The notes under the pieces are model-generated. The model did no database searches and was not told the DNA's origin. It saw only the letters and a program-made list of their open reading frames with translations. The translations under genes and the position numbers were made by a program. A DNA stretch of 64,000 bases from Fusobacterium sp. (GTDB lineage: Bacteria; Cyanobacteriota; Vampirovibrionia; Gastranaerophilales; Gastranaerophilaceae): positions 174,854 to 238,853 of the forward strand of contig JAMPIJ010000001.1 of NCBI GenBank assembly GCA_023662905.1, given 5' to 3'. Shown here in pieces: positions 1-64,000 of the stretch (position 1 is its first letter; each line of letters starts with the position of its first letter).

Positions 1-2
1 CG

Positions 3-965
3 GTTCTATCTAAGACGTTGGCGGGCTGCCGTACAACGAAAATGAGGATGGCACTCAGTGCCTTTACTATGGCGGAAATCTTGCTTTCCCTCACAATTAT
101 TGGCGTAGTTGCGGCGATAACGCTTCCGTCACTGACAGGTAACATTAACGAACGGACTTGGAACACACAGAGAAAAGCTTTGTTTGCGCGATTTAGTCAG
201 GCAATAGCATTAATGCCGGCGTTGAACGGATATGGAACGCTTGATGGTACAACAGACACTGTCGCAGAAACTTTTATTACGAGCGGGCTTTCTAAAGTTC
301 TTAAAATTAACAATATTTGCGACAGCACGCATTTGGCTGATTGCGGCATTCCAACCAATATTAACGCTTTGAACGGTACGTCATTAACTACTCCACAAAC
401 AATGTCGCAATTAAATGCTTTTATTATTCAAGCGGAAACCTATTCACAGCGTGATACGAATGCAGCGGCATTTGAAACCGCGAATGGGGAATCTATATTA
501 TTATTTTATAATCCGAGTTGTGTTTCTGCTATGGGCGAAAACGATGAGTATTATACGCAGGCAAAAGTTTGTGCTAATATGATTTTTGATTTAAACGGCA
601 GTAAGGGGCCTAATACAGTTGGCAAAGACATTGGATTTATGACTGTTTTATATCCGACAGATAGTTCAGTCGTTGCGCCGAATGTTCCGGTGCAAAAGGC
701 CTCTGATTCTATTACGCAGCAAGAAGCCCTCGGGGCTTGCAAGCAGCAGGATTCTGAGTTCCGTATTCCGAGTCGCGATGAGTTGGTTTCATTATTTGTA
801 AATCAGAAGTTAATCAATGGGGCATTGACAGAAGAGAGTGCTGATTATTGGTCTGCAACGCTGGCGTCTTCGACGATGGCTTGGGCGCAAGGGTTTAGAA
901 CCGGAAAACAGGTTCTAAGAAATCGGACAACGCATTCCGGAAAAGTTCATTGCGTTAAAAGGTAG
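3..965 (+). CDS. Prepilin-like protein with C-terminal lectin-like domain (5' end cut by window)
   Basis: Type IV prepilin-like protein whose start and G tract lie before the window. The first bases match the sequence just after the G tract of the 18.5 kb paralogue almost exactly, so the frame is open from base 3 and the TTG at 18 is not a convincing start. The SAFTMAE processing site is at about 57-77, followed by a hydrophobic helix (LLSLTIIGVVAA) that would anchor the subunit in the membrane or pilus core. Six cysteines fall in three pairs. The middle has DLNGSKGPN, as in many GspG-like pilins. The C-terminus has RIPSRDEL, YWSA and a terminal CVKR, resembling DUF1566/Fib_succ_major domains. 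The closest paralogue in the window is the 53.4 kb gene. ON/OFF state cannot be read here. Confidence 0.85.
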   Translation, partial: VLSKTLAGCRTTKMRMALSAFTMAEILLSLTIIGVVAAITLPSLTGNINERTWNTQRKALFARFSQAIALMPALNGYGTLDGTTDTVAETFITSGLSKVLKINNICDSTHLADCGIPTNINALNGTSLTTPQTMSQLNAFIIQAETYSQRDTNAAAFETANGESILLFYNPSCVSAMGENDEYYTQAKVCANMIFDLNGSKGPNTVGKDIGFMTVLYPTDSSVVAPNVPVQKASDSITQQEALGACKQQDSEFRIPSRDELVSLFVNQKLINGALTEESADYWSATLASSTMAWAQGFRTGKQVLRNRTTHSGKVHCVKR

Positions 966-1021
966 ATGTTAGGCATTAAAAGAATACTCGGGTTCAGTTA
1001 AGAAGCCGCCTTGACCGGCGG

Positions 1022-1045
1022 GAAAGCGCCGTAAGGCGCTTTCTT
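1022..1045. terminator. Intrinsic terminator between pilin and pdp
   Basis: GAAAGCGCC and GGCGCTTTC form a stem with a GTAA loop, followed by TT. It lies between convergent genes and can serve both strands. Confidence 0.75.
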
Positions 1046-2351
1046 ATTGAACTATTTCATATATAAGTGGCTTTTTCGGCGGTTCGATGGAGGTTATTTC
1101 GAACGCCTCATCGCACAACTCGCGGCATTGGAGGGTTTTCTCATCATTGTTTGAGTAAATTGTATAAAGAGTTTCCCCTTTATTTACCCTTTCGCCGGAT
1201 TTTTTGTTTAAATAAACACCTACGCTCAAATCTATCGCATCCGCTTTTGTTTCACGTCCTGCACCTAAAAGCTTGCAGGAAAGCGCTACTTTGTATGCGT
1301 TTATGTTCTCAACGTAGCCGTCTTTTTCTGACTTAACTTCGATTTTTTTGCTTGCCGTCGGAAGCTTTGAGTAATCATCCAGAGCTTCTGCCAATCCACC
1401 TTGCGTTGCTACGAGTTCTTTGAATTTATCAAGCGCTTTACCTGATGTTATTAACTCGTCAATATAATTGCGCGCAGAATCTCGGTCAGCACAGATTTCG
1501 TATTGCAAGAGTGTCAAAATCGCAAGTTCATAAGTGAGTTCGTAAACTTCGCCGTCTTTGAGGTTGCCTTTGAGGAATTCACAGGCTTCTATGACTTCAA
1601 GTGAGTTTCCAACGGCTCTTCCGAGCGGCTCATTCATCGATGTGATTACAGCGATAACCTTACGGCCTAAGTGTTTGCCGATTTCAACCATAAGACGTGC
1701 GAGTCTTGCCGCGTCTTGTGGTTCTTTCATAAACGCGCCGTTTCCGCATTTGACGTCGAGAACTATGTTTTCGGCGCCGGAGGCAATTTTTTTAGAAATT
1801 ACAGATGAGGCGATTAATGAAACGTTATCGACAGTTCCTGTTACGTCACGAAGTGCGTAGAGGATTCCGTCAGCCGGTGTAAGGCCTTTTGTTTGCGCTC
1901 CGATTGCAAGGTTTATACGTTTAACCTGTTCAATCATGTCGTCAATCTGGCAGTCAGTATTGAACCCTGGAATTGATTCCAGTTTATCAATCGTTCCGCC
2001 TGTGTGTCCGAGCGCGCGGCCTGAAAGTTTAAGACATGGAATTCCCGCAGCGGCGAGAATTGGGGTTAATGTCAGCGTGATTTTATCGCCGACACCGCCT
2101 GTTGAATGTTTATCAAGAACGCCTTTGGGAAGCTTTGACTGATCGACAAAACTTCCAGATTTAACCATTGCTTCTGTAAGGTATGAAGTTTCTAAATCCG
2201 TCATTCCTTGGAAGCACACGGCCATCAAAAACGCGCTGATTTGATAATCAGGCATACTCTTGTCCATTATTGAATTAATAAAGAAATTGATTTCTTCTTT
2301 TGTTAATTCTTTTCCCTGCTTTTTTTTCAGGATTAAATCAACTGTTCTCAT
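1044..2351 (-). CDS. pdp: Pyrimidine-nucleoside (thymidine) phosphorylase
   Basis: Cleaves thymidine, uridine or deoxyuridine with phosphate, giving base plus (deoxy)ribose-1-phosphate, in cytoplasmic nucleoside salvage. At 435 aa it has normal family length. The N-terminus (MRTVDLILKKKQGKELT) is typical of Gram-positive-type Pdp. The KHSTGGVGD phosphate-binding segment (about residues 81-89) and the signature SGRALGHTGGTIDKLE are both intact. It lies 3 nt downstream of skp on the same strand and could be co-transcribed with it. Pdp versus DeoA specificity cannot be told from the sequence. Confidence 0.95.
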   Translation of the reverse strand: MRTVDLILKKKQGKELTKEEINFFINSIMDKSMPDYQISAFLMAVCFQGMTDLETSYLTEAMVKSGSFVDQSKLPKGVLDKHSTGGVGDKITLTLTPILAAAGIPCLKLSGRALGHTGGTIDKLESIPGFNTDCQIDDMIEQVKRINLAIGAQTKGLTPADGILYALRDVTGTVDNVSLIASSVISKKIASGAENIVLDVKCGNGAFMKEPQDAARLARLMVEIGKHLGRKVIAVITSMNEPLGRAVGNSLEVIEACEFLKGNLKDGEVYELTYELAILTLLQYEICADRDSARNYIDELITSGKALDKFKELVATQGGLAEALDDYSKLPTASKKIEVKSEKDGYVENINAYKVALSCKLLGAGRETKADAIDLSVGVYLNKKSGERVNKGETLYTIYSNNDEKTLQCRELCDEAFEITSIEPPKKPLIYEIVQ

Positions 2352-2354
2352 AAA

Positions 2355-2801
2355 CTATTTTACAGCCTTTAACTTTTGGATAACCAAATCACTAACATCA
2401 ACTCCGCCAACGAAGATTACTCTGAAATCAACGATTGCGTCGAGGTGTTGTTCAACAAGAACTTTGTTTGCTGCTTCTTTAATTCTTGAGTAAACGAGTT
2501 CTTCTTTTTGGTTTTTAAGTTTTAAAAGAGCTTCTTCCTTAGCCTGAAGTTCTTTTGCAGTAGCTTCTTCAAAGTTTTGTTTTTTCAAAGGTGTGTCTAA
2601 AGCTTTGTATTGTTTTTCTTTATCAACCATGAATTGTTGAATTTCAAGAGCTTTAGCATCGATTTCTTTGATTGCAGATTGAGCAACAGGATAATTTTCC
2701 TGAACTTTTACGTAGTCAACATAGCCGATACCAGCGGCGAAAGTTTGAACGCCGAGTAATAAGCTTGCAGCCAGTAAAGATAATTTTGTAAAGTTTTTCA
2801 T
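2355..2801 (-). CDS. skp: OmpH/Skp-family periplasmic chaperone
   Basis: A 148-aa protein with a signal peptide (MKNFTKLSLLAASLLLGVQT, cleaved near AFA). It has the OmpH pattern: a short N-terminal strand (GIGYVDYVKVQENYP), a long charged helical hairpin (about residues 40-115) and a C-terminal VDFRVIFVGGVDVSD segment. Skp-type chaperones hold unfolded outer-membrane proteins in the periplasm for delivery to BamA. Its position right after bamA on the same strand fits this. The start is preceded by AGGAGGTAAAT. Confidence 0.88.
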   Translation of the reverse strand: MKNFTKLSLLAASLLLGVQTFAAGIGYVDYVKVQENYPVAQSAIKEIDAKALEIQQFMVDKEKQYKALDTPLKKQNFEEATAKELQAKEEALLKLKNQKEELVYSRIKEAANKVLVEQHLDAIVDFRVIFVGGVDVSDLVIQKLKAVK

Positions 2802-2860
2802 ATTTACCTCCTATATTAATGTTTCATTTGTTTTTCGTTACCGATAGCCAATCAGCCAAT

Positions 2861-2882
2861 TATGGCTGTCGACTCAGTCGAC
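2861..2882 (-). repeat. 22-nt palindrome-bearing repeat after the bamA stop
   Basis: Read on the - strand, this begins right after the bamA stop with GTCGACTGAGTCGAC and continues AGCCATA. The same 22 bases occur exactly at 44062-44083, overlapping the valS stop codon. The centre CTGAG with complementary flanks is shared with hairpins at 18582, 35606, 39118 and 53304. Confidence 0.7.
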
Positions 2883-5000
2883 TTAGTACATTAAATCCCC
2901 AACGCCGAACGTGAAGTAACCGCCTCTGTTACCGTTAGCACCAGGGTTGGTGAGCGGAATACCGTAGTCGATAGAGAGTGGTCCCATGCCCGGAACGTAT
3001 AGTTTCAAACCGACACCGGCAGTAACTGCGTACATCGGTCTGTCGTAGATTCTGTCGCTGACTGTTGTGCCGAATACTTTACCTGCGTCAACGAACATTG
3101 TGAATCTAAGATTGTGTAAGAAATTGATTTTTGTTCTGTCTAAGAACGGAATAGGTGTTGCAAATTCTGCAGAACCCATTACGAACGCATCACCCGTACC
3201 AACGCCGCTCATTTTGAAACCTCTGATAGAGTAAGGGCCGCCTAAGCGATAAGCCATAACTTCAGGCATATGATCGCCGTGAATCTTTCCGCCCCCTTTA
3301 ACCATAAAGGACAGGGATGATTTCTTTCTGATTGGTACGTAGTGTTTAATCATGCCGGAAAGTTTTCCGTGGGTTTGTTGGAAATCAGTAAGCCCGAATT
3401 CTTCGTCAAATCTCAAACTTGCCATTGTACCGCGTCTTGTAACGGTTTCGCTGTCACGCGTGTCATACATTAATCCAGGGCTTAAAGATAAGAACAGACC
3501 GCCCTCAAGTTGTTTCGCGCGTTCGCTTATTGGAACACCGTTTTTATAGAAAAGACCTGCGATTTTATTGAAGTCGCCCTCTGATACGTGAATGTTTTCA
3601 ACACCGAGTGTCATTGTTGAGGTCATGTGTCGGTTTGATTTCATTCTGTGAGCAACCGTAATTTCGCCGCCTAAGCGTCGTTCAATTGCGAGTGGAATTT
3701 GATAACTTCCGAAATCTCTATAGTAAATTTTGCTCAGGAATGAAGTATCTGCGTTCAGGAAGTGAGGTTCAAAGAAGCTTAATTCTGCTTGTAGGTTCAT
3801 TCTGCGCATAATAGATGCGTCGTTGAGGATTATACCTGTACCGGCCAAACCGTTAAGTGATAATCTCTGGTTGCGTCCGCGGAAGTTGTTGTCTGAAATC
3901 CCCAGTGATCCAAAAAGACCTGTTACGGTATCAACACCACCGCCGGCTGAAATACTTGCACTGCGTTGTTCTTCAACGTTTAATGTGATGTTGTAAGCAT
4001 CTGGATCTTCTTCGCTTGGTTCAATTTCACGTGTAACATCTTTGAACGCCTGAGTTGAGTAGAGTCGGATTAAGTCTTCTTTAAGCATGTTTTCGTTGTA
4101 TATCATGCCTGGTTCGGTTAAGATATTGCGTTCAATGATGTAGTCTTTGGTCTTTTTGTTACCTGAGATAAATATTTTATTAACTTTACCCTCAACGATT
4201 GAAATGTTAATCGTTCCATCCGGATCGTCTGATACTGAATCTATGCGTGAGAGGATGTAGCCTTTATCAATGTAAAGTTTTTGAACCTCAGCGATTGCCT
4301 GATTAAGCATTCCGATGTTTTGCGGCTGTCCTTTGATCGGAAGTAGAACATCTAGGATTTCTTCTGTTGAAACAACGGTGTTTCCCTCGATTGTAAAATC
4401 TGTAATAGGAGCATTTTCTTCGACAATAATCTGAATTGACACGGTTCCATCGCTATTGCTGATAGGAAGAGCTTTCATGTTTTCGGTAAAGTATCCCATG
4501 TCGTAAATATTTTTCAAATCAAGCATGAGCATGTCACGGCTATATGGAGAACCGTGTTGTAATTGCATTTGCTGACGTATTAAATCATTTGAAATATTAT
4601 TAGCACCCTGAATTTGAATATCTTTAATGATAGCCTGTTCTTTGGATAATTTTTCCTGTTGTTGTTGATATAAAGAGCCTGTTTCGTCTTCATAATAATC
4701 TTCATCAGAAGAGGCTGAACCGTAATATTGATCAAAAGGTTTATAATCCTTATCATCCATAGGGTTATAAGGTAGATTATCAGCGGATTGGGTATTAAGC
4801 GCAGGTTTTTTGTAATTGTTAAGCTCTTGCATAAGATTTTTAGTGCTTTCAGTCATGCCAGAAATATCTTCCTGCTGTTTTTTACCAACAGGCTGAATAG
4901 AGTCATGCCAAAAATCTTCTACCCCGTAAGTTGCAAGCGGCAAACAAGTTGAAATAGCGCTTAAAAGTATTAAGTTTTTCAGCCATTTACTAAATTTCAA
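2883..5000 (-). CDS. bamA: Outer-membrane protein assembly factor BamA (Omp85)
   Basis: Omp85-family protein that inserts beta-barrel proteins into the outer membrane. I prefer the TTG at 5000: it gives a clean signal peptide (KFSKWLKNLILLSAISTC) and has AAGG nine bases upstream. A TTG at 5033 would give a 716-aa product but has no visible ribosome site. An acidic, Gln-rich linker of about 100 residues is followed by POTRA repeats (from about residue 125, IKDIQIQGANNISNDLI) and a C-terminal bacterial surface antigen barrel. The barrel has the conserved YRLGGPYSIRGF segment and ends in an aromatic residue (GVGDLMY). skp lies just downstream. Confidence 0.93.
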   Translation of the reverse strand: MKFSKWLKNLILLSAISTCLPLATYGVEDFWHDSIQPVGKKQQEDISGMTESTKNLMQELNNYKKPALNTQSADNLPYNPMDDKDYKPFDQYYGSASSDEDYYEDETGSLYQQQQEKLSKEQAIIKDIQIQGANNISNDLIRQQMQLQHGSPYSRDMLMLDLKNIYDMGYFTENMKALPISNSDGTVSIQIIVEENAPITDFTIEGNTVVSTEEILDVLLPIKGQPQNIGMLNQAIAEVQKLYIDKGYILSRIDSVSDDPDGTINISIVEGKVNKIFISGNKKTKDYIIERNILTEPGMIYNENMLKEDLIRLYSTQAFKDVTREIEPSEEDPDAYNITLNVEEQRSASISAGGGVDTVTGLFGSLGISDNNFRGRNQRLSLNGLAGTGIILNDASIMRRMNLQAELSFFEPHFLNADTSFLSKIYYRDFGSYQIPLAIERRLGGEITVAHRMKSNRHMTSTMTLGVENIHVSEGDFNKIAGLFYKNGVPISERAKQLEGGLFLSLSPGLMYDTRDSETVTRRGTMASLRFDEEFGLTDFQQTHGKLSGMIKHYVPIRKKSSLSFMVKGGGKIHGDHMPEVMAYRLGGPYSIRGFKMSGVGTGDAFVMGSAEFATPIPFLDRTKINFLHNLRFTMFVDAGKVFGTTVSDRIYDRPMYAVTAGVGLKLYVPGMGPLSIDYGIPLTNPGANGNRGGYFTFGVGDLMY

Positions 5001-5076
5001 AAAGATATACCTTAATCCTAGTCTACTCTCCAACTACATTCTAGCACAAATTCAGAATAATACAAATGTTAACTTT

Positions 5077-5970
5077 TTATTCGTTTTCGTTCTGATAGCC
5101 AAAGTTTTTCAATGCGTTGTCTTTTTTGCGCCAGTCTTTCTCAACCTTGACTTCAAGTGAGAGGAAGACTTTTTTATCGGCTATTTTTTCGAGTTCTAAG
5201 CGTGATTGCATTCCGATTGTTTTTAATAATGCGCCGCCTTTACCGATTAAAATCCCCTTCTGGCTTTTTTGTTCGCAGTAGATAACGGCATAAATTTTAT
5301 CGATATTTTCTTCTTCGCGGTATTCAACGACTTTCACGGCAGTTGAGTGCGGAATTTCATCGGATGTGTTCAGAAGAATTTTTTCTCTGATAATTTCTTC
5401 CGTGATACTACGCATAGTTTCTTCTGTAACGATTTCTTCTGGGTAGAGAAGTTCGCCGTCCGGAAGATTTTTATAAATATTTTTTAATAATGTATCAATG
5501 TTCCGGCCGGTTTTGGCTGAAAGTCTGATAACTGGATAATTCTTTTCAAAAAGGGTTTTGTATGTTAAAAGGTTTTCTTCGATTTTGTTAAGATTTTTGG
5601 TTTTGTCGACTTTGTTCATTACAATAAGGATTGGAATTTCGGTTTGAAGAACATTATTTACAATCCACTTGTCGCCTTTGCCGGCGGGTTCTGAACCGTC
5701 AACAAGGAAAATAATTAAATCCGCATCAGGAATCGCGAATTTTGCTTCGTCCATCAAAAATTCGCCGAGTTTATTAAGGGGTTTATGAATCCCAGGGGTG
5801 TCGATGAAGACAATTTGTCCCTCTGGTTTGGTTAAAATTCCCTTAATTCTTTTTCTTGTTGTCTGTGCCTTGTCGGTCGCAATTACAATCTTCTGTCCCA
5901 AAATTTGGTTCAAAAGTGTTGATTTTCCGACATTAGGTCTTCCTACTATTGCTACAAATCCGCTTTTCAT
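5077..5970 (-). CDS. era: GTPase Era
   Basis: Ribosome-associated GTPase that binds 16S rRNA and acts in 30S maturation. At 297 aa it has normal length. G1 is GRPNVGKST (about residues 10-18), G3 is DTPGIHK, G4 is NKVD and G5 is SAKTG. The C-terminal KH domain includes KGILIGKGGALLKTIG. The start is the ATG at 5970, whose product begins MKSGFVAIVG. Confidence 0.97.
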   Translation of the reverse strand: MKSGFVAIVGRPNVGKSTLLNQILGQKIVIATDKAQTTRKRIKGILTKPEGQIVFIDTPGIHKPLNKLGEFLMDEAKFAIPDADLIIFLVDGSEPAGKGDKWIVNNVLQTEIPILIVMNKVDKTKNLNKIEENLLTYKTLFEKNYPVIRLSAKTGRNIDTLLKNIYKNLPDGELLYPEEIVTEETMRSITEEIIREKILLNTSDEIPHSTAVKVVEYREEENIDKIYAVIYCEQKSQKGILIGKGGALLKTIGMQSRLELEKIADKKVFLSLEVKVEKDWRKKDNALKNFGYQNENE

Positions 5971-6064
5971 TTAATAATAATAGCATAAATATAACAAATT
6001 TTTACAAATTAGCAATTTTATTTTTTCTCGGGTATTATATTGTAGTGTAATTAGGGATTTAAAC

Positions 6065-7897
6065 ATGTTTAAGAAATATATATTAACCACATTAGTATTA
6101 CTGCTAGCCGGCTGCGTAACTTTTGCGCAGGCAAGCAATTCGATTCTAAATACAACAGTACGCAAAACTGCTGAAAATAAATTAAATTTGACGTTTTTTA
6201 CTAAGGGTGAGAATGTCGAAAAGCCTATCGTAAAGGATAAAGGTAATAATCAGTATGTGATTTTGCTGCCCAATTTAGTTGATAATGCCGGCCGTAAACC
6301 TGATTTGAGAAACGCTTCTGATATTGTTTCTGACGTAAGCGTAAAAACAATTAACGAGGGCGCAGTTACTTATACAAAAGTTTCTATTACAACCAAAAAG
6401 CCTGTTACAATTAATGCCGAAACCCGCAGAACTTCACAATCTGCAAGTGATTTGACCGGCGTGAATGATATTCTTACTAAGGTTAATCTAATCAGTCAGG
6501 ATATTCAGGCTTCAAAAGAAATTCAACCTGTGAATACTGTTACAGCGCTACCAAAAATGAACAGTGTTCAGGATATTTTGAACAATAAAAATTCTATTGG
6601 TACTGTAAAACCTGCCGTTGATGTGAAAAAAGAGATTCCGGCACCTGTTGTTGCGGCTCCGATAAAAACTGTTTCTGCGCATGTTCCGCCAAATACTTCT
6701 GCTATCAAGGCTGATGCGAAAAAACTTAAAAACGAAAATATCAAAAACGTTAGAAAAAATGCTGTTGAAAATATCAATAAAATCGAAAAAAATATAAAAA
6801 GTTCAGTAGAAAATAACGTCACTGTTAACGATGAAGAGCCGGAAACTATTCTTCCGCCGGTTAATAATGAGGCAGAAGCTTCTATTCAAGAAATTGTCCC
6901 TGAATCAAAAACGTTCAGCGCTTCAAAGGCACTGGCGTCACCGATAGCATTGATAATGTTATTTGTATTTGGTGTTGCGCTTCTTGCAATGTTTATTATA
7001 GGCAAAATGAAGTCTGCACTTGCTGATTCTGATGAACTCAACGAATCTTTCATTCAACGTATGAATTCTGCCGCTGTAAGTGAGAAAAAAGATTTAACAG
7101 GACTTGCGCAGAATACAGAACTCAACTGGCAGGAAAAATATCAGTCTTTGAAAGGCGAAGAAAAGGCAAAACAAAAGGCTGTAGTAGAAGCTCATGCCGG
7201 AATTGTTGAACCTGATGATGACTTAGATATTATTGAAGATTATACAGAAGAGGAAGAAGAACTTCCGCAAATAATTGAGCCTTTAAACCCGTTTGCAGCG
7301 CCTGTTGTCAAGGATTCGGCTGATTCAATCACGTCTTCTATGAAACGAAGCCTGAAAATTGCGGATGAACCTGAAATTAATCTCGCTCAGACAAAAAGAA
7401 ATACCGGACTTAAAAATAGATTTAAAGGTTTTGAATCAAATCCAATCAGCGGGCTTGAGCGTAATATGAACGAACTTCTTGATGCGGTGATTAAAATGGA
7501 AGAGGAAAAACCTGTTGTACAGCCAGCACCGGTCATTGTTGAATCTGTTGTAGAACCTGAACCGGTCGTTGAGGTTCACGAAGAAGCTCCGGTTGTTCAT
7601 GAAATCGTTGAACACGCTTCGTTACCGATTCAAAAACCTAAAAAGAAAATGAAAATCAAACAAAGCCGTGCAATCGATGACAACAAAGGCTTCTACCTCG
7701 TGGATATGGAAGATAAATTGGCGTTGATGGGTCGTATAAATGATAAATTCACGGTGTTGAAGAAATTCGACGATAAAGACAAAGCAACCTTACAGGTAAG
7801 ACGTGACAAAGATAATCTTTATATGGTAAGAACGGACGGATTCAAAGCGCTTGTTGACGTGGCAGACACAAAAATGGGTGTTCTTGCAGAACTCTAG
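6065..7897 (+). CDS. AMIN-like membrane-anchored protein of unknown role
   Basis: 610 aa. It starts with a lipoprotein-type signal (LLLAGC near residue 16). Residues about 25-125 (NLTFFTKGENVEKP, QYVILLPNLVDN, VTYTKVSITTKKP) resemble an AMIN domain, which targets envelope proteins to peptidoglycan or secretins. A low-complexity stretch follows, then one transmembrane segment (ALIMLFVFGVALLAMFIIG, about residues 297-315). A long acidic, probably cytoplasmic region ends in a compact domain (residues about 540-610) starting RAIDDNKGFYLVDMEDKLAL. A protein with both a lipobox and an internal transmembrane helix is odd; the N-terminal cysteine may be incidental. The next gene starts 7 nt on, suggesting one transcript. 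Function not recognised. Confidence 0.7.
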   Translation: MFKKYILTTLVLLLAGCVTFAQASNSILNTTVRKTAENKLNLTFFTKGENVEKPIVKDKGNNQYVILLPNLVDNAGRKPDLRNASDIVSDVSVKTINEGAVTYTKVSITTKKPVTINAETRRTSQSASDLTGVNDILTKVNLISQDIQASKEIQPVNTVTALPKMNSVQDILNNKNSIGTVKPAVDVKKEIPAPVVAAPIKTVSAHVPPNTSAIKADAKKLKNENIKNVRKNAVENINKIEKNIKSSVENNVTVNDEEPETILPPVNNEAEASIQEIVPESKTFSASKALASPIALIMLFVFGVALLAMFIIGKMKSALADSDELNESFIQRMNSAAVSEKKDLTGLAQNTELNWQEKYQSLKGEEKAKQKAVVEAHAGIVEPDDDLDIIEDYTEEEEELPQIIEPLNPFAAPVVKDSADSITSSMKRSLKIADEPEINLAQTKRNTGLKNRFKGFESNPISGLERNMNELLDAVIKMEEEKPVVQPAPVIVESVVEPEPVVEVHEEAPVVHEIVEHASLPIQKPKKKMKIKQSRAIDDNKGFYLVDMEDKLALMGRINDKFTVLKKFDDKDKATLQVRRDKDNLYMVRTDGFKALVDVADTKMGVLAEL

Positions 7898-7904
7898 GAA
7901 TTAA

Positions 7905-8996
7905 ATGAAGAAGTTTTTAGTAATAGCGTTGTGCCTGATGATTTTTCTGTCCGGCTGCGCGAAGAAAGATGAGAGGATAAATATTCAGTTCGCGTCGTGG
8001 GGATCTAAGACGGAAGTCGAGATTATTAAATCCGTAATCTCTGACTTTGAGGCCGAAAACCCTGATATTAAAATTGAATTTTTGCATATCCCGCAGAATT
8101 ATTTTCAGAAACTTCACCTGCTTTTTGCGTCTAACACAGAGCCTGACGTGATGTTTTTGAATAACCTATACTTGCCGATTTATGCAAATGCCGGACGCTT
8201 GGAGCCTTTAAGCGCTCAAAAAAATGTTTATAACTCGAAGATTTTGGACGCGCTTGGCTGGCATGGGGAATTGTATGCGATTCCGCGTGATATTTCGCTT
8301 CTGGTTGTTTATTATAATAAAGATTTGTTTAAGCGTGCCGGAGTTTCTGTTCCTCAGACCGGCTGGACTTTTGATGATATGCTTGAAAAAAGCCGTAAAA
8401 TACAGGCGAAAACGGGCGCTTTCGGGATAAGTTTTGAGGAAGAACCGCTTTTTTATCTGCCTTACGTAATGAGTGAGGGTGGAAGTTTTTATGAGTTGGA
8501 GTCTGAACCGACCCGCCGTGCGCTTGGATTTTATGCGGATTTGCGCGGAAAACATCACGTCGCACCAAGACGTGAGGAGAGCGCTTCTGCGACAATGGCG
8601 CAGATGTTTTTGCAGGAAAAAATTGCGATGCACCTGAGCGGCCGTTGGCTTACACCAAAATATATGGAAGACGCGAATTTCCCGTGGAATATCGTGCCTT
8701 TCCCGAGGGGGGCAAAAGGAAGTATTGTTCCGCTTGACGCTTCAGGGTGGGCTGTTGCAAAATCCTCTAACCACAAACCTGAAGCTTTGCGATTTGTTGA
8801 ATATATGGCCTCAAAACCTGTAATCGACAAATTTGCGGTAACTGGGTTGATTGTTCCGGCCAGAAACGATGTTGATTTTACTGGAAAAGAGGTTTATTTG
8901 AAAACTCTCAAAACCGCGCAGCCGACACCCGTGAGTGTTGATTATAATAAACTGACGGATAGGCTCAAAATTGAATTGGAAAATTTGTTTAATTAG
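7905..8996 (+). CDS. Extracellular solute-binding lipoprotein, family 1 (sugar type)
   Basis: 363-aa ABC-transporter substrate-binding protein. The signal peptide has a lipobox (MIFLSGC, Cys about residue 18). INIQFASWGSKTEVEIIKSV and EPDVMFLNNLYLP are typical of the maltose/oligosaccharide-binding family. It lies directly downstream of the AMIN-like gene. No permease or ATPase gene is adjacent, so the membrane partners must be elsewhere. The substrate is probably a sugar but cannot be assigned. Confidence 0.88.
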   Translation: MKKFLVIALCLMIFLSGCAKKDERINIQFASWGSKTEVEIIKSVISDFEAENPDIKIEFLHIPQNYFQKLHLLFASNTEPDVMFLNNLYLPIYANAGRLEPLSAQKNVYNSKILDALGWHGELYAIPRDISLLVVYYNKDLFKRAGVSVPQTGWTFDDMLEKSRKIQAKTGAFGISFEEEPLFYLPYVMSEGGSFYELESEPTRRALGFYADLRGKHHVAPRREESASATMAQMFLQEKIAMHLSGRWLTPKYMEDANFPWNIVPFPRGAKGSIVPLDASGWAVAKSSNHKPEALRFVEYMASKPVIDKFAVTGLIVPARNDVDFTGKEVYLKTLKTAQPTPVSVDYNKLTDRLKIELENLFN

Positions 8997-9029
8997 TACC
9001 AACTCCCGTCTTTTGACGGGAGTTGGTGG

Positions 9030-9485
9030 CTACATTTTAAGATTTAAGCCATTTTCGCTTCGGTATAGTTCGGTTTTTTCAATTTCCGTGTCCAGTTTTG
9101 TTTTATCAGATATTACAAATTTGGAATTACCATCGGCTTCAGCTTGTGCTGTTCCCGCCATTGTTGTTAAACCTCCGGCTGCAGAAAGTAACGCACCAAA
9201 ACCTGCTCCAATACCTGTTGCGCAAACCGTTAAGCCTGCTCCGGCCATTGTAGCTCCTGTCCCAAATGCAGCTCTTGCTGTATTTATTCGTTTTACTTCT
9301 TGGTCACGTGCGTCGCAGATTTCTGCCGGACTCAATATTCCATCCTTGTTTTTGTCAATATCTTTAAAATCAATACCGATTTTTTTACTGTAACAATCGT
9401 GTCTTTCTGCCTCTGGCTTTTTCATTCCCGCATAATATTTGCCGGAAATAGTTGTAATTGGGTGTGAAACTTTTGGGTCTGTCAT
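9030..9485 (-). CDS. Small EF-hand protein with Gly/Ala-rich hydrophobic segment
   Basis: 151 aa. It has one clear EF-hand loop (DIDKNKDGILSPAE, about residues 43-56), implying calcium binding. An Ala/Gly-rich hydrophobic stretch follows (about residues 73-110, ATMAGAGLTVCATGIGAGFG) that may insert in or cross a membrane. There is no classical signal peptide. The start has AGGAGGATTTTT in front of it. The upstream region carries the same two repeat sites as the EF-hand operon at 59.8 kb, so the two are probably co-regulated. Function unknown. Confidence 0.65.
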   Translation of the reverse strand: MTDPKVSHPITTISGKYYAGMKKPEAERHDCYSKKIGIDFKDIDKNKDGILSPAEICDARDQEVKRINTARAAFGTGATMAGAGLTVCATGIGAGFGALLSAAGGLTTMAGTAQAEADGNSKFVISDKTKLDTEIEKTELYRSENGLNLKM

Positions 9486-9510
9486 AAAAATCCTCCTTGT
9501 TTATACTCTC

Positions 9511-9545
9511 ATACAACAGTTTGTATATTGTGTTGCAAGGGTAAA
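9511..9545 (-). promoter_or_regulatory. Proximal regulatory site upstream of EF-hand gene
   Basis: On the - strand this reads TTACCCTTGCAACACAAT, then ATACAAACTGTTGTA, ending about 25 nt before the start codon. The 59.71-59.75 kb site upstream of the second EF-hand operon is nearly identical. The half-sites CAACACAAT and TGTTGTA repeat those of the distal palindrome. Confidence 0.6.
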
Positions 9546-9658
9546 TGATAAAAGGCCATTGTTTCCACGTTTTGTGGTATCGTTTCATAAATATTTATTA
9601 TTAAGTTTTGTAACAAATTAAGCAATAAGCGCAATTATATCAACGAAAATTACTTTAT

Positions 9659-9696
9659 TAACAGTACAACACAATATACATTGTGTTGTACTGTTA
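9659..9696. promoter_or_regulatory. Perfect 17-bp-arm palindrome, putative operator
   Basis: The left arm TAACAGTACAACACAAT and its exact reverse complement are separated by ATAC. There is no T run after it, and it sits in a divergent intergenic region (EF-hand gene on one side, MsbA-like gene on the other), so a binding site is more likely than a terminator. The core matches the palindrome at 59599-59626. Confidence 0.65.
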
Positions 9697-9774
9697 TGCA
9701 AAATTTTACACTCCCTTTACATTTCGCGCAAACACTATATGTTTATGCGATAATAAGATAAAAGGGAGTGTGAA

Positions 9775-11622
9775 ATGATTGATACAACATATAAGTTGAA
9801 AGATACAACATCTAAAAACGCGTTTCGATACAGTTATTTAAGCAAAAAGATTTTTCCGTATCTGAAACCTGTATTGCCTAAAGCTTTATTAAACCTCGGA
9901 ATTGCAATTCCGCTCGGGCTTTTGGATGGTGTCGTTGCGCTTTCGCTTCGCCCTTATTTAGATTATGTTGTAAACGGTAATGCAGAACAAACATGGACTT
10001 TTATGAACCATACTGTCCATATTCAAAGCTGGTTCGCGGCGATAATTCCGTTCGGTATCGTTGCATTTGCGCTTCTTCAAGGTGTTTTGAAATATTTAAG
10101 CAACTATCTCACAGACTGGACTGCGAACAAAATGTCGCTCTCTTTGAAAAAAGATTTGTTCCAAAAACTGACAACAATGGATACGCAATTCTTTGATATA
10201 AATTCTTCAGGTCTGATTCTTTCAAGATTTTTTACAGACCCTGAAACCGCGTCTAAAGATATTATCGAAATCTTCAAGTCTTTTATTATGGCGATTTTCG
10301 GGATCCTTGGACTTGTCGGAGTTCTTCTTTTCAACTCTTGGCAGCTTGCTATTATCGGCGTTTCTGTCATGGGAATCGCGATGACGCCTGTTATATTTAT
10401 CCGTAAGAAAATCAAAAAAGTTTCTAACGCGAATATGGTCGTAATCGGCAATATGACGACGAATTTCAACGAAACAGTCGGCGGAAACAAGATTATGGCG
10501 GCGTATAACCTGCAAAATTTACAAAACGAAAAATTTAAAACACAGACCGATGAACAGTTTAATCTTATAATTTCACTTACAAAACGTGTTGGTTGGATGT
10601 CACCGATTATGTATTTTGTTTGTTCAATCGGTATCGCGCTTGTAATGATGTTCGGAAACCACCTGATTCTTTCAGGGCAATTGACAGCCGGTGCGTTTGC
10701 GTCGTTCGTAACTTCATTACTCTTACTCTACAAACCAACCAAAACTTTAGGCAATACGCTCACAAGACTTCAAAATACATTCGTTGCGATGAGCCGTGTT
10801 TTTGAACTCTTTGACATTGAAAATAAAATTAAATCTCCTGAACATCCGTTGATGTTCCAAGGATTGCGTGAAAAAATTGAGTTTAAAAACGTTAATTTTG
10901 AATACGAAGAGGGCGTGCCTGTATTAAAGAATTTCTCACTAGATGTGAAAAAAGGTGAAACAATTGCGCTTGTCGGCAATTCCGGCGGCGGCAAAAGTAC
11001 GGTTGTGAACCTTATTCCGCGGTTTTATGATGTGAACAGCGGCTCTATTGAGTTTGATGGCTCAAATATTAAGTTTTTCAATCTTAGCGAACTTCGTAAC
11101 AATATCGCGTTTGTTTTTCAGGATAATTTCCTATTCTCAGGTACGTTGCGTGAAAATCTTTTGATGGGTAAACCTGATGCGACGGCGGATGAGATGGAAC
11201 ATGCTGTCAGATTGGCACATCTTGATGAATTTATCGGAACGCTTGAAAATGGACTGGATACAATTGTCGGCGAACGTGGCACAACGTTATCTGGCGGTCA
11301 GCGTCAGCGTGTTGCGATTGCAAGGGCAATTTTGAAAAATTCCCCGATTGTAATTCTGGATGAAGCAACATCTGCGCTCGATAATGAATCTGAGGCGATT
11401 GTTCAAAAGGCGCTTGATAATTTGATGAAAGACAAAACCGTTTTTGTCATTGCGCACAGACTTTCTACAATCAAGAACGCAGATAGAATCGCGGTAATCA
11501 ACGAGGGGCAGCTTGTGGAAGCCGGAACTCACGATGAACTTATGAGAATCGAAAAAGGTCATTACAAACACCTTTACAATATGCAGTTTAAGGGGCAAGA
11601 AAGGGTAAATGTATCCGAATAA
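9775..11622 (+). CDS. msbA: MsbA-like ABC exporter (lipid/lipopolysaccharide type)
   Basis: 615-aa half-transporter: an N-terminal transmembrane domain of about six helices (residues about 30-330) fused to an ABC ATPase. Walker A GNSGGGKST is at about residue 400, the signature LSGGQRQR at about 504, Walker B IVILDEATSALD just after it, and an H-loop in IAHRLSTI. Lipid A-core flippases have this architecture, but drug and peptide exporters share it. dxr overlaps the last 14 nt, so the two are translationally linked. Confidence 0.85.
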   Translation: MIDTTYKLKDTTSKNAFRYSYLSKKIFPYLKPVLPKALLNLGIAIPLGLLDGVVALSLRPYLDYVVNGNAEQTWTFMNHTVHIQSWFAAIIPFGIVAFALLQGVLKYLSNYLTDWTANKMSLSLKKDLFQKLTTMDTQFFDINSSGLILSRFFTDPETASKDIIEIFKSFIMAIFGILGLVGVLLFNSWQLAIIGVSVMGIAMTPVIFIRKKIKKVSNANMVVIGNMTTNFNETVGGNKIMAAYNLQNLQNEKFKTQTDEQFNLIISLTKRVGWMSPIMYFVCSIGIALVMMFGNHLILSGQLTAGAFASFVTSLLLLYKPTKTLGNTLTRLQNTFVAMSRVFELFDIENKIKSPEHPLMFQGLREKIEFKNVNFEYEEGVPVLKNFSLDVKKGETIALVGNSGGGKSTVVNLIPRFYDVNSGSIEFDGSNIKFFNLSELRNNIAFVFQDNFLFSGTLRENLLMGKPDATADEMEHAVRLAHLDEFIGTLENGLDTIVGERGTTLSGGQRQRVAIARAILKNSPIVILDEATSALDNESEAIVQKALDNLMKDKTVFVIAHRLSTIKNADRIAVINEGQLVEAGTHDELMRIEKGHYKHLYNMQFKGQERVNVSE

Positions 11623-12775
11623 TGACGGGAGTTTAGCGAAAATGGTAAGGCGTAAAATTAGTATTATCGGCTCAACCGGTTCAATCGGGCGTCAGGCTTT
11701 GGAGGTTCTGGAACGCCTCGGGGATAAATTTGCAATCACGGCGCTTGCGGGTGGTTCAAACACGGATTTGCTTTTGGAACAGGCTGAAAAATTCCGTCCG
11801 AAATACATTTCGTCTGACAAATATGATGAGCGTTTGGCAAAAATTTCGGGCGTGAAATATTTGCCAGATGGTTTGGAGGAAATTTGTTCTAACAAGGCTG
11901 AAAACGATATTATTCTTATGGCCGTTTCAGGCAAAATCGGCTTGAAACCAACTTTAACCGCTATTGAAAACGGAATTGATATTGCGCTTGCAAACAAAGA
12001 AACCCTTGTTATGGCCGGCGATATAGTAATGAAAAAAGCGCGCGAAAAAGGCGTGAAAATTCTTCCGGTCGATAGCGAACACAGCGCGATTCATCAGTGT
12101 ATAAAAGACCGTTCGCAAGTACGTAAGTTAATTATTACGGCAAGCGGCGGGCCGTTTTTAAAAAAATCCGTTGACGATATGCGAAACGCGACAGTAGAAC
12201 AGGCACTTGCGCACCCGAAATGGAATATGGGTAAGAAAATTACGGTTGATAGCGCCACATTGATGAATAAAGGGCTTGAAATCATCGAAGCGCACCACCT
12301 TTTCAATATGCCTTATGAAGATATTGATGTGATTGTTCACCCGCAAAGTGTTGTGCATTCGGCGATTGAGTACAAGGATGGCAGTGTAATCGCGCAGCTA
12401 GGCGTTCCGAGTATGCATATTCCTATCCAATATGCAATCTCTTATCCAGAACGCTTCGAGGGAATTAAAACAAAAAGTTTTAGTTTCGCGGATATCGCAA
12501 GACTTGATTTTGAAGCGCCGGATTTTGATAAATTCCCGTCATTAAATTACGCCTACGCTGCCGGTAAAAAGGGCGGAAGTGCAACAACATCACTCAATGC
12601 GATTAACGAAGAAGCGGTTTTTGCATTCCTGCGCGGCGAGATAAAGCTTTTTAAAATTTATGATTTAATCGAAAACTTAATGCCAAAATGCACATTTATT
12701 GCAGAGCCTACAATCGACGAAATTTTTGAACTTGACCGCGAAGCGCGCGATTTAACTAAGGCTTCAATTTCTTGA
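11609..12775 (+). CDS. dxr: 1-deoxy-D-xylulose 5-phosphate reductoisomerase
   Basis: Second step of the MEP isoprenoid pathway: NADPH-dependent conversion of DXP to MEP. The NADPH-binding motif GSTGSIGRQALEVL is at about residues 17-30, with LANKET, PVDSEHSA and SGGPF segments and the metal/substrate residues of the family. 388 aa. The ATG at 11609 lies inside msbA; an alternative ATG at 11642 has GGGAG ten bases upstream and gives a more typical short N-terminus. The 3' end overlaps the convergent gene by 20 nt. Confidence 0.95.
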   Translation: MYPNNDGSLAKMVRRKISIIGSTGSIGRQALEVLERLGDKFAITALAGGSNTDLLLEQAEKFRPKYISSDKYDERLAKISGVKYLPDGLEEICSNKAENDIILMAVSGKIGLKPTLTAIENGIDIALANKETLVMAGDIVMKKAREKGVKILPVDSEHSAIHQCIKDRSQVRKLIITASGGPFLKKSVDDMRNATVEQALAHPKWNMGKKITVDSATLMNKGLEIIEAHHLFNMPYEDIDVIVHPQSVVHSAIEYKDGSVIAQLGVPSMHIPIQYAISYPERFEGIKTKSFSFADIARLDFEAPDFDKFPSLNYAYAAGKKGGSATTSLNAINEEAVFAFLRGEIKLFKIYDLIENLMPKCTFIAEPTIDEIFELDREARDLTKASIS

Positions 12776-14294
12776 TTTTACGTTTTTTATGTTGAAGTCC
12801 GGCATTTGTTTCACGGTCAGCTGCGATATTTTCTTGACTTTGCTCGAGTTTAGCAGTTTTTGATTCAAGCTTTTGTTCCGTGAAAGTTTTTTCTTCCTGA
12901 GCGTCAAGAAATTCTTCTTTTATTGTTCGTTTTTGTTTTTTTAGTTGCCGTAATTGTGCTTCAATCTCGTCAATTTGTGCATCAATGTCTGCTAGTTGAT
13001 TGTTCGCAGTATTAAATCTTTCTTCATCACGGGCAAGTTTTGCTTTTGTTATTTCTAAACTTTGTGAAGCTTTTTCCTGTCTGAATTTTAAGTAATTCCC
13101 GATTTTTGGACGGATGAGAGCGCTGGATTCTCCAAGAACATTTTGTTTCATATCCATTGGATAATCGTCATAACCTACGAGTTTGCCGTGCTTGATGAAT
13201 GTCATTATTTTGTTAAGCTGTTTTTGTAAGTTTTCCATCATCTCAGGGTGGAAGCGTAAAAAGAATGGGTAAGGTAGGTTGGCACGTTCTTTATTACATT
13301 TTTGACAAAGAATTATGATGTTTCCCTGTTCATCGGTTCCATTTTTACTTCTTGCTTTAAAATGTTCGTAGGTAGCCTGCATTCTTTGGGTAAAATACGT
13401 TACAATGTCTTTGTCACTCAAATGTTGTTCAACGTGTTGTGTTATGAATTGATCAGGTGTAAGCCCTGATATAGGAAATTCGTTAACAATTTTGAGTATT
13501 GATTTTTTGCGGATTTTACTTTCACTATTTTTTGCAAAGGTTTCGTACAGGTCATTGATTAGTTCTTTTTTTATATGAGGCTGAAAATATTTGTTATTTA
13601 ATATTGTTATTACTTTTGTGTTTGTTTGCTGTAATGCTTTTTTGTCTTTAGGCGTAAAGTTTTCACCGAATTCTCTTAAGCGTTTGAAAACTTCTATTCG
13701 TTCAAGTTGCGCTTCTTTTTGGTGTGTTTCGTGAACTTGTTTGTGATATTCGGCGACCTCTGGCAGGTTAAAGATTTCTGAAAAAGTTTTTTTAGGATAC
13801 TTTAGCGCGTAAAAATCCATGACTTTGAGAATTTCAGCATCTTCTTTGTTGAAGAAGTTACGATATTTATCAAATTTTTGCATTACGCGCGGCGCTTTTA
13901 CCGTGATTCCGTCAGAAATTAGCGCAATCATATTTATGTCAATATGACTGTGTGGAGAAAGTGTTTTGATTTTTACACAGTTTTCCGGCATTGATATGAG
14001 ATTTCTAAGTGTTTGTTTAGGTGCAATTTCCGAGAGCGATTGTAAAAAAGAAAAGGCTTCTGTGTCTTTGTATTTTCCCATCGCACTATTTTCAAGCGCG
14101 CGTTTTGAACCCGCTTGAAATCCGCGGATAAAAGTTTTTACTTCATCACTTGTGAATGTGTCCATTCCACAGCAACCGCATTTCATATTTGGAATATCTC
14201 TGATATCCGTAAAAACTCTACGGGGTAAAAATATCCCGAAATTTAAGTTTTTGTAGTTGTTCGGTTGTCCTGCGACAGGGGTAATAAATAACAT
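12756..14294 (-). CDS. Hypothetical protein with two cysteine clusters and C-terminal coiled coil
   Basis: 512 aa, not assigned to a named family. The N-terminus has an NFG-type motif (NLNFGIFLP) like other hypothetical proteins in this window. Two cysteine clusters, MKCGCCG (about residue 37) and CQKCNKE (about residue 328), could form a zinc-binding pair. The C-terminal 110 residues are a strongly predicted coiled coil (ADIDAQIDEIEAQLRQLKKQ), ending in a Lys-rich tail. There is no signal peptide. Its 3' end overlaps dxr by 20 nt. Confidence 0.6.
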   Translation of the reverse strand: MLFITPVAGQPNNYKNLNFGIFLPRRVFTDIRDIPNMKCGCCGMDTFTSDEVKTFIRGFQAGSKRALENSAMGKYKDTEAFSFLQSLSEIAPKQTLRNLISMPENCVKIKTLSPHSHIDINMIALISDGITVKAPRVMQKFDKYRNFFNKEDAEILKVMDFYALKYPKKTFSEIFNLPEVAEYHKQVHETHQKEAQLERIEVFKRLREFGENFTPKDKKALQQTNTKVITILNNKYFQPHIKKELINDLYETFAKNSESKIRKKSILKIVNEFPISGLTPDQFITQHVEQHLSDKDIVTYFTQRMQATYEHFKARSKNGTDEQGNIIILCQKCNKERANLPYPFFLRFHPEMMENLQKQLNKIMTFIKHGKLVGYDDYPMDMKQNVLGESSALIRPKIGNYLKFRQEKASQSLEITKAKLARDEERFNTANNQLADIDAQIDEIEAQLRQLKKQKRTIKEEFLDAQEEKTFTEQKLESKTAKLEQSQENIAADRETNAGLQHKKRKIKKLKP

Positions 14295-14378
14295 AGAATA
14301 AGCATAATACTAAAATAAAAATTTTTATATAAAACGTAAATTATTGTTAATAAACTTATTCCTTTAATAAACTTTTGC

Positions 14379-14455
14379 CTACGTTGTATAGAATTTCCAG
14401 CTTGCGGTTTCGATAGCGGCAATGTTCTCACCGGTTTCTATTCTACTTAATATTC
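14379..14455 (-). pseudogene. Decayed XRE-type helix-turn-helix fragment
   Basis: On the - strand one frame reads LSRIETGENIAAIET before stopping. This matches the recognition-helix region of XRE regulators (S-x-IE-x-GE-x). It has no start and no second half. It lies just past the 14461 small gene, so this may be debris of tandem regulator genes. Confidence 0.35.
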
Positions 14456-14460
14456 GCTAG

Positions 14461-14655
14461 CTAATATCTATGTTTTTTTATTTTTGAAAAATTTAATAAC
14501 AAACCTAAATCAACTTTAAGATATTTATGTATTTTGTATATTTGGTCAAATCGTAAGTCAAGTCTTGCGCGTTCTATGATTGTCACATACCGTGTTCGTT
14601 TTTGTAGCAGAATTGCCAATTCTTTAAGATATCGTTTTTTTAGATTTTTGTGCAT
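14461..14655 (-). CDS. Small XRE-like helix-turn-helix protein, possibly degenerate
   Basis: 64 aa. The pattern ELAILLQKRTRYVTIIERAR, then DQIYKIHKYLKVDLGLLL, follows the XRE DNA-binding fold (second to fifth helices), but the first helix is short and the usual small residues in the turn are changed. Upstream is GAGGTTATT. It may be an intact small regulator or a remnant, given the second HTH fragment next to it. Confidence 0.45.
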   Translation of the reverse strand: MHKNLKKRYLKELAILLQKRTRYVTIIERARLDLRFDQIYKIHKYLKVDLGLLLNFSKIKKHRY

Positions 14656-14767
14656 TATTAATAACCTCTTTCAATTCATCTTATAGTAGTTTGAGTAAAA
14701 AAAGAATGTGAGGTTATTTCTAAAATAATGTTTTTTATACATATAACTGCTAGTATAATTTTATTTG

Positions 14768-14794
14768 ATAAAAGCCCTCAAACGAGGGCTTTTT
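14768..14794 (-). terminator. Intrinsic terminator of der
   Basis: AAAAGCCCTC and GAGGGCTTTT form a stem with a short AAAC loop, placed just after the der stop and followed by an A/T run on both sides. Confidence 0.8.
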
Positions 14795-14797
14795 GTT

Positions 14798-16126
14798 TTA
14801 TTTCTTTTCGCTGCGTTCGCGTACTGAAATCCAGACCGGAGTTCCGAAGAAGCCGAAAGCTTCGCGAAGTTTGTTTTCTAAATAGCGTTTGTAGTGGTCT
14901 TTCAGTAAATCCGCATTATTCGCAAAGATTACGATATGCGGCGGCTGAACCCCAACCTGCGTCGTGTAAAGGACTTTCAAACGTTTGCCTTTTACCGTTT
15001 GCGGCGGGTTGAGCGCGTATGCTTCTTTGATAACTTTATTCAACAAGCCCGTTGAAATACGTTTGGTTGCCTGTTCGTAAACAGCTTTTGCCTGTTCAAA
15101 GATTTGTGGCAATCTCTGGCGTGTAACAGCGCTGATAAAGATTTTCGGCGCGAATTCCAAGAACGGGATTTCGTTTGTTAAATATTTTGTAAACTGGTTG
15201 ATTGTGTTTGATTTTTTGTCTTCAATCAAATCCCATTTGTTAATCGCTATGATTAAGCCTTTTCCGGCTTCGGTGATGATGGAAGAAATTTTCTTGTCCT
15301 GATCAGAAATTCCCTCTTTTGCATCGATTACAAGAAGTGCAACATCGCATTCTTTGATTGATTTGATTGCGCGTTCAACCGCGAATTTTTCGACACCATA
15401 ATCAACTTTAGCTTTTTTTCTGATTCCGGCCGTGTCGATAATGACAAATTCCTGTCCTTGATAAGTGATTTCACTGTCGATACTGTCACGGGTTGTGCCT
15501 GAAACATCAGAAACAATAACGCGTTTTTCGTTCAAAAGGGCGTTTACGATAGAAGATTTACCGGCGTTAGGGCGGCCAACAATTGCAATTTTAATTGTTT
15601 TGTCGTCTTCGTTAAGCAAGCCTTTTTCAAAATCTTCTGTCACAAGGTCTAAAATATCGCCGACCCCTCCGCTTCCATGAAGCGCTGAAATCGCAATCGG
15701 CTCGCCGATAGCAAGACCGTAAAAATCTGTTGTCATTATTAATGATGCAGGGTTATCAATTTTGTTTACTGCAAGGAAAACCGGTTTTCCAGATTGGCGC
15801 AAAATGTTTGCGATGTCGTAATCTACAGGGTTTACGCCCTCTTTGCCGTCGACAAGGAAGATGATTTTGTCAGCTTCGTTGCAGGCGATTTTCGCTTGGT
15901 CAAAAATAGACACCATAATTTCATCTTCATCCCCTGGGATAATCCCGCCGGTGTCGATTACTGTAAAAAGTTTATCTTGCCATTCAACATCAAAATATAT
16001 TCTATCACGTGTGACGCCCGGTTGGTCGTCTACTATTGAGTTTCTGGCACCAACAAGTCTGTTGACAAATGTAGATTTGCCAACGTTTGGTCTGCCAACT
16101 ATTGCTACTATCGGTTTTCTTTCCAT
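14798..16126 (-). CDS. der: GTPase Der (EngA), tandem G domains
   Basis: Double-GTPase needed for 50S ribosome assembly. 442 aa, normal length. The first G domain has GRPNVGKSTFVN (about residues 10-21), DTGG and NKID. The second has GRPNAGKSSIVN (about residue 182), DTAG and NKWD. The C-terminal KH-like domain includes VGVQPPHIVIFANN. Confidence 0.97.
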   Translation of the reverse strand: MERKPIVAIVGRPNVGKSTFVNRLVGARNSIVDDQPGVTRDRIYFDVEWQDKLFTVIDTGGIIPGDEDEIMVSIFDQAKIACNEADKIIFLVDGKEGVNPVDYDIANILRQSGKPVFLAVNKIDNPASLIMTTDFYGLAIGEPIAISALHGSGGVGDILDLVTEDFEKGLLNEDDKTIKIAIVGRPNAGKSSIVNALLNEKRVIVSDVSGTTRDSIDSEITYQGQEFVIIDTAGIRKKAKVDYGVEKFAVERAIKSIKECDVALLVIDAKEGISDQDKKISSIITEAGKGLIIAINKWDLIEDKKSNTINQFTKYLTNEIPFLEFAPKIFISAVTRQRLPQIFEQAKAVYEQATKRISTGLLNKVIKEAYALNPPQTVKGKRLKVLYTTQVGVQPPHIVIFANNADLLKDHYKRYLENKLREAFGFFGTPVWISVRERSEKK

Positions 16127-16283
16127 AGGTTTAATTCTAACACGAACATGCCAAACAACAAATTTTTTATAACTTTTGTTTAATCTTTCTACAACTTTAG
16201 TATGAACTTTTGTAAAAATTGCTAAAGTTTTTTTTATTCGTGCCGATAGCTAGAGTATAGAACATGTTAGAAGGATGTAGAGA

Positions 16284-17546
16284 ATGAAAAATAAAGAAAA
16301 CGGAGTTTCACTTTTTTCACAGTCAGAGTTTTTGATTGATGATAATCCGATGGAAGAACTTTTTGCATTAAATTTAGGAGATTTTCTCTCTGAGCATTTA
16401 ATCTCTTCTGATCTGGTTGAAAAAATTGGCTCTCATGATAAAAATAAACGTTCAAGATTGATTGAACAGATTAAAGAATTGACTTCAATCTACTCTTCTA
16501 ATAAAACTTTATCGCTTCTCAGTATTGCGTCAAAAGAGGAAGAAAACGCGATTTATGATTCAATCGCTGCATCTATTGCGCAAATGCTCGAGATTAAAGC
16601 GTGCAAAATTTATCTTTCTAAAGAGTTCGCGAAATTTAACTCTAACAGAAAATATTTAACAGTCGGCAAATACGGAAGATTTACGGTTGAAAAAGATATG
16701 GTCAAAGATGTTTTTGCTAACGGAAAAATTGCAAAATGTAAAAGTTCAGTATTTGTTCCGATGAAAAATAATCTTCAAAATATCGGTGTAATTCTTCTTG
16801 CAAACGATAAACCGGTCGCGAAAGAATATGTTGCGCTTACAGAAACAATCGCAAGACTTTTTGCAACTTCAATGGCTTTGCAGGCTGAAATGGATCATTC
16901 AGAAGCTTTGATTGCCGATGAATTTTCATCAGAACGTGAACTTCAAAATGTTCGTGGCGAACTTACAGCTTTAATCGGTGACCTTTGTGACTATCAACAA
17001 GAATTTGTCGAACGTCTTGCAGCTGCAGTTGATATGAAAGGCCAGTATAAAGTTGCGCATTCACAAAATACTGCAGAACTCGCAAGACTTATCTGTCGTC
17101 AATTGAAATTAAACGAAAAAACAACCGATTTGATTTACTATGCAGGTCTATTGCAAAACATTGGTAAAATCGCGGTTTCTGAAAAATTATTTAACACAAA
17201 AGGCAAACTTAGCGCAAAAGAATTAAAGAAAATACAAACACATTCTAATGTAGGGGTTCATTTCTTGATGAACATCAACTTCCTCTCAGAAGTTGTTCCT
17301 TACATTACATATAGAACAGAACGTGTTGACGGTTCTGGTGAACCAGAGGGCTTGAAAGGCCAGTCAATTCCGTTGGGTTCAAGAATTATCGCAGCGGCAG
17401 ACGCATTCAGCGCGCTGACTTCCGATAGACCGTTTAGAAAAGCAATGGCGGTCGATAAAGCGCTTTCAATTATGAAAGAAGAAGTCGGCAAAAAATGGGA
17501 TGTCGTTGTTGTAAACGCTCTTGCCGAGTCAGTTAAAGCAGGTTAA
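16284..17546 (+). CDS. GAF domain plus degenerate HD-GYP domain protein
   Basis: 420 aa. Residues about 85-200 look like a GAF sensor (AASIAQMLEIKACKIYLS, SSVFVPMKNNLQNIGVILLA). Residues about 250-410 are an HD-GYP fold (HSQNTAELARLI, GSRIIAAADAFSALTSDRPFRKA). The metal site is broken: the HD pair is QN (LLQNIGKIAV), the following HH pair is YR (YRTERVDGSG), and GYP is GEP. It is therefore unlikely to hydrolyse cyclic-di-GMP; binding of the nucleotide or a partner protein is possible. It ends 10 nt before a strong terminator and appears monocistronic. Confidence 0.82.
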   Translation: MKNKENGVSLFSQSEFLIDDNPMEELFALNLGDFLSEHLISSDLVEKIGSHDKNKRSRLIEQIKELTSIYSSNKTLSLLSIASKEEENAIYDSIAASIAQMLEIKACKIYLSKEFAKFNSNRKYLTVGKYGRFTVEKDMVKDVFANGKIAKCKSSVFVPMKNNLQNIGVILLANDKPVAKEYVALTETIARLFATSMALQAEMDHSEALIADEFSSERELQNVRGELTALIGDLCDYQQEFVERLAAAVDMKGQYKVAHSQNTAELARLICRQLKLNEKTTDLIYYAGLLQNIGKIAVSEKLFNTKGKLSAKELKKIQTHSNVGVHFLMNINFLSEVVPYITYRTERVDGSGEPEGLKGQSIPLGSRIIAAADAFSALTSDRPFRKAMAVDKALSIMKEEVGKKWDVVVVNALAESVKAG

Positions 17547-17555
17547 TGGTGAAAA

Positions 17556-17584
17556 TGAAAAGCCTCCGTTTTCGGAGGCTTTTT
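17556..17584 (+). terminator. Intrinsic terminator after HD-GYP-like gene
   Basis: AAAAGCCTCCG and CGGAGGCTTTTT form a stem around a TTTT loop, ending in a T run. Confidence 0.88.
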
Positions 17585-17608
17585 GGTATTATTATAATTG
17601 GCTCCTGA

Positions 17609-17647
17609 CAAATTTCAAGCAATTGTATTCAACAATTGCGAAATTTG
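17609..17647. repeat. Inverted repeat, A/T-rich hairpin
   Basis: CAAATTTC..GCAATTG pairs with CAATTGC.GAAATTTG, with a two-base bulge and a 7-nt loop. It lies in the gap between two convergent genes. There is no T run and the purpose is unknown. The following 65 bases are GC-rich and hold nothing else I can support. Confidence 0.5.
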
Positions 17648-17712
17648 AAACGTCGCTGTCGTAATGTTGCCCTGCTCGCCACGCTCACGCGTGCCGACAC
17701 CGGCAACACCGG

Positions 17713-18333
17713 CTAACGCACACTGAGTAAGAATCCGCCTTGTTCAGCGTTCTGAAGTTCGCCGTTTTCAAGTTTTGCGCGGATATTTTTGATGTATTTG
17801 TAAACATAATCTTTTGGCAATTCCAATAAAGTTGCCAGATCTTTAGCGTAAACAATTTTGTTTTTATTTTCGAAGAAGTAGTTGAAAACTCTTTGTTCAC
17901 GGTCTGTAAGCGCTTTTTTGAATACTATATTTACCTGCGCTCTTAAATCAGTTTCTGGAGTTTCAACTTTTGTTTCTTTTTTAGCAACCGCTTTTTTAGC
18001 CGCAGGCTTTTTAGGTGCGACCGGTTTTTCTTCAACAACGGTTTCTTCGAGTGCTTTTTCTATATTTTTCATTGAGAACGGTGTGAATGAAATCTCTTTT
18101 TCTCTGTTCATTGCGCGTTCTGCGATAGCGTTAAGTTTTTCGCCTTTGACCTGAATTTGTGAATCAATATTTGAAATAACAGGTTGTCCTTTTAATACGA
18201 TATCTGCTAAGTCGTGGCTCGGTTTTGTTTCTTCAACTTTTTTACCTAATCTTGCAGCAAATTCTTCTAAAGTAATCTTTTCTAATGAGCTTCTCCATTG
18301 TTTAATCTCTTCTTTGCTCAAATATTCCGACAT
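17713..18333 (-). CDS. Putative DNA-binding protein with C-terminal winged helix
   Basis: 206 aa from the ATG at 18333, chosen because AAGGAG lies six bases upstream. An upstream in-frame extension to 18396 adds a Cys-rich N-terminus without a ribosome site. The middle is an Ala/Lys/Pro-rich linker (VAPKKPAAKKAVAKKE). The last 70 residues (LTDREQRVFNYFFENKNKIV, AKDLATLLELPKDYVYKYIK) fit a winged helix-turn-helix like response-regulator output domains, but no receiver domain is present. Function unknown. Confidence 0.6.
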   Translation of the reverse strand: MSEYLSKEEIKQWRSSLEKITLEEFAARLGKKVEETKPSHDLADIVLKGQPVISNIDSQIQVKGEKLNAIAERAMNREKEISFTPFSMKNIEKALEETVVEEKPVAPKKPAAKKAVAKKETKVETPETDLRAQVNIVFKKALTDREQRVFNYFFENKNKIVYAKDLATLLELPKDYVYKYIKNIRAKLENGELQNAEQGGFLLSVR

Positions 18334-18484
18334 TGACATCTCCTTCAATAACTTACCACAATTATAATCTAGCATAAAGCATGCCAAAAAAAACAAAATG
18401 TTTCATAACGTAAATTTTTATTTTTTTATGTAAAGATTGCCCGCGGTCAAGCGGGTTTCTTAATTGCGCCCCGTGCTATCGGTC

Positions 18485-18513
18485 TTGACTAATTTAGAAA
18501 CATGCTACATAAT
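18485..18513 (+). promoter_or_regulatory. Pilin-family promoter (18.5 kb locus)
   Basis: TTGACT, a 17-nt spacer and CATAAT. The spacer contains GAAACATG, the element conserved in this promoter family. GAAAGGAAGG lies between the -10 and the ATG at 18536. Confidence 0.75.
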
Positions 18514-18535
18514 AAATGTGAAAGGAAGGATTAAT

Positions 18536-19580
18536 ATGAAAAACAAACTTATGAACATTTTGACAGGGGGGGGGGGGGGGGCCGGCTGAGCCGGTTCTAT
18601 CTAAGACGTTGGCGTGCTGCCGTACAACGAAAATGTGGATGGCACTCAGTGCCTTTACAATGGCTGAAATATTACTTTCCCTCACAATTATTGGCGTAGT
18701 TGCTGCGATAACGCTTCCGTCGCTCACGGGCAACATTAACGAACGCACTTGGAACACTCAACGCAAAGCTTTATACGCGCGTTTCAGTCAGGCAATTGCT
18801 CTTATGCCGGCGTTAAACGGGTATGGGGTTGATAATCCCGATACCGCAGCTGAAACTTTTGTCACTGCAGGACTTTCAAAAGTTCTTAAAATTAACAATA
18901 TTTGTGACAGCGAACATCTGACTGATTGTGGGCTTCCGGCCAAATTTATAGGGCAAACAGGTTCAGTTTTATATAGTGGTTCTTTCCCTAATAACTATAG
19001 GGATTTCAACCCGACCGCAGTTGCACTATCTTATGATAATGGGGTTAATTATGCGGAATCTTATTCGCAAGTTAATACTAAAGCAGCAGCATTTGAAACT
19101 GCGAATGGTGAGAGTATTGCCGTTTATTATAACCCGAGTTGTAAAGCTTCAATGAATGAAAACAAATATTATTTAACGCCGCCGAAAGTTTGTGTGAATT
19201 TTGTATATGATTTGAATGGTTCAAAGGGGCCAAATACTATTGGTAAAGATATGGGATTTATGACAGTATTGTATCCGACAGATAGCGTTATTGTTGCACC
19301 GTTACCGGCCAATGCTGCCGGGGAATCTGCTCTATTTGAAGACGCGGCGAAAGTTTGTCGTAAACTCGGTGATGAGTATCGAATGCCAAACCGTGATGAA
19401 ATGGTGGCGATGTTTATTAATAAAAATTTAATTGATATTGAATCTGGATATTATCATACATCAACGCTTGTTTCAGCTGGCAATCCTTGGAACTTTATTT
19501 TTCATACCGCGGTTCTTGCACCGGCTAATGATACTGCAGGAGCTAGTGAGGGTAAGGTTAAATGTATTCATAGATATTAA
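18536..19580 (+). CDS. Phase-variable prepilin-like protein, OFF (16 G)
   Basis: The leader starts at ATG 18536 (MKNKLMNILT) and enters a 16-G tract. At this length the frame meets TGA at 18587, six codons past codon 10. With 15 or 18 G it would read through to a 39-residue leader ending SA, then FTMAE. The downstream frame is intact to 19580. An internal TTG at 18609 is an unlikely start because it has no ribosome site. The leader is about 20 residues longer than in most paralogues because a palindromic repeat (18582-18594) and adjoining sequence are translated in it. The C-terminal domain has YRMPNRDEM but lacks the usual WSS, and ends CIHRY rather than CVKR. Confidence 0.85.
18566..18581 (+). 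repeat. Poly-G tract, 16 G, in prepilin leader
   Basis: Sixteen consecutive G, one more than a multiple of three, so the pilin frame is OFF. Confidence 0.95.
18582..18594 (+). repeat. CTGAG-centred palindrome in leader
   Basis: CCGGCTGAGCCGG directly follows the G tract and would be translated in the ON frame. It is the start of the roughly 60-nt insertion that lengthens this leader and that of the gene at the window start. Confidence 0.55.
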
Positions 19581-19606
19581 AAAAGAGCGGGAAACCGCTC
19601 TTTTTT
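19579..19606. terminator. Intrinsic terminator, pilin/YhaM-like gene
   Basis: AAAAAGAGCGG, GAAA loop, CCGCTCTTTTTT. It lies between convergent genes and can serve both. Confidence 0.88.
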
Positions 19607-20435
19607 ATTCTAAATGTGCAACGCTTGTTTTGCCGAACTTCGCTGAAAAATTATCAAGTAGGTGTATCAGGTAGAGTTCGTTTTCTAAGTCTTTTTCGTT
19701 GAGGTCTATGATTGCGCCCCATTCTGCGCGGCCGTGGTGGGCGGCAATCATTCGCGCGACTGATTTGAAACCATTACTCATACACAGTGTATAGCCGTAT
19801 TGTGAGTGAGTAATCCATGTTTTGCGAAAATCTTCGTTATAGTCGATAAGTCCGTTTTCTTCGTCGTATTTGTATTCAAAGATTTTGCCGATATCGTGAA
19901 GCACGCAGGCTGCAATTACTTCGTCCTTGTTGACTCTGTGACGGAAAAGAGGGTAGTTCGCTTCTAAAAATTCAAGACATTCAAGTGTGTGAACAAGAAG
20001 TCCGCCGATGTAGTTATGGTGCATAACTTTTGCGGCCGGCGCCGGTTTGATTTGGGCTTCGTGTTCTTTGAAAAAGTCTAGCAGGAAGTTTCTGAGTTTT
20101 TCGTCATTGATTTGTGTAAATTTTGACACAAGTTCGTTGAACGCTTTGTTTCTTTCTTCAACGCTCAGACCCATTTTTGCTTCTTTAATCAGGCTAAATG
20201 AGGTTACTAAGCAGTTGTTGAATTTTTCGTTAAAGCTTGCGGTCACGATTTTTATCTGGTTTCCGGTTCTAAAAACTTTGCTGTCCATGCGATTCAGGGT
20301 TTCTTCCCAGAGAATGCAGTTCAGTGTTGTGTGGTTCACAAGGTTTTTAAGCTGCATTTTTCCCATTTTTGTTCCGGCTTTTGTGTCACCGATTGAGAAT
20401 GATTGTATCTCGTATAAATCTTCTGTGCTAAACAT
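19605..20435 (-). CDS. YhaM-like 3'-5' exoribonuclease (OB fold plus HD domain)
   Basis: 276 aa. The N-terminal 90 residues resemble an OB nucleic-acid-binding domain (MQLKNLVNHTTLNCILWE). The C-terminal part is an HD phosphohydrolase domain with H in GGLLVHTLEC, the HD pair in CVLHDIGKIFEY, H in WITHSQYG and HH in IAAHHGRAEWG, all intact. This matches YhaM/Cbf1-type metal-dependent nucleases that trim RNA 3' ends. It is somewhat shorter than Bacillus YhaM. It lies 13 nt downstream of ilvC on the same strand. Confidence 0.85.
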   Translation of the reverse strand: MFSTEDLYEIQSFSIGDTKAGTKMGKMQLKNLVNHTTLNCILWEETLNRMDSKVFRTGNQIKIVTASFNEKFNNCLVTSFSLIKEAKMGLSVEERNKAFNELVSKFTQINDEKLRNFLLDFFKEHEAQIKPAPAAKVMHHNYIGGLLVHTLECLEFLEANYPLFRHRVNKDEVIAACVLHDIGKIFEYKYDEENGLIDYNEDFRKTWITHSQYGYTLCMSNGFKSVARMIAAHHGRAEWGAIIDLNEKDLENELYLIHLLDNFSAKFGKTSVAHLE

Positions 20436-20448
20436 TTTTCCTCAATTC

Positions 20449-21480
<1,032 letters not shown>

Positions 21481-21512
21481 CTAAAATAACAAGCGGGTTT
21501 CCCCGCCTGTTA

Positions 21513-21797
21513 CTAAATTCTGTTTTCCCAAACGCCGCCGTTTCTGTCTACTACTGCGTCGTAGCAAGACCAGAATCTAAATACGCCGGTTAAGCCCAAA
21601 AGTGCGTGAGTGATTACTTTTTTGTCGCTTTGTCCGTTAAGGATTTGTCCTAATCCTGGCCAAACGATTAAAGATAATGCGCCGGCACCGATACTTTTAC
21701 CGGAAACTTGTCCGTTTGTTCCGTGAGTTTCTGCAAGAGCAGGGCTTGTTGATGCGATAACTGCTAAAAGCATCATTGTTGCTAAAATCTTTTTCAT
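21513..21797 (-). CDS. Small secreted or membrane protein, unknown
   Basis: 94 aa with a clear signal peptide (MKKILATMMLLAVIASTSPALA). The mature part has a Gly-rich hydrophobic stretch (GAGALSLIVWPGLGQILNG) and a second one near residue 70, so it may stay in a membrane. A good AGGAGT site precedes the start. No family recognised. Confidence 0.6.
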   Translation of the reverse strand: MKKILATMMLLAVIASTSPALAETHGTNGQVSGKSIGAGALSLIVWPGLGQILNGQSDKKVITHALLGLTGVFRFWSCYDAVVDRNGGVWENRI

Positions 21798-21951
21798 AAA
21801 TTACTCCTCTTTATTACCAAGAGTATTTTATTATACTTGCACATGAAAATCAACATTATGTTGACAAATGCTAAAAAATCATTAATCTCCTCTATATAGA
21901 TGTTTCAAAAAGTTTTGAAATGTCTGATAATAATGTCGAGAGAGTGTAACT

Positions 21952-22437
21952 ATGCCTTTTCGATACAGATTACAAAAGATACTTGACTTCCGTATAAGAA
22001 AAAAAGAAGAACAGGTGTTAGTAGTACAAAAAGCTCAAGCGGCCGTGTTTCAGGTAGAAGAGAGAATTCGTCAGAATGAACAAGAAATTCTTGATACCAA
22101 GACCGGAATGCGTTCCGCAGACCCGAGGATGTTTGAATATTATGACAAATACTTAGACCACCTCTGGGAAAAAGCCGAGAAGCTTCAGCAGGAACTCGTA
22201 GAGGCACAGCGGATACTGAATATTGAAAAACAAAAACTCGTGAAACTTGAACAAGGCGTTAAAGTTCTCGAGAAGCACAAAGAAAAAAGCCGTGAAGCTT
22301 ATCTTGCAGAAGAAAAAGCAGCAGAGCTTAAGCAGTATTCGGAACTCGGCGTAACAAGGTTCTTCCGCCAGTCGCAAGAGCGCGCAGAGGAAGAAGAGGC
22401 ACAAATCTTAAAACAATTACAAGAATTAGACCAATAA
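21952..22437 (+). CDS. fliJ: Flagellar export chaperone-like protein FliJ
   Basis: 161 aa, almost wholly helical, starting MPFRYRLQKILDFRIRKKEE, the standard FliJ opening. FliJ is the cytoplasmic stalk-like component of the flagellar type III export ATPase complex. It is followed 14 nt later by a FliK-like gene and then a hook gene, making a short flagellar operon. Confidence 0.82.
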   Translation: MPFRYRLQKILDFRIRKKEEQVLVVQKAQAAVFQVEERIRQNEQEILDTKTGMRSADPRMFEYYDKYLDHLWEKAEKLQQELVEAQRILNIEKQKLVKLEQGVKVLEKHKEKSREAYLAEEKAAELKQYSELGVTRFFRQSQERAEEEEAQILKQLQELDQ

Positions 22438-22451
22438 TTGGAGAACTATAA

Positions 22452-23297
22452 ATGAATGTAAGTTCATCAACCGCGACAACTTCAACAACATCAACAACTT
22501 CTACGTCAACAGCGACTAAAACGCAGGAGAAATCCTCTGCATCTTTTGACGAAGAAATGAAGAAAGCCGACAGCACAGAAACTGCAGAACAAGAGGTTCA
22601 GCAAAATCCTGAAGAAGCTAAGGCGCAGGAAAAAGAAGATGGTGCCGCAGGTGAAAAACAAAATCAACAAAACGCTTCTGATAATCTATTAGGCGAAAAT
22701 TCTGACACTGAAATTGATGTTAAACTCAACACTGCGGATTTGTTGTCCTTAAACATTCAACAGCTTCTAGATACGCAAAACCAGATTAATAGCAAGACCG
22801 ATGTTTTTCAGGTTAGTATTTCGCGTAATGAAGATTTGACTAAAAGTATTGGCGAAACAATCAGTCTTGAAATGAACGAGGGTGACGCGCAATTCTTTAT
22901 TGATGTGGTGAAAAATAATAACGCCGGAGTTCAAAATGTGGTTCAAGATGTTCAACAGGCAATGACTTTCGGCACAGAAAAGGTTCAGAAATCTGCGAAT
23001 GTTTCGCAAACATTGATTAATGCCTTGCACAATTCTGTAAAAACCGGTCAGGCAGTCAGAATTGATTTTGGAAACGATGTTGCTGTCGTAATGCGTGTGA
23101 ACCGTGACGGTTCGATTATGGCGAATTTCATCCCAGGGGACAAAGCCGTCGAAGAATATTTGAAAAATAATATCGGGTTCTTGAAACAACGTTTCGATGA
23201 AGAAGATATTCCGTACTCACAGCTTTCTTACTCGCAACATCAGCAGCAAGAACGCAGACAACAGCAAGAAAATAATAAGGAGAATAAACATGAATGA
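22452..23297 (+). CDS. FliK-like flagellar hook-length control protein
   Basis: 281 aa. The N-terminus is Thr/Ser-rich and acidic low-complexity sequence. Residues about 195-255 (VRIDFGNDVAVVMRVNRDGS, VEEYLKNNIGFLKQRFDEED) have the pattern of a FliK C-terminal domain (short strands, then an L-x6-L helix). The tail is Gln-rich. Its place between fliJ and a hook gene supports the call, as does an 8-nt overlap with the next gene. Sequence similarity alone is weak. Confidence 0.6.
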   Translation: MNVSSSTATTSTTSTTSTSTATKTQEKSSASFDEEMKKADSTETAEQEVQQNPEEAKAQEKEDGAAGEKQNQQNASDNLLGENSDTEIDVKLNTADLLSLNIQQLLDTQNQINSKTDVFQVSISRNEDLTKSIGETISLEMNEGDAQFFIDVVKNNNAGVQNVVQDVQQAMTFGTEKVQKSANVSQTLINALHNSVKTGQAVRIDFGNDVAVVMRVNRDGSIMANFIPGDKAVEEYLKNNIGFLKQRFDEEDIPYSQLSYSQHQQQERRQQQENNKENKHE

Positions 23298-24126
23298 TTC
23301 TTTTACCACGGCCCTGAATACTCAGAAAGCCACAACTAACTGGATGGACGTCATTGCTGACAACATGACGAATGTTTATACTCCAGGGTTTAGAGAAAAA
23401 CAAGTTAACTTTAAAACCTTTTTGAACGGGGCTGTAAACAACGATTATGACAAAAAGATTTCGCAAGGTAAATCAACCCCGGGGACTTCTAACGATAACC
23501 TTTTCCTTGAGGGTAAAGGCTTTTTCCTTATGAAAACCCCTGAGGGCAAAACGGTTTATACTCGTCTTGGTGAATTTACATTTGATAGCGCCGGCGTTTT
23601 TAAGGCGAAAAACGGAAACACTGTTCAAGGCTACATCTTGAACGACCGCGGTGAAATTATGCAGGGTACAAAATCTGTAAGCGCTGATTTGTATGAAGAA
23701 ACAGCACTCAAAGGCGGTGCGTTGAATGTTCCGACAACCGATATTAAAATGTGGATTGACCCGAACAATGGCAAATACCTCGGTAAATACGATGAATACG
23801 AAATCAAAGGTGACGGAACAATCTACGGTAAAGCAGACGGCGGCAAGGTAAAAGTTCCGCTATATAGAATTACGACAAGAAACTTCCATAACCCTGCCGG
23901 ACTTCTGGAATACAAAGAGGGCCAGTTCCTTGAAACAGAAGAATCAGGCAAACCGCTTCTTGGCTGCGGCGAAATCCGTTCAGGACTTTTGGAACTTTCA
24001 AACGCGGATTTTAAAGGAAACATTTCATATTTCCAGATGGCAAAACTTCAACTGGAAGTCACAAACAAACTGATTTCAACGAACAAAAGTTTGCTTGAGG
24101 AAGCGTTAAGACTTGTAGGAAGCTAA
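23290..24126 (+). CDS. Flagellar hook/basal-body rod protein (FlgE/FlgG family)
   Basis: 278 aa from the ATG at 23290, preceded by AAGGAGAATAAAC. The N-terminus has the rod motif (ADNMTNVYTPGFREK), followed by the FlgE/FlgG-type DNLFLEGKGFFLM and TRLGEFTFDSAGVF. The C-terminus has LQLEVTNKLISTNKSLLEEA, the matching C-terminal rod helix. FlgE, FlgF and FlgG are hard to separate here; neighbours favour hook. No ring, motor or filament genes are in the window. Confidence 0.82.
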   Translation: MNDSFTTALNTQKATTNWMDVIADNMTNVYTPGFREKQVNFKTFLNGAVNNDYDKKISQGKSTPGTSNDNLFLEGKGFFLMKTPEGKTVYTRLGEFTFDSAGVFKAKNGNTVQGYILNDRGEIMQGTKSVSADLYEETALKGGALNVPTTDIKMWIDPNNGKYLGKYDEYEIKGDGTIYGKADGGKVKVPLYRITTRNFHNPAGLLEYKEGQFLETEESGKPLLGCGEIRSGLLELSNADFKGNISYFQMAKLQLEVTNKLISTNKSLLEEALRLVGS

Positions 24127-24131
24127 TAATT

Positions 24132-24162
24132 AAAAAAAAACGGGCCTTTCGGCCCGTTTTTC
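24132..24162. terminator. Intrinsic terminator, hook gene and LysM gene
   Basis: ACGGGCC, TTTC, GGCCCGT with A and T runs either side, between convergent genes. A close variant lies at 31251-31275 beside the second LysM gene. Confidence 0.88.
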
Positions 24163-25256
24163 TATGCTGCTAATTTAATTTGTTGATCTGGATAGATTAA
24201 ATCCGGATTTTTGATTTGCGGGTTCAATCTAATGAATTCTTTAACCTGTTCAAGAATGTGGGCGTTTGTAATTGTAGCCCCAGGGTTTGCTTTTTGGAGT
24301 TCATGTTTTGCTATATTCCATAAGCAGTCACCTTTAACAACTTTGTAATCTTTGATTGAAACTTGATTTAACGCGCCGCCGAAGATGTTGTTTGTTGGTG
24401 GATTTTGCTGAGCTGGTTGCGCTGGTTGAGCCGGAGCCGGTTGTTGTGGCGCGGCTGGCTGTGCAGGTTGCGTTGTAGCTGTAGAATCCGCTGGTGCCAC
24501 CGGAGCGGTTGGCGCATTAGCTGTAGAATCTGCCGGTGCGACAGGAGCGACCTGTGTTGAATCAGTTGGAACTGTCGCGGTCGAATCAGCAGGTACTGGC
24601 GCAACTACAGGAGCAGTTGCAGTTGAATCAGGAGCTGCGACTTGAGTTGAATCGTTTTGTGCAGCAGGAGCTGCTGCCGCTTCTGGTGTTTCTTCTGCAG
24701 TTTCTGTTGAATCCGCAGCAGCTGTGGTTTCTTCTTCCGGTTCAGTGGTTTCTGCTTTGTCTGCTGCGATAGGTTCTGCGGCTTCGTCCTCATTGCCTAG
24801 AAGCGCGTATGCTGTAACTCCGGCAATTGTTCCTGTAGTTCCGCCGATAGCCCAATTTCTTGTAAAATTATCTGTATGGGTTTTGTCTAATCCTGTTCTT
24901 GCCTGTTTGGTTATAGTATTACCTCTAGCATTAAGGTATTCCATTTTGCCTGTTTTTACATTGACTTGTGAGGCTACGGTCTTTCCGTTATCATACTCCG
25001 TTACTGTTTGGAAAACACTTCCTTTTTGTCTTTGTACTGTAACTCGGGTTGGATTTGCTTCACCCTCTACAAATCGTGATGTAACAGTTTTGGTTCTTCT
25101 AAACGGGTTATATTTTCCGACTTGTTTTTCGTATGTTTGGATTGTTTGTCCATTTTTTTCAGCTGTCTGAACTAATTTACCTGCATTTTTTCTTGTTGCT
25201 TTGAATGCTTTGTTTGCAGTGTTAAATAATTTTGTTAATTTTCCAACTCCAGCCAT
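24162..25256 (-). CDS. LysM-domain protein with Pro/Ala/Thr repeat linker
   Basis: 364 aa. There is no classical signal peptide; an Ala/Gly-rich hydrophobic segment (about residues 135-152) may anchor it. Residues about 165-290 are low-complexity repeats (APADSTA units), consistent with a wall-spanning linker. The C-terminal LysM-like domain begins YKVVKGDCLWNIAKHEL and ends LNPQIKNPDLIYPDQQI, implying peptidoglycan binding. It is paralogous to the 31.3 kb gene, sharing NNIFGG before LysM, the same 5' leader and the same type of terminator. A G:C tract sits 61 nt upstream of the start. Confidence 0.8.
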   Translation of the reverse strand: MAGVGKLTKLFNTANKAFKATRKNAGKLVQTAEKNGQTIQTYEKQVGKYNPFRRTKTVTSRFVEGEANPTRVTVQRQKGSVFQTVTEYDNGKTVASQVNVKTGKMEYLNARGNTITKQARTGLDKTHTDNFTRNWAIGGTTGTIAGVTAYALLGNEDEAAEPIAADKAETTEPEEETTAAADSTETAEETPEAAAAPAAQNDSTQVAAPDSTATAPVVAPVPADSTATVPTDSTQVAPVAPADSTANAPTAPVAPADSTATTQPAQPAAPQQPAPAQPAQPAQQNPPTNNIFGGALNQVSIKDYKVVKGDCLWNIAKHELQKANPGATITNAHILEQVKEFIRLNPQIKNPDLIYPDQQIKLAA

Positions 25257-25316
25257 AAGTAATATCCCCTTTCGTTTTCCTTTGAAATAAATCCCCTTGT
25301 ATATCTATTAAGTAGC

Positions 25317-25328
25317 GGGGGGGGGGGG
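25317..25328. repeat. G:C tract, 12 bp, upstream of LysM gene
   Basis: Twelve consecutive C on the coding (-) strand, 61 nt before the LysM start. Because it lies upstream of the start codon, length change would affect transcription or the leader rather than the reading frame. On the + strand it is followed by TTGCTTAACAGG, resembling the sequence after pilin G tracts. Confidence 0.85.
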
Positions 25329-25400
25329 TTGCTTAACAGGTTCCTTTTATTACAAAATGTAAATTTCGTAAATAAGGTGTATATATTCTATAAATAATGT

Positions 25401-25880
25401 TTATTTACGAATTGTGATTCTTTCTAATGCGCGGACAAAACGGGTAGGTAAATTTTCTGTTTTGGCGGTGATTGAATCAACTAAAATCGTTACGCAGCCT
25501 AAACGTTTTCCGCATAAAATATCCGTTAGTGGTCTATCGCCGACAAACGCTGTTTCTGCCGCGTTCAAACCGTGTTCTTCCATAAACGCTTTTGCAACCT
25601 TAATATCGGGTTTGTGCGCTGCAAAAACGCAAGGAAAATCCGTGCAAGCCTTAACCTTTTCGATATAAGCCTTGTTTTCGTTGTTGGAAACAATTGCGAT
25701 GAAAAAGTCTTTTCGGACGTCGTTGAGCCATTGGTGGGTTTCGTCGCTGTAACATCCTGATTTTGACGCCATAATTGTGCTGTCTAAATCGAAAAGGAGG
25801 TTTTTTATCCCGCGACTTTTGAGTTCCGCAAGGTCTATTGCGTAAATATTTTCAAGGTTATAATCAGGCTTCAGAATCAT
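25401..25880 (-). CDS. yqeG: HAD-superfamily phosphatase, YqeG type
   Basis: 159 aa. Motif I is DLDSTI (nucleophile and acid Asp), motif II is VSNNE, motif III is KPD and motif IV is VGDRPLTDI. The family acts on small phosphorylated substrates. Its start overlaps the U32 gene by 17 nt, so the two are one operon. Confidence 0.88.
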   Translation of the reverse strand: MILKPDYNLENIYAIDLAELKSRGIKNLLFDLDSTIMASKSGCYSDETHQWLNDVRKDFFIAIVSNNENKAYIEKVKACTDFPCVFAAHKPDIKVAKAFMEEHGLNAAETAFVGDRPLTDILCGKRLGCVTILVDSITAKTENLPTRFVRALERITIRK

Positions 25881-27102
25881 TTTTTATTCCTATCGTACGA
25901 GCCATTGCGTATTTGTAATCTTTCGGCGCGGTTGAGAACTTCATGTAAACTTCTGCGTTTGTGTTGCCGACATCAAGTGTCAAACCGTTTTCGTCCTGAA
26001 TTTCAAGAACTTTGGTTGTAAATTGTTCGTCAGGAGTGATGATTTCGATTTCGTCACCGACAAGCATTTTGTTTTTGACTTTTACAAAGTACCAATCATC
26101 TTTCTTATTCCAGAATTCGCATAAGAAGTCTGCGCCGGCAAGGCCTTTGGAAATGTCGTAGCTGTAGCTTTCGCCGTTGTTGTTGCCGAGGGCAAAGCCT
26201 GTTGTATAGCCGCGGTTGCCGACTTTTTTGAGTTCTAAGAAATATTTGTGTAAGTCGTCAGTTTTACCGGCTAAGATTTCGTCAATTGCTTGGCGGTAAG
26301 CTTTTGCGACTGCTGAAACGTAGTATAAACTTTTTGTTCTGCCCTCGACTTTGAGTGAATCAATTCCCGCATCGATTAATTGCGGCAGGTATTCAACAAG
26401 ACAGAGGTCTTTCGGGCTGAGAATATGTGAGCCGCGGCCGTCTTGGTTGATTTCTAAGTATTCGTCAGGACGGGTGCTTTCAACGAGTTTGTAACTCCAG
26501 CGGCATGGTTGTGAACAGTTGCCGTGGTTGGCTTTGCGTTCACCTTTTGAGAAGTAGTCGCTAAGCAGGCATCTGCCGGAGAATGAAACGCATTGCGCGC
26601 CGTGAACGAAGCTTTCAAGTTCAACATCTGGAACCTGACGGCGGATTTCTGCAATATCTTTTATCGCGAGTTCGCGGGCTAAGATTACGCGGCTTGCGCC
26701 GAGGTCACGCCAGAATTTAACGCTTTCGTAGTTGAGCGTATTTGTTTGCGTGCTGATATGAATGTCAGTGTTTGGCATTCTTTTTCTAACCATATTAAAT
26801 ACGCCGAAGTCGCTTAAAATTACGGCATCCGGTTTTGCGTCGTTGAATACATCAATTGCTTCTTCAAGCTGTCTGATATCGTTGTTGAACGCAAAAATAT
26901 TCAACGTTAAGTAAGCTTTAGCGCCGAGTTCGTGCGCTTTTGCGATTGCGTCTTTTATGTTATCAAGCGTAATAAGTTCGCCTTTTCTCATCGCGCGCAG
27001 GCTGAAATCAACCACGCCCAAATAAACTGCGTCCGCACCGTAGCGGATTGCGTATTCTAATTTTTCAATATTGCCCGCAGGCATCAAAAGTTCTAGTCCC
27101 AT
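25864..27102 (-). CDS. Peptidase U32 family / tRNA hydroxylation TrhP-like protein
   Basis: 412 aa. TIM-barrel N-terminus (MGLELLMPAGNIEKLEYAIR) and the U32 signature with its cysteines (ESFVHGAQCVSFSGRCLLSD, then NHGNCSQPCRW), which bind an iron-sulfur cluster. Members labelled as collagenases are in several bacteria tRNA (TrhP) or rRNA (RlhA) hydroxylation proteins. This length and the C-terminal beta domain fit TrhP/YegQ-like members. Confidence 0.85.
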   Translation of the reverse strand: MGLELLMPAGNIEKLEYAIRYGADAVYLGVVDFSLRAMRKGELITLDNIKDAIAKAHELGAKAYLTLNIFAFNNDIRQLEEAIDVFNDAKPDAVILSDFGVFNMVRKRMPNTDIHISTQTNTLNYESVKFWRDLGASRVILARELAIKDIAEIRRQVPDVELESFVHGAQCVSFSGRCLLSDYFSKGERKANHGNCSQPCRWSYKLVESTRPDEYLEINQDGRGSHILSPKDLCLVEYLPQLIDAGIDSLKVEGRTKSLYYVSAVAKAYRQAIDEILAGKTDDLHKYFLELKKVGNRGYTTGFALGNNNGESYSYDISKGLAGADFLCEFWNKKDDWYFVKVKNKMLVGDEIEIITPDEQFTTKVLEIQDENGLTLDVGNTNAEVYMKFSTAPKDYKYAMARTIGIKNDSEA

Positions 27103-27208
27103 AGTTGTATATTACCCGAAAGGAGATAAATAATCAACCGGATAGGTGATGTGATTTTTCGATAATTATAGACAATAGAAATGTAGAGAGTTAATAAACG
27201 AGGTTAGA

Positions 27209-27340
27209 ATGCAAACAATTCAAAACGCAACGGTTACTATTAAAGAAGCATGGGCTTATCAGCCGCCGGTAATTCATACGTGGTTTTTGGCGAGTTCGGC
27301 TGCGCTAATGGTTATGTTGGCTGTTTTTTGCGTTGCATAA
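27209..27340 (+). CDS. 43-aa single-pass membrane peptide
   Basis: Starts MQTIQNATVTIKEAW with a GAGGT site 4 nt upstream. Residues about 24-42 are hydrophobic (WFLASSAALMVMLAVFCVA) and end the peptide. It is followed within 20 nt by a strong terminator, supporting a real transcription unit in this otherwise gene-free stretch. Function unknown. Confidence 0.55.
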   Translation: MQTIQNATVTIKEAWAYQPPVIHTWFLASSAALMVMLAVFCVA

Positions 27341-27360
27341 GCTTCTTATAAAATAAGATT

Positions 27361-27393
27361 GTGAGGGGAGAACTTTATAGTTCTCCCCTTTTG
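27361..27393 (+). terminator. Intrinsic terminator after small membrane peptide
   Basis: GGGGAGAACT, TTAT, AGTTCTCCCC, then TTTT. Confidence 0.85.
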
Positions 27394-27493
27394 TCATCTG
27401 AATGGATGGTTTTTCTTTTGTTTACACCTTTTAAATGATGTGATTAATGCTGAATATTATAGAATAGAATTGTGGTAGATTTTGGTAAAAATA

Positions 27494-28321
27494 ATGAGCG
27501 AAAATTTTGATTTCACATCGTACAATAATATAAAAAGACTTCCGGAAAACGAACTTGTTGAGTTATGGAACAGATACTTCCAAAACAAGTCTGACAAAGC
27601 GGTGAGAGATGCGCTCATTTGTCAATATATTTATCTTATTAGATACGTTGTAGGACGTATTAAAATGACTTTACCTAATGGCGTTTCTGCAGAAGATATC
27701 GCTGGCTACGGTGTTGAAGGTTTGATTAACGCGATAGAACGTTTTTCTGTTGATAAAAATACTAAGTTTGAAACCTACGCGTTAATAAGAATTCGCGGTA
27801 CTATTTTAGACAGAATCCGTTCAGAAGATTTCTTGCCTAGAAGTGTCCGCTCGAAGTTGAAAAAGATTAAACAGGCTCAGGAAGATTTAAAGCAAGAACT
27901 TGGCAGAATGCCTACCTCAAGAGAGGTCGCTGAGTATTTGGATATGGAAGTCGATAAGGTTATCCAGCTTATGTCAGAAGACGTTACAGTTTCGTCTATC
28001 TATGACAAGCAAGGTTCTTCCGATGATAGTTTAGAAGTAATCGATACTATTCAGGATGAACACGGCAGAACACCTTATGAAGTTGCGGAAGAAAAGAATG
28101 TTAAGCAGGAATTGGAGAACGCTTTGAAAAGACTTCCTGAACGTGAACGTAATATTATGGTTCTTTACTATCAAGAAAACATGACGCTCAAAGAAATCGG
28201 TCAAATGCTTGGTATGTCTGAATCCCGTGTTTGCCAGCTTCACGCACAAAGTATTGTTAAACTCAAAAATATTCTTAACGAAAAACGTTCGCAAAGACTT
28301 CAAAAAAATATTATCGGTTGA
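27494..28321 (+). CDS. fliA: RNA polymerase sigma factor, FliA/WhiG family
   Basis: 275 aa from the ATG at 27494. Region 2 has ICQYIYLIRYVVGRIKMTLP and GYGVEGLINAIERF; region 3 has LGRMPTSREVAEYLDM; region 4 has LPERERNIMVLYYQENMT and the helix-turn-helix LKEIGQMLGMSESRVCQLHA. This is the sigma-28 type that reads flagellar late genes in many bacteria. The nearby fliJ, fliK-like and hook genes fit, but a different regulon is possible in a lineage with few flagellar genes. Confidence 0.88.
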   Translation: MSENFDFTSYNNIKRLPENELVELWNRYFQNKSDKAVRDALICQYIYLIRYVVGRIKMTLPNGVSAEDIAGYGVEGLINAIERFSVDKNTKFETYALIRIRGTILDRIRSEDFLPRSVRSKLKKIKQAQEDLKQELGRMPTSREVAEYLDMEVDKVIQLMSEDVTVSSIYDKQGSSDDSLEVIDTIQDEHGRTPYEVAEEKNVKQELENALKRLPERERNIMVLYYQENMTLKEIGQMLGMSESRVCQLHAQSIVKLKNILNEKRSQRLQKNIIG

Positions 28322-28832
28322 GGGAGTATTCCTCAATAATAAAGTCTACGCGGTTGTTTAAGGCCTGATGGCCCTCTGTTTTGTTTCTTGTTGGCATAAT
28401 TGAGCCGAAACCTATCGGGAAAATCTGGTTAATCAGGCAGGTTTCTATGTCTGTAAGATAGTTTGTAATTTCGCCGGCTCTTAGTGAGGTTCTGGAAATT
28501 CTATCAACCTGAGTTTTTCCGACAGTAGTGTGGCATAGGATAAACCACTTACGGCCGCTGAATTTCATGATTTCTGCCATTACTTTCAAAAGCATTTTGC
28601 CGCTGTCGTTAAGTTCTCCGCATTCGTCGAACATAAGTTCATCCTTTATGCTTATTACAAATCCGGTCGGAGTATAGCCGTAATGAATATATTCTTTTAT
28701 TGGCTCAAGCTGCGTTTTTGCCTGAGTTTCTATTGTCTTTACAGGCGTGACAGAACCTACAGGACAAACGCACTGCGCTCCTGATATGGACAAATGTATT
28801 GCTAGTAGTGTTAAAATTAGTCTTTTAATCAT
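28311..28832 (-). CDS. OmpA/MotB-like periplasmic domain protein
   Basis: 173 aa with a signal peptide (MIKRLILTLLAIHLSISGAQ). The mature part fits an OmpA C-terminal domain: VISIKDELMFDECGELNDSG opening, a central helix, SRTSLRAGEITNYL, and a final NNRVDFII. This fold binds peptidoglycan. There is no beta-barrel and no second domain. It overlaps the sigma gene by 11 nt in convergent orientation. Confidence 0.75.
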   Translation of the reverse strand: MIKRLILTLLAIHLSISGAQCVCPVGSVTPVKTIETQAKTQLEPIKEYIHYGYTPTGFVISIKDELMFDECGELNDSGKMLLKVMAEIMKFSGRKWFILCHTTVGKTQVDRISRTSLRAGEITNYLTDIETCLINQIFPIGFGSIMPTRNKTEGHQALNNRVDFIIEEYSLNR

Positions 28833-28883
28833 GTTTATTTATATTATCGGGCAAAATATGTTCTTATTCATTACTCTTTCGGG

Positions 28884-30098
28884 TTAGGGTTTTAATACTG
28901 AAAGAACAAAATCTTCATCTGTAAAATATTTGTTTGCGCATTCACGCAAATCTTCTGCTGTTACAGCCTGAATTTTCTTTTTAATTTCTTCCAGATAGTC
29001 AAAACCTAAACGTAGAATTCCGTAGTGCGCAAGAAGCGATGCTTGACGCAGGTTTGTTTCCAGTGAGAACGCCCATTTGCCAAAAAGATTGTTTTTAGCG
29101 TCTGAAAGTTCTTTTTCCGGAACAAGTTCAACTTTGATTTTGTCGATTTCTTCTTTGAAGCCTGCAAGCGCGGTTTCGATATTTTTCGGTTCTGTCGCGA
29201 TGTAAATTCTGAAGTTTGCGGCAGAAAGCGATGTGTCGTAACTGCTTCTTACAACATAAGCAAGTCCTTTTTTGTCGCGAAGTTCGCAGAAAAGTCTTGA
29301 TGAAAGTCCTGATGCACCTAAGATTATGTTCAAGAGTTTTAACGCGGCTAAATCTTTGTCGCCGTATGTTGGAACAAGCCAGCCTTTAATAATATGCGCC
29401 TGATTAAGGTCTTCTTTTTCCTGTTCAAGAACGATAGTTTCTGTGAGCGGTGATTTGTGGAAGATTACAACTTCTTTTGAATTATCTTCTAAATCGCCAA
29501 ACGCTTCTTCTGTGCGTTCAAACGCCGCGTTGAAATCAACATCGCCGACAATACTAATGACTTTGCGGCTGTTTTCGCGGATTTCTTTGTACGCGTTTAT
29601 GATATCTTCTTTTGTGATTTTACCAAGGTTTTCAAGGATAATTGTTTCGGTGTTTCCGTAAGGGTGGTTCGCGTAGATGTTTTTGAAATACGCTTCCAGA
29701 GCCTTGTTTCTTGGTGAATCCATTGCAACTTGAATTTCGCCCTCGTATTTAACAATTTCTTTTTGATAGTCGTCAAAAGTAGTGTTTTTCACGATATCTG
29801 TCAGAAGTTCGACAGCTTTGTCGAAATCTTCGTTAAGGCAAACGAATTTAAAACTTAAATAATCAGATTTGAGTTCGCAGCTTAATTCAATTGCGTATTC
29901 GTCAAGTTCTCTTGCAAGTTGTTCTGCAGAGCGTGTTTTTGTGCCTTGCATAAATAATCTTGTCATAACAACATAAAGCCCCGGAATTGTTTCTTCCTGA
30001 TTTAGTGATAGATTGAAGCAAAAAGCTGTTCTCGGGGTGTTCTTGCTTTGTTTATATACAAATTGTGTTCCGTTTTTTAAATCTTTAATTTCTCTCAT
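28884..30098 (-). CDS. M16-family peptidase-like protein, zinc motif lost
   Basis: 404 aa, two M16 half-domains. The usual zinc motif HxxEH, expected near residues 35-50, is replaced by YVVMTRLFMQGT, while the surrounding fold (LNQEETIPGL, TRSAEQLARELDEYAIELSC) and the C-terminal domain (YGDKDLAALKLLNIILGASG, SSRLFCELRDKKGLAYVVRS) are kept. It is therefore probably not catalytic alone, like the non-catalytic subunit of heterodimeric M16 enzymes. No active M16 partner is in the window. Confidence 0.85.
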   Translation of the reverse strand: MREIKDLKNGTQFVYKQSKNTPRTAFCFNLSLNQEETIPGLYVVMTRLFMQGTKTRSAEQLARELDEYAIELSCELKSDYLSFKFVCLNEDFDKAVELLTDIVKNTTFDDYQKEIVKYEGEIQVAMDSPRNKALEAYFKNIYANHPYGNTETIILENLGKITKEDIINAYKEIRENSRKVISIVGDVDFNAAFERTEEAFGDLEDNSKEVVIFHKSPLTETIVLEQEKEDLNQAHIIKGWLVPTYGDKDLAALKLLNIILGASGLSSRLFCELRDKKGLAYVVRSSYDTSLSAANFRIYIATEPKNIETALAGFKEEIDKIKVELVPEKELSDAKNNLFGKWAFSLETNLRQASLLAHYGILRLGFDYLEEIKKKIQAVTAEDLRECANKYFTDEDFVLSVLKP

Positions 30099-30160
30099 AA
30101 TACAATAATAGCACCAACAAAAAAGTTGGTGCTATTTTAATATAATTTTACATTATAGTT

Positions 30161-30982
30161 TTATGAATGGTCTGCTAAAACAGCATCAGCCGCGTTGGTT
30201 GCAGGTTTAATCGTGCTTCCGTAGATTAACACCGGAAATACATCGTTAGTTTTCATCGGGTCAATAGTGCAGGCACCTTTAAGGGTGTTGCCGCTGTAGT
30301 AATCTTCGCCGATGATCTTGTTTGTACCATCTTCCCATTTGTATTTTAAGTAACCGGTATTAGTATCTGATTGGCAGTTTATTAGAGCGTTTGGTGGCTC
30401 CATACCGTTTACGTCAATGTATGCAAGGCACGGTGATAGTTTAGAACAGCCATTGTCAGCGAGTTTTTCTTTGTCCGGAAAAATAATATAAGCACCGTCG
30501 CGGGTTTCAAAAATGGCACCGCGATAATCTTCATCAGTATCAAATGCTACACCTGTGGATGTTTCAGAACCGGCTCTTTCGATTGCTGCGGTTGTAGAAG
30601 CTGAATACATAGCATCGGAGGTGTAAGATAGTAATTTGCCCGCAAAAGCATGTGAGGTCTTATCAAGTTTTTTGATATCCATCGTTTTTGTAAGCAGGTT
30701 TTCTATTGAAAGTTGTGCGTTAAATGGCGGTTCACCTGATTTTGAATAGTTAACAATTCTGTCAACATCAGAAGTGTCAAAATCGAGTTTTGCATGAGCG
30801 ACTCTTAGTGTTTGTGCAAGAACAGCGTATTGTTTTTGCATCATAATTTTATGAGATCTGCCGCCGGTGTTCGCTAAAAGCTGTGGAATCGTAATCGCAG
30901 AAACAATACCGATAATTGTCAACGCAATCATAATTTCGGCCATCGTGAAGGCGCTAAATGCTAAGTGCTTTTTATTAAACAT
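30161..30982 (-). CDS. Prepilin-like protein without G tract
   Basis: 273 aa from the ATG at 30982, preceded by GGAGAGGA. The leader is MFNKKHLAFSA, then FTMAEIMIALTIIGIVSA. It shares the anchor helix with the variable family, but the rest differs: there is no lectin-like C-terminus, no CVKR, and DVNGMEPPN replaces DLNGSKGPN. It may be a constant minor pilin or pseudopilin that assembles with the variable ones. A promoter with a 17-nt spacer (31016-31044) lies upstream, of a different type from the family promoter. Confidence 0.85.
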   Translation of the reverse strand: MFNKKHLAFSAFTMAEIMIALTIIGIVSAITIPQLLANTGGRSHKIMMQKQYAVLAQTLRVAHAKLDFDTSDVDRIVNYSKSGEPPFNAQLSIENLLTKTMDIKKLDKTSHAFAGKLLSYTSDAMYSASTTAAIERAGSETSTGVAFDTDEDYRGAIFETRDGAYIIFPDKEKLADNGCSKLSPCLAYIDVNGMEPPNALINCQSDTNTGYLKYKWEDGTNKIIGEDYYSGNTLKGACTIDPMKTNDVFPVLIYGSTIKPATNAADAVLADHS

Positions 30983-31015
30983 AAAAATCCTCTCCGTTTT
31001 CCAATATACTTTATA

Positions 31016-31044
31016 ATTATACCATTCACGGGAGTGTTTGTAAA
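31016..31044 (-). promoter_or_regulatory. Promoter of the constant prepilin gene
   Basis: On the - strand TTTACA, 17 nt, TATAAT. It lacks the AAACATG element of the variable-pilin promoters, suggesting separate control. Confidence 0.65.
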
Positions 31045-31112
31045 GTTTATGTAACAAAAAGGCAAGATAAACAGTTTTTATGTTTTTATATATATGTGAA
31101 AGGTGTGTGTTT

Positions 31113-31250
31113 ATGTTTAGTGAAAAGTTTATGCGTTATTTAATGAATTATCAGAAATCTGAGTTTACTCCTGCGTCAACTCAGAAAGAAATCCGTTTTA
31201 AACATAAAGGCGGAAAAGCCGTACGTGTCACCGTTGAGGTTAAGAAATAA
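31113..31250 (+). CDS. 45-aa basic small protein
   Basis: Begins MFSEKFMRYLMNYQKSEFTP and ends KHKGGKAVRVTVEVKK. GAAAGGTGTG lies about 10 nt upstream and a terminator follows at once. It is basic and without a membrane segment. Function unknown; the start and coding status are supported mainly by context. Confidence 0.5.
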   Translation: MFSEKFMRYLMNYQKSEFTPASTQKEIRFKHKGGKAVRVTVEVKK

Positions 31251-31275
31251 AAAAAAACGAGCCTTTCGGCCCGTT
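31251..31275. terminator. Intrinsic terminator, small protein and second LysM gene
   Basis: ACGAGCC, TTTC, GGCCCGT with A and T runs; one base in the stem does not pair. Nearly the same as 24132-24162. Confidence 0.75.
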
Positions 31276-32298
31276 TTATGCACACATTTTAATTTTTTGT
31301 TCTGGGTAAATTAGATCCGGATTTTTGATTTGCGGGTTTAATCTAATGAATTCTTTTACTTGAGCGAGAATTTGTCCATTCGAAATTGTTTTGTCTGGAT
31401 TCGCTTCTTGCAGGTAATGTTTCGCTATATTCCATAAACATTCATTTTTTACGACATCGTGAGATTCTGTTGTAATTTCATTAATAGTTCCGCCAAAGAT
31501 ATTGTTATCGACTTGTGGTTCTTCATTTTGTTCAGCAGGTTCTTCAAACTCATCTTGTTGTTCTGCCGGTTGATTAGCCTTTGTTATTTCAAATCCGTCT
31601 TCTGTTCTGGTTATTTTATCTCCAGGGTGTAGTTGAACTTTTTGTTCTCCAACTTGCATTGTTAATTCGCCAGTTTCGCTAGTCAATTCTGGTACTGTCA
31701 CGCTTTGGCCGACTTGTATGTTTTCTAGTTCGTTACAGAATTTTTCTACCGCGGTTTTATCAGCCTTAACTTCTGGTGTTTCTTCTTTTACCTGTTCAGG
31801 TTGTTCTTCTGGAACCTCTTCTGCTTTTTCAGCTTGCAATGCTTCTTGTTTTTGTTGTTGTCGGAGTTCATTGAACGTTACATCTTTGCCGCCATGTTTG
31901 CAGGCTGGTAAATTTCCGCATACAAGATCTTTTTTTGTAAGATATGCTGCTGTACCTAATGCCAGTGCGCCGATAGGCCCTCCGAGTATAAAACCTGCTA
32001 AACCTCCCACAGCAGCGTCTATGTATTTTGAGCACTTCAAGGCGTGTTCTTCAGATTCCTTATGGGTGTCGCTTGTTGCTCCTTTATAACATTCATAAGC
32101 CGCCAATCCGCAAGCACCAAACATACTTGTAAAGCTAGCAACCTCTGTAGTTTTGAATATGCAGTTTGCGATTTTTTTGCCTGTACTCAATTTTCCACCG
32201 GCGGGTGCTGTAAACGGTGTTTGTAATGCGTGTGCTTTTTTCGGAAGATAACTGATACCTTTCCACGCTAATTTTGCTAATTTCCCTAATCCTGCCAT
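31276..32298 (-). CDS. LysM-domain protein, paralogue of 24.2 kb gene
   Basis: 340 aa. The N-terminus MAGLGKLAKLAW matches the MAGVGKLTKLF of its paralogue. A Gly/Ala-rich hydrophobic region is at about residues 93-115. Acidic Gln/Glu/Pro-rich linkers replace the Pro/Ala/Thr repeats of the paralogue. The C-terminus has NNIFGG and a LysM-like domain (CLWNIAKHYL, LNPQIKNPDLIYPEQ), nearly identical to the other. Duplication therefore kept both ends and diverged the middle. A 16-bp G:C tract lies 55 nt upstream. Confidence 0.8.
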   Translation of the reverse strand: MAGLGKLAKLAWKGISYLPKKAHALQTPFTAPAGGKLSTGKKIANCIFKTTEVASFTSMFGACGLAAYECYKGATSDTHKESEEHALKCSKYIDAAVGGLAGFILGGPIGALALGTAAYLTKKDLVCGNLPACKHGGKDVTFNELRQQQKQEALQAEKAEEVPEEQPEQVKEETPEVKADKTAVEKFCNELENIQVGQSVTVPELTSETGELTMQVGEQKVQLHPGDKITRTEDGFEITKANQPAEQQDEFEEPAEQNEEPQVDNNIFGGTINEITTESHDVVKNECLWNIAKHYLQEANPDKTISNGQILAQVKEFIRLNPQIKNPDLIYPEQKIKMCA

Positions 32299-32352
32299 AA
32301 TAATATCCCCTTTCGTTTTCTGTATCCCCTTTGTACTTATATAAAGTTCAGC

Positions 32353-32368
32353 GGGGGGGGGGGGGGGG
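32353..32368. repeat. G:C tract, 16 bp, upstream of second LysM gene
   Basis: Sixteen consecutive C on the coding strand, 55 nt before the start. On the + strand ATTGCTTAACCG follows, as at the 25.3 kb tract. On the coding strand the downstream leader includes TTTATATAAG, a possible -10. Confidence 0.85.
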
Positions 32369-32391
32369 ATTGCTTAACCGAGGGGTAAATG

Positions 32392-33981
32392 TTAAGAAAG
32401 TGTTACAATTATTTCTTTTTCACATTTATAAATTACATACCCTAAAGGCGCTTTTGGCGGCTTTTTGAGGTGTTTGCGCTGTGTGTAAATTACGCCGACT
32501 TTTGAAGAGAGCTTTGCGCTTGAAAATTCTTTTGCAAGTTTTGCACACTCAAAAATAAGTTCGTCAGACGGTTCTGCGCATTTTAATAACACGTGCGAAC
32601 CCGCGCAGCCGTGCGTGTGAAACCAGTAATCCTCGTCTTTTGAGAGTTTTGATACTATAAAATCGTTCTGTTTGTTATTACGGCCGATGAAAACTTTGTA
32701 GCCGAGAATTTCTTTTTCAAGAAGTTCTGTTGCAGGCGTTGTTTTTTTGCTCCCCTGAAAAATCGGAAGAATTTCATTTTTTATGTCGAGAAGTTCTTGA
32801 TAATTCTGCGCGGAATCAAGCGCATAGAGCGTTTGTTCATAATAATTTATCTGAATTTCGTTTTCTTCAAACATCTCGTTGATTTTTTCGATGGATTTTT
32901 TTGATTTGTTGTAACGCTTGTAGAACTTATTTGCATTGTCTTTTAGCGTCAAAAGCGGGTCGAGTTCAATCGTAATATTGCGGTCGTGTTCCCAGTCGAA
33001 AACTTCGATTGATGGCGTGAAATCTTTGCCGTTATAAAGGTTCGCCATAATCAGGTCGCCCCACAGGCGGTATTCAAATCCTTTTTCTTCGCGCTCAAGC
33101 TGTTCAAGCATAAGCGTTTCATTCTTTTTATGTTTGGAAAGCTTTTTGTTAATAAGCGTTTTGAGTTCCTGTGTGATGGCTTTAATTTTATTTTTCTCAA
33201 TGTGATAGGAAAAATATTCGTCTATCATTTCGTTAACGGTAGAGAATGTTCGCGCCGCAGGCAGAAGTTCTGAAAATAGTGAAAATTCGCTGTAATCATC
33301 CGTGATTGCCGGTGAAATTCCTCGCAACTCGACAAAATCTTTGAGTTTTGAAACCGGCTGACCCTTGCATTGCGCCGCGAAAGCCTTTGAGAAAAAGAAA
33401 AAGTTTTCTAACGGCTCGTTGATTTCTCCTTGAATGTCGCAAATATCCAACTTATTTTGTTTTGGTGGGTAAATATAAGGTAAAGTTCCGGCCATTTCGC
33501 GTTCGCGGCTTTTTTCAGAACCCACATTGTGCGCACAGCCGATAATTATGTTTGTATCAGCGTTGTAAAGCACAATATTTGAATGTTTGCCCATCAGTTC
33601 AATTGCAAGGCAAAGTTCGATTTTTTCCTGCAATTCGTTAAATGTTTCAACGTAAATTTCAAAGATTCTTTCGTGATTTGGCTGGTTAACTTTGACAATC
33701 TTTGCGTTTTCGAGGTATTTGCGTAGTTGCATACAAAACATCGGCGGTTTGAGCGGAATCTCCAGAAATCTTCGTGCCTCGGTTTCTTTTGTCACAAAAC
33801 AAATATGGTGAAACTGAGGGTTAATATTTATATAGAATTTTCTTGTTTCGCCGTTGTTGCGAAGTGCAAAAAGAACCTCGCGTCTTGTCGGCTGTTGAAT
33901 CTTCTGGATTCGACTGCCGGTGAAAAACTCGCGGTTTTCTTCGATAAAGGCTTTCATTGTCAAACTGTCAAATGTAATCAT
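32392..33981 (-). CDS. rqcH: Ribosome quality control factor RqcH (NFACT family)
   Basis: 529 aa. Bacterial Rqc2/NEMF homologue that adds C-terminal alanine tails to stalled nascent chains on 50S subunits. The NFACT-N domain includes FVTKETEARRFLEIPLKPP and AIELMGKHSNIVLYNAD. A central helical/coiled-coil region (about residues 275-390) precedes the NFACT-R domain with DEDYWFHTHGCAGSHVLLK. Older annotation calls this family fibronectin-binding protein. Confidence 0.92.
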   Translation of the reverse strand: MITFDSLTMKAFIEENREFFTGSRIQKIQQPTRREVLFALRNNGETRKFYININPQFHHICFVTKETEARRFLEIPLKPPMFCMQLRKYLENAKIVKVNQPNHERIFEIYVETFNELQEKIELCLAIELMGKHSNIVLYNADTNIIIGCAHNVGSEKSREREMAGTLPYIYPPKQNKLDICDIQGEINEPLENFFFFSKAFAAQCKGQPVSKLKDFVELRGISPAITDDYSEFSLFSELLPAARTFSTVNEMIDEYFSYHIEKNKIKAITQELKTLINKKLSKHKKNETLMLEQLEREEKGFEYRLWGDLIMANLYNGKDFTPSIEVFDWEHDRNITIELDPLLTLKDNANKFYKRYNKSKKSIEKINEMFEENEIQINYYEQTLYALDSAQNYQELLDIKNEILPIFQGSKKTTPATELLEKEILGYKVFIGRNNKQNDFIVSKLSKDEDYWFHTHGCAGSHVLLKCAEPSDELIFECAKLAKEFSSAKLSSKVGVIYTQRKHLKKPPKAPLGYVIYKCEKEIIVTLS

Positions 33982-34056
33982 AAATTAAGTATAGCACAAC
34001 ATAGATTGACATGTTCTGATAAAACCTATAAAATTGATTCAGATAAGGAGTTTTAT

Positions 34057-34488
34057 ATGACATACTGGCAGATTTTTTTAATTGTTGCGATAATCGCATT
34101 CGTTCTTGAAATGTTTACGCCTGCAATGTTCTTTTTGAGTATTGCGCTTGCGGCTATGATTACGGCAGTTGCGGCAGTTTGGCTTTTGGATATCCACTGG
34201 CTCGTTATTATTTGTACGCTTCTGTCTGTTTCAATACTTTTATTTATCAGACCGTTGATGAAAAAGTTTATGCACGAAATGCCGAAAGGCGTTGATTTTA
34301 ATTCCGAATACATCGGAAAAATCGTAAAAGTTACGGAAGAAATCACTAATTCATCAGGCGCGATTGCAGTCTATGGTGAACGTTGGGACGCAAGGCTTGC
34401 GGATGAACACGCTGCACCTATTCCGGCAGGCGTTGAAGTGAAAATCGTTCGTAACGAAAGTATCGTTTTATTTGTTGAACCAGTTTAA
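34057..34488 (+). CDS. NfeD-like membrane protein
   Basis: 143 aa from the ATG at 34057 (AAGGAG 8 nt upstream). Three or so transmembrane helices (IFLIVAIIAFVLEMF, IALAAMITAVAAVWLL, LVIICTLLSVSILLFI) are followed by a small OB fold (EYIGKIVKVTEEI, GERWDARLADEHAAPI). It is paired 14 nt upstream of an SPFH gene, the standard NfeD/stomatin arrangement of membrane-microdomain proteins. Confidence 0.9.
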   Translation: MTYWQIFLIVAIIAFVLEMFTPAMFFLSIALAAMITAVAAVWLLDIHWLVIICTLLSVSILLFIRPLMKKFMHEMPKGVDFNSEYIGKIVKVTEEITNSSGAIAVYGERWDARLADEHAAPIPAGVEVKIVRNESIVLFVEPV

Positions 34489-34501
34489 TTAAGGAGGAAA
34501 T

Positions 34502-35476
34502 ATGTTTTTTCTATTAACATTATTAATCGCTGCGGCAGTTGTTTTTGTCGTGAAAGGCGTATTTATCGTTGAACAACAGGAAGTTGTTATTATTCAGCGT
34601 TTGGGTAAATATCTTCGCACGTTAAGCGCGGGTTTTAACCTTATAATCCCGTTCCTTGACGCGCCAAGACCGATTGCTAAAAAGGTCACAAAGAAAACTT
34701 ATGACGGAAACACCTATTCATACACAGTTATGTCTGACAGAATCGATATGAGAGAATCTGTTTATGACTTCCCGCGTCAAAACGTAATCACCAAAGATAA
34801 CGTTTCAATCACAATTAACGCGCTCTTGTACTTCCAAATCGTTGATGCGCACAAAGCTGTTTACGGTATCGACAATCTTCCGGAAGCCATCGAAAAACTT
34901 ACACAAACAAACCTCAGAAACCTTGTTGGTCAAATGGAACTTCAAGACACATTGACTTCCCGTGAAAAAATTAACGGCGAATTGAGAACAATCTTGGACG
35001 ATGCGACAAACAAATGGGGTGTGAAAGTTAACCGCGTAGAACTTCAAGACATTATTCCGCCGGCTGATATCCAAGCGGCGATGGATAAACAAATGAAAGC
35101 TGAACGTGAAAAACGTGCGATGATTTATGAAGCGGAAGGTCAAAAAGAAGCCGCAATCAGAATTGCAGAAGGTCAGCGTGAAGCGGCTATCAAAAAGGCA
35201 GAGGGTGAAAAACAGGCTGCAATTTTGACAGCAGAGGGTGTTGCTCAAGCCCGTGTCGTAGAGGCAGAAGCTGAAAAAACAGCGATTCGTCAGATTATCG
35301 AAGCGCTTGAAGACAAAGGCCAACCTGATAAATATTTAATCGCTATGAAATATTTAGAAACCTTAACTTCAATGACAGACGGTAAAGATAATAAAGTTAT
35401 CTACATGCCGTACGAAGCAACAGGAATCCTAAGTTCCGTTGACGGTATTAAAGAAATGTTTAAAGGTACAAAATAA
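34502..35476 (+). CDS. SPFH/stomatin-like protein (QmcA-like)
   Basis: 324 aa. An N-terminal membrane helix (LLTLLIAAAVVFVVKGVFIV) is followed by the SPFH domain (QQEVVIIQRLGKYLRTLSAG, RQNVITKDNVSITINALLYF, RVELQDIIPPADIQAAMDKQ). A coiled coil made of EGQ/EGE-x-EAAI repeats follows (about residues 210-265). Such proteins form ring-like membrane scaffolds, partnered with the preceding NfeD. Confidence 0.93.
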   Translation: MFFLLTLLIAAAVVFVVKGVFIVEQQEVVIIQRLGKYLRTLSAGFNLIIPFLDAPRPIAKKVTKKTYDGNTYSYTVMSDRIDMRESVYDFPRQNVITKDNVSITINALLYFQIVDAHKAVYGIDNLPEAIEKLTQTNLRNLVGQMELQDTLTSREKINGELRTILDDATNKWGVKVNRVELQDIIPPADIQAAMDKQMKAEREKRAMIYEAEGQKEAAIRIAEGQREAAIKKAEGEKQAAILTAEGVAQARVVEAEAEKTAIRQIIEALEDKGQPDKYLIAMKYLETLTSMTDGKDNKVIYMPYEATGILSSVDGIKEMFKGTK

Positions 35477-35480
35477 TATT

Positions 35481-35508
35481 GAGGGGCGTAAGCCCCTCTT
35501 GCTTTTTT
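35481..35508 (+). terminator. Intrinsic terminator of SPFH gene overlapping pilin promoter
   Basis: GAGGGGC, GTAA, GCCCCTC, then TTGCTTTTTT. The T-rich tail contains the -35 (TTGCTT) of the following pilin promoter. Confidence 0.8.
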
Positions 35509-35527
35509 CTAAAACATGGTTTAAACT
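35499..35527 (+). promoter_or_regulatory. Pilin-family promoter (35.5 kb locus)
   Basis: TTGCTT, 17-nt spacer with AAAACATG, TAAACT. It overlaps the upstream terminator's T run. Confidence 0.65.
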
Positions 35528-35549
35528 ATATTCAGAAAGGATGAAAAAT

Positions 35550-36575
35550 ATGAACAAACGAAATGTATTAACATGGACAGGGGGGGGGGGGAGCCTGCTG
35601 AGCCGCCCGACTGAGTCGGGAGCCACCCATTACGACCCGAGCGCGTGGACGAAGCCCCGTGCCTTTACTATGGCTGAAATTCTGCTTTCCCTCACAATTA
35701 TAGGCGTAGTCGCGGCGATAACGTTGCCGTCGCTCACAGGCAACATTAACGAGCGGACGTGGAACACTCAACGAAAAGCGCTTTATGCACGTTTCTCTCA
35801 GGCAATTGCACTTATGCCGGCGTTGAACGGTTATGGAACTCTTGACGATACAACCGATACCGCCGCAGAAACATTCGTAACAGCAGGATTATCTAAAGTT
35901 CTGAAAATTAACAATGTATGTGACAATGAACATGTTTGGGATTGCGGTCTGGCTAGTAAAATTAACACGCTTGATGCTCGAAATATTGATTTACCTGTGA
36001 AAATTCAAAATTTGAATGCGGGCTTGCCTGCAACTTCTGTCCCAAATACGAATGCGGCGGCGTTTGAAACAGTCAACGGGGAGTCTATTTTAGCGTTCTA
36101 TAACCCGAATTGTGTTTCTGCCGGCGTTGTAGTAACCGGTGTTGATGCTGCAGGCAATGAGGGTGAGTATGTCAAACAGCACGTATGTGCAAATTTCGTG
36201 TTCGATTTGAACGGTGCCAAAGGGCCGAATACCGTTGGCAAAGATATTGGTATAATGTCTGTTATTTATCCTACGGATTCTAATGTTGTTATGCCTATAA
36301 TGGGTCATGAGTTGAATACATCTTATACTCAGCAAAATGCAGCTAAGGAATGTGCTAATCAGGATTCAGATAGTCGGCTTCCTAATGTTAATGAGTTGTT
36401 AGGTATGTATTATAACGGTGATTTGATTGGTTGGGGCGTTGATGGCGCAACCGGAAAATACTGGTCTTCTACAGTTACAGATAGTACTCACGCGTATGCG
36501 TTCGGATATGGTACCGGTAGAAAGTACGAAATGCCTAAGGATACGCGTCATAAAGTTCAATGTGTTAAACGCTAA
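35550..36575 (+). CDS. Phase-variable prepilin-like protein, ON (12 G)
   Basis: 341 aa from ATG 35550 (MNKRNVLTWT, GGGG), preceded by AGAAAGGATG. A 12-G tract keeps the frame open. The leader is unusually long (38 residues ending KPRA) because a palindrome-bearing insertion of about 57 bases is translated between GGGG and FTMAE. The variable middle resembles the 44.2 kb paralogue (DCGLASKI, NPNC, KQHVCANF). The C-terminal domain has SRLPNVNEL, YWSSTVTDSTHAYAFGYG and VQCVKR. The last four bases overlap the convergent solute-binding gene. Confidence 0.9.
   Translation: MNKRNVLTWTGGGGSLLSRPTESGATHYDPSAWTKPRAFTMAEILLSLTIIGVVAAITLPSLTGNINERTWNTQRKALYARFSQAIALMPALNGYGTLDDTTDTAAETFVTAGLSKVLKINNVCDNEHVWDCGLASKINTLDARNIDLPVKIQNLNAGLPATSVPNTNAAAFETVNGESILAFYNPNCVSAGVVVTGVDAAGNEGEYVKQHVCANFVFDLNGAKGPNTVGKDIGIMSVIYPTDSNVVMPIMGHELNTSYTQQNAAKECANQDSDSRLPNVNELLGMYYNGDLIGWGVDGATGKYWSSTVTDSTHAYAFGYGTGRKYEMPKDTRHKVQCVKR
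35580..35591 (+). repeat. Poly-G tract, 12 G, in prepilin leader
   Basis: Twelve consecutive G encode four Gly; the frame is ON. Confidence 0.95.
35606..35620 (+). repeat. CTGAG-centred palindrome in leader
   Basis: CCCGACTGAGTCGGG, translated inside the leader as part of the insertion. ATTACGACCCG just downstream resembles ATTGCGACCCG after the 53304 palindrome. Confidence 0.55.
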
Positions 36576-37756
36576 TATAACTTAATCCAATCAGATTTTA
36601 GCTTATTCAGGACGTTTTCTATAGCGTCCTGTTTAAGCAGAATTTTTTGTGTCGCGTTGTTAATTAGGGTTATAAGTTCTTTTCTCTGTGCGTAAAACGG
36701 CTGAGGCTGAATGTTTTTTAACTGTTTGGCGCTCAAAACGCGAGCCTGTGCAAAAATATCTCCGTCAGCTTTTGTGTAAAACTCGTTTTTTAATGCGTCT
36801 TTGTTTACTGCAAGAATATTCGTAAGTTTTGCAAGTTCAAGCTGGTTCTCTTCGTTGGTTAAAAAGAGCGCGAATTTCAACGCTTCTGTCTGCTTTTTAG
36901 ATTTTATCGGGATGATAAAATTCATCATTGAGAAGTTGTATTTTCCGGTTTCGCCGGTAAGTTGCGGTGCCAGCGCAATTTTTGTATAAGTTTTTGGCGC
37001 GTTTTCTTTTATCAGGTTTAGAAAATTTGAGCCGCCCTCGAACATTAGAACTTCTTCTGCCATGAATTTTTCTAATGATTCGCGGTGGGTTTGTGTAAGG
37101 CTTTCTTTTGGAAAACAGCCGGACGCGTAAGCTTCCTGAATCGTTCTGAAAAGGTCGATTGAAAGCTGTGAATTAATAGTTTCAGGTGAATTTATGCCGT
37201 ATTTGTTCAGAAGTTTTAACATTGAATCGTTTTCTGCGAAGTTAAACATCAACAGCGGCTTGTTTACACCGGTGTGACAGCGGGCGAAAATTTCGTTGTA
37301 GTTTTTCGGCGGGTTTGGCAAGAGTTTTTTGTTGTAAAACGTCAAGGCTGATGTCGCATACCACGGAATAAAATAGTTTTTGCCGTTGAATTTCATGTTA
37401 TTAACGATTTCTTGTGGGAATTGTGTCAAATCTTCGTCACAAATTTCTGTCAGAGTGCCTTTTTGTGCGAGCAATGCAGAAAAATCAGGGTTCAGGTTTA
37501 CTAAATCCGGCGGTGTGTCGCTCAATATCGCCGCGAGAGTTCGTTTCTCTCCCTCTGAGAATGGAATATCTACCCACTTGATTTTTATTTCAGGGTTTTC
37601 CGCTTCAAAGTTTGCGATAACTTTTTCCATATATGATGAAAAATCTCGCATTTGAAGCGTCCAGAAGACGAGTTCGTCGTTATTTGATTTCGGACGCGTC
37701 GCCAGAATTATCAGTACTAACGCTGTAAAAATTATTAATAAAACCCATTTTTTCAT
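36572..37756 (-). CDS. Extracellular solute-binding protein, family 1 (membrane-anchored)
   Basis: 394 aa. The N-terminal helix (VLLIIFTALVLIILATR) has no lipobox Cys, so it is probably an uncleaved anchor or a signal peptide. The family pattern is clear (ENPEIKIKWVDIPFSEGEKR, TPPDLVNLNPDFSALLAQKG, PWYATSALTFYNKKL). It is distantly related to the 7.9 kb lipoprotein. No transporter genes are adjacent. Substrate unknown. Confidence 0.85.
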   Translation of the reverse strand: MKKWVLLIIFTALVLIILATRPKSNNDELVFWTLQMRDFSSYMEKVIANFEAENPEIKIKWVDIPFSEGEKRTLAAILSDTPPDLVNLNPDFSALLAQKGTLTEICDEDLTQFPQEIVNNMKFNGKNYFIPWYATSALTFYNKKLLPNPPKNYNEIFARCHTGVNKPLLMFNFAENDSMLKLLNKYGINSPETINSQLSIDLFRTIQEAYASGCFPKESLTQTHRESLEKFMAEEVLMFEGGSNFLNLIKENAPKTYTKIALAPQLTGETGKYNFSMMNFIIPIKSKKQTEALKFALFLTNEENQLELAKLTNILAVNKDALKNEFYTKADGDIFAQARVLSAKQLKNIQPQPFYAQRKELITLINNATQKILLKQDAIENVLNKLKSDWIKLY

Positions 37757-37791
37757 TCGACATCCCTATCTTTTAATGCTACAATTATACT

Positions 37792-39021
37792 ATGAACAAT
37801 TTATTTACGGAACTAGAAAATCAAAATAAACAAATTCCGCTTGCAGAAGCGCTCAGGCCAAAAACTTTAGAGGAGTTTATGGGGCAGAGCAATATCGTGA
37901 GCGAAAAAAGTCCGTTGTTGAATCTTTTGCAAACAAAACGACTGTTTTCGCTGATTTTCTGGGGAACTCCGGGGTGCGGGAAAACAACGTTGGCGCGTTT
38001 GATTGCAACTAAAACAAGTGCGGATTTTATTGAACTTTCTGCCGTAACCTCCGGAATTAAAGATATTAAAGACGCTGTTGAAAAAGCAAAAATGTCTTTG
38101 CGCTCAGGTGTTAAAACTATTTTGTTCATCGATGAAATTCACCGTTACTCTAAGACTCAGCAGGACGCGCTTTTGCCGCATCTTGAAAACGGGACGATTT
38201 TTCTTATCGGCTCTACGACCGAAAACCCATCGTTTCAGGTCGTTCCTGCGTTATTGTCAAGGGTTCAGGTAATCCGACTTAATACAATTGATGATAACTC
38301 GATGAAACGTATTATTATGCGCGGTTTTGAACATCTGGCTAAGAATTATATGCCGATGGACTGCGAAACTGGTGTTTTGGATTTTATTATAAACCTTGCG
38401 CGCGGCGATGCTAGATATGCCCTGAACATCGTAGAAAACGCGTATTTTGCAAGTGATTTGAAAGATAATAAAAGAAATTTAACCGTTGCGATTATCGAAG
38501 AAATTTGTCAAAAGCGTAACACAAGATATTCCCAACAGGAACATTATGACTGCGCGTCAGCGTTTCAAAAGAGTTTGCGTGGAAGTGATCCTAACGCGGC
38601 GATTTATTATCTGGCGAAGATGATTGCGGCGGGGGAAGATCCGAGGTTTATCGCAAGACGTCTGATTGTGTGCGCTGCAGAAGATGTAGGGCTTGCGGAT
38701 CCGAATGCACTGAATATAGCAGTTAACGCTTATCGTGCTGTTGAGTTGTTGGGACTTCCTGAGGGTAGAATTCCGCTTGCCGAGGCTGTGATTTATGTCG
38801 CGCAGGCGAAGAAATCTAACAAGGCAATAATGGCTATTGACGCTGCGCTTGCTGATATCGACGCTGGAAAAGATTTTCCGCCTCCTATGCATTTGCGTGA
38901 CGCTCATTATAAAGACGCTTCAAAATACGGGTTCGGTGTCGGGTATGTTTATTCCCACGCGGCGCCTGATGTTGAACAACAGTTCATGCCTGATGAATTG
39001 CTTGGCGTGAAGTATTTATAG
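37792..39021 (+). CDS. rarA: Replication-associated recombination protein A (RarA/MgsA)
   Basis: 409-aa AAA+ ATPase related to clamp loaders, acting at stalled replication forks. LAEALRPKTLEEFMGQ opens it, with Walker A WGTPGCGKTTLA (about residues 58-69), Walker B ILFIDEIHR, sensor 1 GSTTENPSF, and the C-terminal tetramerisation region (KSLRGSDPNAAIYYLAKMI, EDPRFIARRL). The pilin promoter starts 3 nt after its stop. Confidence 0.95.
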   Translation: MNNLFTELENQNKQIPLAEALRPKTLEEFMGQSNIVSEKSPLLNLLQTKRLFSLIFWGTPGCGKTTLARLIATKTSADFIELSAVTSGIKDIKDAVEKAKMSLRSGVKTILFIDEIHRYSKTQQDALLPHLENGTIFLIGSTTENPSFQVVPALLSRVQVIRLNTIDDNSMKRIIMRGFEHLAKNYMPMDCETGVLDFIINLARGDARYALNIVENAYFASDLKDNKRNLTVAIIEEICQKRNTRYSQQEHYDCASAFQKSLRGSDPNAAIYYLAKMIAAGEDPRFIARRLIVCAAEDVGLADPNALNIAVNAYRAVELLGLPEGRIPLAEAVIYVAQAKKSNKAIMAIDAALADIDAGKDFPPPMHLRDAHYKDASKYGFGVGYVYSHAAPDVEQQFMPDELLGVKYL

Positions 39022-39023
39022 TA

Positions 39024-39052
39024 TTGACAAGTAATGAAACATGCCCCATAAT
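39024..39052 (+). promoter_or_regulatory. Pilin-family promoter (39.1 kb locus)
   Basis: TTGACA, 17-nt spacer with GAAACATG, CATAAT. It starts directly after the rarA stop. Confidence 0.8.
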
Positions 39053-39074
39053 ATATTCAGAAAGGATGGAAAAT

Positions 39075-40076
39075 ATGAAACGAAACAATGTATTAACTTG
39101 CGCAGGGGGGGGGGGGACTGCTGAGCAGGCCTTTACTATGGCTGAGATACTCCTGTCATTAACAATTATTGGCGTAGTGGCTGCGATAACGTTGCCGTCG
39201 CTCACAGGAAACATTAATGAGCGGACATGGAATACTCAACGAAAAGCGCTTTATGCGCGTTTTAGCCAAGCGATTTCACTTATGCCGTCATTGAACGGGT
39301 ATGGGCTTCTTACAACAAATTCCAGCGGCAGTGTAACTCAAGATACTGCGGCTGAAACTTTCGTAACATCAGGGTTGGGAAAAGTTCTTAAAATTAATAA
39401 CGTTTGTGACTCTGAGCATCTTTCAGATTGCGGTGTTCCGCAAAAAGTTACAGCATTGAGAGGAACTATTGCATTTAACTCTTTCCCGCAAACTCTTGTA
39501 GATTATAACTCTATGTTTAGCGGCGCATATTCTCTTGCTGATGGTACAACAGGAACATATCACCAAACAAATACTAAAGCTGCTGCGTTTGAAACTGCTA
39601 ACGGAGAGTCGATTGTTGTTTATTACAACCCGTATTGTAAAGCTGACAACAATGAAACTTCGTATTATAAGACACAACCTAAAATGTGTGCTAATTTTAT
39701 CTATGACTTGAACGGTTCTAAAGGGCCGAATACGGTTGGTAAGGATATCGGTGTAATTACGGCATTGTATTCATCAGATTCAATGGTTGTAGCTCCTATG
39801 CCTATCGTTCAAGGCTTAAAGTCGGCTAAACATTCGGCTGCTTCGGCTCTTTGCAGAGAAATTGATAGTGAAAGCAGGATGCCTACTCGTGAAGAAGCCG
39901 CCTCGTTGTTTTTTAACAGGATTTTGTTCGCAACTGATGCGTTTGAAGGCAGTATTTGGACAGGTTCTCGTATAAGTAGTGATACAGAAAGAGCGTGGCT
40001 TATTGAACTATATGGCGGAACAATGTGGGATCAACCTTTAAGTGAAACAAAAGGTGTTCAATGCGTTAAACGATAA
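39075..40076 (+). CDS. Phase-variable prepilin-like protein, ON (12 G)
   Basis: 333 aa from ATG 39075 (MKRNNVLTCA, GGGG, TAEQA), with AAAGGA 8 nt upstream; an in-frame ATG at 39066 is too close to that site. The leader is 19 residues, then FTMAE. The middle groups with the 18.5 and 61.5 kb genes (IAFNSFPQTLVDYNS). The C-terminal domain has SRMPTREEAASLF and IWTGSR, and ends VQCVKR. A terminator follows at once. Confidence 0.9.
   Translation: MKRNNVLTCAGGGGTAEQAFTMAEILLSLTIIGVVAAITLPSLTGNINERTWNTQRKALYARFSQAISLMPSLNGYGLLTTNSSGSVTQDTAAETFVTSGLGKVLKINNVCDSEHLSDCGVPQKVTALRGTIAFNSFPQTLVDYNSMFSGAYSLADGTTGTYHQTNTKAAAFETANGESIVVYYNPYCKADNNETSYYKTQPKMCANFIYDLNGSKGPNTVGKDIGVITALYSSDSMVVAPMPIVQGLKSAKHSAASALCREIDSESRMPTREEAASLFFNRILFATDAFEGSIWTGSRISSDTERAWLIELYGGTMWDQPLSETKGVQCVKR
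39105..39116 (+). repeat. Poly-G tract, 12 G, in prepilin leader
   Basis: Twelve consecutive G encode four Gly; the frame is ON. Confidence 0.95.
39118..39128 (+). repeat. CTGAG-centred palindrome in leader
   Basis: CTGCTGAGCAG directly after the G tract. Shorter than the versions at 18582 and 35606 and without their downstream extension. Confidence 0.4.
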
Positions 40077-40079
40077 TAT

Positions 40080-40105
40080 TAAGCGGGCATAGCCCGCTTT
40101 TTATT
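40080..40105 (+). terminator. Intrinsic terminator after 39.1 kb pilin
   Basis: AAGCGGGC, AT, AGCCCGCTTT, then T-rich sequence. Confidence 0.85.
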
Positions 40106-40124
40106 TTTGTATTATAATTTTTTT

Positions 40125-40721
40125 ATGAACAAACGTTTGGATATTAGTAGAATTTTAATTCTTGAGGCTGTTATCTGGTTTTGCCTTTTGTGTATGGTTT
40201 TGTTTTCTATTCGTATGTATCATTACAAACAGCATAAGGCGATAAAACAGTATCAAATATTTCTTTCCGACGTCGACGGCTTGATTGTCGGCTCGCCTGT
40301 TAAATATATGGGAGTTCAAGTCGGGTATGTTAGTTATGCAAAGCTTCTTTCTAATGAAGTTTATGTAAAGTTTGTGCTTAATGATAAGAATTTTGTGCTT
40401 CCGAAAGGTGTTGTCGCTAATGTTGAGTTTAACGGGATGGGCGGAACTAAATCCTTAGAACTTTACCCGCCGACTGAACAGGATTTAAAGACTGAGAAGA
40501 TTATCAATATCAAAGAAACTTTCAGGCTGGCGCATTCTGTTGATTTGCTTGACAATATGATGAGTAAGATGGCGCTTATTGGCGGCAAGTTTAACTATTT
40601 TATGAAACAAGTTATGCCGTTTATTGAGTTTGAAGAAACCGAAATATACACTGAGTTTAACGAGAATCTCGAGCGCGTAAACAAGAATATTTCTAAGCGC
40701 GGAAAAGGAGTTGGAAAATGA
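40125..40721 (+). CDS. MCE/MlaD-domain lipid transport protein
   Basis: 198 aa from the ATG at 40125. One N-terminal membrane helix (LILEAVIWFCLLCMVLFSI) precedes a single MCE domain (FLSDVDGLIVGSPVKYMGVQ, VGYVSYAKL, GMGGTKSLELYPP). MlaD-type proteins form hexameric rings that move phospholipids between the membranes. The partner ABC genes (mlaE, mlaF) are not here. It overlaps upp by 4 nt. Confidence 0.88.
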   Translation: MNKRLDISRILILEAVIWFCLLCMVLFSIRMYHYKQHKAIKQYQIFLSDVDGLIVGSPVKYMGVQVGYVSYAKLLSNEVYVKFVLNDKNFVLPKGVVANVEFNGMGGTKSLELYPPTEQDLKTEKIINIKETFRLAHSVDLLDNMMSKMALIGGKFNYFMKQVMPFIEFEETEIYTEFNENLERVNKNISKRGKGVGK

Positions 40722-41371
40722 ATAAAGAAAAGCTGAATATTGTTCAAAACCCTGTTATTTTGACGAATTTATATATAATGCGCGATAAGGACACAAAAAG
40801 CAGTGAGGTTAGATATGCGGCGCGTAAGATTACGAGCTGTCTGCTTTACGAAGCGTCAAAAACTTTGCCGTTAGTTGATAAAGAGGTAACGACACCGCTT
40901 ACGACTTTTACGACAAAAGTTGTTGATGAGGATGTTGAAATTATTATTTCGCCGATTTTGCGTGCAGGGCTGATTTTTACGGATGAAGCTGTGGATATCT
41001 TGCCGCAGGCCGTAATCCGTCACATCGGAATGTACCGTGACGAAGCCACTTTGAAACCTGTTTGGTACTACAATAAGCTTCCGAAAAGTCTTAAAGACGC
41101 TAACCGTACTTATGTTTTCATCACTGACCCTATGCTTGCGACTGGTAATTCATTATTAGAAAGCGTTCGTTTATATCTTGAAAAAGGTGTTCCAATACAA
41201 AACATCAAGGCAATTTCAATAATTGCGGCACCTGAGGGTGTTGAAAATTTACAAAAACACTTCCCTGAGCTGGAAATCATCACTGCAACGCTTGACGATC
41301 ACTTGAACGAAAAAGGCTACATCGTCCCAGGGATGGGCGACGCTGGCGACCGCATGTTTAATACATTGTAA
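40718..41371 (+). CDS. upp: Uracil phosphoribosyltransferase
   Basis: Salvage of uracil to UMP using PRPP. 217 aa. The PRPP loop is FITDPMLATGNS (about residues 136-147), SPILRAGL lies near residue 87, and the uracil-binding C-terminus is GYIVPGMGDAGDRMF. The start overlaps the MCE gene stop (ATGA). Confidence 0.96.
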   Translation: MNKEKLNIVQNPVILTNLYIMRDKDTKSSEVRYAARKITSCLLYEASKTLPLVDKEVTTPLTTFTTKVVDEDVEIIISPILRAGLIFTDEAVDILPQAVIRHIGMYRDEATLKPVWYYNKLPKSLKDANRTYVFITDPMLATGNSLLESVRLYLEKGVPIQNIKAISIIAAPEGVENLQKHFPELEIITATLDDHLNEKGYIVPGMGDAGDRMFNTL

Positions 41372-41416
41372 TAAGTGCGTGTTTGTGGTATCAATTAATT
41401 AAAAGAGGGATTTAAG

Positions 41417-44062
41417 ATGACTATAAAAATTGAAGATTTACCAACAGTTTATGACGCGCAGAATACTGAGCGCGAAATTTATAAATTCTGGGAAGAAAAC
41501 GAACTTTTTAAGGCTGACGCAAAAAGCCAAAAAGAGCCTTATTCAATTGTAATTCCACCGCCAAACGTTACCGGTGTGCTTCACATGGGTCACGCGTTAG
41601 ACGAAACTTTGCAAGATATTTTAACCCGTTATCACAGAATGGCAGGTTATGAAACCTTGTGGCTCCCAGGGACTGACCACGCAGGGCTTGCAACTCAAAA
41701 CGTTGTTGAAAAACAAATCGCTAAAGAAGGGCTTACACGTCACGATTTAGGCAGAGAAAAATTCTTGGAACGTACTTGGCAGTGGACAAACGAACACAGA
41801 AGTACAATCCTTGACCAAATGAAACGTCTTGGCGCTTCTTTTGACCGTTCAAGAGAAAGATTCACATTCGATAAAGGCTGTTCTGACGCTGTAAAAGAAG
41901 TTTTTGTAAGACTTTACGAAAAAGGCTTAATCTACAAAGGCGCGTATATCGTAAACTGGTGTCCTCGCTGTATGAGCGCGATTTCTGACGTTGAAACCGA
42001 ATACGAAACAGAACAAGGCCATATGTGGGAAATTTCATACCACTTGAAAGGCGAACCGGGGGCGATTATCGTTGCAACTACACGTCCTGAAACAATTTTC
42101 GGTGACGTTGCAATCGCTGTTAACCCATCTGATAAAAAATATTCTGAATTAATCGGAAAAACTGTCGTTATTCCGCTTTCAGGAAGAGAAATTCCGATTA
42201 TTGCAGACGAATATGTTGACAAATCTTTTGGTACTGGTGCTGTTAAAATTACGCCTGCGCACGATCCGAACGATTACGAAGTAGGCAAACGCCATAACTT
42301 ACAGCCAATCTGGATTATGAACGAAGACGGTACAATGAAAGATTGTCCTGAAGTTCCTTGGGAAATCCGCGGTATGGAAAGATACGAAGCGCGTAAGAAA
42401 ATTATCGAAATGCTTCAAGAAAAACAAGCGCTTTTACGTGTCCGCGACCACGAACACAACGTCGGTAAATGCCAACGCTGCAACACTACAATCGAACCGC
42501 TTCTTTCAGAACAATGGTTTGTTAAAATGGAACCGCTTGCAAAAGAAGCTATCGCAGCTGTTAAAGACGGAAGAATTAAATTCGTTCCTGAACGCTGGGA
42601 AAAGAACTACCTTGGCTGGATGGAAAACATTCGTGACTGGTGTATTTCCCGTCAAATCTGGTGGGGACACCAAATTCCTGCATACTATCACAAAGTAACA
42701 GGCGAAATGGTCGTCGCGAAAGAAAATCCGGATCCTGAAAATTACGTACAGGAAACAGATTGCCTTGATACGTGGTTCTCATCAGGTCTATGGCCGTTTT
42801 CAACTATGGGCTGGCCGAACACTGACAGCGAAGATTTCAAAAAATTCTACCCTACAACAACTCTTGTAACCGGTTTTGATATTATTTTCTTCTGGGTTGC
42901 AAGAATGATTACAATGGGCTTGGAATTCACAGGCAAAGCACCGTTCTCAACAGTTTATATCCACGGTCTTATCCGTGACGAAAAAGGTCAAAAAATGTCT
43001 AAATCTAAAGGTAACACGATCGACCCTGTTCAAATCATCGACAAATACGGTTGTGACGCGTTGAGATTTACAATGACTTCACTTTGCACCTACGGCGGTC
43101 AAGATATCAAAATTTCCGATGAGCGTTTTGAATATGGCAGAAACTTCGCTAACAAAATCTGGAACGCTTCCCGTTTCGTATTGATGAACCTTCAAGGTGT
43201 TGACGATAAAGAAATTGACTTCTCAAAACTCACAATCGTTGACAAATGGATTTTGGACAAATTAAACTCTGTCGCAAAAGAATTTAACGAAAATATCAAA
43301 AACTTCCGTATCGGCGAAAACGCTCACATCCTTTATGATTTCTTCTGGAATTCATACTGTGACTGGTACGTTGAAATTGCTAAAATTCAACTTGCTGACG
43401 AAAGCTTGAAACTCAATACTCAACGTGTTTTGAGATACGTTCTTGATATGTCACTCAGAATGCTTCACCCAATTATGCCGCATATTACAGAACAAGTTTG
43501 GCAGTTGATTCCGAAAAATACTGATGTTAAAGCGATTATGGTTTCTGAATTCCCGCAATTCAAGGAATTGCTCGTGTTCCCGACCGAACGCGAAGAAATG
43601 GAACTCGTTTTTGAAACGATTAAATCTGTCAGAAACGTTCGCCAAAGCTTCAATATTCCGATGTCAGTTAAATTTGACGTTGAAATCCGCGCAGAAAAAT
43701 CAGAAAAACCTGTATTTGAAGCGATTGAAGCCTTAATCCAAAGACTTGCGAAAGTTGAAAATATTACTTATGGCGAACTCGAAGCTCCATCACCGAAAAA
43801 ATCTGCAACAGCGGTTGTTTCAGCGTCAAAAATTATCATCAGACTTGAAAATCTGATTGATTTCAACGCAGAAATCGCTCGTCAAAAGAAAAAACTCGAA
43901 AAACTTGTGAACGAAAAACGTTCGCTTGAGGGCAGAATGAAGAACGAAAAATTCGTTCAGAACGCGCCAAAAGAGTTGATAGAACAGACGAACGAGCGTA
44001 TCGCAGAAATTACAATCCAAGAAAAAACAATCAATGATTTGATTGAAGAACTTCAAAGTTAG
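41417..44062 (+). CDS. valS: Valine--tRNA ligase
   Basis: 881 aa, normal length. The class I HIGH motif appears as HMGH in PPNVTGVLHMGHALDET (about residues 47-63) and KMSKS in GQKMSKSKGN (about residue 528). The editing (CP1) domain and a C-terminal coiled-coil tRNA-binding arm (KKLEKLVNEKRSLEGRM) are present. The stop overlaps a palindrome-bearing repeat. Confidence 0.97.
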   Translation: MTIKIEDLPTVYDAQNTEREIYKFWEENELFKADAKSQKEPYSIVIPPPNVTGVLHMGHALDETLQDILTRYHRMAGYETLWLPGTDHAGLATQNVVEKQIAKEGLTRHDLGREKFLERTWQWTNEHRSTILDQMKRLGASFDRSRERFTFDKGCSDAVKEVFVRLYEKGLIYKGAYIVNWCPRCMSAISDVETEYETEQGHMWEISYHLKGEPGAIIVATTRPETIFGDVAIAVNPSDKKYSELIGKTVVIPLSGREIPIIADEYVDKSFGTGAVKITPAHDPNDYEVGKRHNLQPIWIMNEDGTMKDCPEVPWEIRGMERYEARKKIIEMLQEKQALLRVRDHEHNVGKCQRCNTTIEPLLSEQWFVKMEPLAKEAIAAVKDGRIKFVPERWEKNYLGWMENIRDWCISRQIWWGHQIPAYYHKVTGEMVVAKENPDPENYVQETDCLDTWFSSGLWPFSTMGWPNTDSEDFKKFYPTTTLVTGFDIIFFWVARMITMGLEFTGKAPFSTVYIHGLIRDEKGQKMSKSKGNTIDPVQIIDKYGCDALRFTMTSLCTYGGQDIKISDERFEYGRNFANKIWNASRFVLMNLQGVDDKEIDFSKLTIVDKWILDKLNSVAKEFNENIKNFRIGENAHILYDFFWNSYCDWYVEIAKIQLADESLKLNTQRVLRYVLDMSLRMLHPIMPHITEQVWQLIPKNTDVKAIMVSEFPQFKELLVFPTEREEMELVFETIKSVRNVRQSFNIPMSVKFDVEIRAEKSEKPVFEAIEALIQRLAKVENITYGELEAPSPKKSATAVVSASKIIIRLENLIDFNAEIARQKKKLEKLVNEKRSLEGRMKNEKFVQNAPKELIEQTNERIAEITIQEKTINDLIEELQS

Positions 44063-44083
44063 TCGACTGAGTCGACAGCCATA
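44062..44083 (+). repeat. 22-nt palindrome-bearing repeat at the valS stop
   Basis: GTCGACTGAGTCGAC followed by AGCCATA; identical to the - strand of 2861-2882. The first G is the last base of the valS stop. Confidence 0.7.
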
Positions 44084-44088
44084 TATTA

Positions 44089-44122
44089 GAACATGTCAGG
44101 CGGTAACGCTTGACATGTTCTT
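44089..44122 (+). repeat. 11-bp inverted repeat overlapping pilin -35
   Basis: AGAACATGTCA, 12-nt loop, TGACATGTTCT, followed by TTAATATAG. It may terminate valS. It also contains the -35 TTGACA of the next promoter and two copies of ACATG. Confidence 0.6.
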
Positions 44123-44138
44123 TAATATAGTACATAAT
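44110..44138 (+). promoter_or_regulatory. Pilin-family promoter (44.2 kb locus)
   Basis: TTGACA, 17-nt spacer, CATAAT. In this spacer AAACATG is weakened to TAATATAG, the most divergent copy in the family. Confidence 0.7.
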
Positions 44139-44160
44139 TACAACAGAAAGGATGGAAAAC

Positions 44161-45137
44161 ATGAACAAGAAAAATGTATTAACTAATGCAGGGGGGGGGG
44201 GAGTTCCTTAACCGGCTTTACAATGGCAGAGATATTGCTTTCCCTCACAATTATTGGTGTTGTCGCGGCGATAACACTGCCGTCGCTGACAGGCAACATT
44301 AACGAGCGAACTTGGAACACCCAGCGAAAAGCTTTATTCGCCCGTATGTCGCAGGCAGTCGCGCTTATGCCAGCGCTCAACGGCTATGGAACTTTTGACG
44401 GAACAACTGATAATGTCGCAGAAACTTTTATTACAAGCGCGTTATCTAAAGTTTTAAAGATTAACAATATCTGCGACAAGGACAATGTATTTGACTGCGG
44501 GCTTGCAAGTAAGATTACCACTCTTAATGCTTCAGTAATTGATTTACCTCGCAAATTAAGCAATTTGAATGGAGGTATTACTACTCCAATTAATGAAAGT
44601 TTTGCTATCAATAATACTGCAGCGGCCGCTTTTGAAACAGCTAACGGCGAATCAATTCTGACATTTTACAACCCGAACTGTACCGCTAAAAATGTTGTTT
44701 TGTCCGGTGCTTCTGAGGGCGGGCATCCTGGCTCGTATATTAAACAGCACATTTGTGTGAATTTTTTGTTTGACCTGAATGGTTCAAAGGGGCCAAATAC
44801 TGTTGGGAAAGATATTGGCTTTATGTCGGTTGCTTATCCCTCTGATGCTGTAGTTGTAATGCCGATTCCGACTCGAATTTTGGATCAGGCTTATTCTCAG
44901 CCAGATGCCGCAAAAAAATGTCGTGAATTGGATTCTGATAATAGACTGCCAAATTTAGAGGAATTGATGTCCATGTATTATAATGGTAATCTGATGAATT
45001 GGGGTAGTTACACAAGTGGGTTCTGGTCTGGTACTGTTGAAGATAGTTCAAATGCTTGGTCTGTGGGTTTTGGTTACGGTATGAAGTATTTATATTCTAA
45101 GGATACAGACAGATTTGTCCAATGTGTTAAGCGCTAA
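44161..45137 (+). CDS. Phase-variable prepilin-like protein, OFF (11 G)
   Basis: Starts at ATG 44161 (MNKKNVLTNA). Eleven G put it out of frame; translation stops at TAA 44209 after GGGGVP. With 12 G the leader would be 19 residues, ending SSLTG, then FTMAE, the classical G-F prepilin peptidase site. The downstream frame is intact to 45137, with paired cysteines, NRLPNLEELMSMYYNG, FWSGTVEDSSNAW and VQCVKR. The ATG at 44223 lies inside FTM and would give a product without a leader. Confidence 0.88.
44191..44201 (+). repeat. Poly-G tract, 11 G, in prepilin leader
   Basis: Eleven consecutive G, one short of the ON length. Confidence 0.95.
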
Positions 45138-45167
45138 AAAAACAGGAGCCTTATGGCTCCTGTTTTT
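45137..45167. terminator. Intrinsic terminator, pilin and recA
   Basis: AAAACAGGAGCC, TTAT, GGCTCCTGTTTTT, between convergent genes. Confidence 0.9.
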
Positions 45168-46191
45168 ATGCTTTTGCGTCTTCTGCGAGTTTTTCGCGAA
45201 CTTTTGTTTCTACTTCTGCCAGTAAATCAGGGTTTGCGGCGAGGAATTCTTTTGCTTTTTCGCGGCCCTGACCGAGTTTTTCATCGTTATAGCTGAACCA
45301 TGCTCCGGCTTTATTTACGATATTCAGGTTTACTGCTACGTCAAGGATGTTACCGATTTTGCAGATACCTTTACCGAAGATAATATCAAATTCAGCGGTT
45401 CTGAATGGAGGTGCAACTTTGTTTTTCAGAACTTTTACTCTTACGTGGTTACCGATATCTTCACCGTCGCCTTTTAAGCCTTCTGTTCTTCTGATTTCCA
45501 TACGGACAGACGCGTAGTATTTAAGCGCGTTACCACCGGTTGTTGTTTCAGGATTTCCGTACATAACGCCGATTTTCATACGCAACTGGTTGATGAAGAT
45601 AACAGTTGTGTTAGTTTTACCGATAACGCCGGTAAGTTTTCTGAGCGCTTTACTCATCAAACGTGCTTGCAAGCCCATTTGTTGGTCTTCCATAGAGCCG
45701 TCAATTTCGGCTTTTGGAACGAGTGCTGCAACAGAATCGACAACGACAACGTCAACTGCGCCTGAGCGAACGAGTTCTTCTGTGATATCGAGTGCTTGTT
45801 CACCTGTATCAGGTTGAGAGATAAGGAGGTTATCAATATCAACACCTAAGTTTCTTGCGTATTCAGGGTCGAGCGCGTGTTCAGCGTCGACGTATGCTGC
45901 GATTCCGCCGCGTTTTTGGCATTCAGCAACGATGTGTTGTGCCAGGGTTGTTTTACCTGAACTTTCAGGCCCGTAAACTTCTATAATTCTTCCGCGTGGA
46001 ACGCCGCCTATACCCAGCGCAAGGTCAAGAGCAAGCGAGCCGGTAGGAATTGCTTCAACGTTAACTGACGGTTTGTCGCCGAGTTTCATGATTGAGCCTT
46101 TACCAAAATCTTTTTCGATTTTATCGATAGCGAGTTTTAACGCTTTGCTTCTTTCTTCGCTTATAGCTGCGGGTTGAACTTCTTTTGCCAT
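45166..46191 (-). CDS. recA: Recombinase RecA
   Basis: 341 aa. Strand exchange and SOS co-protease. Walker [12 protein letters not shown] (about residues 74-84), Walker [11 protein letters not shown], loop L2 [20 protein letters not shown], all intact. It is preceded 3 nt upstream by a MerR-like gene, so the pair is one transcript. Confidence 0.98.
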
Positions 46192-46194
46192 TTT

Positions 46195-46701
46195 CTACTC
46201 CCAAGTATGTTTATCAATTTTTCTGTACAAACCGAGTGCTACCGGTTTATAGCAAGAAAGTGTATTTTTAAGCTGGTAAATTTCTTTATTTAAGTCAATA
46301 ATTTTTTGTCTAAGTGTTTCGTTATCGGTTTTGCAGCGAATAAGTTCAACTACAACCTCGTCCATGCCCTCGAGTTTTTCGTCGATAACTTTAGAAATCT
46401 GTTCAGAAATATTTTTTTCCATATCTTTAATAGACGTGAGAATATTTCTAACAGACGCAGGCTGAGGCATTCTGTCTGAGCCGTGTACGATTGGAAGTGA
46501 AGTATGGCCTTTTGAATCTTGATGTGCTTTTTTAAGGTTTCTTACTTCGTCGTAAGAAAAATATGTTTGTCCCTGACTATTTTTCTTCGGTCTAATAGAT
46601 GCTCTTTTACATAAATCAACTATTTCTTGATTGTCTACTCCAAGAATTTTTCTGACATCTTGAGGTGACAAGCTCTTTTCCTTTAACATTGTATCTTGCA
46701 T
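46195..46701 (-). CDS. MerR-like HTH protein with coiled coil, in operon with recA
   Basis: 168 aa. The N-terminal 60 residues fit a MerR-type helix-turn-helix (LSPQDVRKILGVDNQEIVDL, YFSYDEVRNLKKAHQ). Residues about 90-150 form a coiled coil typical of MerR dimers or structural DNA-binding proteins. No effector domain. The 3-nt gap to recA suggests a role tied to recA expression or DNA repair, but that is inference. Confidence 0.7.
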   Translation of the reverse strand: MQDTMLKEKSLSPQDVRKILGVDNQEIVDLCKRASIRPKKNSQGQTYFSYDEVRNLKKAHQDSKGHTSLPIVHGSDRMPQPASVRNILTSIKDMEKNISEQISKVIDEKLEGMDEVVVELIRCKTDNETLRQKIIDLNKEIYQLKNTLSCYKPVALGLYRKIDKHTWE

Positions 46702-46812
46702 GTTTTACTATTCCTCTCCACATTAAACATTGTAATTTATTAATTTTAAAAATACAAATTATTAAGGAATGTTGTTACATGTTTTTACAAACTTTCATGT
46801 TACAATGTGACT

Positions 46813-47490
46813 ATGAACACAGTAGAACAGCAATTGAATATGCAAAAGGCTTTGTACAAGGAGATTTTCCTCAAATCTGTTGATGAAATTCAGAAACGAC
46901 TTGATGAAATTAAGCCGGACGGATTGAACGGTGAACTTCTGGACAAATATGCGCCTGATTCTGTTGGACACCAATGGCAGAAAAAGGCCTTAACACTCCT
47001 TAACGATGAGATTTCGCAGGAGGTTTTTAGAAAATTGCAGGAGATTTTGGCTTATCGCGAAATGTTTAAATGTCAGGGCTGTGCGACCTGTTGCCGGCTT
47101 GCATGCAGTGAGTTTTCATACTCGGAATTACAACAAAAAGCCGCAAACGGTGATAAGTTTGCAAAACAGTTTACAAGCGTTTTTATCCCGTATGAAACAA
47201 TTGAGGAAGCGGAAGCTGTTTACCCTGAATACATAGAACTTTTGCGCGGAAAAGTCGAGGGTGATGTTTATTTCTATCACTGCCCGAAACTTACGGATGA
47301 CAACCGCTGTTCGGATTACGAAAACAGACCGCAAATCTGCCGTGATTTCCCTGATAATCCGCTCGCAGTTTTGCCCGAAAAATGCGGTTACAGAGCGTGG
47401 AAAGATGAGATTAATCCTGTCGCGCTGATGTTGCATTCAATGGTTGAAATAATAGATTTTTATAAAGAAAAATTACAAGAGGTAATATAA
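46813..47490 (+). CDS. YkgJ-family cysteine cluster protein
   Basis: 225 aa from the ATG at 46813. The cysteine-rich core (KCQGCATCCRLAC, then HCPKLTDDNRCSDYENRPQI, CRDFP, EKCGYR) defines the YkgJ/zinc- or iron-chelating family of unknown function. rlmN starts one base after the stop, so co-transcription is likely. Confidence 0.85.
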   Translation: MNTVEQQLNMQKALYKEIFLKSVDEIQKRLDEIKPDGLNGELLDKYAPDSVGHQWQKKALTLLNDEISQEVFRKLQEILAYREMFKCQGCATCCRLACSEFSYSELQQKAANGDKFAKQFTSVFIPYETIEEAEAVYPEYIELLRGKVEGDVYFYHCPKLTDDNRCSDYENRPQICRDFPDNPLAVLPEKCGYRAWKDEINPVALMLHSMVEIIDFYKEKLQEVI

Positions 47491-48519
47491 GTGGAAAAAG
47501 TTATACTTTCCGGACTGGATTTGAACGAAATTGAAAAGATTACAGAGGAATTAGGGGCGTCGAAGTTTCGTGCGCGTCAGATTCATAACTGGATTTATCT
47601 CAAATCTGTTTCAACTATTGACGAAATGACAGATTTGTCGCTTTCGTTCAGAGAAGAACTTAAAAAAGTCGCAGAAGTCACAAGTGTTAAGGTCAAAGTT
47701 AAACAGGTGAGTTCTGATGGCACGCTTAAATATCTTCTTGAATATCCTGATGGCGAGTGTGTGGAAACTGTTCTTATGCGTTTTGACAACCGCGCAAACC
47801 TTACCGCCTGCGTCAGTTCGCAAGTCGGCTGTGCGGTTAACTGTTCTTTCTGTGCAACTGGAAAACGCGGGTTTATCAGAAACCTTTCATACAAAGAAAT
47901 TCTCGAACAGGTGCTTACAATCCAGCGTGATACTGGCTTGAAAGTTACGAATATCGTCTTTATGGGACAGGGCGAACCTTTGCTTAACCTCGATAACGTT
48001 CTGAAAGCCATGCAAATTTTTAACGACTGTTTCCAAATCGGTGCGCGCAGAATCACAGTTTCTACCAGTGGCATAATCCCCGGAATTGAACGCTTGGCGA
48101 ATATCGAAATGCAATCAACGCTTGCATTATCACTTCACGCGCCGAACCACGAAACCCGTGCAAAACTGATGCCGATTGAAAAACGTTACAATATTAATGA
48201 CCTGCACTCAGCGCTTAAAAAGTATATCGAAAAAACAGGGCGCCGCATTACAATCGAGTATCTGTTGATTAAAGACCTTAACGACACCCTTGAAAGCGTC
48301 AAGGAACTTGCGCATTACCTGAAAGATATTAAATGTAATATTAATTTAATCCCGTACAATCCGACCGCGAAAAATGATTATCAGAAGCCGTCGAACAATT
48401 CAATAATGCGATTTAAAGCGTTGATGGAGCAAACAGGTAAAAAAGTTACGGTAAGACTTGAGCGCGGCGCGGATATCGACGCAGCGTGTGGCCAGTTGCA
48501 TGGAAAGGTCGCACAATGA
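47491..48519 (+). CDS. rlmN: 23S rRNA/tRNA adenine-C2 methyltransferase RlmN
   Basis: 342 aa, GTG start at 47491. Radical-SAM enzyme methylating A2503 of 23S rRNA and A37 of some tRNAs. The cluster motif [16 protein letters not shown] (C-x3-C-x2-C, about residues 110-118), the GQGEPL motif and the C-terminal [13 protein letters not shown] with the methyl-carrying Cys are present. Overlaps dtd by 4 nt. Confidence 0.96.
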
Positions 48520-48953
48520 GGGCTTTAATCCAACGTGTAAAAAGAGCGTCGGTTACAATCGGCGGTGAACTTTATTCTTCAATCGGTGCAGGCATGCTTG
48601 TGTTCGTTGGGGTTACAAAAGAAGACCAAAAAGAGAATGCAGAAAAATTAGCGCAAAAGCTTCTGAATTTGCGGATTTTTGAGGACGAAAACGGCAAAAT
48701 GAACCGCTCAATTGTCGATGAGGGCTTGGAATTTCTCGTCGTGTCGCAGTTTACTCTCTGCGGTGACTGTAAAAAAGGTACCCGCCCGAGTTTTGACGCT
48801 GCGGCCGCGCCTGATAAAGCCGTTGGTCTTTATGAATATTGTGTTGAATGTTTGTGTGCGTCAGGGTTAAAGGTTGAAACAGGTAAGTTTCAGGCGATGA
48901 TGGACGTTGAACTCATCAATGACGGCCCTGTAACATTTTTAATTGACAAGTAG
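48516..48953 (+). CDS. dtd: D-aminoacyl-tRNA deacylase
   Basis: 145 aa from the ATG at 48516 (ATGA overlap with rlmN). Removes D-amino acids mischarged on t[16 protein letters not shown] opens it, SQFTL (active-site Thr) is near residue 80 and NDGPVTF near the C-terminus. Its last codons contain the -35 of the following pilin promoter. Confidence 0.95.
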
Positions 48954-48971
48954 CCGAACATAGTTTAAACT
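48943..48971 (+). promoter_or_regulatory. Pilin-family promoter (49.0 kb locus)
   Basis: TTGACA, 17-nt spacer with GAACATAG, TAAACT. The -35 lies in the last codons of dtd. Confidence 0.65.
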
Positions 48972-48999
48972 AAGGATAAATGAAAGGAAGGGTAAATAT

Positions 49000-50003
49000 A
49001 TGAAACAGATTAGAAATGTATCGTCATTGACAGGGGGGGGGGGGGTTCCTCATCCGCCTTTACTATGGCGGAGATACTCTTATCTCTAACAATTATTGGG
49101 GTAGTCGCTGCGATAACGCTTCCGTCGCTCACCGGAAACATTAACGAGCGTACTTGGAACACCCAGCGAAAAGCGCTTTATGCCCGTATGTCGCAGGCAA
49201 TCGCGCTCATGCCTGCTCTTAACGGCTATGGAACTTTAAGCGAGGATGCCAGCGGAAGTGTTACACAAGATAATGCTGCGGAAACTTTTGTGACTGCAGG
49301 ATTATCAAAAGTTCTTAAAATTAATAATATTTGCGATAGTGATAAAATTTTTGATTGTGGTTTTTCAAGTCGAATTATAACGCAAAATGCTTCTAATTTT
49401 TCAATGCCTACAACGATGGCGGAATTGAACTATAAAATAAATAGTGTTTCTTATGTAAATCCTGGTGCAAGTCAACTTAGTTATTCTTATTCTCAAACTA
49501 ATACTAAAGCTGTAGCTTTTGAAACGGTCAATGGTGAATGTGTGGCAGCCTATTACAATCCGCGCTGTCAGGCATTATCAAGTCATACACTCGGGTATGT
49601 CGCGACAAAACTTTGTGTTAATTTCGTGTATGACTTGAATTGTTCTAAAGGCCCGAATACTATTGGTAAAGACATGGGGTATATTAGTGTTTTTTATCCA
49701 ACCGATAGCGTTGTAGTAGCGCCTTATGTCAGTATGTATGACGCAGGAAATGCAACCCATCAGAATGCGTCTAAAGCTTGTACATCACAAGATTCCGAAT
49801 CTCGATTGCCTACAGCAGAAGAAGCAGCATCAATGTTTGTTAATCAATATCTTAATGGTATGAATGAACACGGTTGGTTCTGGACTTCAAAGATTTCAGA
49901 GCAAAATCCAGCAAATGCGCTTATAATGCACCTTGAAATGGGACATTCAGAAACAAATCCTAGAAGTAATGGTGCTGTACAGGTTAGATGTGTTAAACGC
50001 TAA
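49000..50003 (+). CDS. Phase-variable prepilin-like protein, OFF (13 G)
   Basis: Starts at ATG 49000 (MKQIRNVSSLT), with GAAAGGAAGGG upstream. Thirteen G put it out of frame, and the product ends after about 28 codons. Eleven or 14 G would give GGGG(G)SSSA, then FTMAE. This is the only tract needing a number other than a multiple of three, because one more leader codon and two leftover bases surround it. The middle is unlike the others and has two extra cysteines (NGEC, DLNCSKGPN). The C-terminal domain has SRLPTAEEAASMF, FWTSK and VRCVKR. Confidence 0.87.
49033..49045 (+). repeat. Poly-G tract, 13 G, in prepilin leader
   Basis: Thirteen consecutive G; the frame is OFF (needs 11 or 14). Confidence 0.95.
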
Positions 50004-50011
50004 CCGTTAAC

Positions 50012-50037
50012 AAAAAGCGCCGTTTTACGGCGCTTTT
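50012..50037. terminator. Intrinsic terminator after 49.0 kb pilin
   Basis: AAAAGCGCCG, TTTTA, CGGCGCTTTT, between convergent genes. Confidence 0.87.
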
Positions 50038-50687
50038 CTAAAATATTTTTCTGCGATTTTCTTTGAGAATTTTGATTTTTCCGCAAACGTTACTATCATT
50101 TTTGAATCGCTTTCATCGGGAGATGTTGATACTATCGCAATGATTTCACTGTTTGAGGCTTTGTCTTTTATACTTACTTTCGCGTATTTTAATTCTTTAT
50201 TTAAAGCTTTCCATTTGCCGAGTTCTATGATGTCAATGTCGTCAAATTTTACCGGAAGCGCTTTGTGCTTTTTCGCAAGTTTTAGCATATCAGCCTTGAG
50301 TTCGGCTTTATCGGTTTTATTCAGGTCAAGAAGAACTTTGTCTTTCGTATTTGCGATAACCATTTTTTGTCCGCTTGTAAGGTCTTCGGCGATTTTGGTA
50401 TCGTAGCCCATAAGCCCTTTTATCTCTGTGATCTGGTAGCCGTTTGAAACTTTTTTAACGAAAATTACTGATTTTATTGAGTTCCAAGAGATTGCGCCGA
50501 GTTCTTGTAGTGAAAGTTCGGTGAATGTTTTTCCGCTTGCTTGCATTTCTGTTTGGAATGCATTGTTAACTTTTTTTACGGTAGGCATAACATCATTTTC
50601 AAGATATTCTCTTCCGCCAATAGACAGAAAACCAATAACCGCAAGGGTTATTATTATAAGATTAATAATATTTCTTAAACATCCCAT
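50025..50687 (-). CDS. Membrane-anchored protein of unknown function
   Basis: 220 aa. One N-terminal transmembrane or signal segment (INLIIITLAVIGFLSIGG), then a soluble alpha/beta region with Lys-rich surface (KGLMGYDTKIAEDLTSGQKM, SIKDKASNSEIIAIV). No catalytic motif visible. Divergent from mutS with a 36-nt gap, so promoters overlap. Family not recognised. Confidence 0.6.
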   Translation of the reverse strand: MGCLRNIINLIIITLAVIGFLSIGGREYLENDVMPTVKKVNNAFQTEMQASGKTFTELSLQELGAISWNSIKSVIFVKKVSNGYQITEIKGLMGYDTKIAEDLTSGQKMVIANTKDKVLLDLNKTDKAELKADMLKLAKKHKALPVKFDDIDIIELGKWKALNKELKYAKVSIKDKASNSEIIAIVSTSPDESDSKMIVTFAEKSKFSKKIAEKYFRKAP

Positions 50688-50723
50688 TCTCTTAAACCTT
50701 TTTCATGTTATAATAATTTTACT

Positions 50724-53303
50724 ATGAATAAACCTGAAATCAACTATATTAATTCGGCTGATGTAGATATTGATACGGTGACGCCATCGATGCAGCACTA
50801 TCTGGCAACTAAGAGAGAGAATCCTGATTGTATTTTATTATATAGATTAGGTGATTTTTTTGAAACCTTTTTTGAAGACGCTGTGACGATGTCGAAAGTT
50901 TTGGAAATCACGCTTACTGCGCGCGACGCGGGTAAGGTTCTGGGCAAAATTCCGCTCGCAGGTATCCCGATTAAATCTACTAACGCTTATATTGAAAAGT
51001 TGATTCAGAAGAATTATAAAGTTGCAATCTGTGACCAGCTTGAAGACCCGAAAGAAGCCAAAGGACTTGTGAAACGTGGGGTTACGAGAGTTATTACCTC
51101 TGGTACGATTTTAGAGAGCGACTTTTTAGAAAAGAATTCTAATAACTATATCTGCGCACTTTTCCACGATGAGAAAAGTGATCTTTATGGATTTTCTTAC
51201 GCGGATATTTCAACCGGCGAATACAAAGTTACGCAAGGGCCTTTGAACCTTATTTTATCAGAATTGGCACGTGTCAAACCGGCCGAAATTGTTGCACCGT
51301 CACAGCGTACAGAAATTAAACCGTTCCAGATTGTTCCTGATGAAGTCGTGAATCTTCCGGATGTAATCGTTAAAAATTACAACTGTTCTAAGATTCCACC
51401 GTCTGTGTTTGAAGAACATTTTTCGTTCTCAAATCTTAAAGCTGTATTCAATGCAAACAGTCTTGAAGCGTTCGGATATAACAGTTTTAAAGTGGGTTTC
51501 AGAGCCGCAGGTGCGCTTCTGGCTTACATCTGGGAAACTACAAAAGAAAATGTTCCGAAGTTTGAACGTATTGAAAGCTACGAACTTTCTGAGTTTCTGA
51601 TTATCGACGCCGGAACACGCAAAAACCTTGAACTTGTCGAAACTTTGCGCGAAAAGAATAAATTCGGTTCGCTTCTCTGGGCAATCGATAACACCAAAAC
51701 AAATATGGGTGCGCGGCTTTTGAAAAGCTGGCTATGCCAACCATTGCGAAAAATGGAAGATATCGTCGCAAGACAAAATTATGTGTCAGAACTTGTTGAA
51801 AAAGCTGAATTACGCGTTCAAATGGCGTCTTCGCTTGAAAAGATTTATGATATTCAGCGTTTAGCCACAAAGATTAGCAATGGTTCTGTTAACCCGAAAG
51901 ACTTCTTAGGCCTGAAAACTTCATTATTAATGCTTCCGGAACTTTTGGAATCTTCTCAGAACCTTGAAAATAACCCGTTTGCGTCTGTGATGGAATACGC
52001 GAATGAGATTTCTGATTTTGCGATGATGATTGAACGCACAATTGATGATAGTGCGCCCGCGCAAATCAAAGAGGGCGGAATTATCAAAAATGGCGTCAAC
52101 GGCGAACTCGACTACTTCCGCGATCTTTTGACTGGCGGTGAAGAGTGGTTGAAACGCTTTGAAGAACAAGAGCGCGAGTCAACAGGTATAAAAAACTTAA
52201 AAGTCGGATATAACAGAGTTTTTGGCTACTTCTTAGAGGTTACAAACTCGTACAAAAACCTTGTTCCGCCGCATTATATCAGAAAACAAACGCTTTCCGG
52301 TGGCGAACGTTTTATCACAGAAGAGTTGAAAAATCACGAGGACGACGTGCTTTCAGCAAAATACAAATCTGTTGAACTTGAATACAAACTTTTCTGCGAT
52401 ATGCGTGAATATGCACAGGAATTTGTATCAAAACTTCGTGAAATCGCGTTATGTATCGCGAAAGCCGATGTTTACGTAGGGTTGGCGGTTACAGCAGTTG
52501 AAAATAACTATTCAAAACCGATTATTGATGAGTCTGAAGATTTTATCGTTAAAAACGGCCGTCACCCTGTACTGGAAAAAATTCTTCCGCTTGGTGAGTA
52601 CGTCGAAAACGATTTGGAACTCCGCGCAAATTCTCAGGATATCACTCAGTTTATGATTTTGACAGGTCCGAACATGGCCGGTAAATCTACTTATATGCGC
52701 CAAAACGCTTTGATTTGTATCTTAGCGCAGATTGGTTCATGGGTTCCTGCCGATTATCTTAAACTCGGCGTTGTGGATAAAATCTTCACCCGTGTCGGTG
52801 CGTCTGATGATTTAACGCTTGGACAATCTACATTTATGGTTGAGATGATTGAAACTTCTCACATCCTCAACTCTGCGACTGAAAAAAGTCTGGTTTTAGT
52901 CGACGAAATCGGCCGCGGAACAAGTACTTATGACGGCGTTGCGATTGCATGGTCAGTAGCGGAATATCTTGCGTCAAAAGTCAAAGCGCGTTGTATTTTC
53001 GCAACCCACTATCACGAACTTAACGTCATGACCAAAATGTATCCGCAAATCAAAAATTATAGAATTACTGTGTCAGAAGAAAACGGCGAAATTCAATTCT
53101 TGCGTAAAATTGTACAAGGTGGTGCAAGCCGCAGCTATGGTATTCAGGTTGCAAAAATGGCAGGGCTTCCGGCGCCTGTTATTAAGCGCTCAGAAGAATT
53201 AATGCAGAAACTTCAAAAAGATTTTTCAAACAACCTGGCGACCCGTAAGAAATCACCAACCGGTGAACTTGAAGTTCCACAGTTGACATTGTTTTATAAG
53301 TAG
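50724..53303 (+). CDS. mutS: DNA mismatch repair protein MutS
   Basis: 859 aa, full length. The N-terminal mismatch motif is present as LGDFFETFFEDA (Phe-x-Glu). Walker A GPNMAGKST (about residue 648), VDEIGRGTSTYDG and THYHEL are intact. In bacteria with repeat-based phase variation, MutS activity sets slippage rates at homopolymers; its neighbour is a G-tract pilin, though that may be chance. Confidence 0.97.
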   Translation: MNKPEINYINSADVDIDTVTPSMQHYLATKRENPDCILLYRLGDFFETFFEDAVTMSKVLEITLTARDAGKVLGKIPLAGIPIKSTNAYIEKLIQKNYKVAICDQLEDPKEAKGLVKRGVTRVITSGTILESDFLEKNSNNYICALFHDEKSDLYGFSYADISTGEYKVTQGPLNLILSELARVKPAEIVAPSQRTEIKPFQIVPDEVVNLPDVIVKNYNCSKIPPSVFEEHFSFSNLKAVFNANSLEAFGYNSFKVGFRAAGALLAYIWETTKENVPKFERIESYELSEFLIIDAGTRKNLELVETLREKNKFGSLLWAIDNTKTNMGARLLKSWLCQPLRKMEDIVARQNYVSELVEKAELRVQMASSLEKIYDIQRLATKISNGSVNPKDFLGLKTSLLMLPELLESSQNLENNPFASVMEYANEISDFAMMIERTIDDSAPAQIKEGGIIKNGVNGELDYFRDLLTGGEEWLKRFEEQERESTGIKNLKVGYNRVFGYFLEVTNSYKNLVPPHYIRKQTLSGGERFITEELKNHEDDVLSAKYKSVELEYKLFCDMREYAQEFVSKLREIALCIAKADVYVGLAVTAVENNYSKPIIDESEDFIVKNGRHPVLEKILPLGEYVENDLELRANSQDITQFMILTGPNMAGKSTYMRQNALICILAQIGSWVPADYLKLGVVDKIFTRVGASDDLTLGQSTFMVEMIETSHILNSATEKSLVLVDEIGRGTSTYDGVAIAWSVAEYLASKVKARCIFATHYHELNVMTKMYPQIKNYRITVSEENGEIQFLRKIVQGGASRSYGIQVAKMAGLPAPVIKRSEELMQKLQKDFSNNLATRKKSPTGELEVPQLTLFYK

Positions 53304-53316
53304 CAGGCTGAGCCTG
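53304..53316 (+). repeat. CTGAG-centred palindrome after mutS
   Basis: CAGGCTGAGCCTG one base past the mutS stop, followed by TATAATTGCGACCCGTGCTTC, split here as TATAATTGCG and ACCCGTGCTTC. The second part resembles sequence inside the 35.6 kb insertion and ATTGCGCCCCGTGCT near 18464. Confidence 0.55.
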
Positions 53317-53349
53317 TCCTATAATTGCGACCCGTGCTTCGTACAAAGC

Positions 53350-53378
53350 TTGACATGTTTTGAAACATGGTTCATAAT
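53350..53378 (+). promoter_or_regulatory. Pilin-family promoter (53.4 kb locus)
   Basis: TTGACA, 17-nt spacer with GAAACATG, CATAAT; AGAAAGGATGG follows before the start. Confidence 0.8.
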
Positions 53379-53399
53379 AAATTCAGAAAGGATGGACTT

Positions 53400-54387
53400 A
53401 TGAAAAACAAACTTATGTACACATTAGCAGGGGGGGGGGAGCTTAACAGGCTTCACGATGGCGGAAATTCTACTTTCCCTCACAATTATCGGTGTGGTCG
53501 CAGCGATAACGCTTCCGTCGCTCACCGGAAACATTAACGAGCGTACTTGGAACACGCAGCGAAAGGCGCTTTATGCCCGAATGTCACAGGCAATTGCCCT
53601 TATGCCGGCGTTGAATGGATATGGAACTTTTTCCACTGCAACTGCAAGCAGTGCCGCTGTAGATAATGCCGCAGAAACGTTTATCACTGCAGGACTTGCA
53701 AAGGTCTTAAAAATTAATAATATTTGCTCTGCAGGTAGTACGACTGATTGCGGAATCGTTAGTCAGATTGTTACGCTAAATGGTTCTACGGTTTCAACAC
53801 CAACAACAATGCGTCAGTTGAATACAAAGATGGTTACTCACGCTGCAACTTCTGATTATCCGGCTTTTACAATCGAAAATACAAGCGCTGCGGCTTTTGA
53901 AACCGGTAACGGTGAAAGTATTTTAGCATTCTATAACCCTGATTGTCAGGCTGATATGAAAGAAACAACTAATTATTATATGCAGCCTAAAATATGCGTG
54001 AATTTTATTTATGATTTGAATGGTAGTAAAGGGCCAAATACAGTTGGTAAAGATATAGGGTTTATGACTGTATTTTATCCGACGGATAGTAATGTTGTAG
54101 CGCCAGTTGTTCCGGTGCAGAGAGCAACAAGAGAAGCAACTCAGCAAGAAGCATTAAGTGTTTGTAAGGAACAGGATCCTGAATATAGGATTCCAAATCT
54201 GGATGAATTGTCTTCACTCTTTCTTAACCAATTGTTGATAGAGGGCAATGTTACAAATGATTCGGATCATCACTGGTCTTCATCTCTAGTTGATTCTACC
54301 AGTGGTTGGACTCAAGGCTTCAATACCGGCGTAAGATTTATAATGAATCGTAGCTCAAGGTATAGCGTTCGCTGTGTAAAACGTTAG
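53400..54387 (+). CDS. Phase-variable prepilin-like protein, OFF (10 G)
   Basis: Starts at ATG 53400 (MKNKLMYTLA). Ten G shift the frame; 9 or 12 would give an 18-residue leader ending SLTG, then FTMAE. The downstream frame is intact to 54387 (309 aa from the internal ATG). The middle and C-terminus are closest to the gene at the window start (VPVQRATREATQQEAL; RIPNLDELSSLF, HWSSSLVDSTSGW, VRCVKR). It lies between mutS and the rpsE ribosomal operon. Confidence 0.88.
53430..53439 (+). repeat. Poly-G tract, 10 G, in prepilin leader
   Basis: Ten consecutive G; the frame is OFF (needs 9 or 12). Confidence 0.95.
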
Positions 54388-54394
54388 ATTTCTT

Positions 54395-54420
54395 AACACC
54401 GCGCTTGACGCGGTGTTTTG
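54395..54420 (+). terminator. Intrinsic terminator after 53.4 kb pilin
   Basis: AACACCGCG, CTTGA, CGCGGTGTTTTG. Confidence 0.85.
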
Positions 54421-54589
54421 TTTATGATATTTTTCACATGTCAGAAAAACCCGAATACGAATTCAAAATGCTATTTTTAGATTAGGGTATGGCTAGATGC
54501 CTTGATCAACTAACAAAAAGCTTTATTTTGGCGTGTTCTTTAAATAAAATTTTTTAGATACAAATTTAATTAATCGAAAGGTAAAATCA

Positions 54590-55225
54590 ATGGATTTAGA
54601 AAACAAAGAAGAAATGGTTTCTGAAGTTACAGAAACAGTTGAAGTAGCAGAAGTTGCTGTTGAAGAAAACGCAGCTGATGACAGACAGGCTAGAAGAAAA
54701 GGCCGTGGCAGAAAACAAAAAATCGAAACTTCTGAAGAAAAACCGCAATCAGAATGGACTGAACGCGTTGTTCAAATCAGACGTGTAACAAAAGTTGTTA
54801 AAGGTGGTAAAAAATTAAGCTTCCGTGCAGTTGTTATCGTTGGTAACAAAAAAGGCCAAGTTGGTGTTGGTTGTGCTAAAGCTTCTGAAGTTATCATCGC
54901 TATCCAAAAAGCTATCGCTGATGGTAGAAAAAATCTTGTTACAGTACCTATCTTCAAAACAACTATTCCTCACCCTATCACAGGCCGTTCAGGTTCAGGT
55001 GAAGTTATGTTGAGACCAGCTTCACAAGGTACAGGTATTATCGCTGGTGGTTCTGTTCGTTTAGTTCTTGAACTCGCTGGTATCGAAAACATCTTGTCTA
55101 AATCATTAGGTTCTAAATCACCTCTTAACGCAGCTTACGCAACTATCGAAGCGTTGAAAAACTTAACTCCGTTCTCAGAAGTTGCTGCACGCCGCGGTTT
55201 GACATTGGCTCAATTGCTTAACTAA
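54590..55225 (+). CDS. rpsE: 30S ribosomal protein uS5
   Basis: 211 aa, with an acidic, disordered N-terminal extension of about 60 residues before the S5 double-stranded-RNA-binding domain ([20 protein letters not shown]) and the C-terminal domain ([19 protein letters not shown]). It is the first gene of the local ribosomal run; rplR, rplF and the upstream spc genes are not in front of it. Confidence 0.97.
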
Positions 55226-55275
55226 TTGGCTAATTGATTTTAGATGATAATTTAACTTATAAAGGAAATAAAAAG

Positions 55276-55467
55276 ATGACAAAAACAGCTAATAAACAAA
55301 TTAAAATCAAACTTGTTAGAAGTTTAATCGGATGCTCTGATGCTCAACGCAAAGTTGCTAAAGCTTTAGGCTTCACTAAAAAAGACCAGGTAGTTGAACA
55401 CTACGATTCACCTGTAATCATGGGTATGGTAAACAAAATTTCTCACTTACTCCAAATCGTTGAGTAG
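55276..55467 (+). CDS. rpmD: 50S ribosomal protein uL30
   Basis: 63 aa from the ATG at 55276 (AAAGGAAAT upstream). IKIKLVRSLIGCSDAQRKVA and HYDSPVIMGMVNKISHLLQI match L30. Standard place between rpsE and rplO. Confidence 0.94.
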   Translation: MTKTANKQIKIKLVRSLIGCSDAQRKVAKALGFTKKDQVVEHYDSPVIMGMVNKISHLLQIVE

Positions 55468-55504
55468 TCGGTACTAAATTTAGTTAAAATAAAGGAAAAT
55501 AATT

Positions 55505-55951
55505 ATGACAATTACATTAGAAGATTTAAGACCTGCAGAAGGTTCAACTCATAAGACAAAACGTGTTGGCAGAGGCCGTTCATCTGGTCGTGGTAAAACA
55601 TCTTGCCGTGGTCACAATGGTGAAGGACAAAGATCTGGCAGAAGCTCTAAAAGAGGTTTCGAAGGTGGTCAAATGCCTGGTTACAGACAAATGCCTAAAT
55701 TGAAAGGTTTCAAAATTATTAACCAACTTCAATATGAAGAAATCAATGTTGGCAGATTGGCTGCTCTTGGCTTGAAAGAAGTTTCTCTTGAAGCTTTGAA
55801 AGAAATCAGAAAAGCTCACCCGTCAACTGTTGGCTTGAGAGTTTTGGGCAACGGTGAAGTTAAAGAAGCTATGGTTGTTAAAGCTAGCTACGTAACTCCA
55901 TCAGCAAAAGAAAAAATTGAAGCAGCAGGCGGAAAGGTTGAGTTAGTATAA
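55505..55951 (+). CDS. rplO: 50S ribosomal protein uL15
   Basis: 148 aa. The basic, Gly/Arg-rich N-terminus (RVGRGRSSGRGKTSCRGHNG) and the globular domain (EINVGRLAALGLKEVSLEAL) are typical. Its stop codon shares a base with the secY start. Confidence 0.97.
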   Translation: MTITLEDLRPAEGSTHKTKRVGRGRSSGRGKTSCRGHNGEGQRSGRSSKRGFEGGQMPGYRQMPKLKGFKIINQLQYEEINVGRLAALGLKEVSLEALKEIRKAHPSTVGLRVLGNGEVKEAMVVKASYVTPSAKEKIEAAGGKVELV

Positions 55952-57288
55952 TGGCACAAGGAATGAGAATGCCTACAACTGATGATTTGGTTTCAATGTG
56001 GCATGCGTCTGGCTTGAAACAAAAAATTATTTTTACTTTTTTGATGATAGCAGCGTTCCGTCTTGGCGCACAGTTACCGCTTTTCGGCGTTAATAACGAA
56101 GCGTTCAGACAAATCGCACAAGGAAACAACATCATCGGATTTTTGGATTTATTCTCTGGCGGTGCGTTGGGTAACGTATCTATCTTCGCGTTAGGTATCG
56201 GGCCTTACATCACAGCCTCTATCATAATCCAATTAATGTCTGTAATTATTCCGCACTTGGAAAAATTACAGAAAGAAGATGGCGAAGCAGGCAGAAGAAA
56301 ATTGGCGCAGTATACAAGATATTTCACTTGTATTTTAGCGTTCTTCCAATCTTTTGTATTTATGCTTTACATGAAGCACCTGCCTACAGCTATCATGCCG
56401 AACGTTAACCACGGAATGTTCTTCCTGAGTTCTGTTCTGGTATTGACGGCGGGCGCAGTGCTTGTAATGTGGATTTCCGAATTGATTACCGAAAGAGGTA
56501 TCGGAAACGGCGGCTCTTTGATAATCTTTGTAGGTATCTTATCCGGCATTCCTGTTTACGCATCAAGAACAGCACAAATGGTTGCTAATAACGGCGCTTT
56601 ACAAATGGGACTGATGTGTCTTCTCGCAGTGTTCTTCATAACTATGATTGTTATCGTAATTATGCAGGAAGCTGTTAGAAAAGTCGTAATCGTTAACCCT
56701 AAGCGTCAGGTCGGAAACAAAGTTTACGGCGGTATGAACTCATTCATTCCGTTCAAACTTAATCCGGGCGGTGTAATGCCTATCATCTTCGCGATTGCAA
56801 TTTTGCTTTTCCCATCAACTATTTTGAGTTTGGTTGGACAGGCTAATATTTCAAATCCGGCGGTGAAATCTGCGATTTTGAATTTAAGTCACTGGTTAAA
56901 TCCAGATGGAGTTCTTTACTACGTAATTTACTTCACTTTGATTGTAATTTTGACTTTCTTCTACGCATCAATTATGCCGAACATGCAGCCAAAAGATATT
57001 GCTGACAACCTTAAGAAATATGGTTCATCAATTCCTGGTATCAAGCCGGGCAGACCAACTGCGGAAGCTTTGGATAAAATCTTGAGCAAAACAACATTTA
57101 TCGGTGCTATTGCTCTTGGTATTATCGCTCTAGTTCCGTCATTGATGAGTTACGTGACCGGAATCCAAACCTTGATGGGTATTGGTTCTACATCTCTAAT
57201 CATCATGGTCGGGGTTGCTTTAGACTTAATCAATCAAGTTAAGAGCCACCTTCTTGCAAGAAATTATGAATCTTTCTTGAAGCAGTAA
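55951..57288 (+). CDS. secY: Protein translocase subunit SecY
   Basis: 445 aa, ten transmembrane helices. FRLGAQLPLFGVN in helix 1, GIGPYITASIIIQLM, RGIGNGGSLIIFVGIL and NPGGVMPIIFAIAILLFP are diagnostic. Forms the secretion channel with SecE and SecG. Starts by overlapping the rplO stop; ends the local operon at a terminator. Confidence 0.97.
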   Translation: MAQGMRMPTTDDLVSMWHASGLKQKIIFTFLMIAAFRLGAQLPLFGVNNEAFRQIAQGNNIIGFLDLFSGGALGNVSIFALGIGPYITASIIIQLMSVIIPHLEKLQKEDGEAGRRKLAQYTRYFTCILAFFQSFVFMLYMKHLPTAIMPNVNHGMFFLSSVLVLTAGAVLVMWISELITERGIGNGGSLIIFVGILSGIPVYASRTAQMVANNGALQMGLMCLLAVFFITMIVIVIMQEAVRKVVIVNPKRQVGNKVYGGMNSFIPFKLNPGGVMPIIFAIAILLFPSTILSLVGQANISNPAVKSAILNLSHWLNPDGVLYYVIYFTLIVILTFFYASIMPNMQPKDIADNLKKYGSSIPGIKPGRPTAEALDKILSKTTFIGAIALGIIALVPSLMSYVTGIQTLMGIGSTSLIIMVGVALDLINQVKSHLLARNYESFLKQ

Positions 57289-57312
57289 TTTTTTAACCAA
57301 CAATAAAAATAA

Positions 57313-57342
57313 AAAATAGTCCTTTCGGGGGCTATTTTTTTA
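57313..57342 (+). terminator. Intrinsic terminator after secY
   Basis: AAAATAGTCC, TTTCG, GGGGCTATTTTTTT; one imperfect pair in the stem. Confidence 0.8.
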
Positions 57343-57439
57343 TGCAAAGTTAGTGCTTTGTGTCAAGGATTACCGTTGAAAAAAAGAGTATTATCAAAAT
57401 ATACAAAATATCCTCAACTCTTCTGATTGCTCAGTCTTT

Positions 57440-57472
57440 GCTCTTTTCTGTTTTGAAAAGAGCTTTATTTTT
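57440..57472 (+). terminator. Hairpin with T-rich tail
   Basis: GCTCTTTTC, TGTTTT, GAAAAGAGC, then TTTATTTTT. It stands alone in the gap between secY and a small gene; it may be a second secY terminator or an attenuator of the next gene. Confidence 0.65.
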
Positions 57473-57532
57473 CTTAACAAATGCGCAATAAATTTTTTCA
57501 GGTGTATTCTTATAAGTAATCTAGGAGAAAAT

Positions 57533-57901
57533 ATGCAAGTAAATACATCAACCCCACGCGCAACACAAAATTTTGGTGGCGCAAAGTTTTACAAGATTCC
57601 TGTAGATATGCAAGAAGTAATGAAAGCTAATACCGCTTTTAATAGAATCGCCAAAGAACAAGATATTATAGTAACAGCCACACCACGTGTTAAATGGAAT
57701 GATCCATTAAAGTTAAGAACTCCAAAAGCTGATGAAAAATGTTATTTGGATTATGAGATAAAAGATGTAGATGTTGCTTATGGCCCTCCTGCTAACCCCA
57801 TTGTTACAGGTGAGAAAATGTTAGCTCCGTTGAAAGATCATGTACAATCTTTACTGGAAATTCTTGAAGTTAAGAATCTGTTTGATGGATTCAGATTTTA
57901 G
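57533..57901 (+). CDS. Hypothetical protein with NFGG motif
   Basis: 122 aa. Begins MQVNTSTPRATQNFGGAKFY, the N-terminal FG-type motif also seen at 12.8-14.3 kb. No membrane segment or recognised domain. AGGAG lies just before the start. It overlaps the convergent next gene by 4 nt. Confidence 0.6.
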   Translation: MQVNTSTPRATQNFGGAKFYKIPVDMQEVMKANTAFNRIAKEQDIIVTATPRVKWNDPLKLRTPKADEKCYLDYEIKDVDVAYGPPANPIVTGEKMLAPLKDHVQSLLEILEVKNLFDGFRF

Positions 57902-58851
57902 ACTTTGGTGATATATTTGTCGACTTTTTCTGAGATATAGGTCGAGAATATTGGCAGAATTCCGTAGTATATTGCGGCGAAAATCAGTGCGGGACGCAGA
58001 ATGTGCAAGCCCTCAATGTGCTTGTGAAGATTCGGGTTGCCTTTGTTCGCCTGCTTGAATTTTTCTATGAAGTTTTCGGAATTATTTTTGATTAACCTGT
58101 CGATTCCGTAGCCGCCCGCAAGGGTTATTCCTGTTGAAATTACGTTGTTATAAATCAAAGCTTTTTTGCGGTTTTCTTTTATGTTTGGACTTTTGGCTGT
58201 CATATAGGCAAAACTTGATGTCAACAGAATATCGGTTCCAGCTGTCAGGTGTTTTGCGATATCTTTGTCGTTATGCTCGTTCTTTTTGAGGAAGTTTTGA
58301 ATCTTTTCGTTGTCGAGAATTTTGCCTATGCCTTTTGCGAGATTTTCTGTTGGTTTCGCGCCGAATGAAAGAACTTTAGGCTTCTTTTCTTCCTGTTTTT
58401 TGTTGTTGAAAAGTTTGTCCATAATGAACGGAATCATCGCGATTGTTAGCATTGATTTTGGAATAGCCGTAACCAGATTTGTGCTGAGTTTCATAATCTG
58501 GGTGCCGAGTTTGTAGCTTCTTGAGGTTGGCGGTGCAAGTCTTTTGAACGTACTTGCCCCCAGATATTTATCAGGACTTTTATCTATTTTTTTTACAGCA
58601 CTTTCTATCGGAAGCGCCACGGCTTCAACAAGCCCGAATTTTATCAAGCCGGAGCCTATAGAATTCGCGCAGGCATATTGTTTGTTTTCTTTTTCTGTAT
58701 CAGGAGTTGCAAGAATCGCAAGCGGCCGAACTGTCAACGACATCGCAAGAGAAGTCGCCGCGGCAAACGAGGTTCCGTGGTCTGAAATCATTTCTAAAGT
58801 TTTTAGAAATCTTTTGTTATTCAATATGCTATTTACATTTCGCACTTGCAT
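57898..58851 (-). CDS. Hypothetical multi-pass membrane protein
   Basis: 317 aa with about five hydrophobic segments (TSFAAATSLAMSLTVRPLA, TAIPKSMLTIAMIPFIMD, GTDILLTSSFAYMTA, NNVISTGITLAGGYGI, LRPALIFAAIYYGILPIF). VLSFGAKPT in the middle matches an FG-type motif common in hypothetical proteins here. No signature for a known transporter or enzyme. Confidence 0.6.
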   Translation of the reverse strand: MQVRNVNSILNNKRFLKTLEMISDHGTSFAAATSLAMSLTVRPLAILATPDTEKENKQYACANSIGSGLIKFGLVEAVALPIESAVKKIDKSPDKYLGASTFKRLAPPTSRSYKLGTQIMKLSTNLVTAIPKSMLTIAMIPFIMDKLFNNKKQEEKKPKVLSFGAKPTENLAKGIGKILDNEKIQNFLKKNEHNDKDIAKHLTAGTDILLTSSFAYMTAKSPNIKENRKKALIYNNVISTGITLAGGYGIDRLIKNNSENFIEKFKQANKGNPNLHKHIEGLHILRPALIFAAIYYGILPIFSTYISEKVDKYITKV

Positions 58852-58898
58852 TTCTATAGTATTTCACAAAAATTAGATTTTAGCATATAATAAGGTAA

Positions 58899-59588
58899 AT
58901 GGACTTAATCAAATTTATCAAAAGAGAATTAAATGGCTGGGGCAGGTTTGAGCGGATAATTTTTCCGTCGATAATCGTCTTTATTCTTGCGACTTCTATT
59001 TATATGGGCGACACTCCGGTCGCTATGGTGTCGGCGGTATGTGGAATAAGTTATACAATACTTGCAGGTAAAGGGAAGATTTCCTGTTATTATATCGGGC
59101 TTTGCGGAACGATGTGTTATGCGTATTTGTCGCTTGTGAATGGGTTATGGGGTAATCTGGCGCTTTATGCACTCTATTATTTCCCTATGCAAATTCTAGG
59201 GATTTTTAGATGGCGGAAACATTTGCGCTCAGACACTCACGAGATTGAAAAAACTCAAATGAGTTTAAAAGATAGATTTGTCTGTGCGGCTTCTGTCATT
59301 GCGGGTTCTGTTGTGCTGGCTTATGTGTTGAAGATTACCGGTGACACAGCGCCTGTAATTGATGCGATAACAACAGTGTTTTCTATTGCAGGCTTGCTTT
59401 TGACCGTAAAACGCTGCATTGAACAGTGGTACATCTGGATAGTTGTGAACGGACTTTCAGCCTTAATGTGGTTGAATCTTGTTCTGCACGGTTCAAAAAA
59501 CCTTGCGACATTTATGATGTGGACAGTATATTTCTTCCTCGGAATTTATTTCCTCATTACCTGGAGAAAAGCCCTAAAAACTAATTAA
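58899..59588 (+). CDS. pnuC: Nicotinamide riboside transporter PnuC
   Basis: 229 aa, seven or so transmembrane helices. AVCGISYTILAGKGKISCYY, YYFPMQILGIFRWRKH and the C-terminal EQWYIWIVVNGLSALMWLNL are typical PnuC motifs. Takes up vitamin B3 precursors for NAD synthesis by facilitated diffusion. No riboswitch seen upstream. Confidence 0.9.
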   Translation: MDLIKFIKRELNGWGRFERIIFPSIIVFILATSIYMGDTPVAMVSAVCGISYTILAGKGKISCYYIGLCGTMCYAYLSLVNGLWGNLALYALYYFPMQILGIFRWRKHLRSDTHEIEKTQMSLKDRFVCAASVIAGSVVLAYVLKITGDTAPVIDAITTVFSIAGLLLTVKRCIEQWYIWIVVNGLSALMWLNLVLHGSKNLATFMMWTVYFFLGIYFLITWRKALKTN

Positions 59589-59598
59589 TTGCATTATC

Positions 59599-59626
59599 GT
59601 ACAACACAATGTGCATTGTGTTGTAC
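59599..59626. promoter_or_regulatory. Perfect 12-bp-arm palindrome, putative operator
   Basis: GTACAACACAAT, GTGC, ATTGTGTTGTAC. Same arms as the palindrome at 9659-9696; here it lies about 140 nt upstream of the EF-hand operon start and 10 nt after pnuC. Confidence 0.65.
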
Positions 59627-59711
59627 TGTTATAAAAACGTGCTATGCCTGAAAATTGCGTTTTCTGTTTTAAATTATTACGAATTGTTAAGCTGCTAATC
59701 CCTTGTTATAT

Positions 59712-59745
59712 TTACCCTCGCAACACAATGCACAAATTGTTGTAC
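59712..59745 (+). promoter_or_regulatory. Proximal regulatory site upstream of EF-hand operon
   Basis: TTACCCTCGCAACACAATG, then CACAAATTGTTGTAC. Close match to 9511-9545 read on the - strand; same spacing to AAGGAGGATT and the start. Confidence 0.6.
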
Positions 59746-59765
59746 ATAGTTAAAAAGGAGGATTT

Positions 59766-60101
59766 ATGGCTATTACGGTTGGAGATATTTACACGGCGTT
59801 TCCTACATTCAAACCAAAAGATATGATTGATTTGATGGGAACAGAGAAGTTTAACGGGCGCAGCGAGGTTTCATTAAGTAAGATTGCTCACTACAAGGGC
59901 GGTATGGCAAAGGAACTCTCTGTTTTTACCGCTAAAAAAGAGGGCAAATCTTATACAAATATGTTGAGCCAAACTGAAAGACAAAATGTTTCAGAAAAGG
60001 CAAATATTAATGCCGACGGAAATAAACAGGACAAAAAGCCTGTGCCGCAAAATATTCCGATGGACACAAGTGTTTTTGATGTGAATAAGAAGCAAGTTTA
60101 A
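59766..60101 (+). CDS. Small hypothetical protein, first gene of EF-hand operon
   Basis: 111 aa from ATG 59766 with AAGGAGGATTT upstream. Begins MAITVGDIYTAFPTFKPKDM; no signal peptide, no membrane segment, Lys/Gln-rich C-terminal half. Nine bases separate it from the EF-hand gene. Not recognised. Confidence 0.6.
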   Translation: MAITVGDIYTAFPTFKPKDMIDLMGTEKFNGRSEVSLSKIAHYKGGMAKELSVFTAKKEGKSYTNMLSQTERQNVSEKANINADGNKQDKKPVPQNIPMDTSVFDVNKKQV

Positions 60102-60110
60102 GGAGGATGA

Positions 60111-61301
60111 ATGGCAGAGATTAATCCAATTGGTTTAGGGGCTAAACAAAGCCACAAAACACACACAAAGGCCAAAACAACAAATGTGAACGAAAGTTTA
60201 TTTTTGAAACTTGATAAAAACAAAGACGGCAAGATTTCTGAACAGGAATTAAGAGCCGCAGGTTATCAGGGCAAAGATTTGGCAGCTATGGAAGAAGCAA
60301 TATTCTTTGCGGAACGCAATACTAATAAGTGGTTTAAATTTGACAAGGACAAAAGCGGCTTCGTAAATAATGCTGAAGAACAAATGTGGAATATTCATAA
60401 TACTGATGACAACCACACGATAGGTGATATGACACCGGAAGAGTTCGCAAAGAAAAATAATATTAATATAAACGATATTGCAGGTGAAGATTTTGAAAAC
60501 TGGTGCGCACACTGGATTGAAACGGACGACCCAATGCAAGGAATAAAAGCGATTATCAAAGAGCGTTACGGTAAAGAGTTTTCTGATGAGGAAACACAGC
60601 TTTTGTATGACGCGATGAAAAATCAGGCAAACCGTTGGCTTTTCAAGGACGATTCACTTTATACAAGATTGAATATTTCGGCATATACAAGACTTGCTAC
60701 AACAGACCAAACGGTTTCTTGTTGCGGTGGCGATATTTCCAAACCACCAATTGGCGAACAGCCAAAACTGGACGCAAACGGCGAGTTGATGGAAGCTAAT
60801 TCTTGCTCAATGATTTTCTCAGATCTTGAGGATTCTGGTTCATCAAACAGTGCGGCTGAAACAAAAAACAGGCTTGCGTGGGCTGCGTTCAAGACTGTTT
60901 CGGATAAAGATACAGCCAGAATGTCGCCGGAAGAATATGCCAAATATCAGGCCGATTGGAATAAAGTTCGTGATATGAAAGCTTCTGATTTTAGAGCGCT
61001 TTTGCAGCCCGAAAACCGTGCAGAACTTGAAAAATTTGAAGCGAATGCAAATATGACAGTTAAGCAAATTGTGGATTATATTGATATTGTCGAAAGCGCG
61101 ACGGGTAAGAATTTTGATGAAAATGACTGGGCGCTTGATTCAAAAACGTTCCATTGCGACATAATGGAAAAATTAAATGGAACATTTGGCGATGAAAAAG
61201 TTCTAGAGGGTAAAACCCGCGCAGATGTACCGCCGGAAAAACAAGCGTTACTGAAATATTTGGAAGAACATAACCTTTTGTTGGAGCAGTTTAAAGAATA
61301 G
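60111..61301 (+). CDS. EF-hand calcium-binding protein, large
   Basis: 396 aa with two EF-hand loops near the N-terminus: DKNKDGKISEQE (about residues 33-44) and DKDKSGFVNNAE (about residues 78-89). The rest is acidic and helical, with Asp/Asn-rich stretches and a paired-cysteine segment (SCCGGDI) at about residue 205. There is no classical signal peptide; it may leave the cell by a nonclassical route or act in the cytoplasm. AGGAGG precedes the start. Confidence 0.7.
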   Translation: MAEINPIGLGAKQSHKTHTKAKTTNVNESLFLKLDKNKDGKISEQELRAAGYQGKDLAAMEEAIFFAERNTNKWFKFDKDKSGFVNNAEEQMWNIHNTDDNHTIGDMTPEEFAKKNNININDIAGEDFENWCAHWIETDDPMQGIKAIIKERYGKEFSDEETQLLYDAMKNQANRWLFKDDSLYTRLNISAYTRLATTDQTVSCCGGDISKPPIGEQPKLDANGELMEANSCSMIFSDLEDSGSSNSAAETKNRLAWAAFKTVSDKDTARMSPEEYAKYQADWNKVRDMKASDFRALLQPENRAELEKFEANANMTVKQIVDYIDIVESATGKNFDENDWALDSKTFHCDIMEKLNGTFGDEKVLEGKTRADVPPEKQALLKYLEEHNLLLEQFKE

Positions 61302-61307
61302 ACAAAA

Positions 61308-61340
61308 TAAAACGAGATACCAGATGGTATCTCGTTTTAT
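61308..61340. terminator. Intrinsic terminator, EF-hand operon and tRNA-Leu
   Basis: AAAACGAGATACC, AGA, TGGTATCTCGTTTT; lies between convergent units and can serve both. Confidence 0.88.
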
Positions 61341-61341
61341 T

Positions 61342-61427
61342 TGCCGAAGGTCGGGGTCGAACCGACACGAGGTGTGATCCTCACCAGATTTTGAGTCTGG
61401 CACGTCTACCAATTCCATCACTCCGGC
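61342..61427 (-). tRNA. tRNA-Leu(CAA)
   Basis: 86 nt on the - strand. Acceptor GCCGGAG pairs with CTTCGGC, discriminator A. Anticodon stem CCAGA/TCTGG encloses CTCAAAA, anticodon CAA, so it reads TTG. A long variable arm (class II) and a T loop GGTTCGACCC fit leucine. The 3' CCA is not encoded. Confidence 0.95.
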
Positions 61428-61488
61428 ATGAGTGTAATTCAATAGTAATACAAACATATTTTTTTTTCAAGCACTTTTTAATATTATA

Positions 61489-61517
61489 TTGACATACTCA
61501 AAAACATGTTACATAAT
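61489..61517 (+). promoter_or_regulatory. Pilin-family promoter (61.5 kb locus)
   Basis: TTGACA, 17-nt spacer with AAAACATG, CATAAT; CAGAAAGGATGG follows. Confidence 0.8.
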
Positions 61518-61539
61518 GTGTACAGAAAGGATGGAAATT

Positions 61540-62532
61540 ATGAAAAACAAACTTATGTACACATTGACAGGGGGGGGGGGGCCTCTCTTAACCGGCTTTA
61601 CTATGGTAGAAATCTTGTTATCTTTGACAATTATTGGCGTAGTTGCGGCCATAACACTTCCGTCGCTTACAGGCAACATTAACGAACGAACTTGGAATAC
61701 ACAGCGTAAAGCCCTTTATTCAAGATTTTCACAAGCGATGTCACTGATGCCTGCATTGAATGGCTATGGTAAATTTAAAGAACCGACAGAAACAGAATCT
61801 GCGGTTGACACAGCGGCTGAAACTTTTATTACAGACGGATTGGCAAAAGTTATGAAAATTAATAATATTTGTGATTCAGAGCATTTGGCGGATTGTGGCA
61901 TTCCAGATAAAATTTTAGATATAAGAGGTAGTGTTGCATATTCAAGTTTTCCCAAAATCCCAAAAGATTTAAATCCGCGATATAGTCAGGTTAATGGGAG
62001 TTTTACCTTGCAGACTAAAGTAGCTGCATTTGAAACACAATCTGGAGAAAGCGTGGCATTGTTTTATAACCCGAAATGTAGTAAAGATACTTTAGGCTTT
62101 GCTGGAAGACCATATTTTTATATTAATGAATGTGTGCATATGATATATGATTTGAATGGATTAAAAGGCCCAAATCAAGTAGGTAAAGATATTGGCATTA
62201 TGAGTGTATTTTATCCTACGGATCCAATTGTTGTTGCGCCTCAGCCAATTTATCCTAAAGCAGCTTGGCACGCTGTAGGAGATAAAGGATTAAGAGTTTG
62301 CACTTTAGAAAATAAAGAATACAGGTTGCCTAATTTAGAAGAATTAATGACCGTTTTTTCTAACTCAAAACTAACCGGTGTAAGGATGGATGGAACAGCT
62401 TATTTGTCGAATAGTGTTGCAGTGACTTCTGACGGTATGAAGGTTTATATATTGACTAATGACACTGGGCATTATGCATTAAATAGTTTAGCAGACCTTT
62501 CAAGAATTGTTTATATATGTATAAAACGTTAA
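61540..62532 (+). CDS. Phase-variable prepilin-like protein, ON (12 G)
   Basis: 330 aa from ATG 61540 (MKNKLMYTLT, GGGG, PLLTG), then FTMVE. The Val in place of Ala is unique in the family, while the +5 Glu is kept. The middle groups with the 18.5 and 39.1 kb genes (VAYSSFPKIPKDLNP). The C-terminal domain keeps YRLPNLEELMTVF but has no WSS and ends CIKR. It is the most A/T-rich and divergent of the variable copies in its 3' half. AlaS starts 107 nt later. Confidence 0.9.
   Translation: MKNKLMYTLTGGGGPLLTGFTMVEILLSLTIIGVVAAITLPSLTGNINERTWNTQRKALYSRFSQAMSLMPALNGYGKFKEPTETESAVDTAAETFITDGLAKVMKINNICDSEHLADCGIPDKILDIRGSVAYSSFPKIPKDLNPRYSQVNGSFTLQTKVAAFETQSGESVALFYNPKCSKDTLGFAGRPYFYINECVHMIYDLNGLKGPNQVGKDIGIMSVFYPTDPIVVAPQPIYPKAAWHAVGDKGLRVCTLENKEYRLPNLEELMTVFSNSKLTGVRMDGTAYLSNSVAVTSDGMKVYILTNDTGHYALNSLADLSRIVYICIKR
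61570..61581 (+). repeat. Poly-G tract, 12 G, in prepilin leader
   Basis: Twelve consecutive G encode four Gly; the frame is ON. Confidence 0.95.
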
Positions 62533-62639
62533 TAGGAAATCTTTATATTATGCTTTTTGAAACATAACTTATAATTCTGTTTAAAATCAAGTGCTTTCGT
62601 ACTATTATTCTTGTATATTAGTATATAAAGAGGGAAATT

Positions 62640-64000
62640 ATGTTAACAGGAAACCAGATTAGAAAGTTATATTTAGATTATTTCAAAGATAAACACCAGC
62701 ACACAATCGTCGAAAGCTCAAGCCTTGTGCCTGATAATCCGACAGTATTGTTGACAACTGCGGGCATGCTTCAATTTTTACCTATGTTTTTGGGTATTGT
62801 GAAACCGCCGTATGATCCAGCGCGTGCTGCTTCTTGTCAAAAATGTGCTAGAGCGGGCGGAAAGGATTCTGATATCGAAAACGTCGGTAGAACTCCGCGT
62901 CACCATACTTTCTTTGAAATGCTTGGTAACTTCTCATTTGGCGATTACTATAAACGCGAAATTATTCCTTGGGCATGGGAATTTGTAACAGAGGTTTTGA
63001 AACTTGATAAAGACAGACTCTGGATTACAATTTTTGAAACCGATGATGAAGCCGCTGAAATCTGGCAAAGTATCGGTGTTCCGGCTGAAAGAATTAAACG
63101 CAAAGGCAAAAAGGATAACTTCTGGGGACCTCCCGGGGCGTCTGGTTCTTGCGGGCCATGCTCTGAAATCCATTACGACTTAGGCGAACAATACAAATGT
63201 TCTGATGACTGCGGAATCGACACCTGCGAATGTGACCGTTGGGTTGAGATTTGGAACCTTGTATTTACCGAACTTTATCAAGATGAAGAAGGCAACCAAT
63301 CTCCGCTAGAAAAGAAAAATGTTGATACAGGCATGGGCTTGGAACGTATTACGATGGTATGTCAGGGCGTTGCGTCAACTTTTGAAACAGACCTTTTGAA
63401 ACCTATTTTGGACAAAGTTTCTGAGATGAGCGGTGTTCCTTACAAAAAATCTGATAAGACAGATATTTCATTGCGTATTATCACAGACCACGCAAGATGT
63501 GTTTCATTCTTGATTTCTGACGGTGTAATCCCTGGTAACGAGGGTAGAAGCTATGTTTTGAGAATGATTTTAAGACGTGCTTTGCGTCACGGCAAAATCC
63601 TTGGTATGGACTTACCGTTCCTCTACAAACTTGTTGATACCGTTGTTGAACACTACGGCGAAGCTTATCCGGAACTTGTCAAAAATCAAGCGAAAATTAA
63701 AGATGTTATCAAGAAAGAGGAAGAACGCTTCAAAGTTACACTTGACCGCGGTTACAAATTGTTAGAAGAATTTATCGCTGATAAGAAAGATATCGACGGC
63801 GAAAGCGCATTCAGACTTTACGATACTTTCGGCTTCCCATTTGAACTTACACGCGAAATCGCAGAAGAAAACGGCTTAAAAGTTGATGAGGACGGATTTA
63901 AAAAGGCTATGCAGGAACAAAAAGACCGTGCAAAAGCAGCAACCGCTAAAATTTCTGTAACAGGCGATATCAAATATGCAAAAATAGAAGAACAAGTAGG
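62640..64000 (+). CDS. alaS: Alanine--tRNA ligase (3' end beyond window)
   Basis: First 453 codons from ATG 62640 (MLTGNQIRKLYLDYFKDKHQ), preceded by GAGGGAAATT. Class II catalytic core with HHTFFEMLGNFSFGDYYK (motif 2 region), WGPPGASGSCGPCSEIHYD and GMGLERITMV (motif 3). The frame is open to the last base. The editing and C-Ala domains lie outside. Confidence 0.97.
   Translation, partial: MLTGNQIRKLYLDYFKDKHQHTIVESSSLVPDNPTVLLTTAGMLQFLPMFLGIVKPPYDPARAASCQKCARAGGKDSDIENVGRTPRHHTFFEMLGNFSFGDYYKREIIPWAWEFVTEVLKLDKDRLWITIFETDDEAAEIWQSIGVPAERIKRKGKKDNFWGPPGASGSCGPCSEIHYDLGEQYKCSDDCGIDTCECDRWVEIWNLVFTELYQDEEGNQSPLEKKNVDTGMGLERITMVCQGVASTFETDLLKPILDKVSEMSGVPYKKSDKTDISLRIITDHARCVSFLISDGVIPGNEGRSYVLRMILRRALRHGKILGMDLPFLYKLVDTVVEHYGEAYPELVKNQAKIKDVIKKEEERFKVTLDRGYKLLEEFIADKKDIDGESAFRLYDTFGFPFELTREIAEENGLKVDEDGFKKAMQEQKDRAKAATAKISVTGDIKYAKIEEQV

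Follow-up and report, generated by a model that had tools for sequence, protein, structure and literature searches.

Two genes for LysM proteins lie on the minus strand of this stretch, each preceded by a long run of C, and the question is whether the length of these runs could set how strongly the genes are transcribed. The window (the whole stretch of 64,000 nucleotides that was analysed) is G000:C11:174854-238853, where G000 denotes the source genome, a Candidatus Gastranaerophilus MAG of 1.74 Mb in 54 contigs. The same elements occur in close relatives, namely Candidatus Gastranaerophilus phascolarctosicola and other Gastranaerophilales bins, and the comparison was made with one assembly for each sister species (G001 to G006). 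Every tract length was taken from these assemblies, and homopolymer lengths are approximate in short-read MAGs.

The two LysM genes and their upstream C tracts

The features of the two loci are as follows.

24132..24160, minus: terminator of LysM gene 1, hairpin CGGGCC TTTC GGCCCG
24162..25256, minus: LysM gene 1, 364 aa, PF01476 at residues 304-362
25260..25278, minus: leader and ribosome-binding region AAAACGAAAGGGGATATTA of gene 1, exact copy
25303-25298, minus: TATACA, near ACTTAATA, -10 candidate
25306..25313, minus: ACTTAATA, conserved AT-rich element downstream of C12 (promoter alignment), likewise a -10 candidate
25317..25328, minus (G12 on plus): C12 tract in the putative promoter region of gene 1, also C12 in the syntenic gene of G004
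25329..25337, minus: GTTAAGCAA box abutting C12, on the G strand TTGCTTAAC, an instance of a motif also found 3' of pilin and other coding tracts
25365..25411, minus: 11-bp inverted repeat with halves TTCGTAAATAA and TTATTTACGAA, ahead of gene 1, read off the sequence without statistics
31249..31278, minus: terminator of LysM gene 2, same hairpin with one mismatch
31276..32298, minus: LysM gene 2, 340 aa, PF01476 at residues 280-337
32301..32319, minus: leader and ribosome-binding region AAAACGAAAGGGGATATTA of gene 2, exact copy
32341-32336, minus: TATAAG, overlapped by ACTTTATA, -10 candidate
32340..32347, minus: ACTTTATA, conserved AT-rich element downstream of C16 (promoter alignment)
32353..32368, minus (G16 on plus): C16 tract in the putative promoter region of gene 2, NN + C8 in the G004 orthologue
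32369..32378, minus: GTTAAGCAAT box abutting C16 (promoter alignment, tract-flank motif matrix)
32387..32395, minus: TTAACATTT box, lying 17-18 bp before TTAAGC in the majority of the promoters described below and absent beside 78 other (mostly coding) tracts

A count of the sequence bore out the C12 and C16 runs that the earlier note had reported on the coding strand, and both lie outside any reading frame as it had stated. The tracts end 60 and 54 nt before the start codons (ATG at 25256 and 32298); the 61 and 55 nt given previously include an offset. Nine G/C runs of at least 10 are present in the window against 0.013 expected by chance, all with G on the plus strand, and runs of 7-9 G/C are lacking there. 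Both LysM tracts are thus homopolymers far above chance length, situated upstream of a gene and outside its frame. The leader AAAACGAAAGGGGATATTA, said to be common to the two genes, is exact at both and occurs nowhere else in the window (0.02 expected), and the core of the common terminator, GGCCTTTCGGCC, was found in the window only behind the LysM genes (24143-24154; 31260-31271 with one mismatch). A search of the window against Rfam returned one tRNA only.

The peptidoglycan-binding LysM domain (PF01476) is C-terminal in both proteins, with E values of 1.5e-6 and 3e-6 and scores of 28.5 and 27.5 bits against a Pfam cut-off of 20.9. The two proteins share 56% identity over 108 aa, at the LysM end only. 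They had been called wall-binding, a description for which this domain is the sole basis; each has one internal hydrophobic stretch and no evident signal peptide at the N-terminus, so that their surface location is unproven. A third LysM-like gene, L064 (G000:C11:146041), carries a C10 tract inside its coding frame, and this tract is interrupted in G002 and G003. The window also holds, between the two LysM genes (27482-28321), a gene judged by eye to encode a FliA/WhiG-like sigma factor.

A candidate promoter class across the genus

Relatives of the LysM genes are present in five of the six sister species, and a tract precedes every one whose upstream region is intact: C12 and C16 in G000, C12 and NN + C8 in G004, C14 in G002 and C14 in G003. 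Gene 1 therefore has the same C12 in G000 and G004. For copies in G001, G002 and G006, the start of the contig cuts the sequence off at the tract or immediately after it. A scan for GTTAAGCAA(N)C7 showed that the same element also stands before non-LysM genes of the genus, and under a stricter scan six of the seven genomes had it, at nine places in all, one of them gapped in the assembly, while G005 had none. The class thus serves a number of unrelated gene families besides LysM genes, and across five sister species the position of the tract is kept before orthologous and unrelated genes alike, with lengths from C12 to C16.

Eleven promoters were aligned, eight of them fully readable (two from G000, six from G001-G004 and G006) and three, from G004, gapped within the tract. 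The elements follow one another in a fixed order: TTAACAT box, GTTAAGCAA(T), C12-16, GC..ACTTWATA, leader and ATG. The consensus of the eleven is TTtnTTAACAttt....CnGTTAAGCAAt - Cn - GC..ACTTtATAt...tatAaGGG...GAAaGGGgATAtt..ATG, and the distance from GTTAAGC to ACTTWATA is 24, 24, 26, 26, 27, 27, 29 or 31 bp. The TTAACAT box was found at 0 of 78 other tracts, most of them coding. One member of the class (L148) has a terminator, a hairpin followed by a T run, whose end is about 50 bp upstream of the box, and its ATG comes 36 nt after the tract; its promoter is thereby confined to the tract region, with little room elsewhere. Several sister promoters have dyad halves related to the inverted repeat of gene 1, which is a possible operator.

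A promoter scan detected no sigma-70-type TTGACA/TATAAT pair on either side of the LysM tracts, and a terminator scan around them was likewise negative; the pilin genes, in contrast, show TTGACA-N17-CATAAT by eye. Either ACTTWATA or TATACA/TATAAG could supply the -10 element, and the choice between these candidates is ambiguous. GTTAAGC was rejected as a -35 hexamer since every intact copy has too long a spacer between it and ACTTWATA, a FliA-type promoter receives no support from the -10 sequence, and GTTAAGC is too variable for an integron attC. Viral contigs contained no copy of the promoter element. Matches to GTTAAGCAAT-C7 in the JAHJQK and VGSF assemblies were discarded: they belong to an interspersed repeat that is unrelated and continues differently downstream. 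This repeat, TTTTGTTAAGCAATCCCCCCCACCCTATCCCTCCCC, found in two unrelated MAGs (loci L141, L143, L153, L159, L162, L168, L171, L172 and others), overlaps the search pattern by chance.

The earlier suggestion that a change in tract length could alter promoter spacing agrees with this arrangement, as the tract has conserved boxes on one side and an AT-rich, -10-like element on the other, is outside reading frames and stands at a position kept across species. Any length change would accordingly alter the spacing. The best reading of the two LysM genes, which we consider rather probable, is that they have phase-variable promoters composed of box, C-stretch and -10. The poly-C would occupy the -35 region or the spacer between the upstream boxes and the AT-rich -10 region; the boxes, TTAACAT and GTTAAGCAAT, would perhaps form an activator site, and ACTTWATA with the following bases would provide the -10 region, transcription presumably starting downstream of the tract. 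Slippage would add or remove C residues and so shift the boxes relative to the -10 region, and tract length would set transcription to one among several levels.

Were the tract instead part of the 5' UTR, the C run could pair with the GGGG of the leader and the ribosome-binding site and tune translation post-transcriptionally. Two GGGG elements are indeed conserved downstream of the tract, and their partner in the minimum-free-energy folds is the C run. However, dinucleotide-shuffled sequences form more stable folds than either leader (z +2.3 and +1.4), 12 C are already enough to pair with all of the 4-8 G so that changes of 1 nt should matter little, and no promoter-like site upstream was found by the scan. 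We regard control of translation as quite improbable.

G/C runs in the rest of the genome

The genome holds about 110 G/C runs (112 of at least 9 G, 96 of at least 11), of which 101 tract contexts were collected. Most lie in the leaders of prepilin-like genes (ATG...GGGGGG...FTMAEILLSLTIIGVVAAITLPSL) and mostly encode Gly, while others are spread over the reading frames of various genes, usually as Gly stretches close to the N-terminus; a clearly non-coding, upstream position is seen for just three, the two LysM tracts and L039. The LysM genes had been taken to mark a second class of surface protein subject to homopolymer switching. They are not simply a second class, given that numerous other genes have tracts, usually as in-frame Gly runs. 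At L039 (G000:C18:7828), a C11 tract immediately precedes what is likely the promoter of a gene for 78 aa and lacks the GTTAAG box. Within the window, seven G10-G16 tracts fall in prepilin-like leader codons (18566, 35580, 39105, 44191, 49033, 53430 and 61570), three of the seven in frame.

With one assembly per species, the instability of the tracts can be judged only indirectly. The tract leaves the gene in frame in 26 of 59 pilins and out of frame in 33, and the corresponding figures for other tract genes are about 7 and 11, with reading frames otherwise intact beyond the tract. Such a mixture is what frequent slippage is expected to produce and is the best in-silico support for unstable runs. 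It suggests that in this genome such runs frequently change in length, which applies to both LysM tracts by extension only.

The orientation of the tracts was related to GC skew in sampled stretches of contigs C11, C22, C33 and C44, counting only stretches with an absolute skew above 0.03. G lies on the strand of positive skew for 30 of 34 tracts (p = 6e-6), and long reading frames in this sample are split about evenly between the strands. The exceptions are C22:168131, C22:239890, C11:12192 and C33:3755. Throughout the right part of C11 the tracts have G on the plus strand, including four whose genes are on the minus strand (the two LysM genes, L062 and L064); these antisense cases weigh most, because pilin genes may be co-oriented with replication. 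Tract orientation thus follows the replication strand, and the LysM tracts consequently read as C on the coding strand.

A motif, CTNANCMG, follows the G run by 2-6 nt in pilin, other coding and non-coding contexts. Of 24 non-pilin tracts, 8 reach at least 8 bits with a matrix built from the pilin tracts, compared with 0.5% of random positions (Mann-Whitney p = 1e-8). The motif is read in different frames (L040, L075), lies antisense within frames (L062, L064), accompanies both LysM tracts and also follows tracts in G004. Since the GTTAAGCAAT box is CTNANCMG on the other strand, it may be part of the tract rather than of a regulator site; the GTTAAG box, too, occurs beside coding tracts. One may imagine a portable switch, consisting of a G run on the leading strand plus CTNANCMG, that has been inserted into leaders of prepilins, further frames and promoters and is made, moved or maintained by a dedicated mechanism such as a site-specific factor or inter-run recombination, a proposal that we hold to be doubtful. 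Where tracts are interrupted (the L064 family in G002 and G003, the L075 family in G001), the motif stays; it can therefore also be kept by the encoded protein, and dedicated machinery is not claimed.

The pilin tracts join a few 5' modules to a few 3' modules (one 5' flank occurs with four 3' flanks), as if the pilin genes recombined at the G run. In another genus of the family (G138, loci L232-L248), tracts are followed by small TGA-loop hairpins: CGAC TGA GTCG, CGGC TGA GCCG and CTGCC TGA GGCAG. No tract of at least 11 G occurs anywhere in the genome of G005, of the same genus as the source, compared with 72-117 for the remaining five sister species; this may reflect loss or the trimming of poly-G reads.

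The abundance of about 110 tracts, the flank motif that the LysM tracts have in common with pilin tracts, the mosaic joining of modules and the orientation set by the replication strand would all fit a genome that is prone to making and spreading G/C runs, in which the LysM tracts were mutational passengers, copied with their flanks by recombination and devoid of regulatory effect. Against this, the same promoter position is occupied genus-wide before LysM and other families with promoter-specific boxes kept, and no tract-less promoter of the class was found among those retrieved, all of them via the tract or LysM. Passenger status appears unlikely to us. Artefacts of assembly, through poly-G sequencing noise, were considered as well. 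Contigs of the genome often end at a G tract (C4:24, C15:10, C20:29, C22:28, C26:16, C44:13, C53:12), so assembly breaks there, and NN stands inside tracts of G004. Yet fixed positions and flanks recur across independent assemblies of several species, runs of intermediate length are missing from the window, and coding tracts give in-frame Gly in about 40% of genes; an artefactual origin is very improbable.

Comparison with known phase-variable promoters

If the promoters of the LysM genes are phase-variable as proposed, the C run would probably turn the genes up and down at random in the manner of the Bordetella fimbriae promoters. A few pathogens are known to switch genes through C tracts in promoters, and here a candidate class extends through a genus of an uncultured gut lineage in the cyanobacterial phylum; the literature searched contained no description of phase variation in these gut bacteria. 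The roughly 110 tracts amount to a repertoire similar in size to the 115 phase-variable genes reported for Neisseria meningitidis (PMC5084427). Envelope switching in a common gut commensal thereby becomes testable with existing metagenomic reads.

Several systems in N. meningitidis offer parallels. The opc gene for an envelope protein has a variable poly-C in its promoter region (PMC3960869), although it is a single gene for an outer-membrane adhesin with no genus-wide promoter family. At nadA, repeat length changes the spacing of distal promoter elements (PMC2791445). The -10/-35 spacer of porA is reported to vary by repeat length; porA has recognisable -35 and -10 regions, whereas the scan found the standard pair missing at the LysM promoters.

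The closest likeness is to fim2, fim3 and fimX of Bordetella, in which a fim box is combined with a C-stretch whose length changes the transcript level (PMC1891110). As in the LysM class, where the -10 is putative, a coding-strand poly-C lies between a conserved box and the -10, and several paralogues each have their own copy. The fim tract ranges from C7 to C19 and spacing is thought to matter. From this match in the order of box, C run and AT-rich element, and from the resemblance to opc, it is proposed that the length of the C run sets transcription by moving the upstream boxes relative to the -10, the activator role and the -10 being putative here. The fim genes encode fimbrial subunits, while the genes concerned here are LysM and others of a gut melainabacterium with a putative activator. 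With boxes of TTAACAT and GTTAAGCAAT, the likeness to fim is one of design and not of ancestry, and no sequence relation is claimed.
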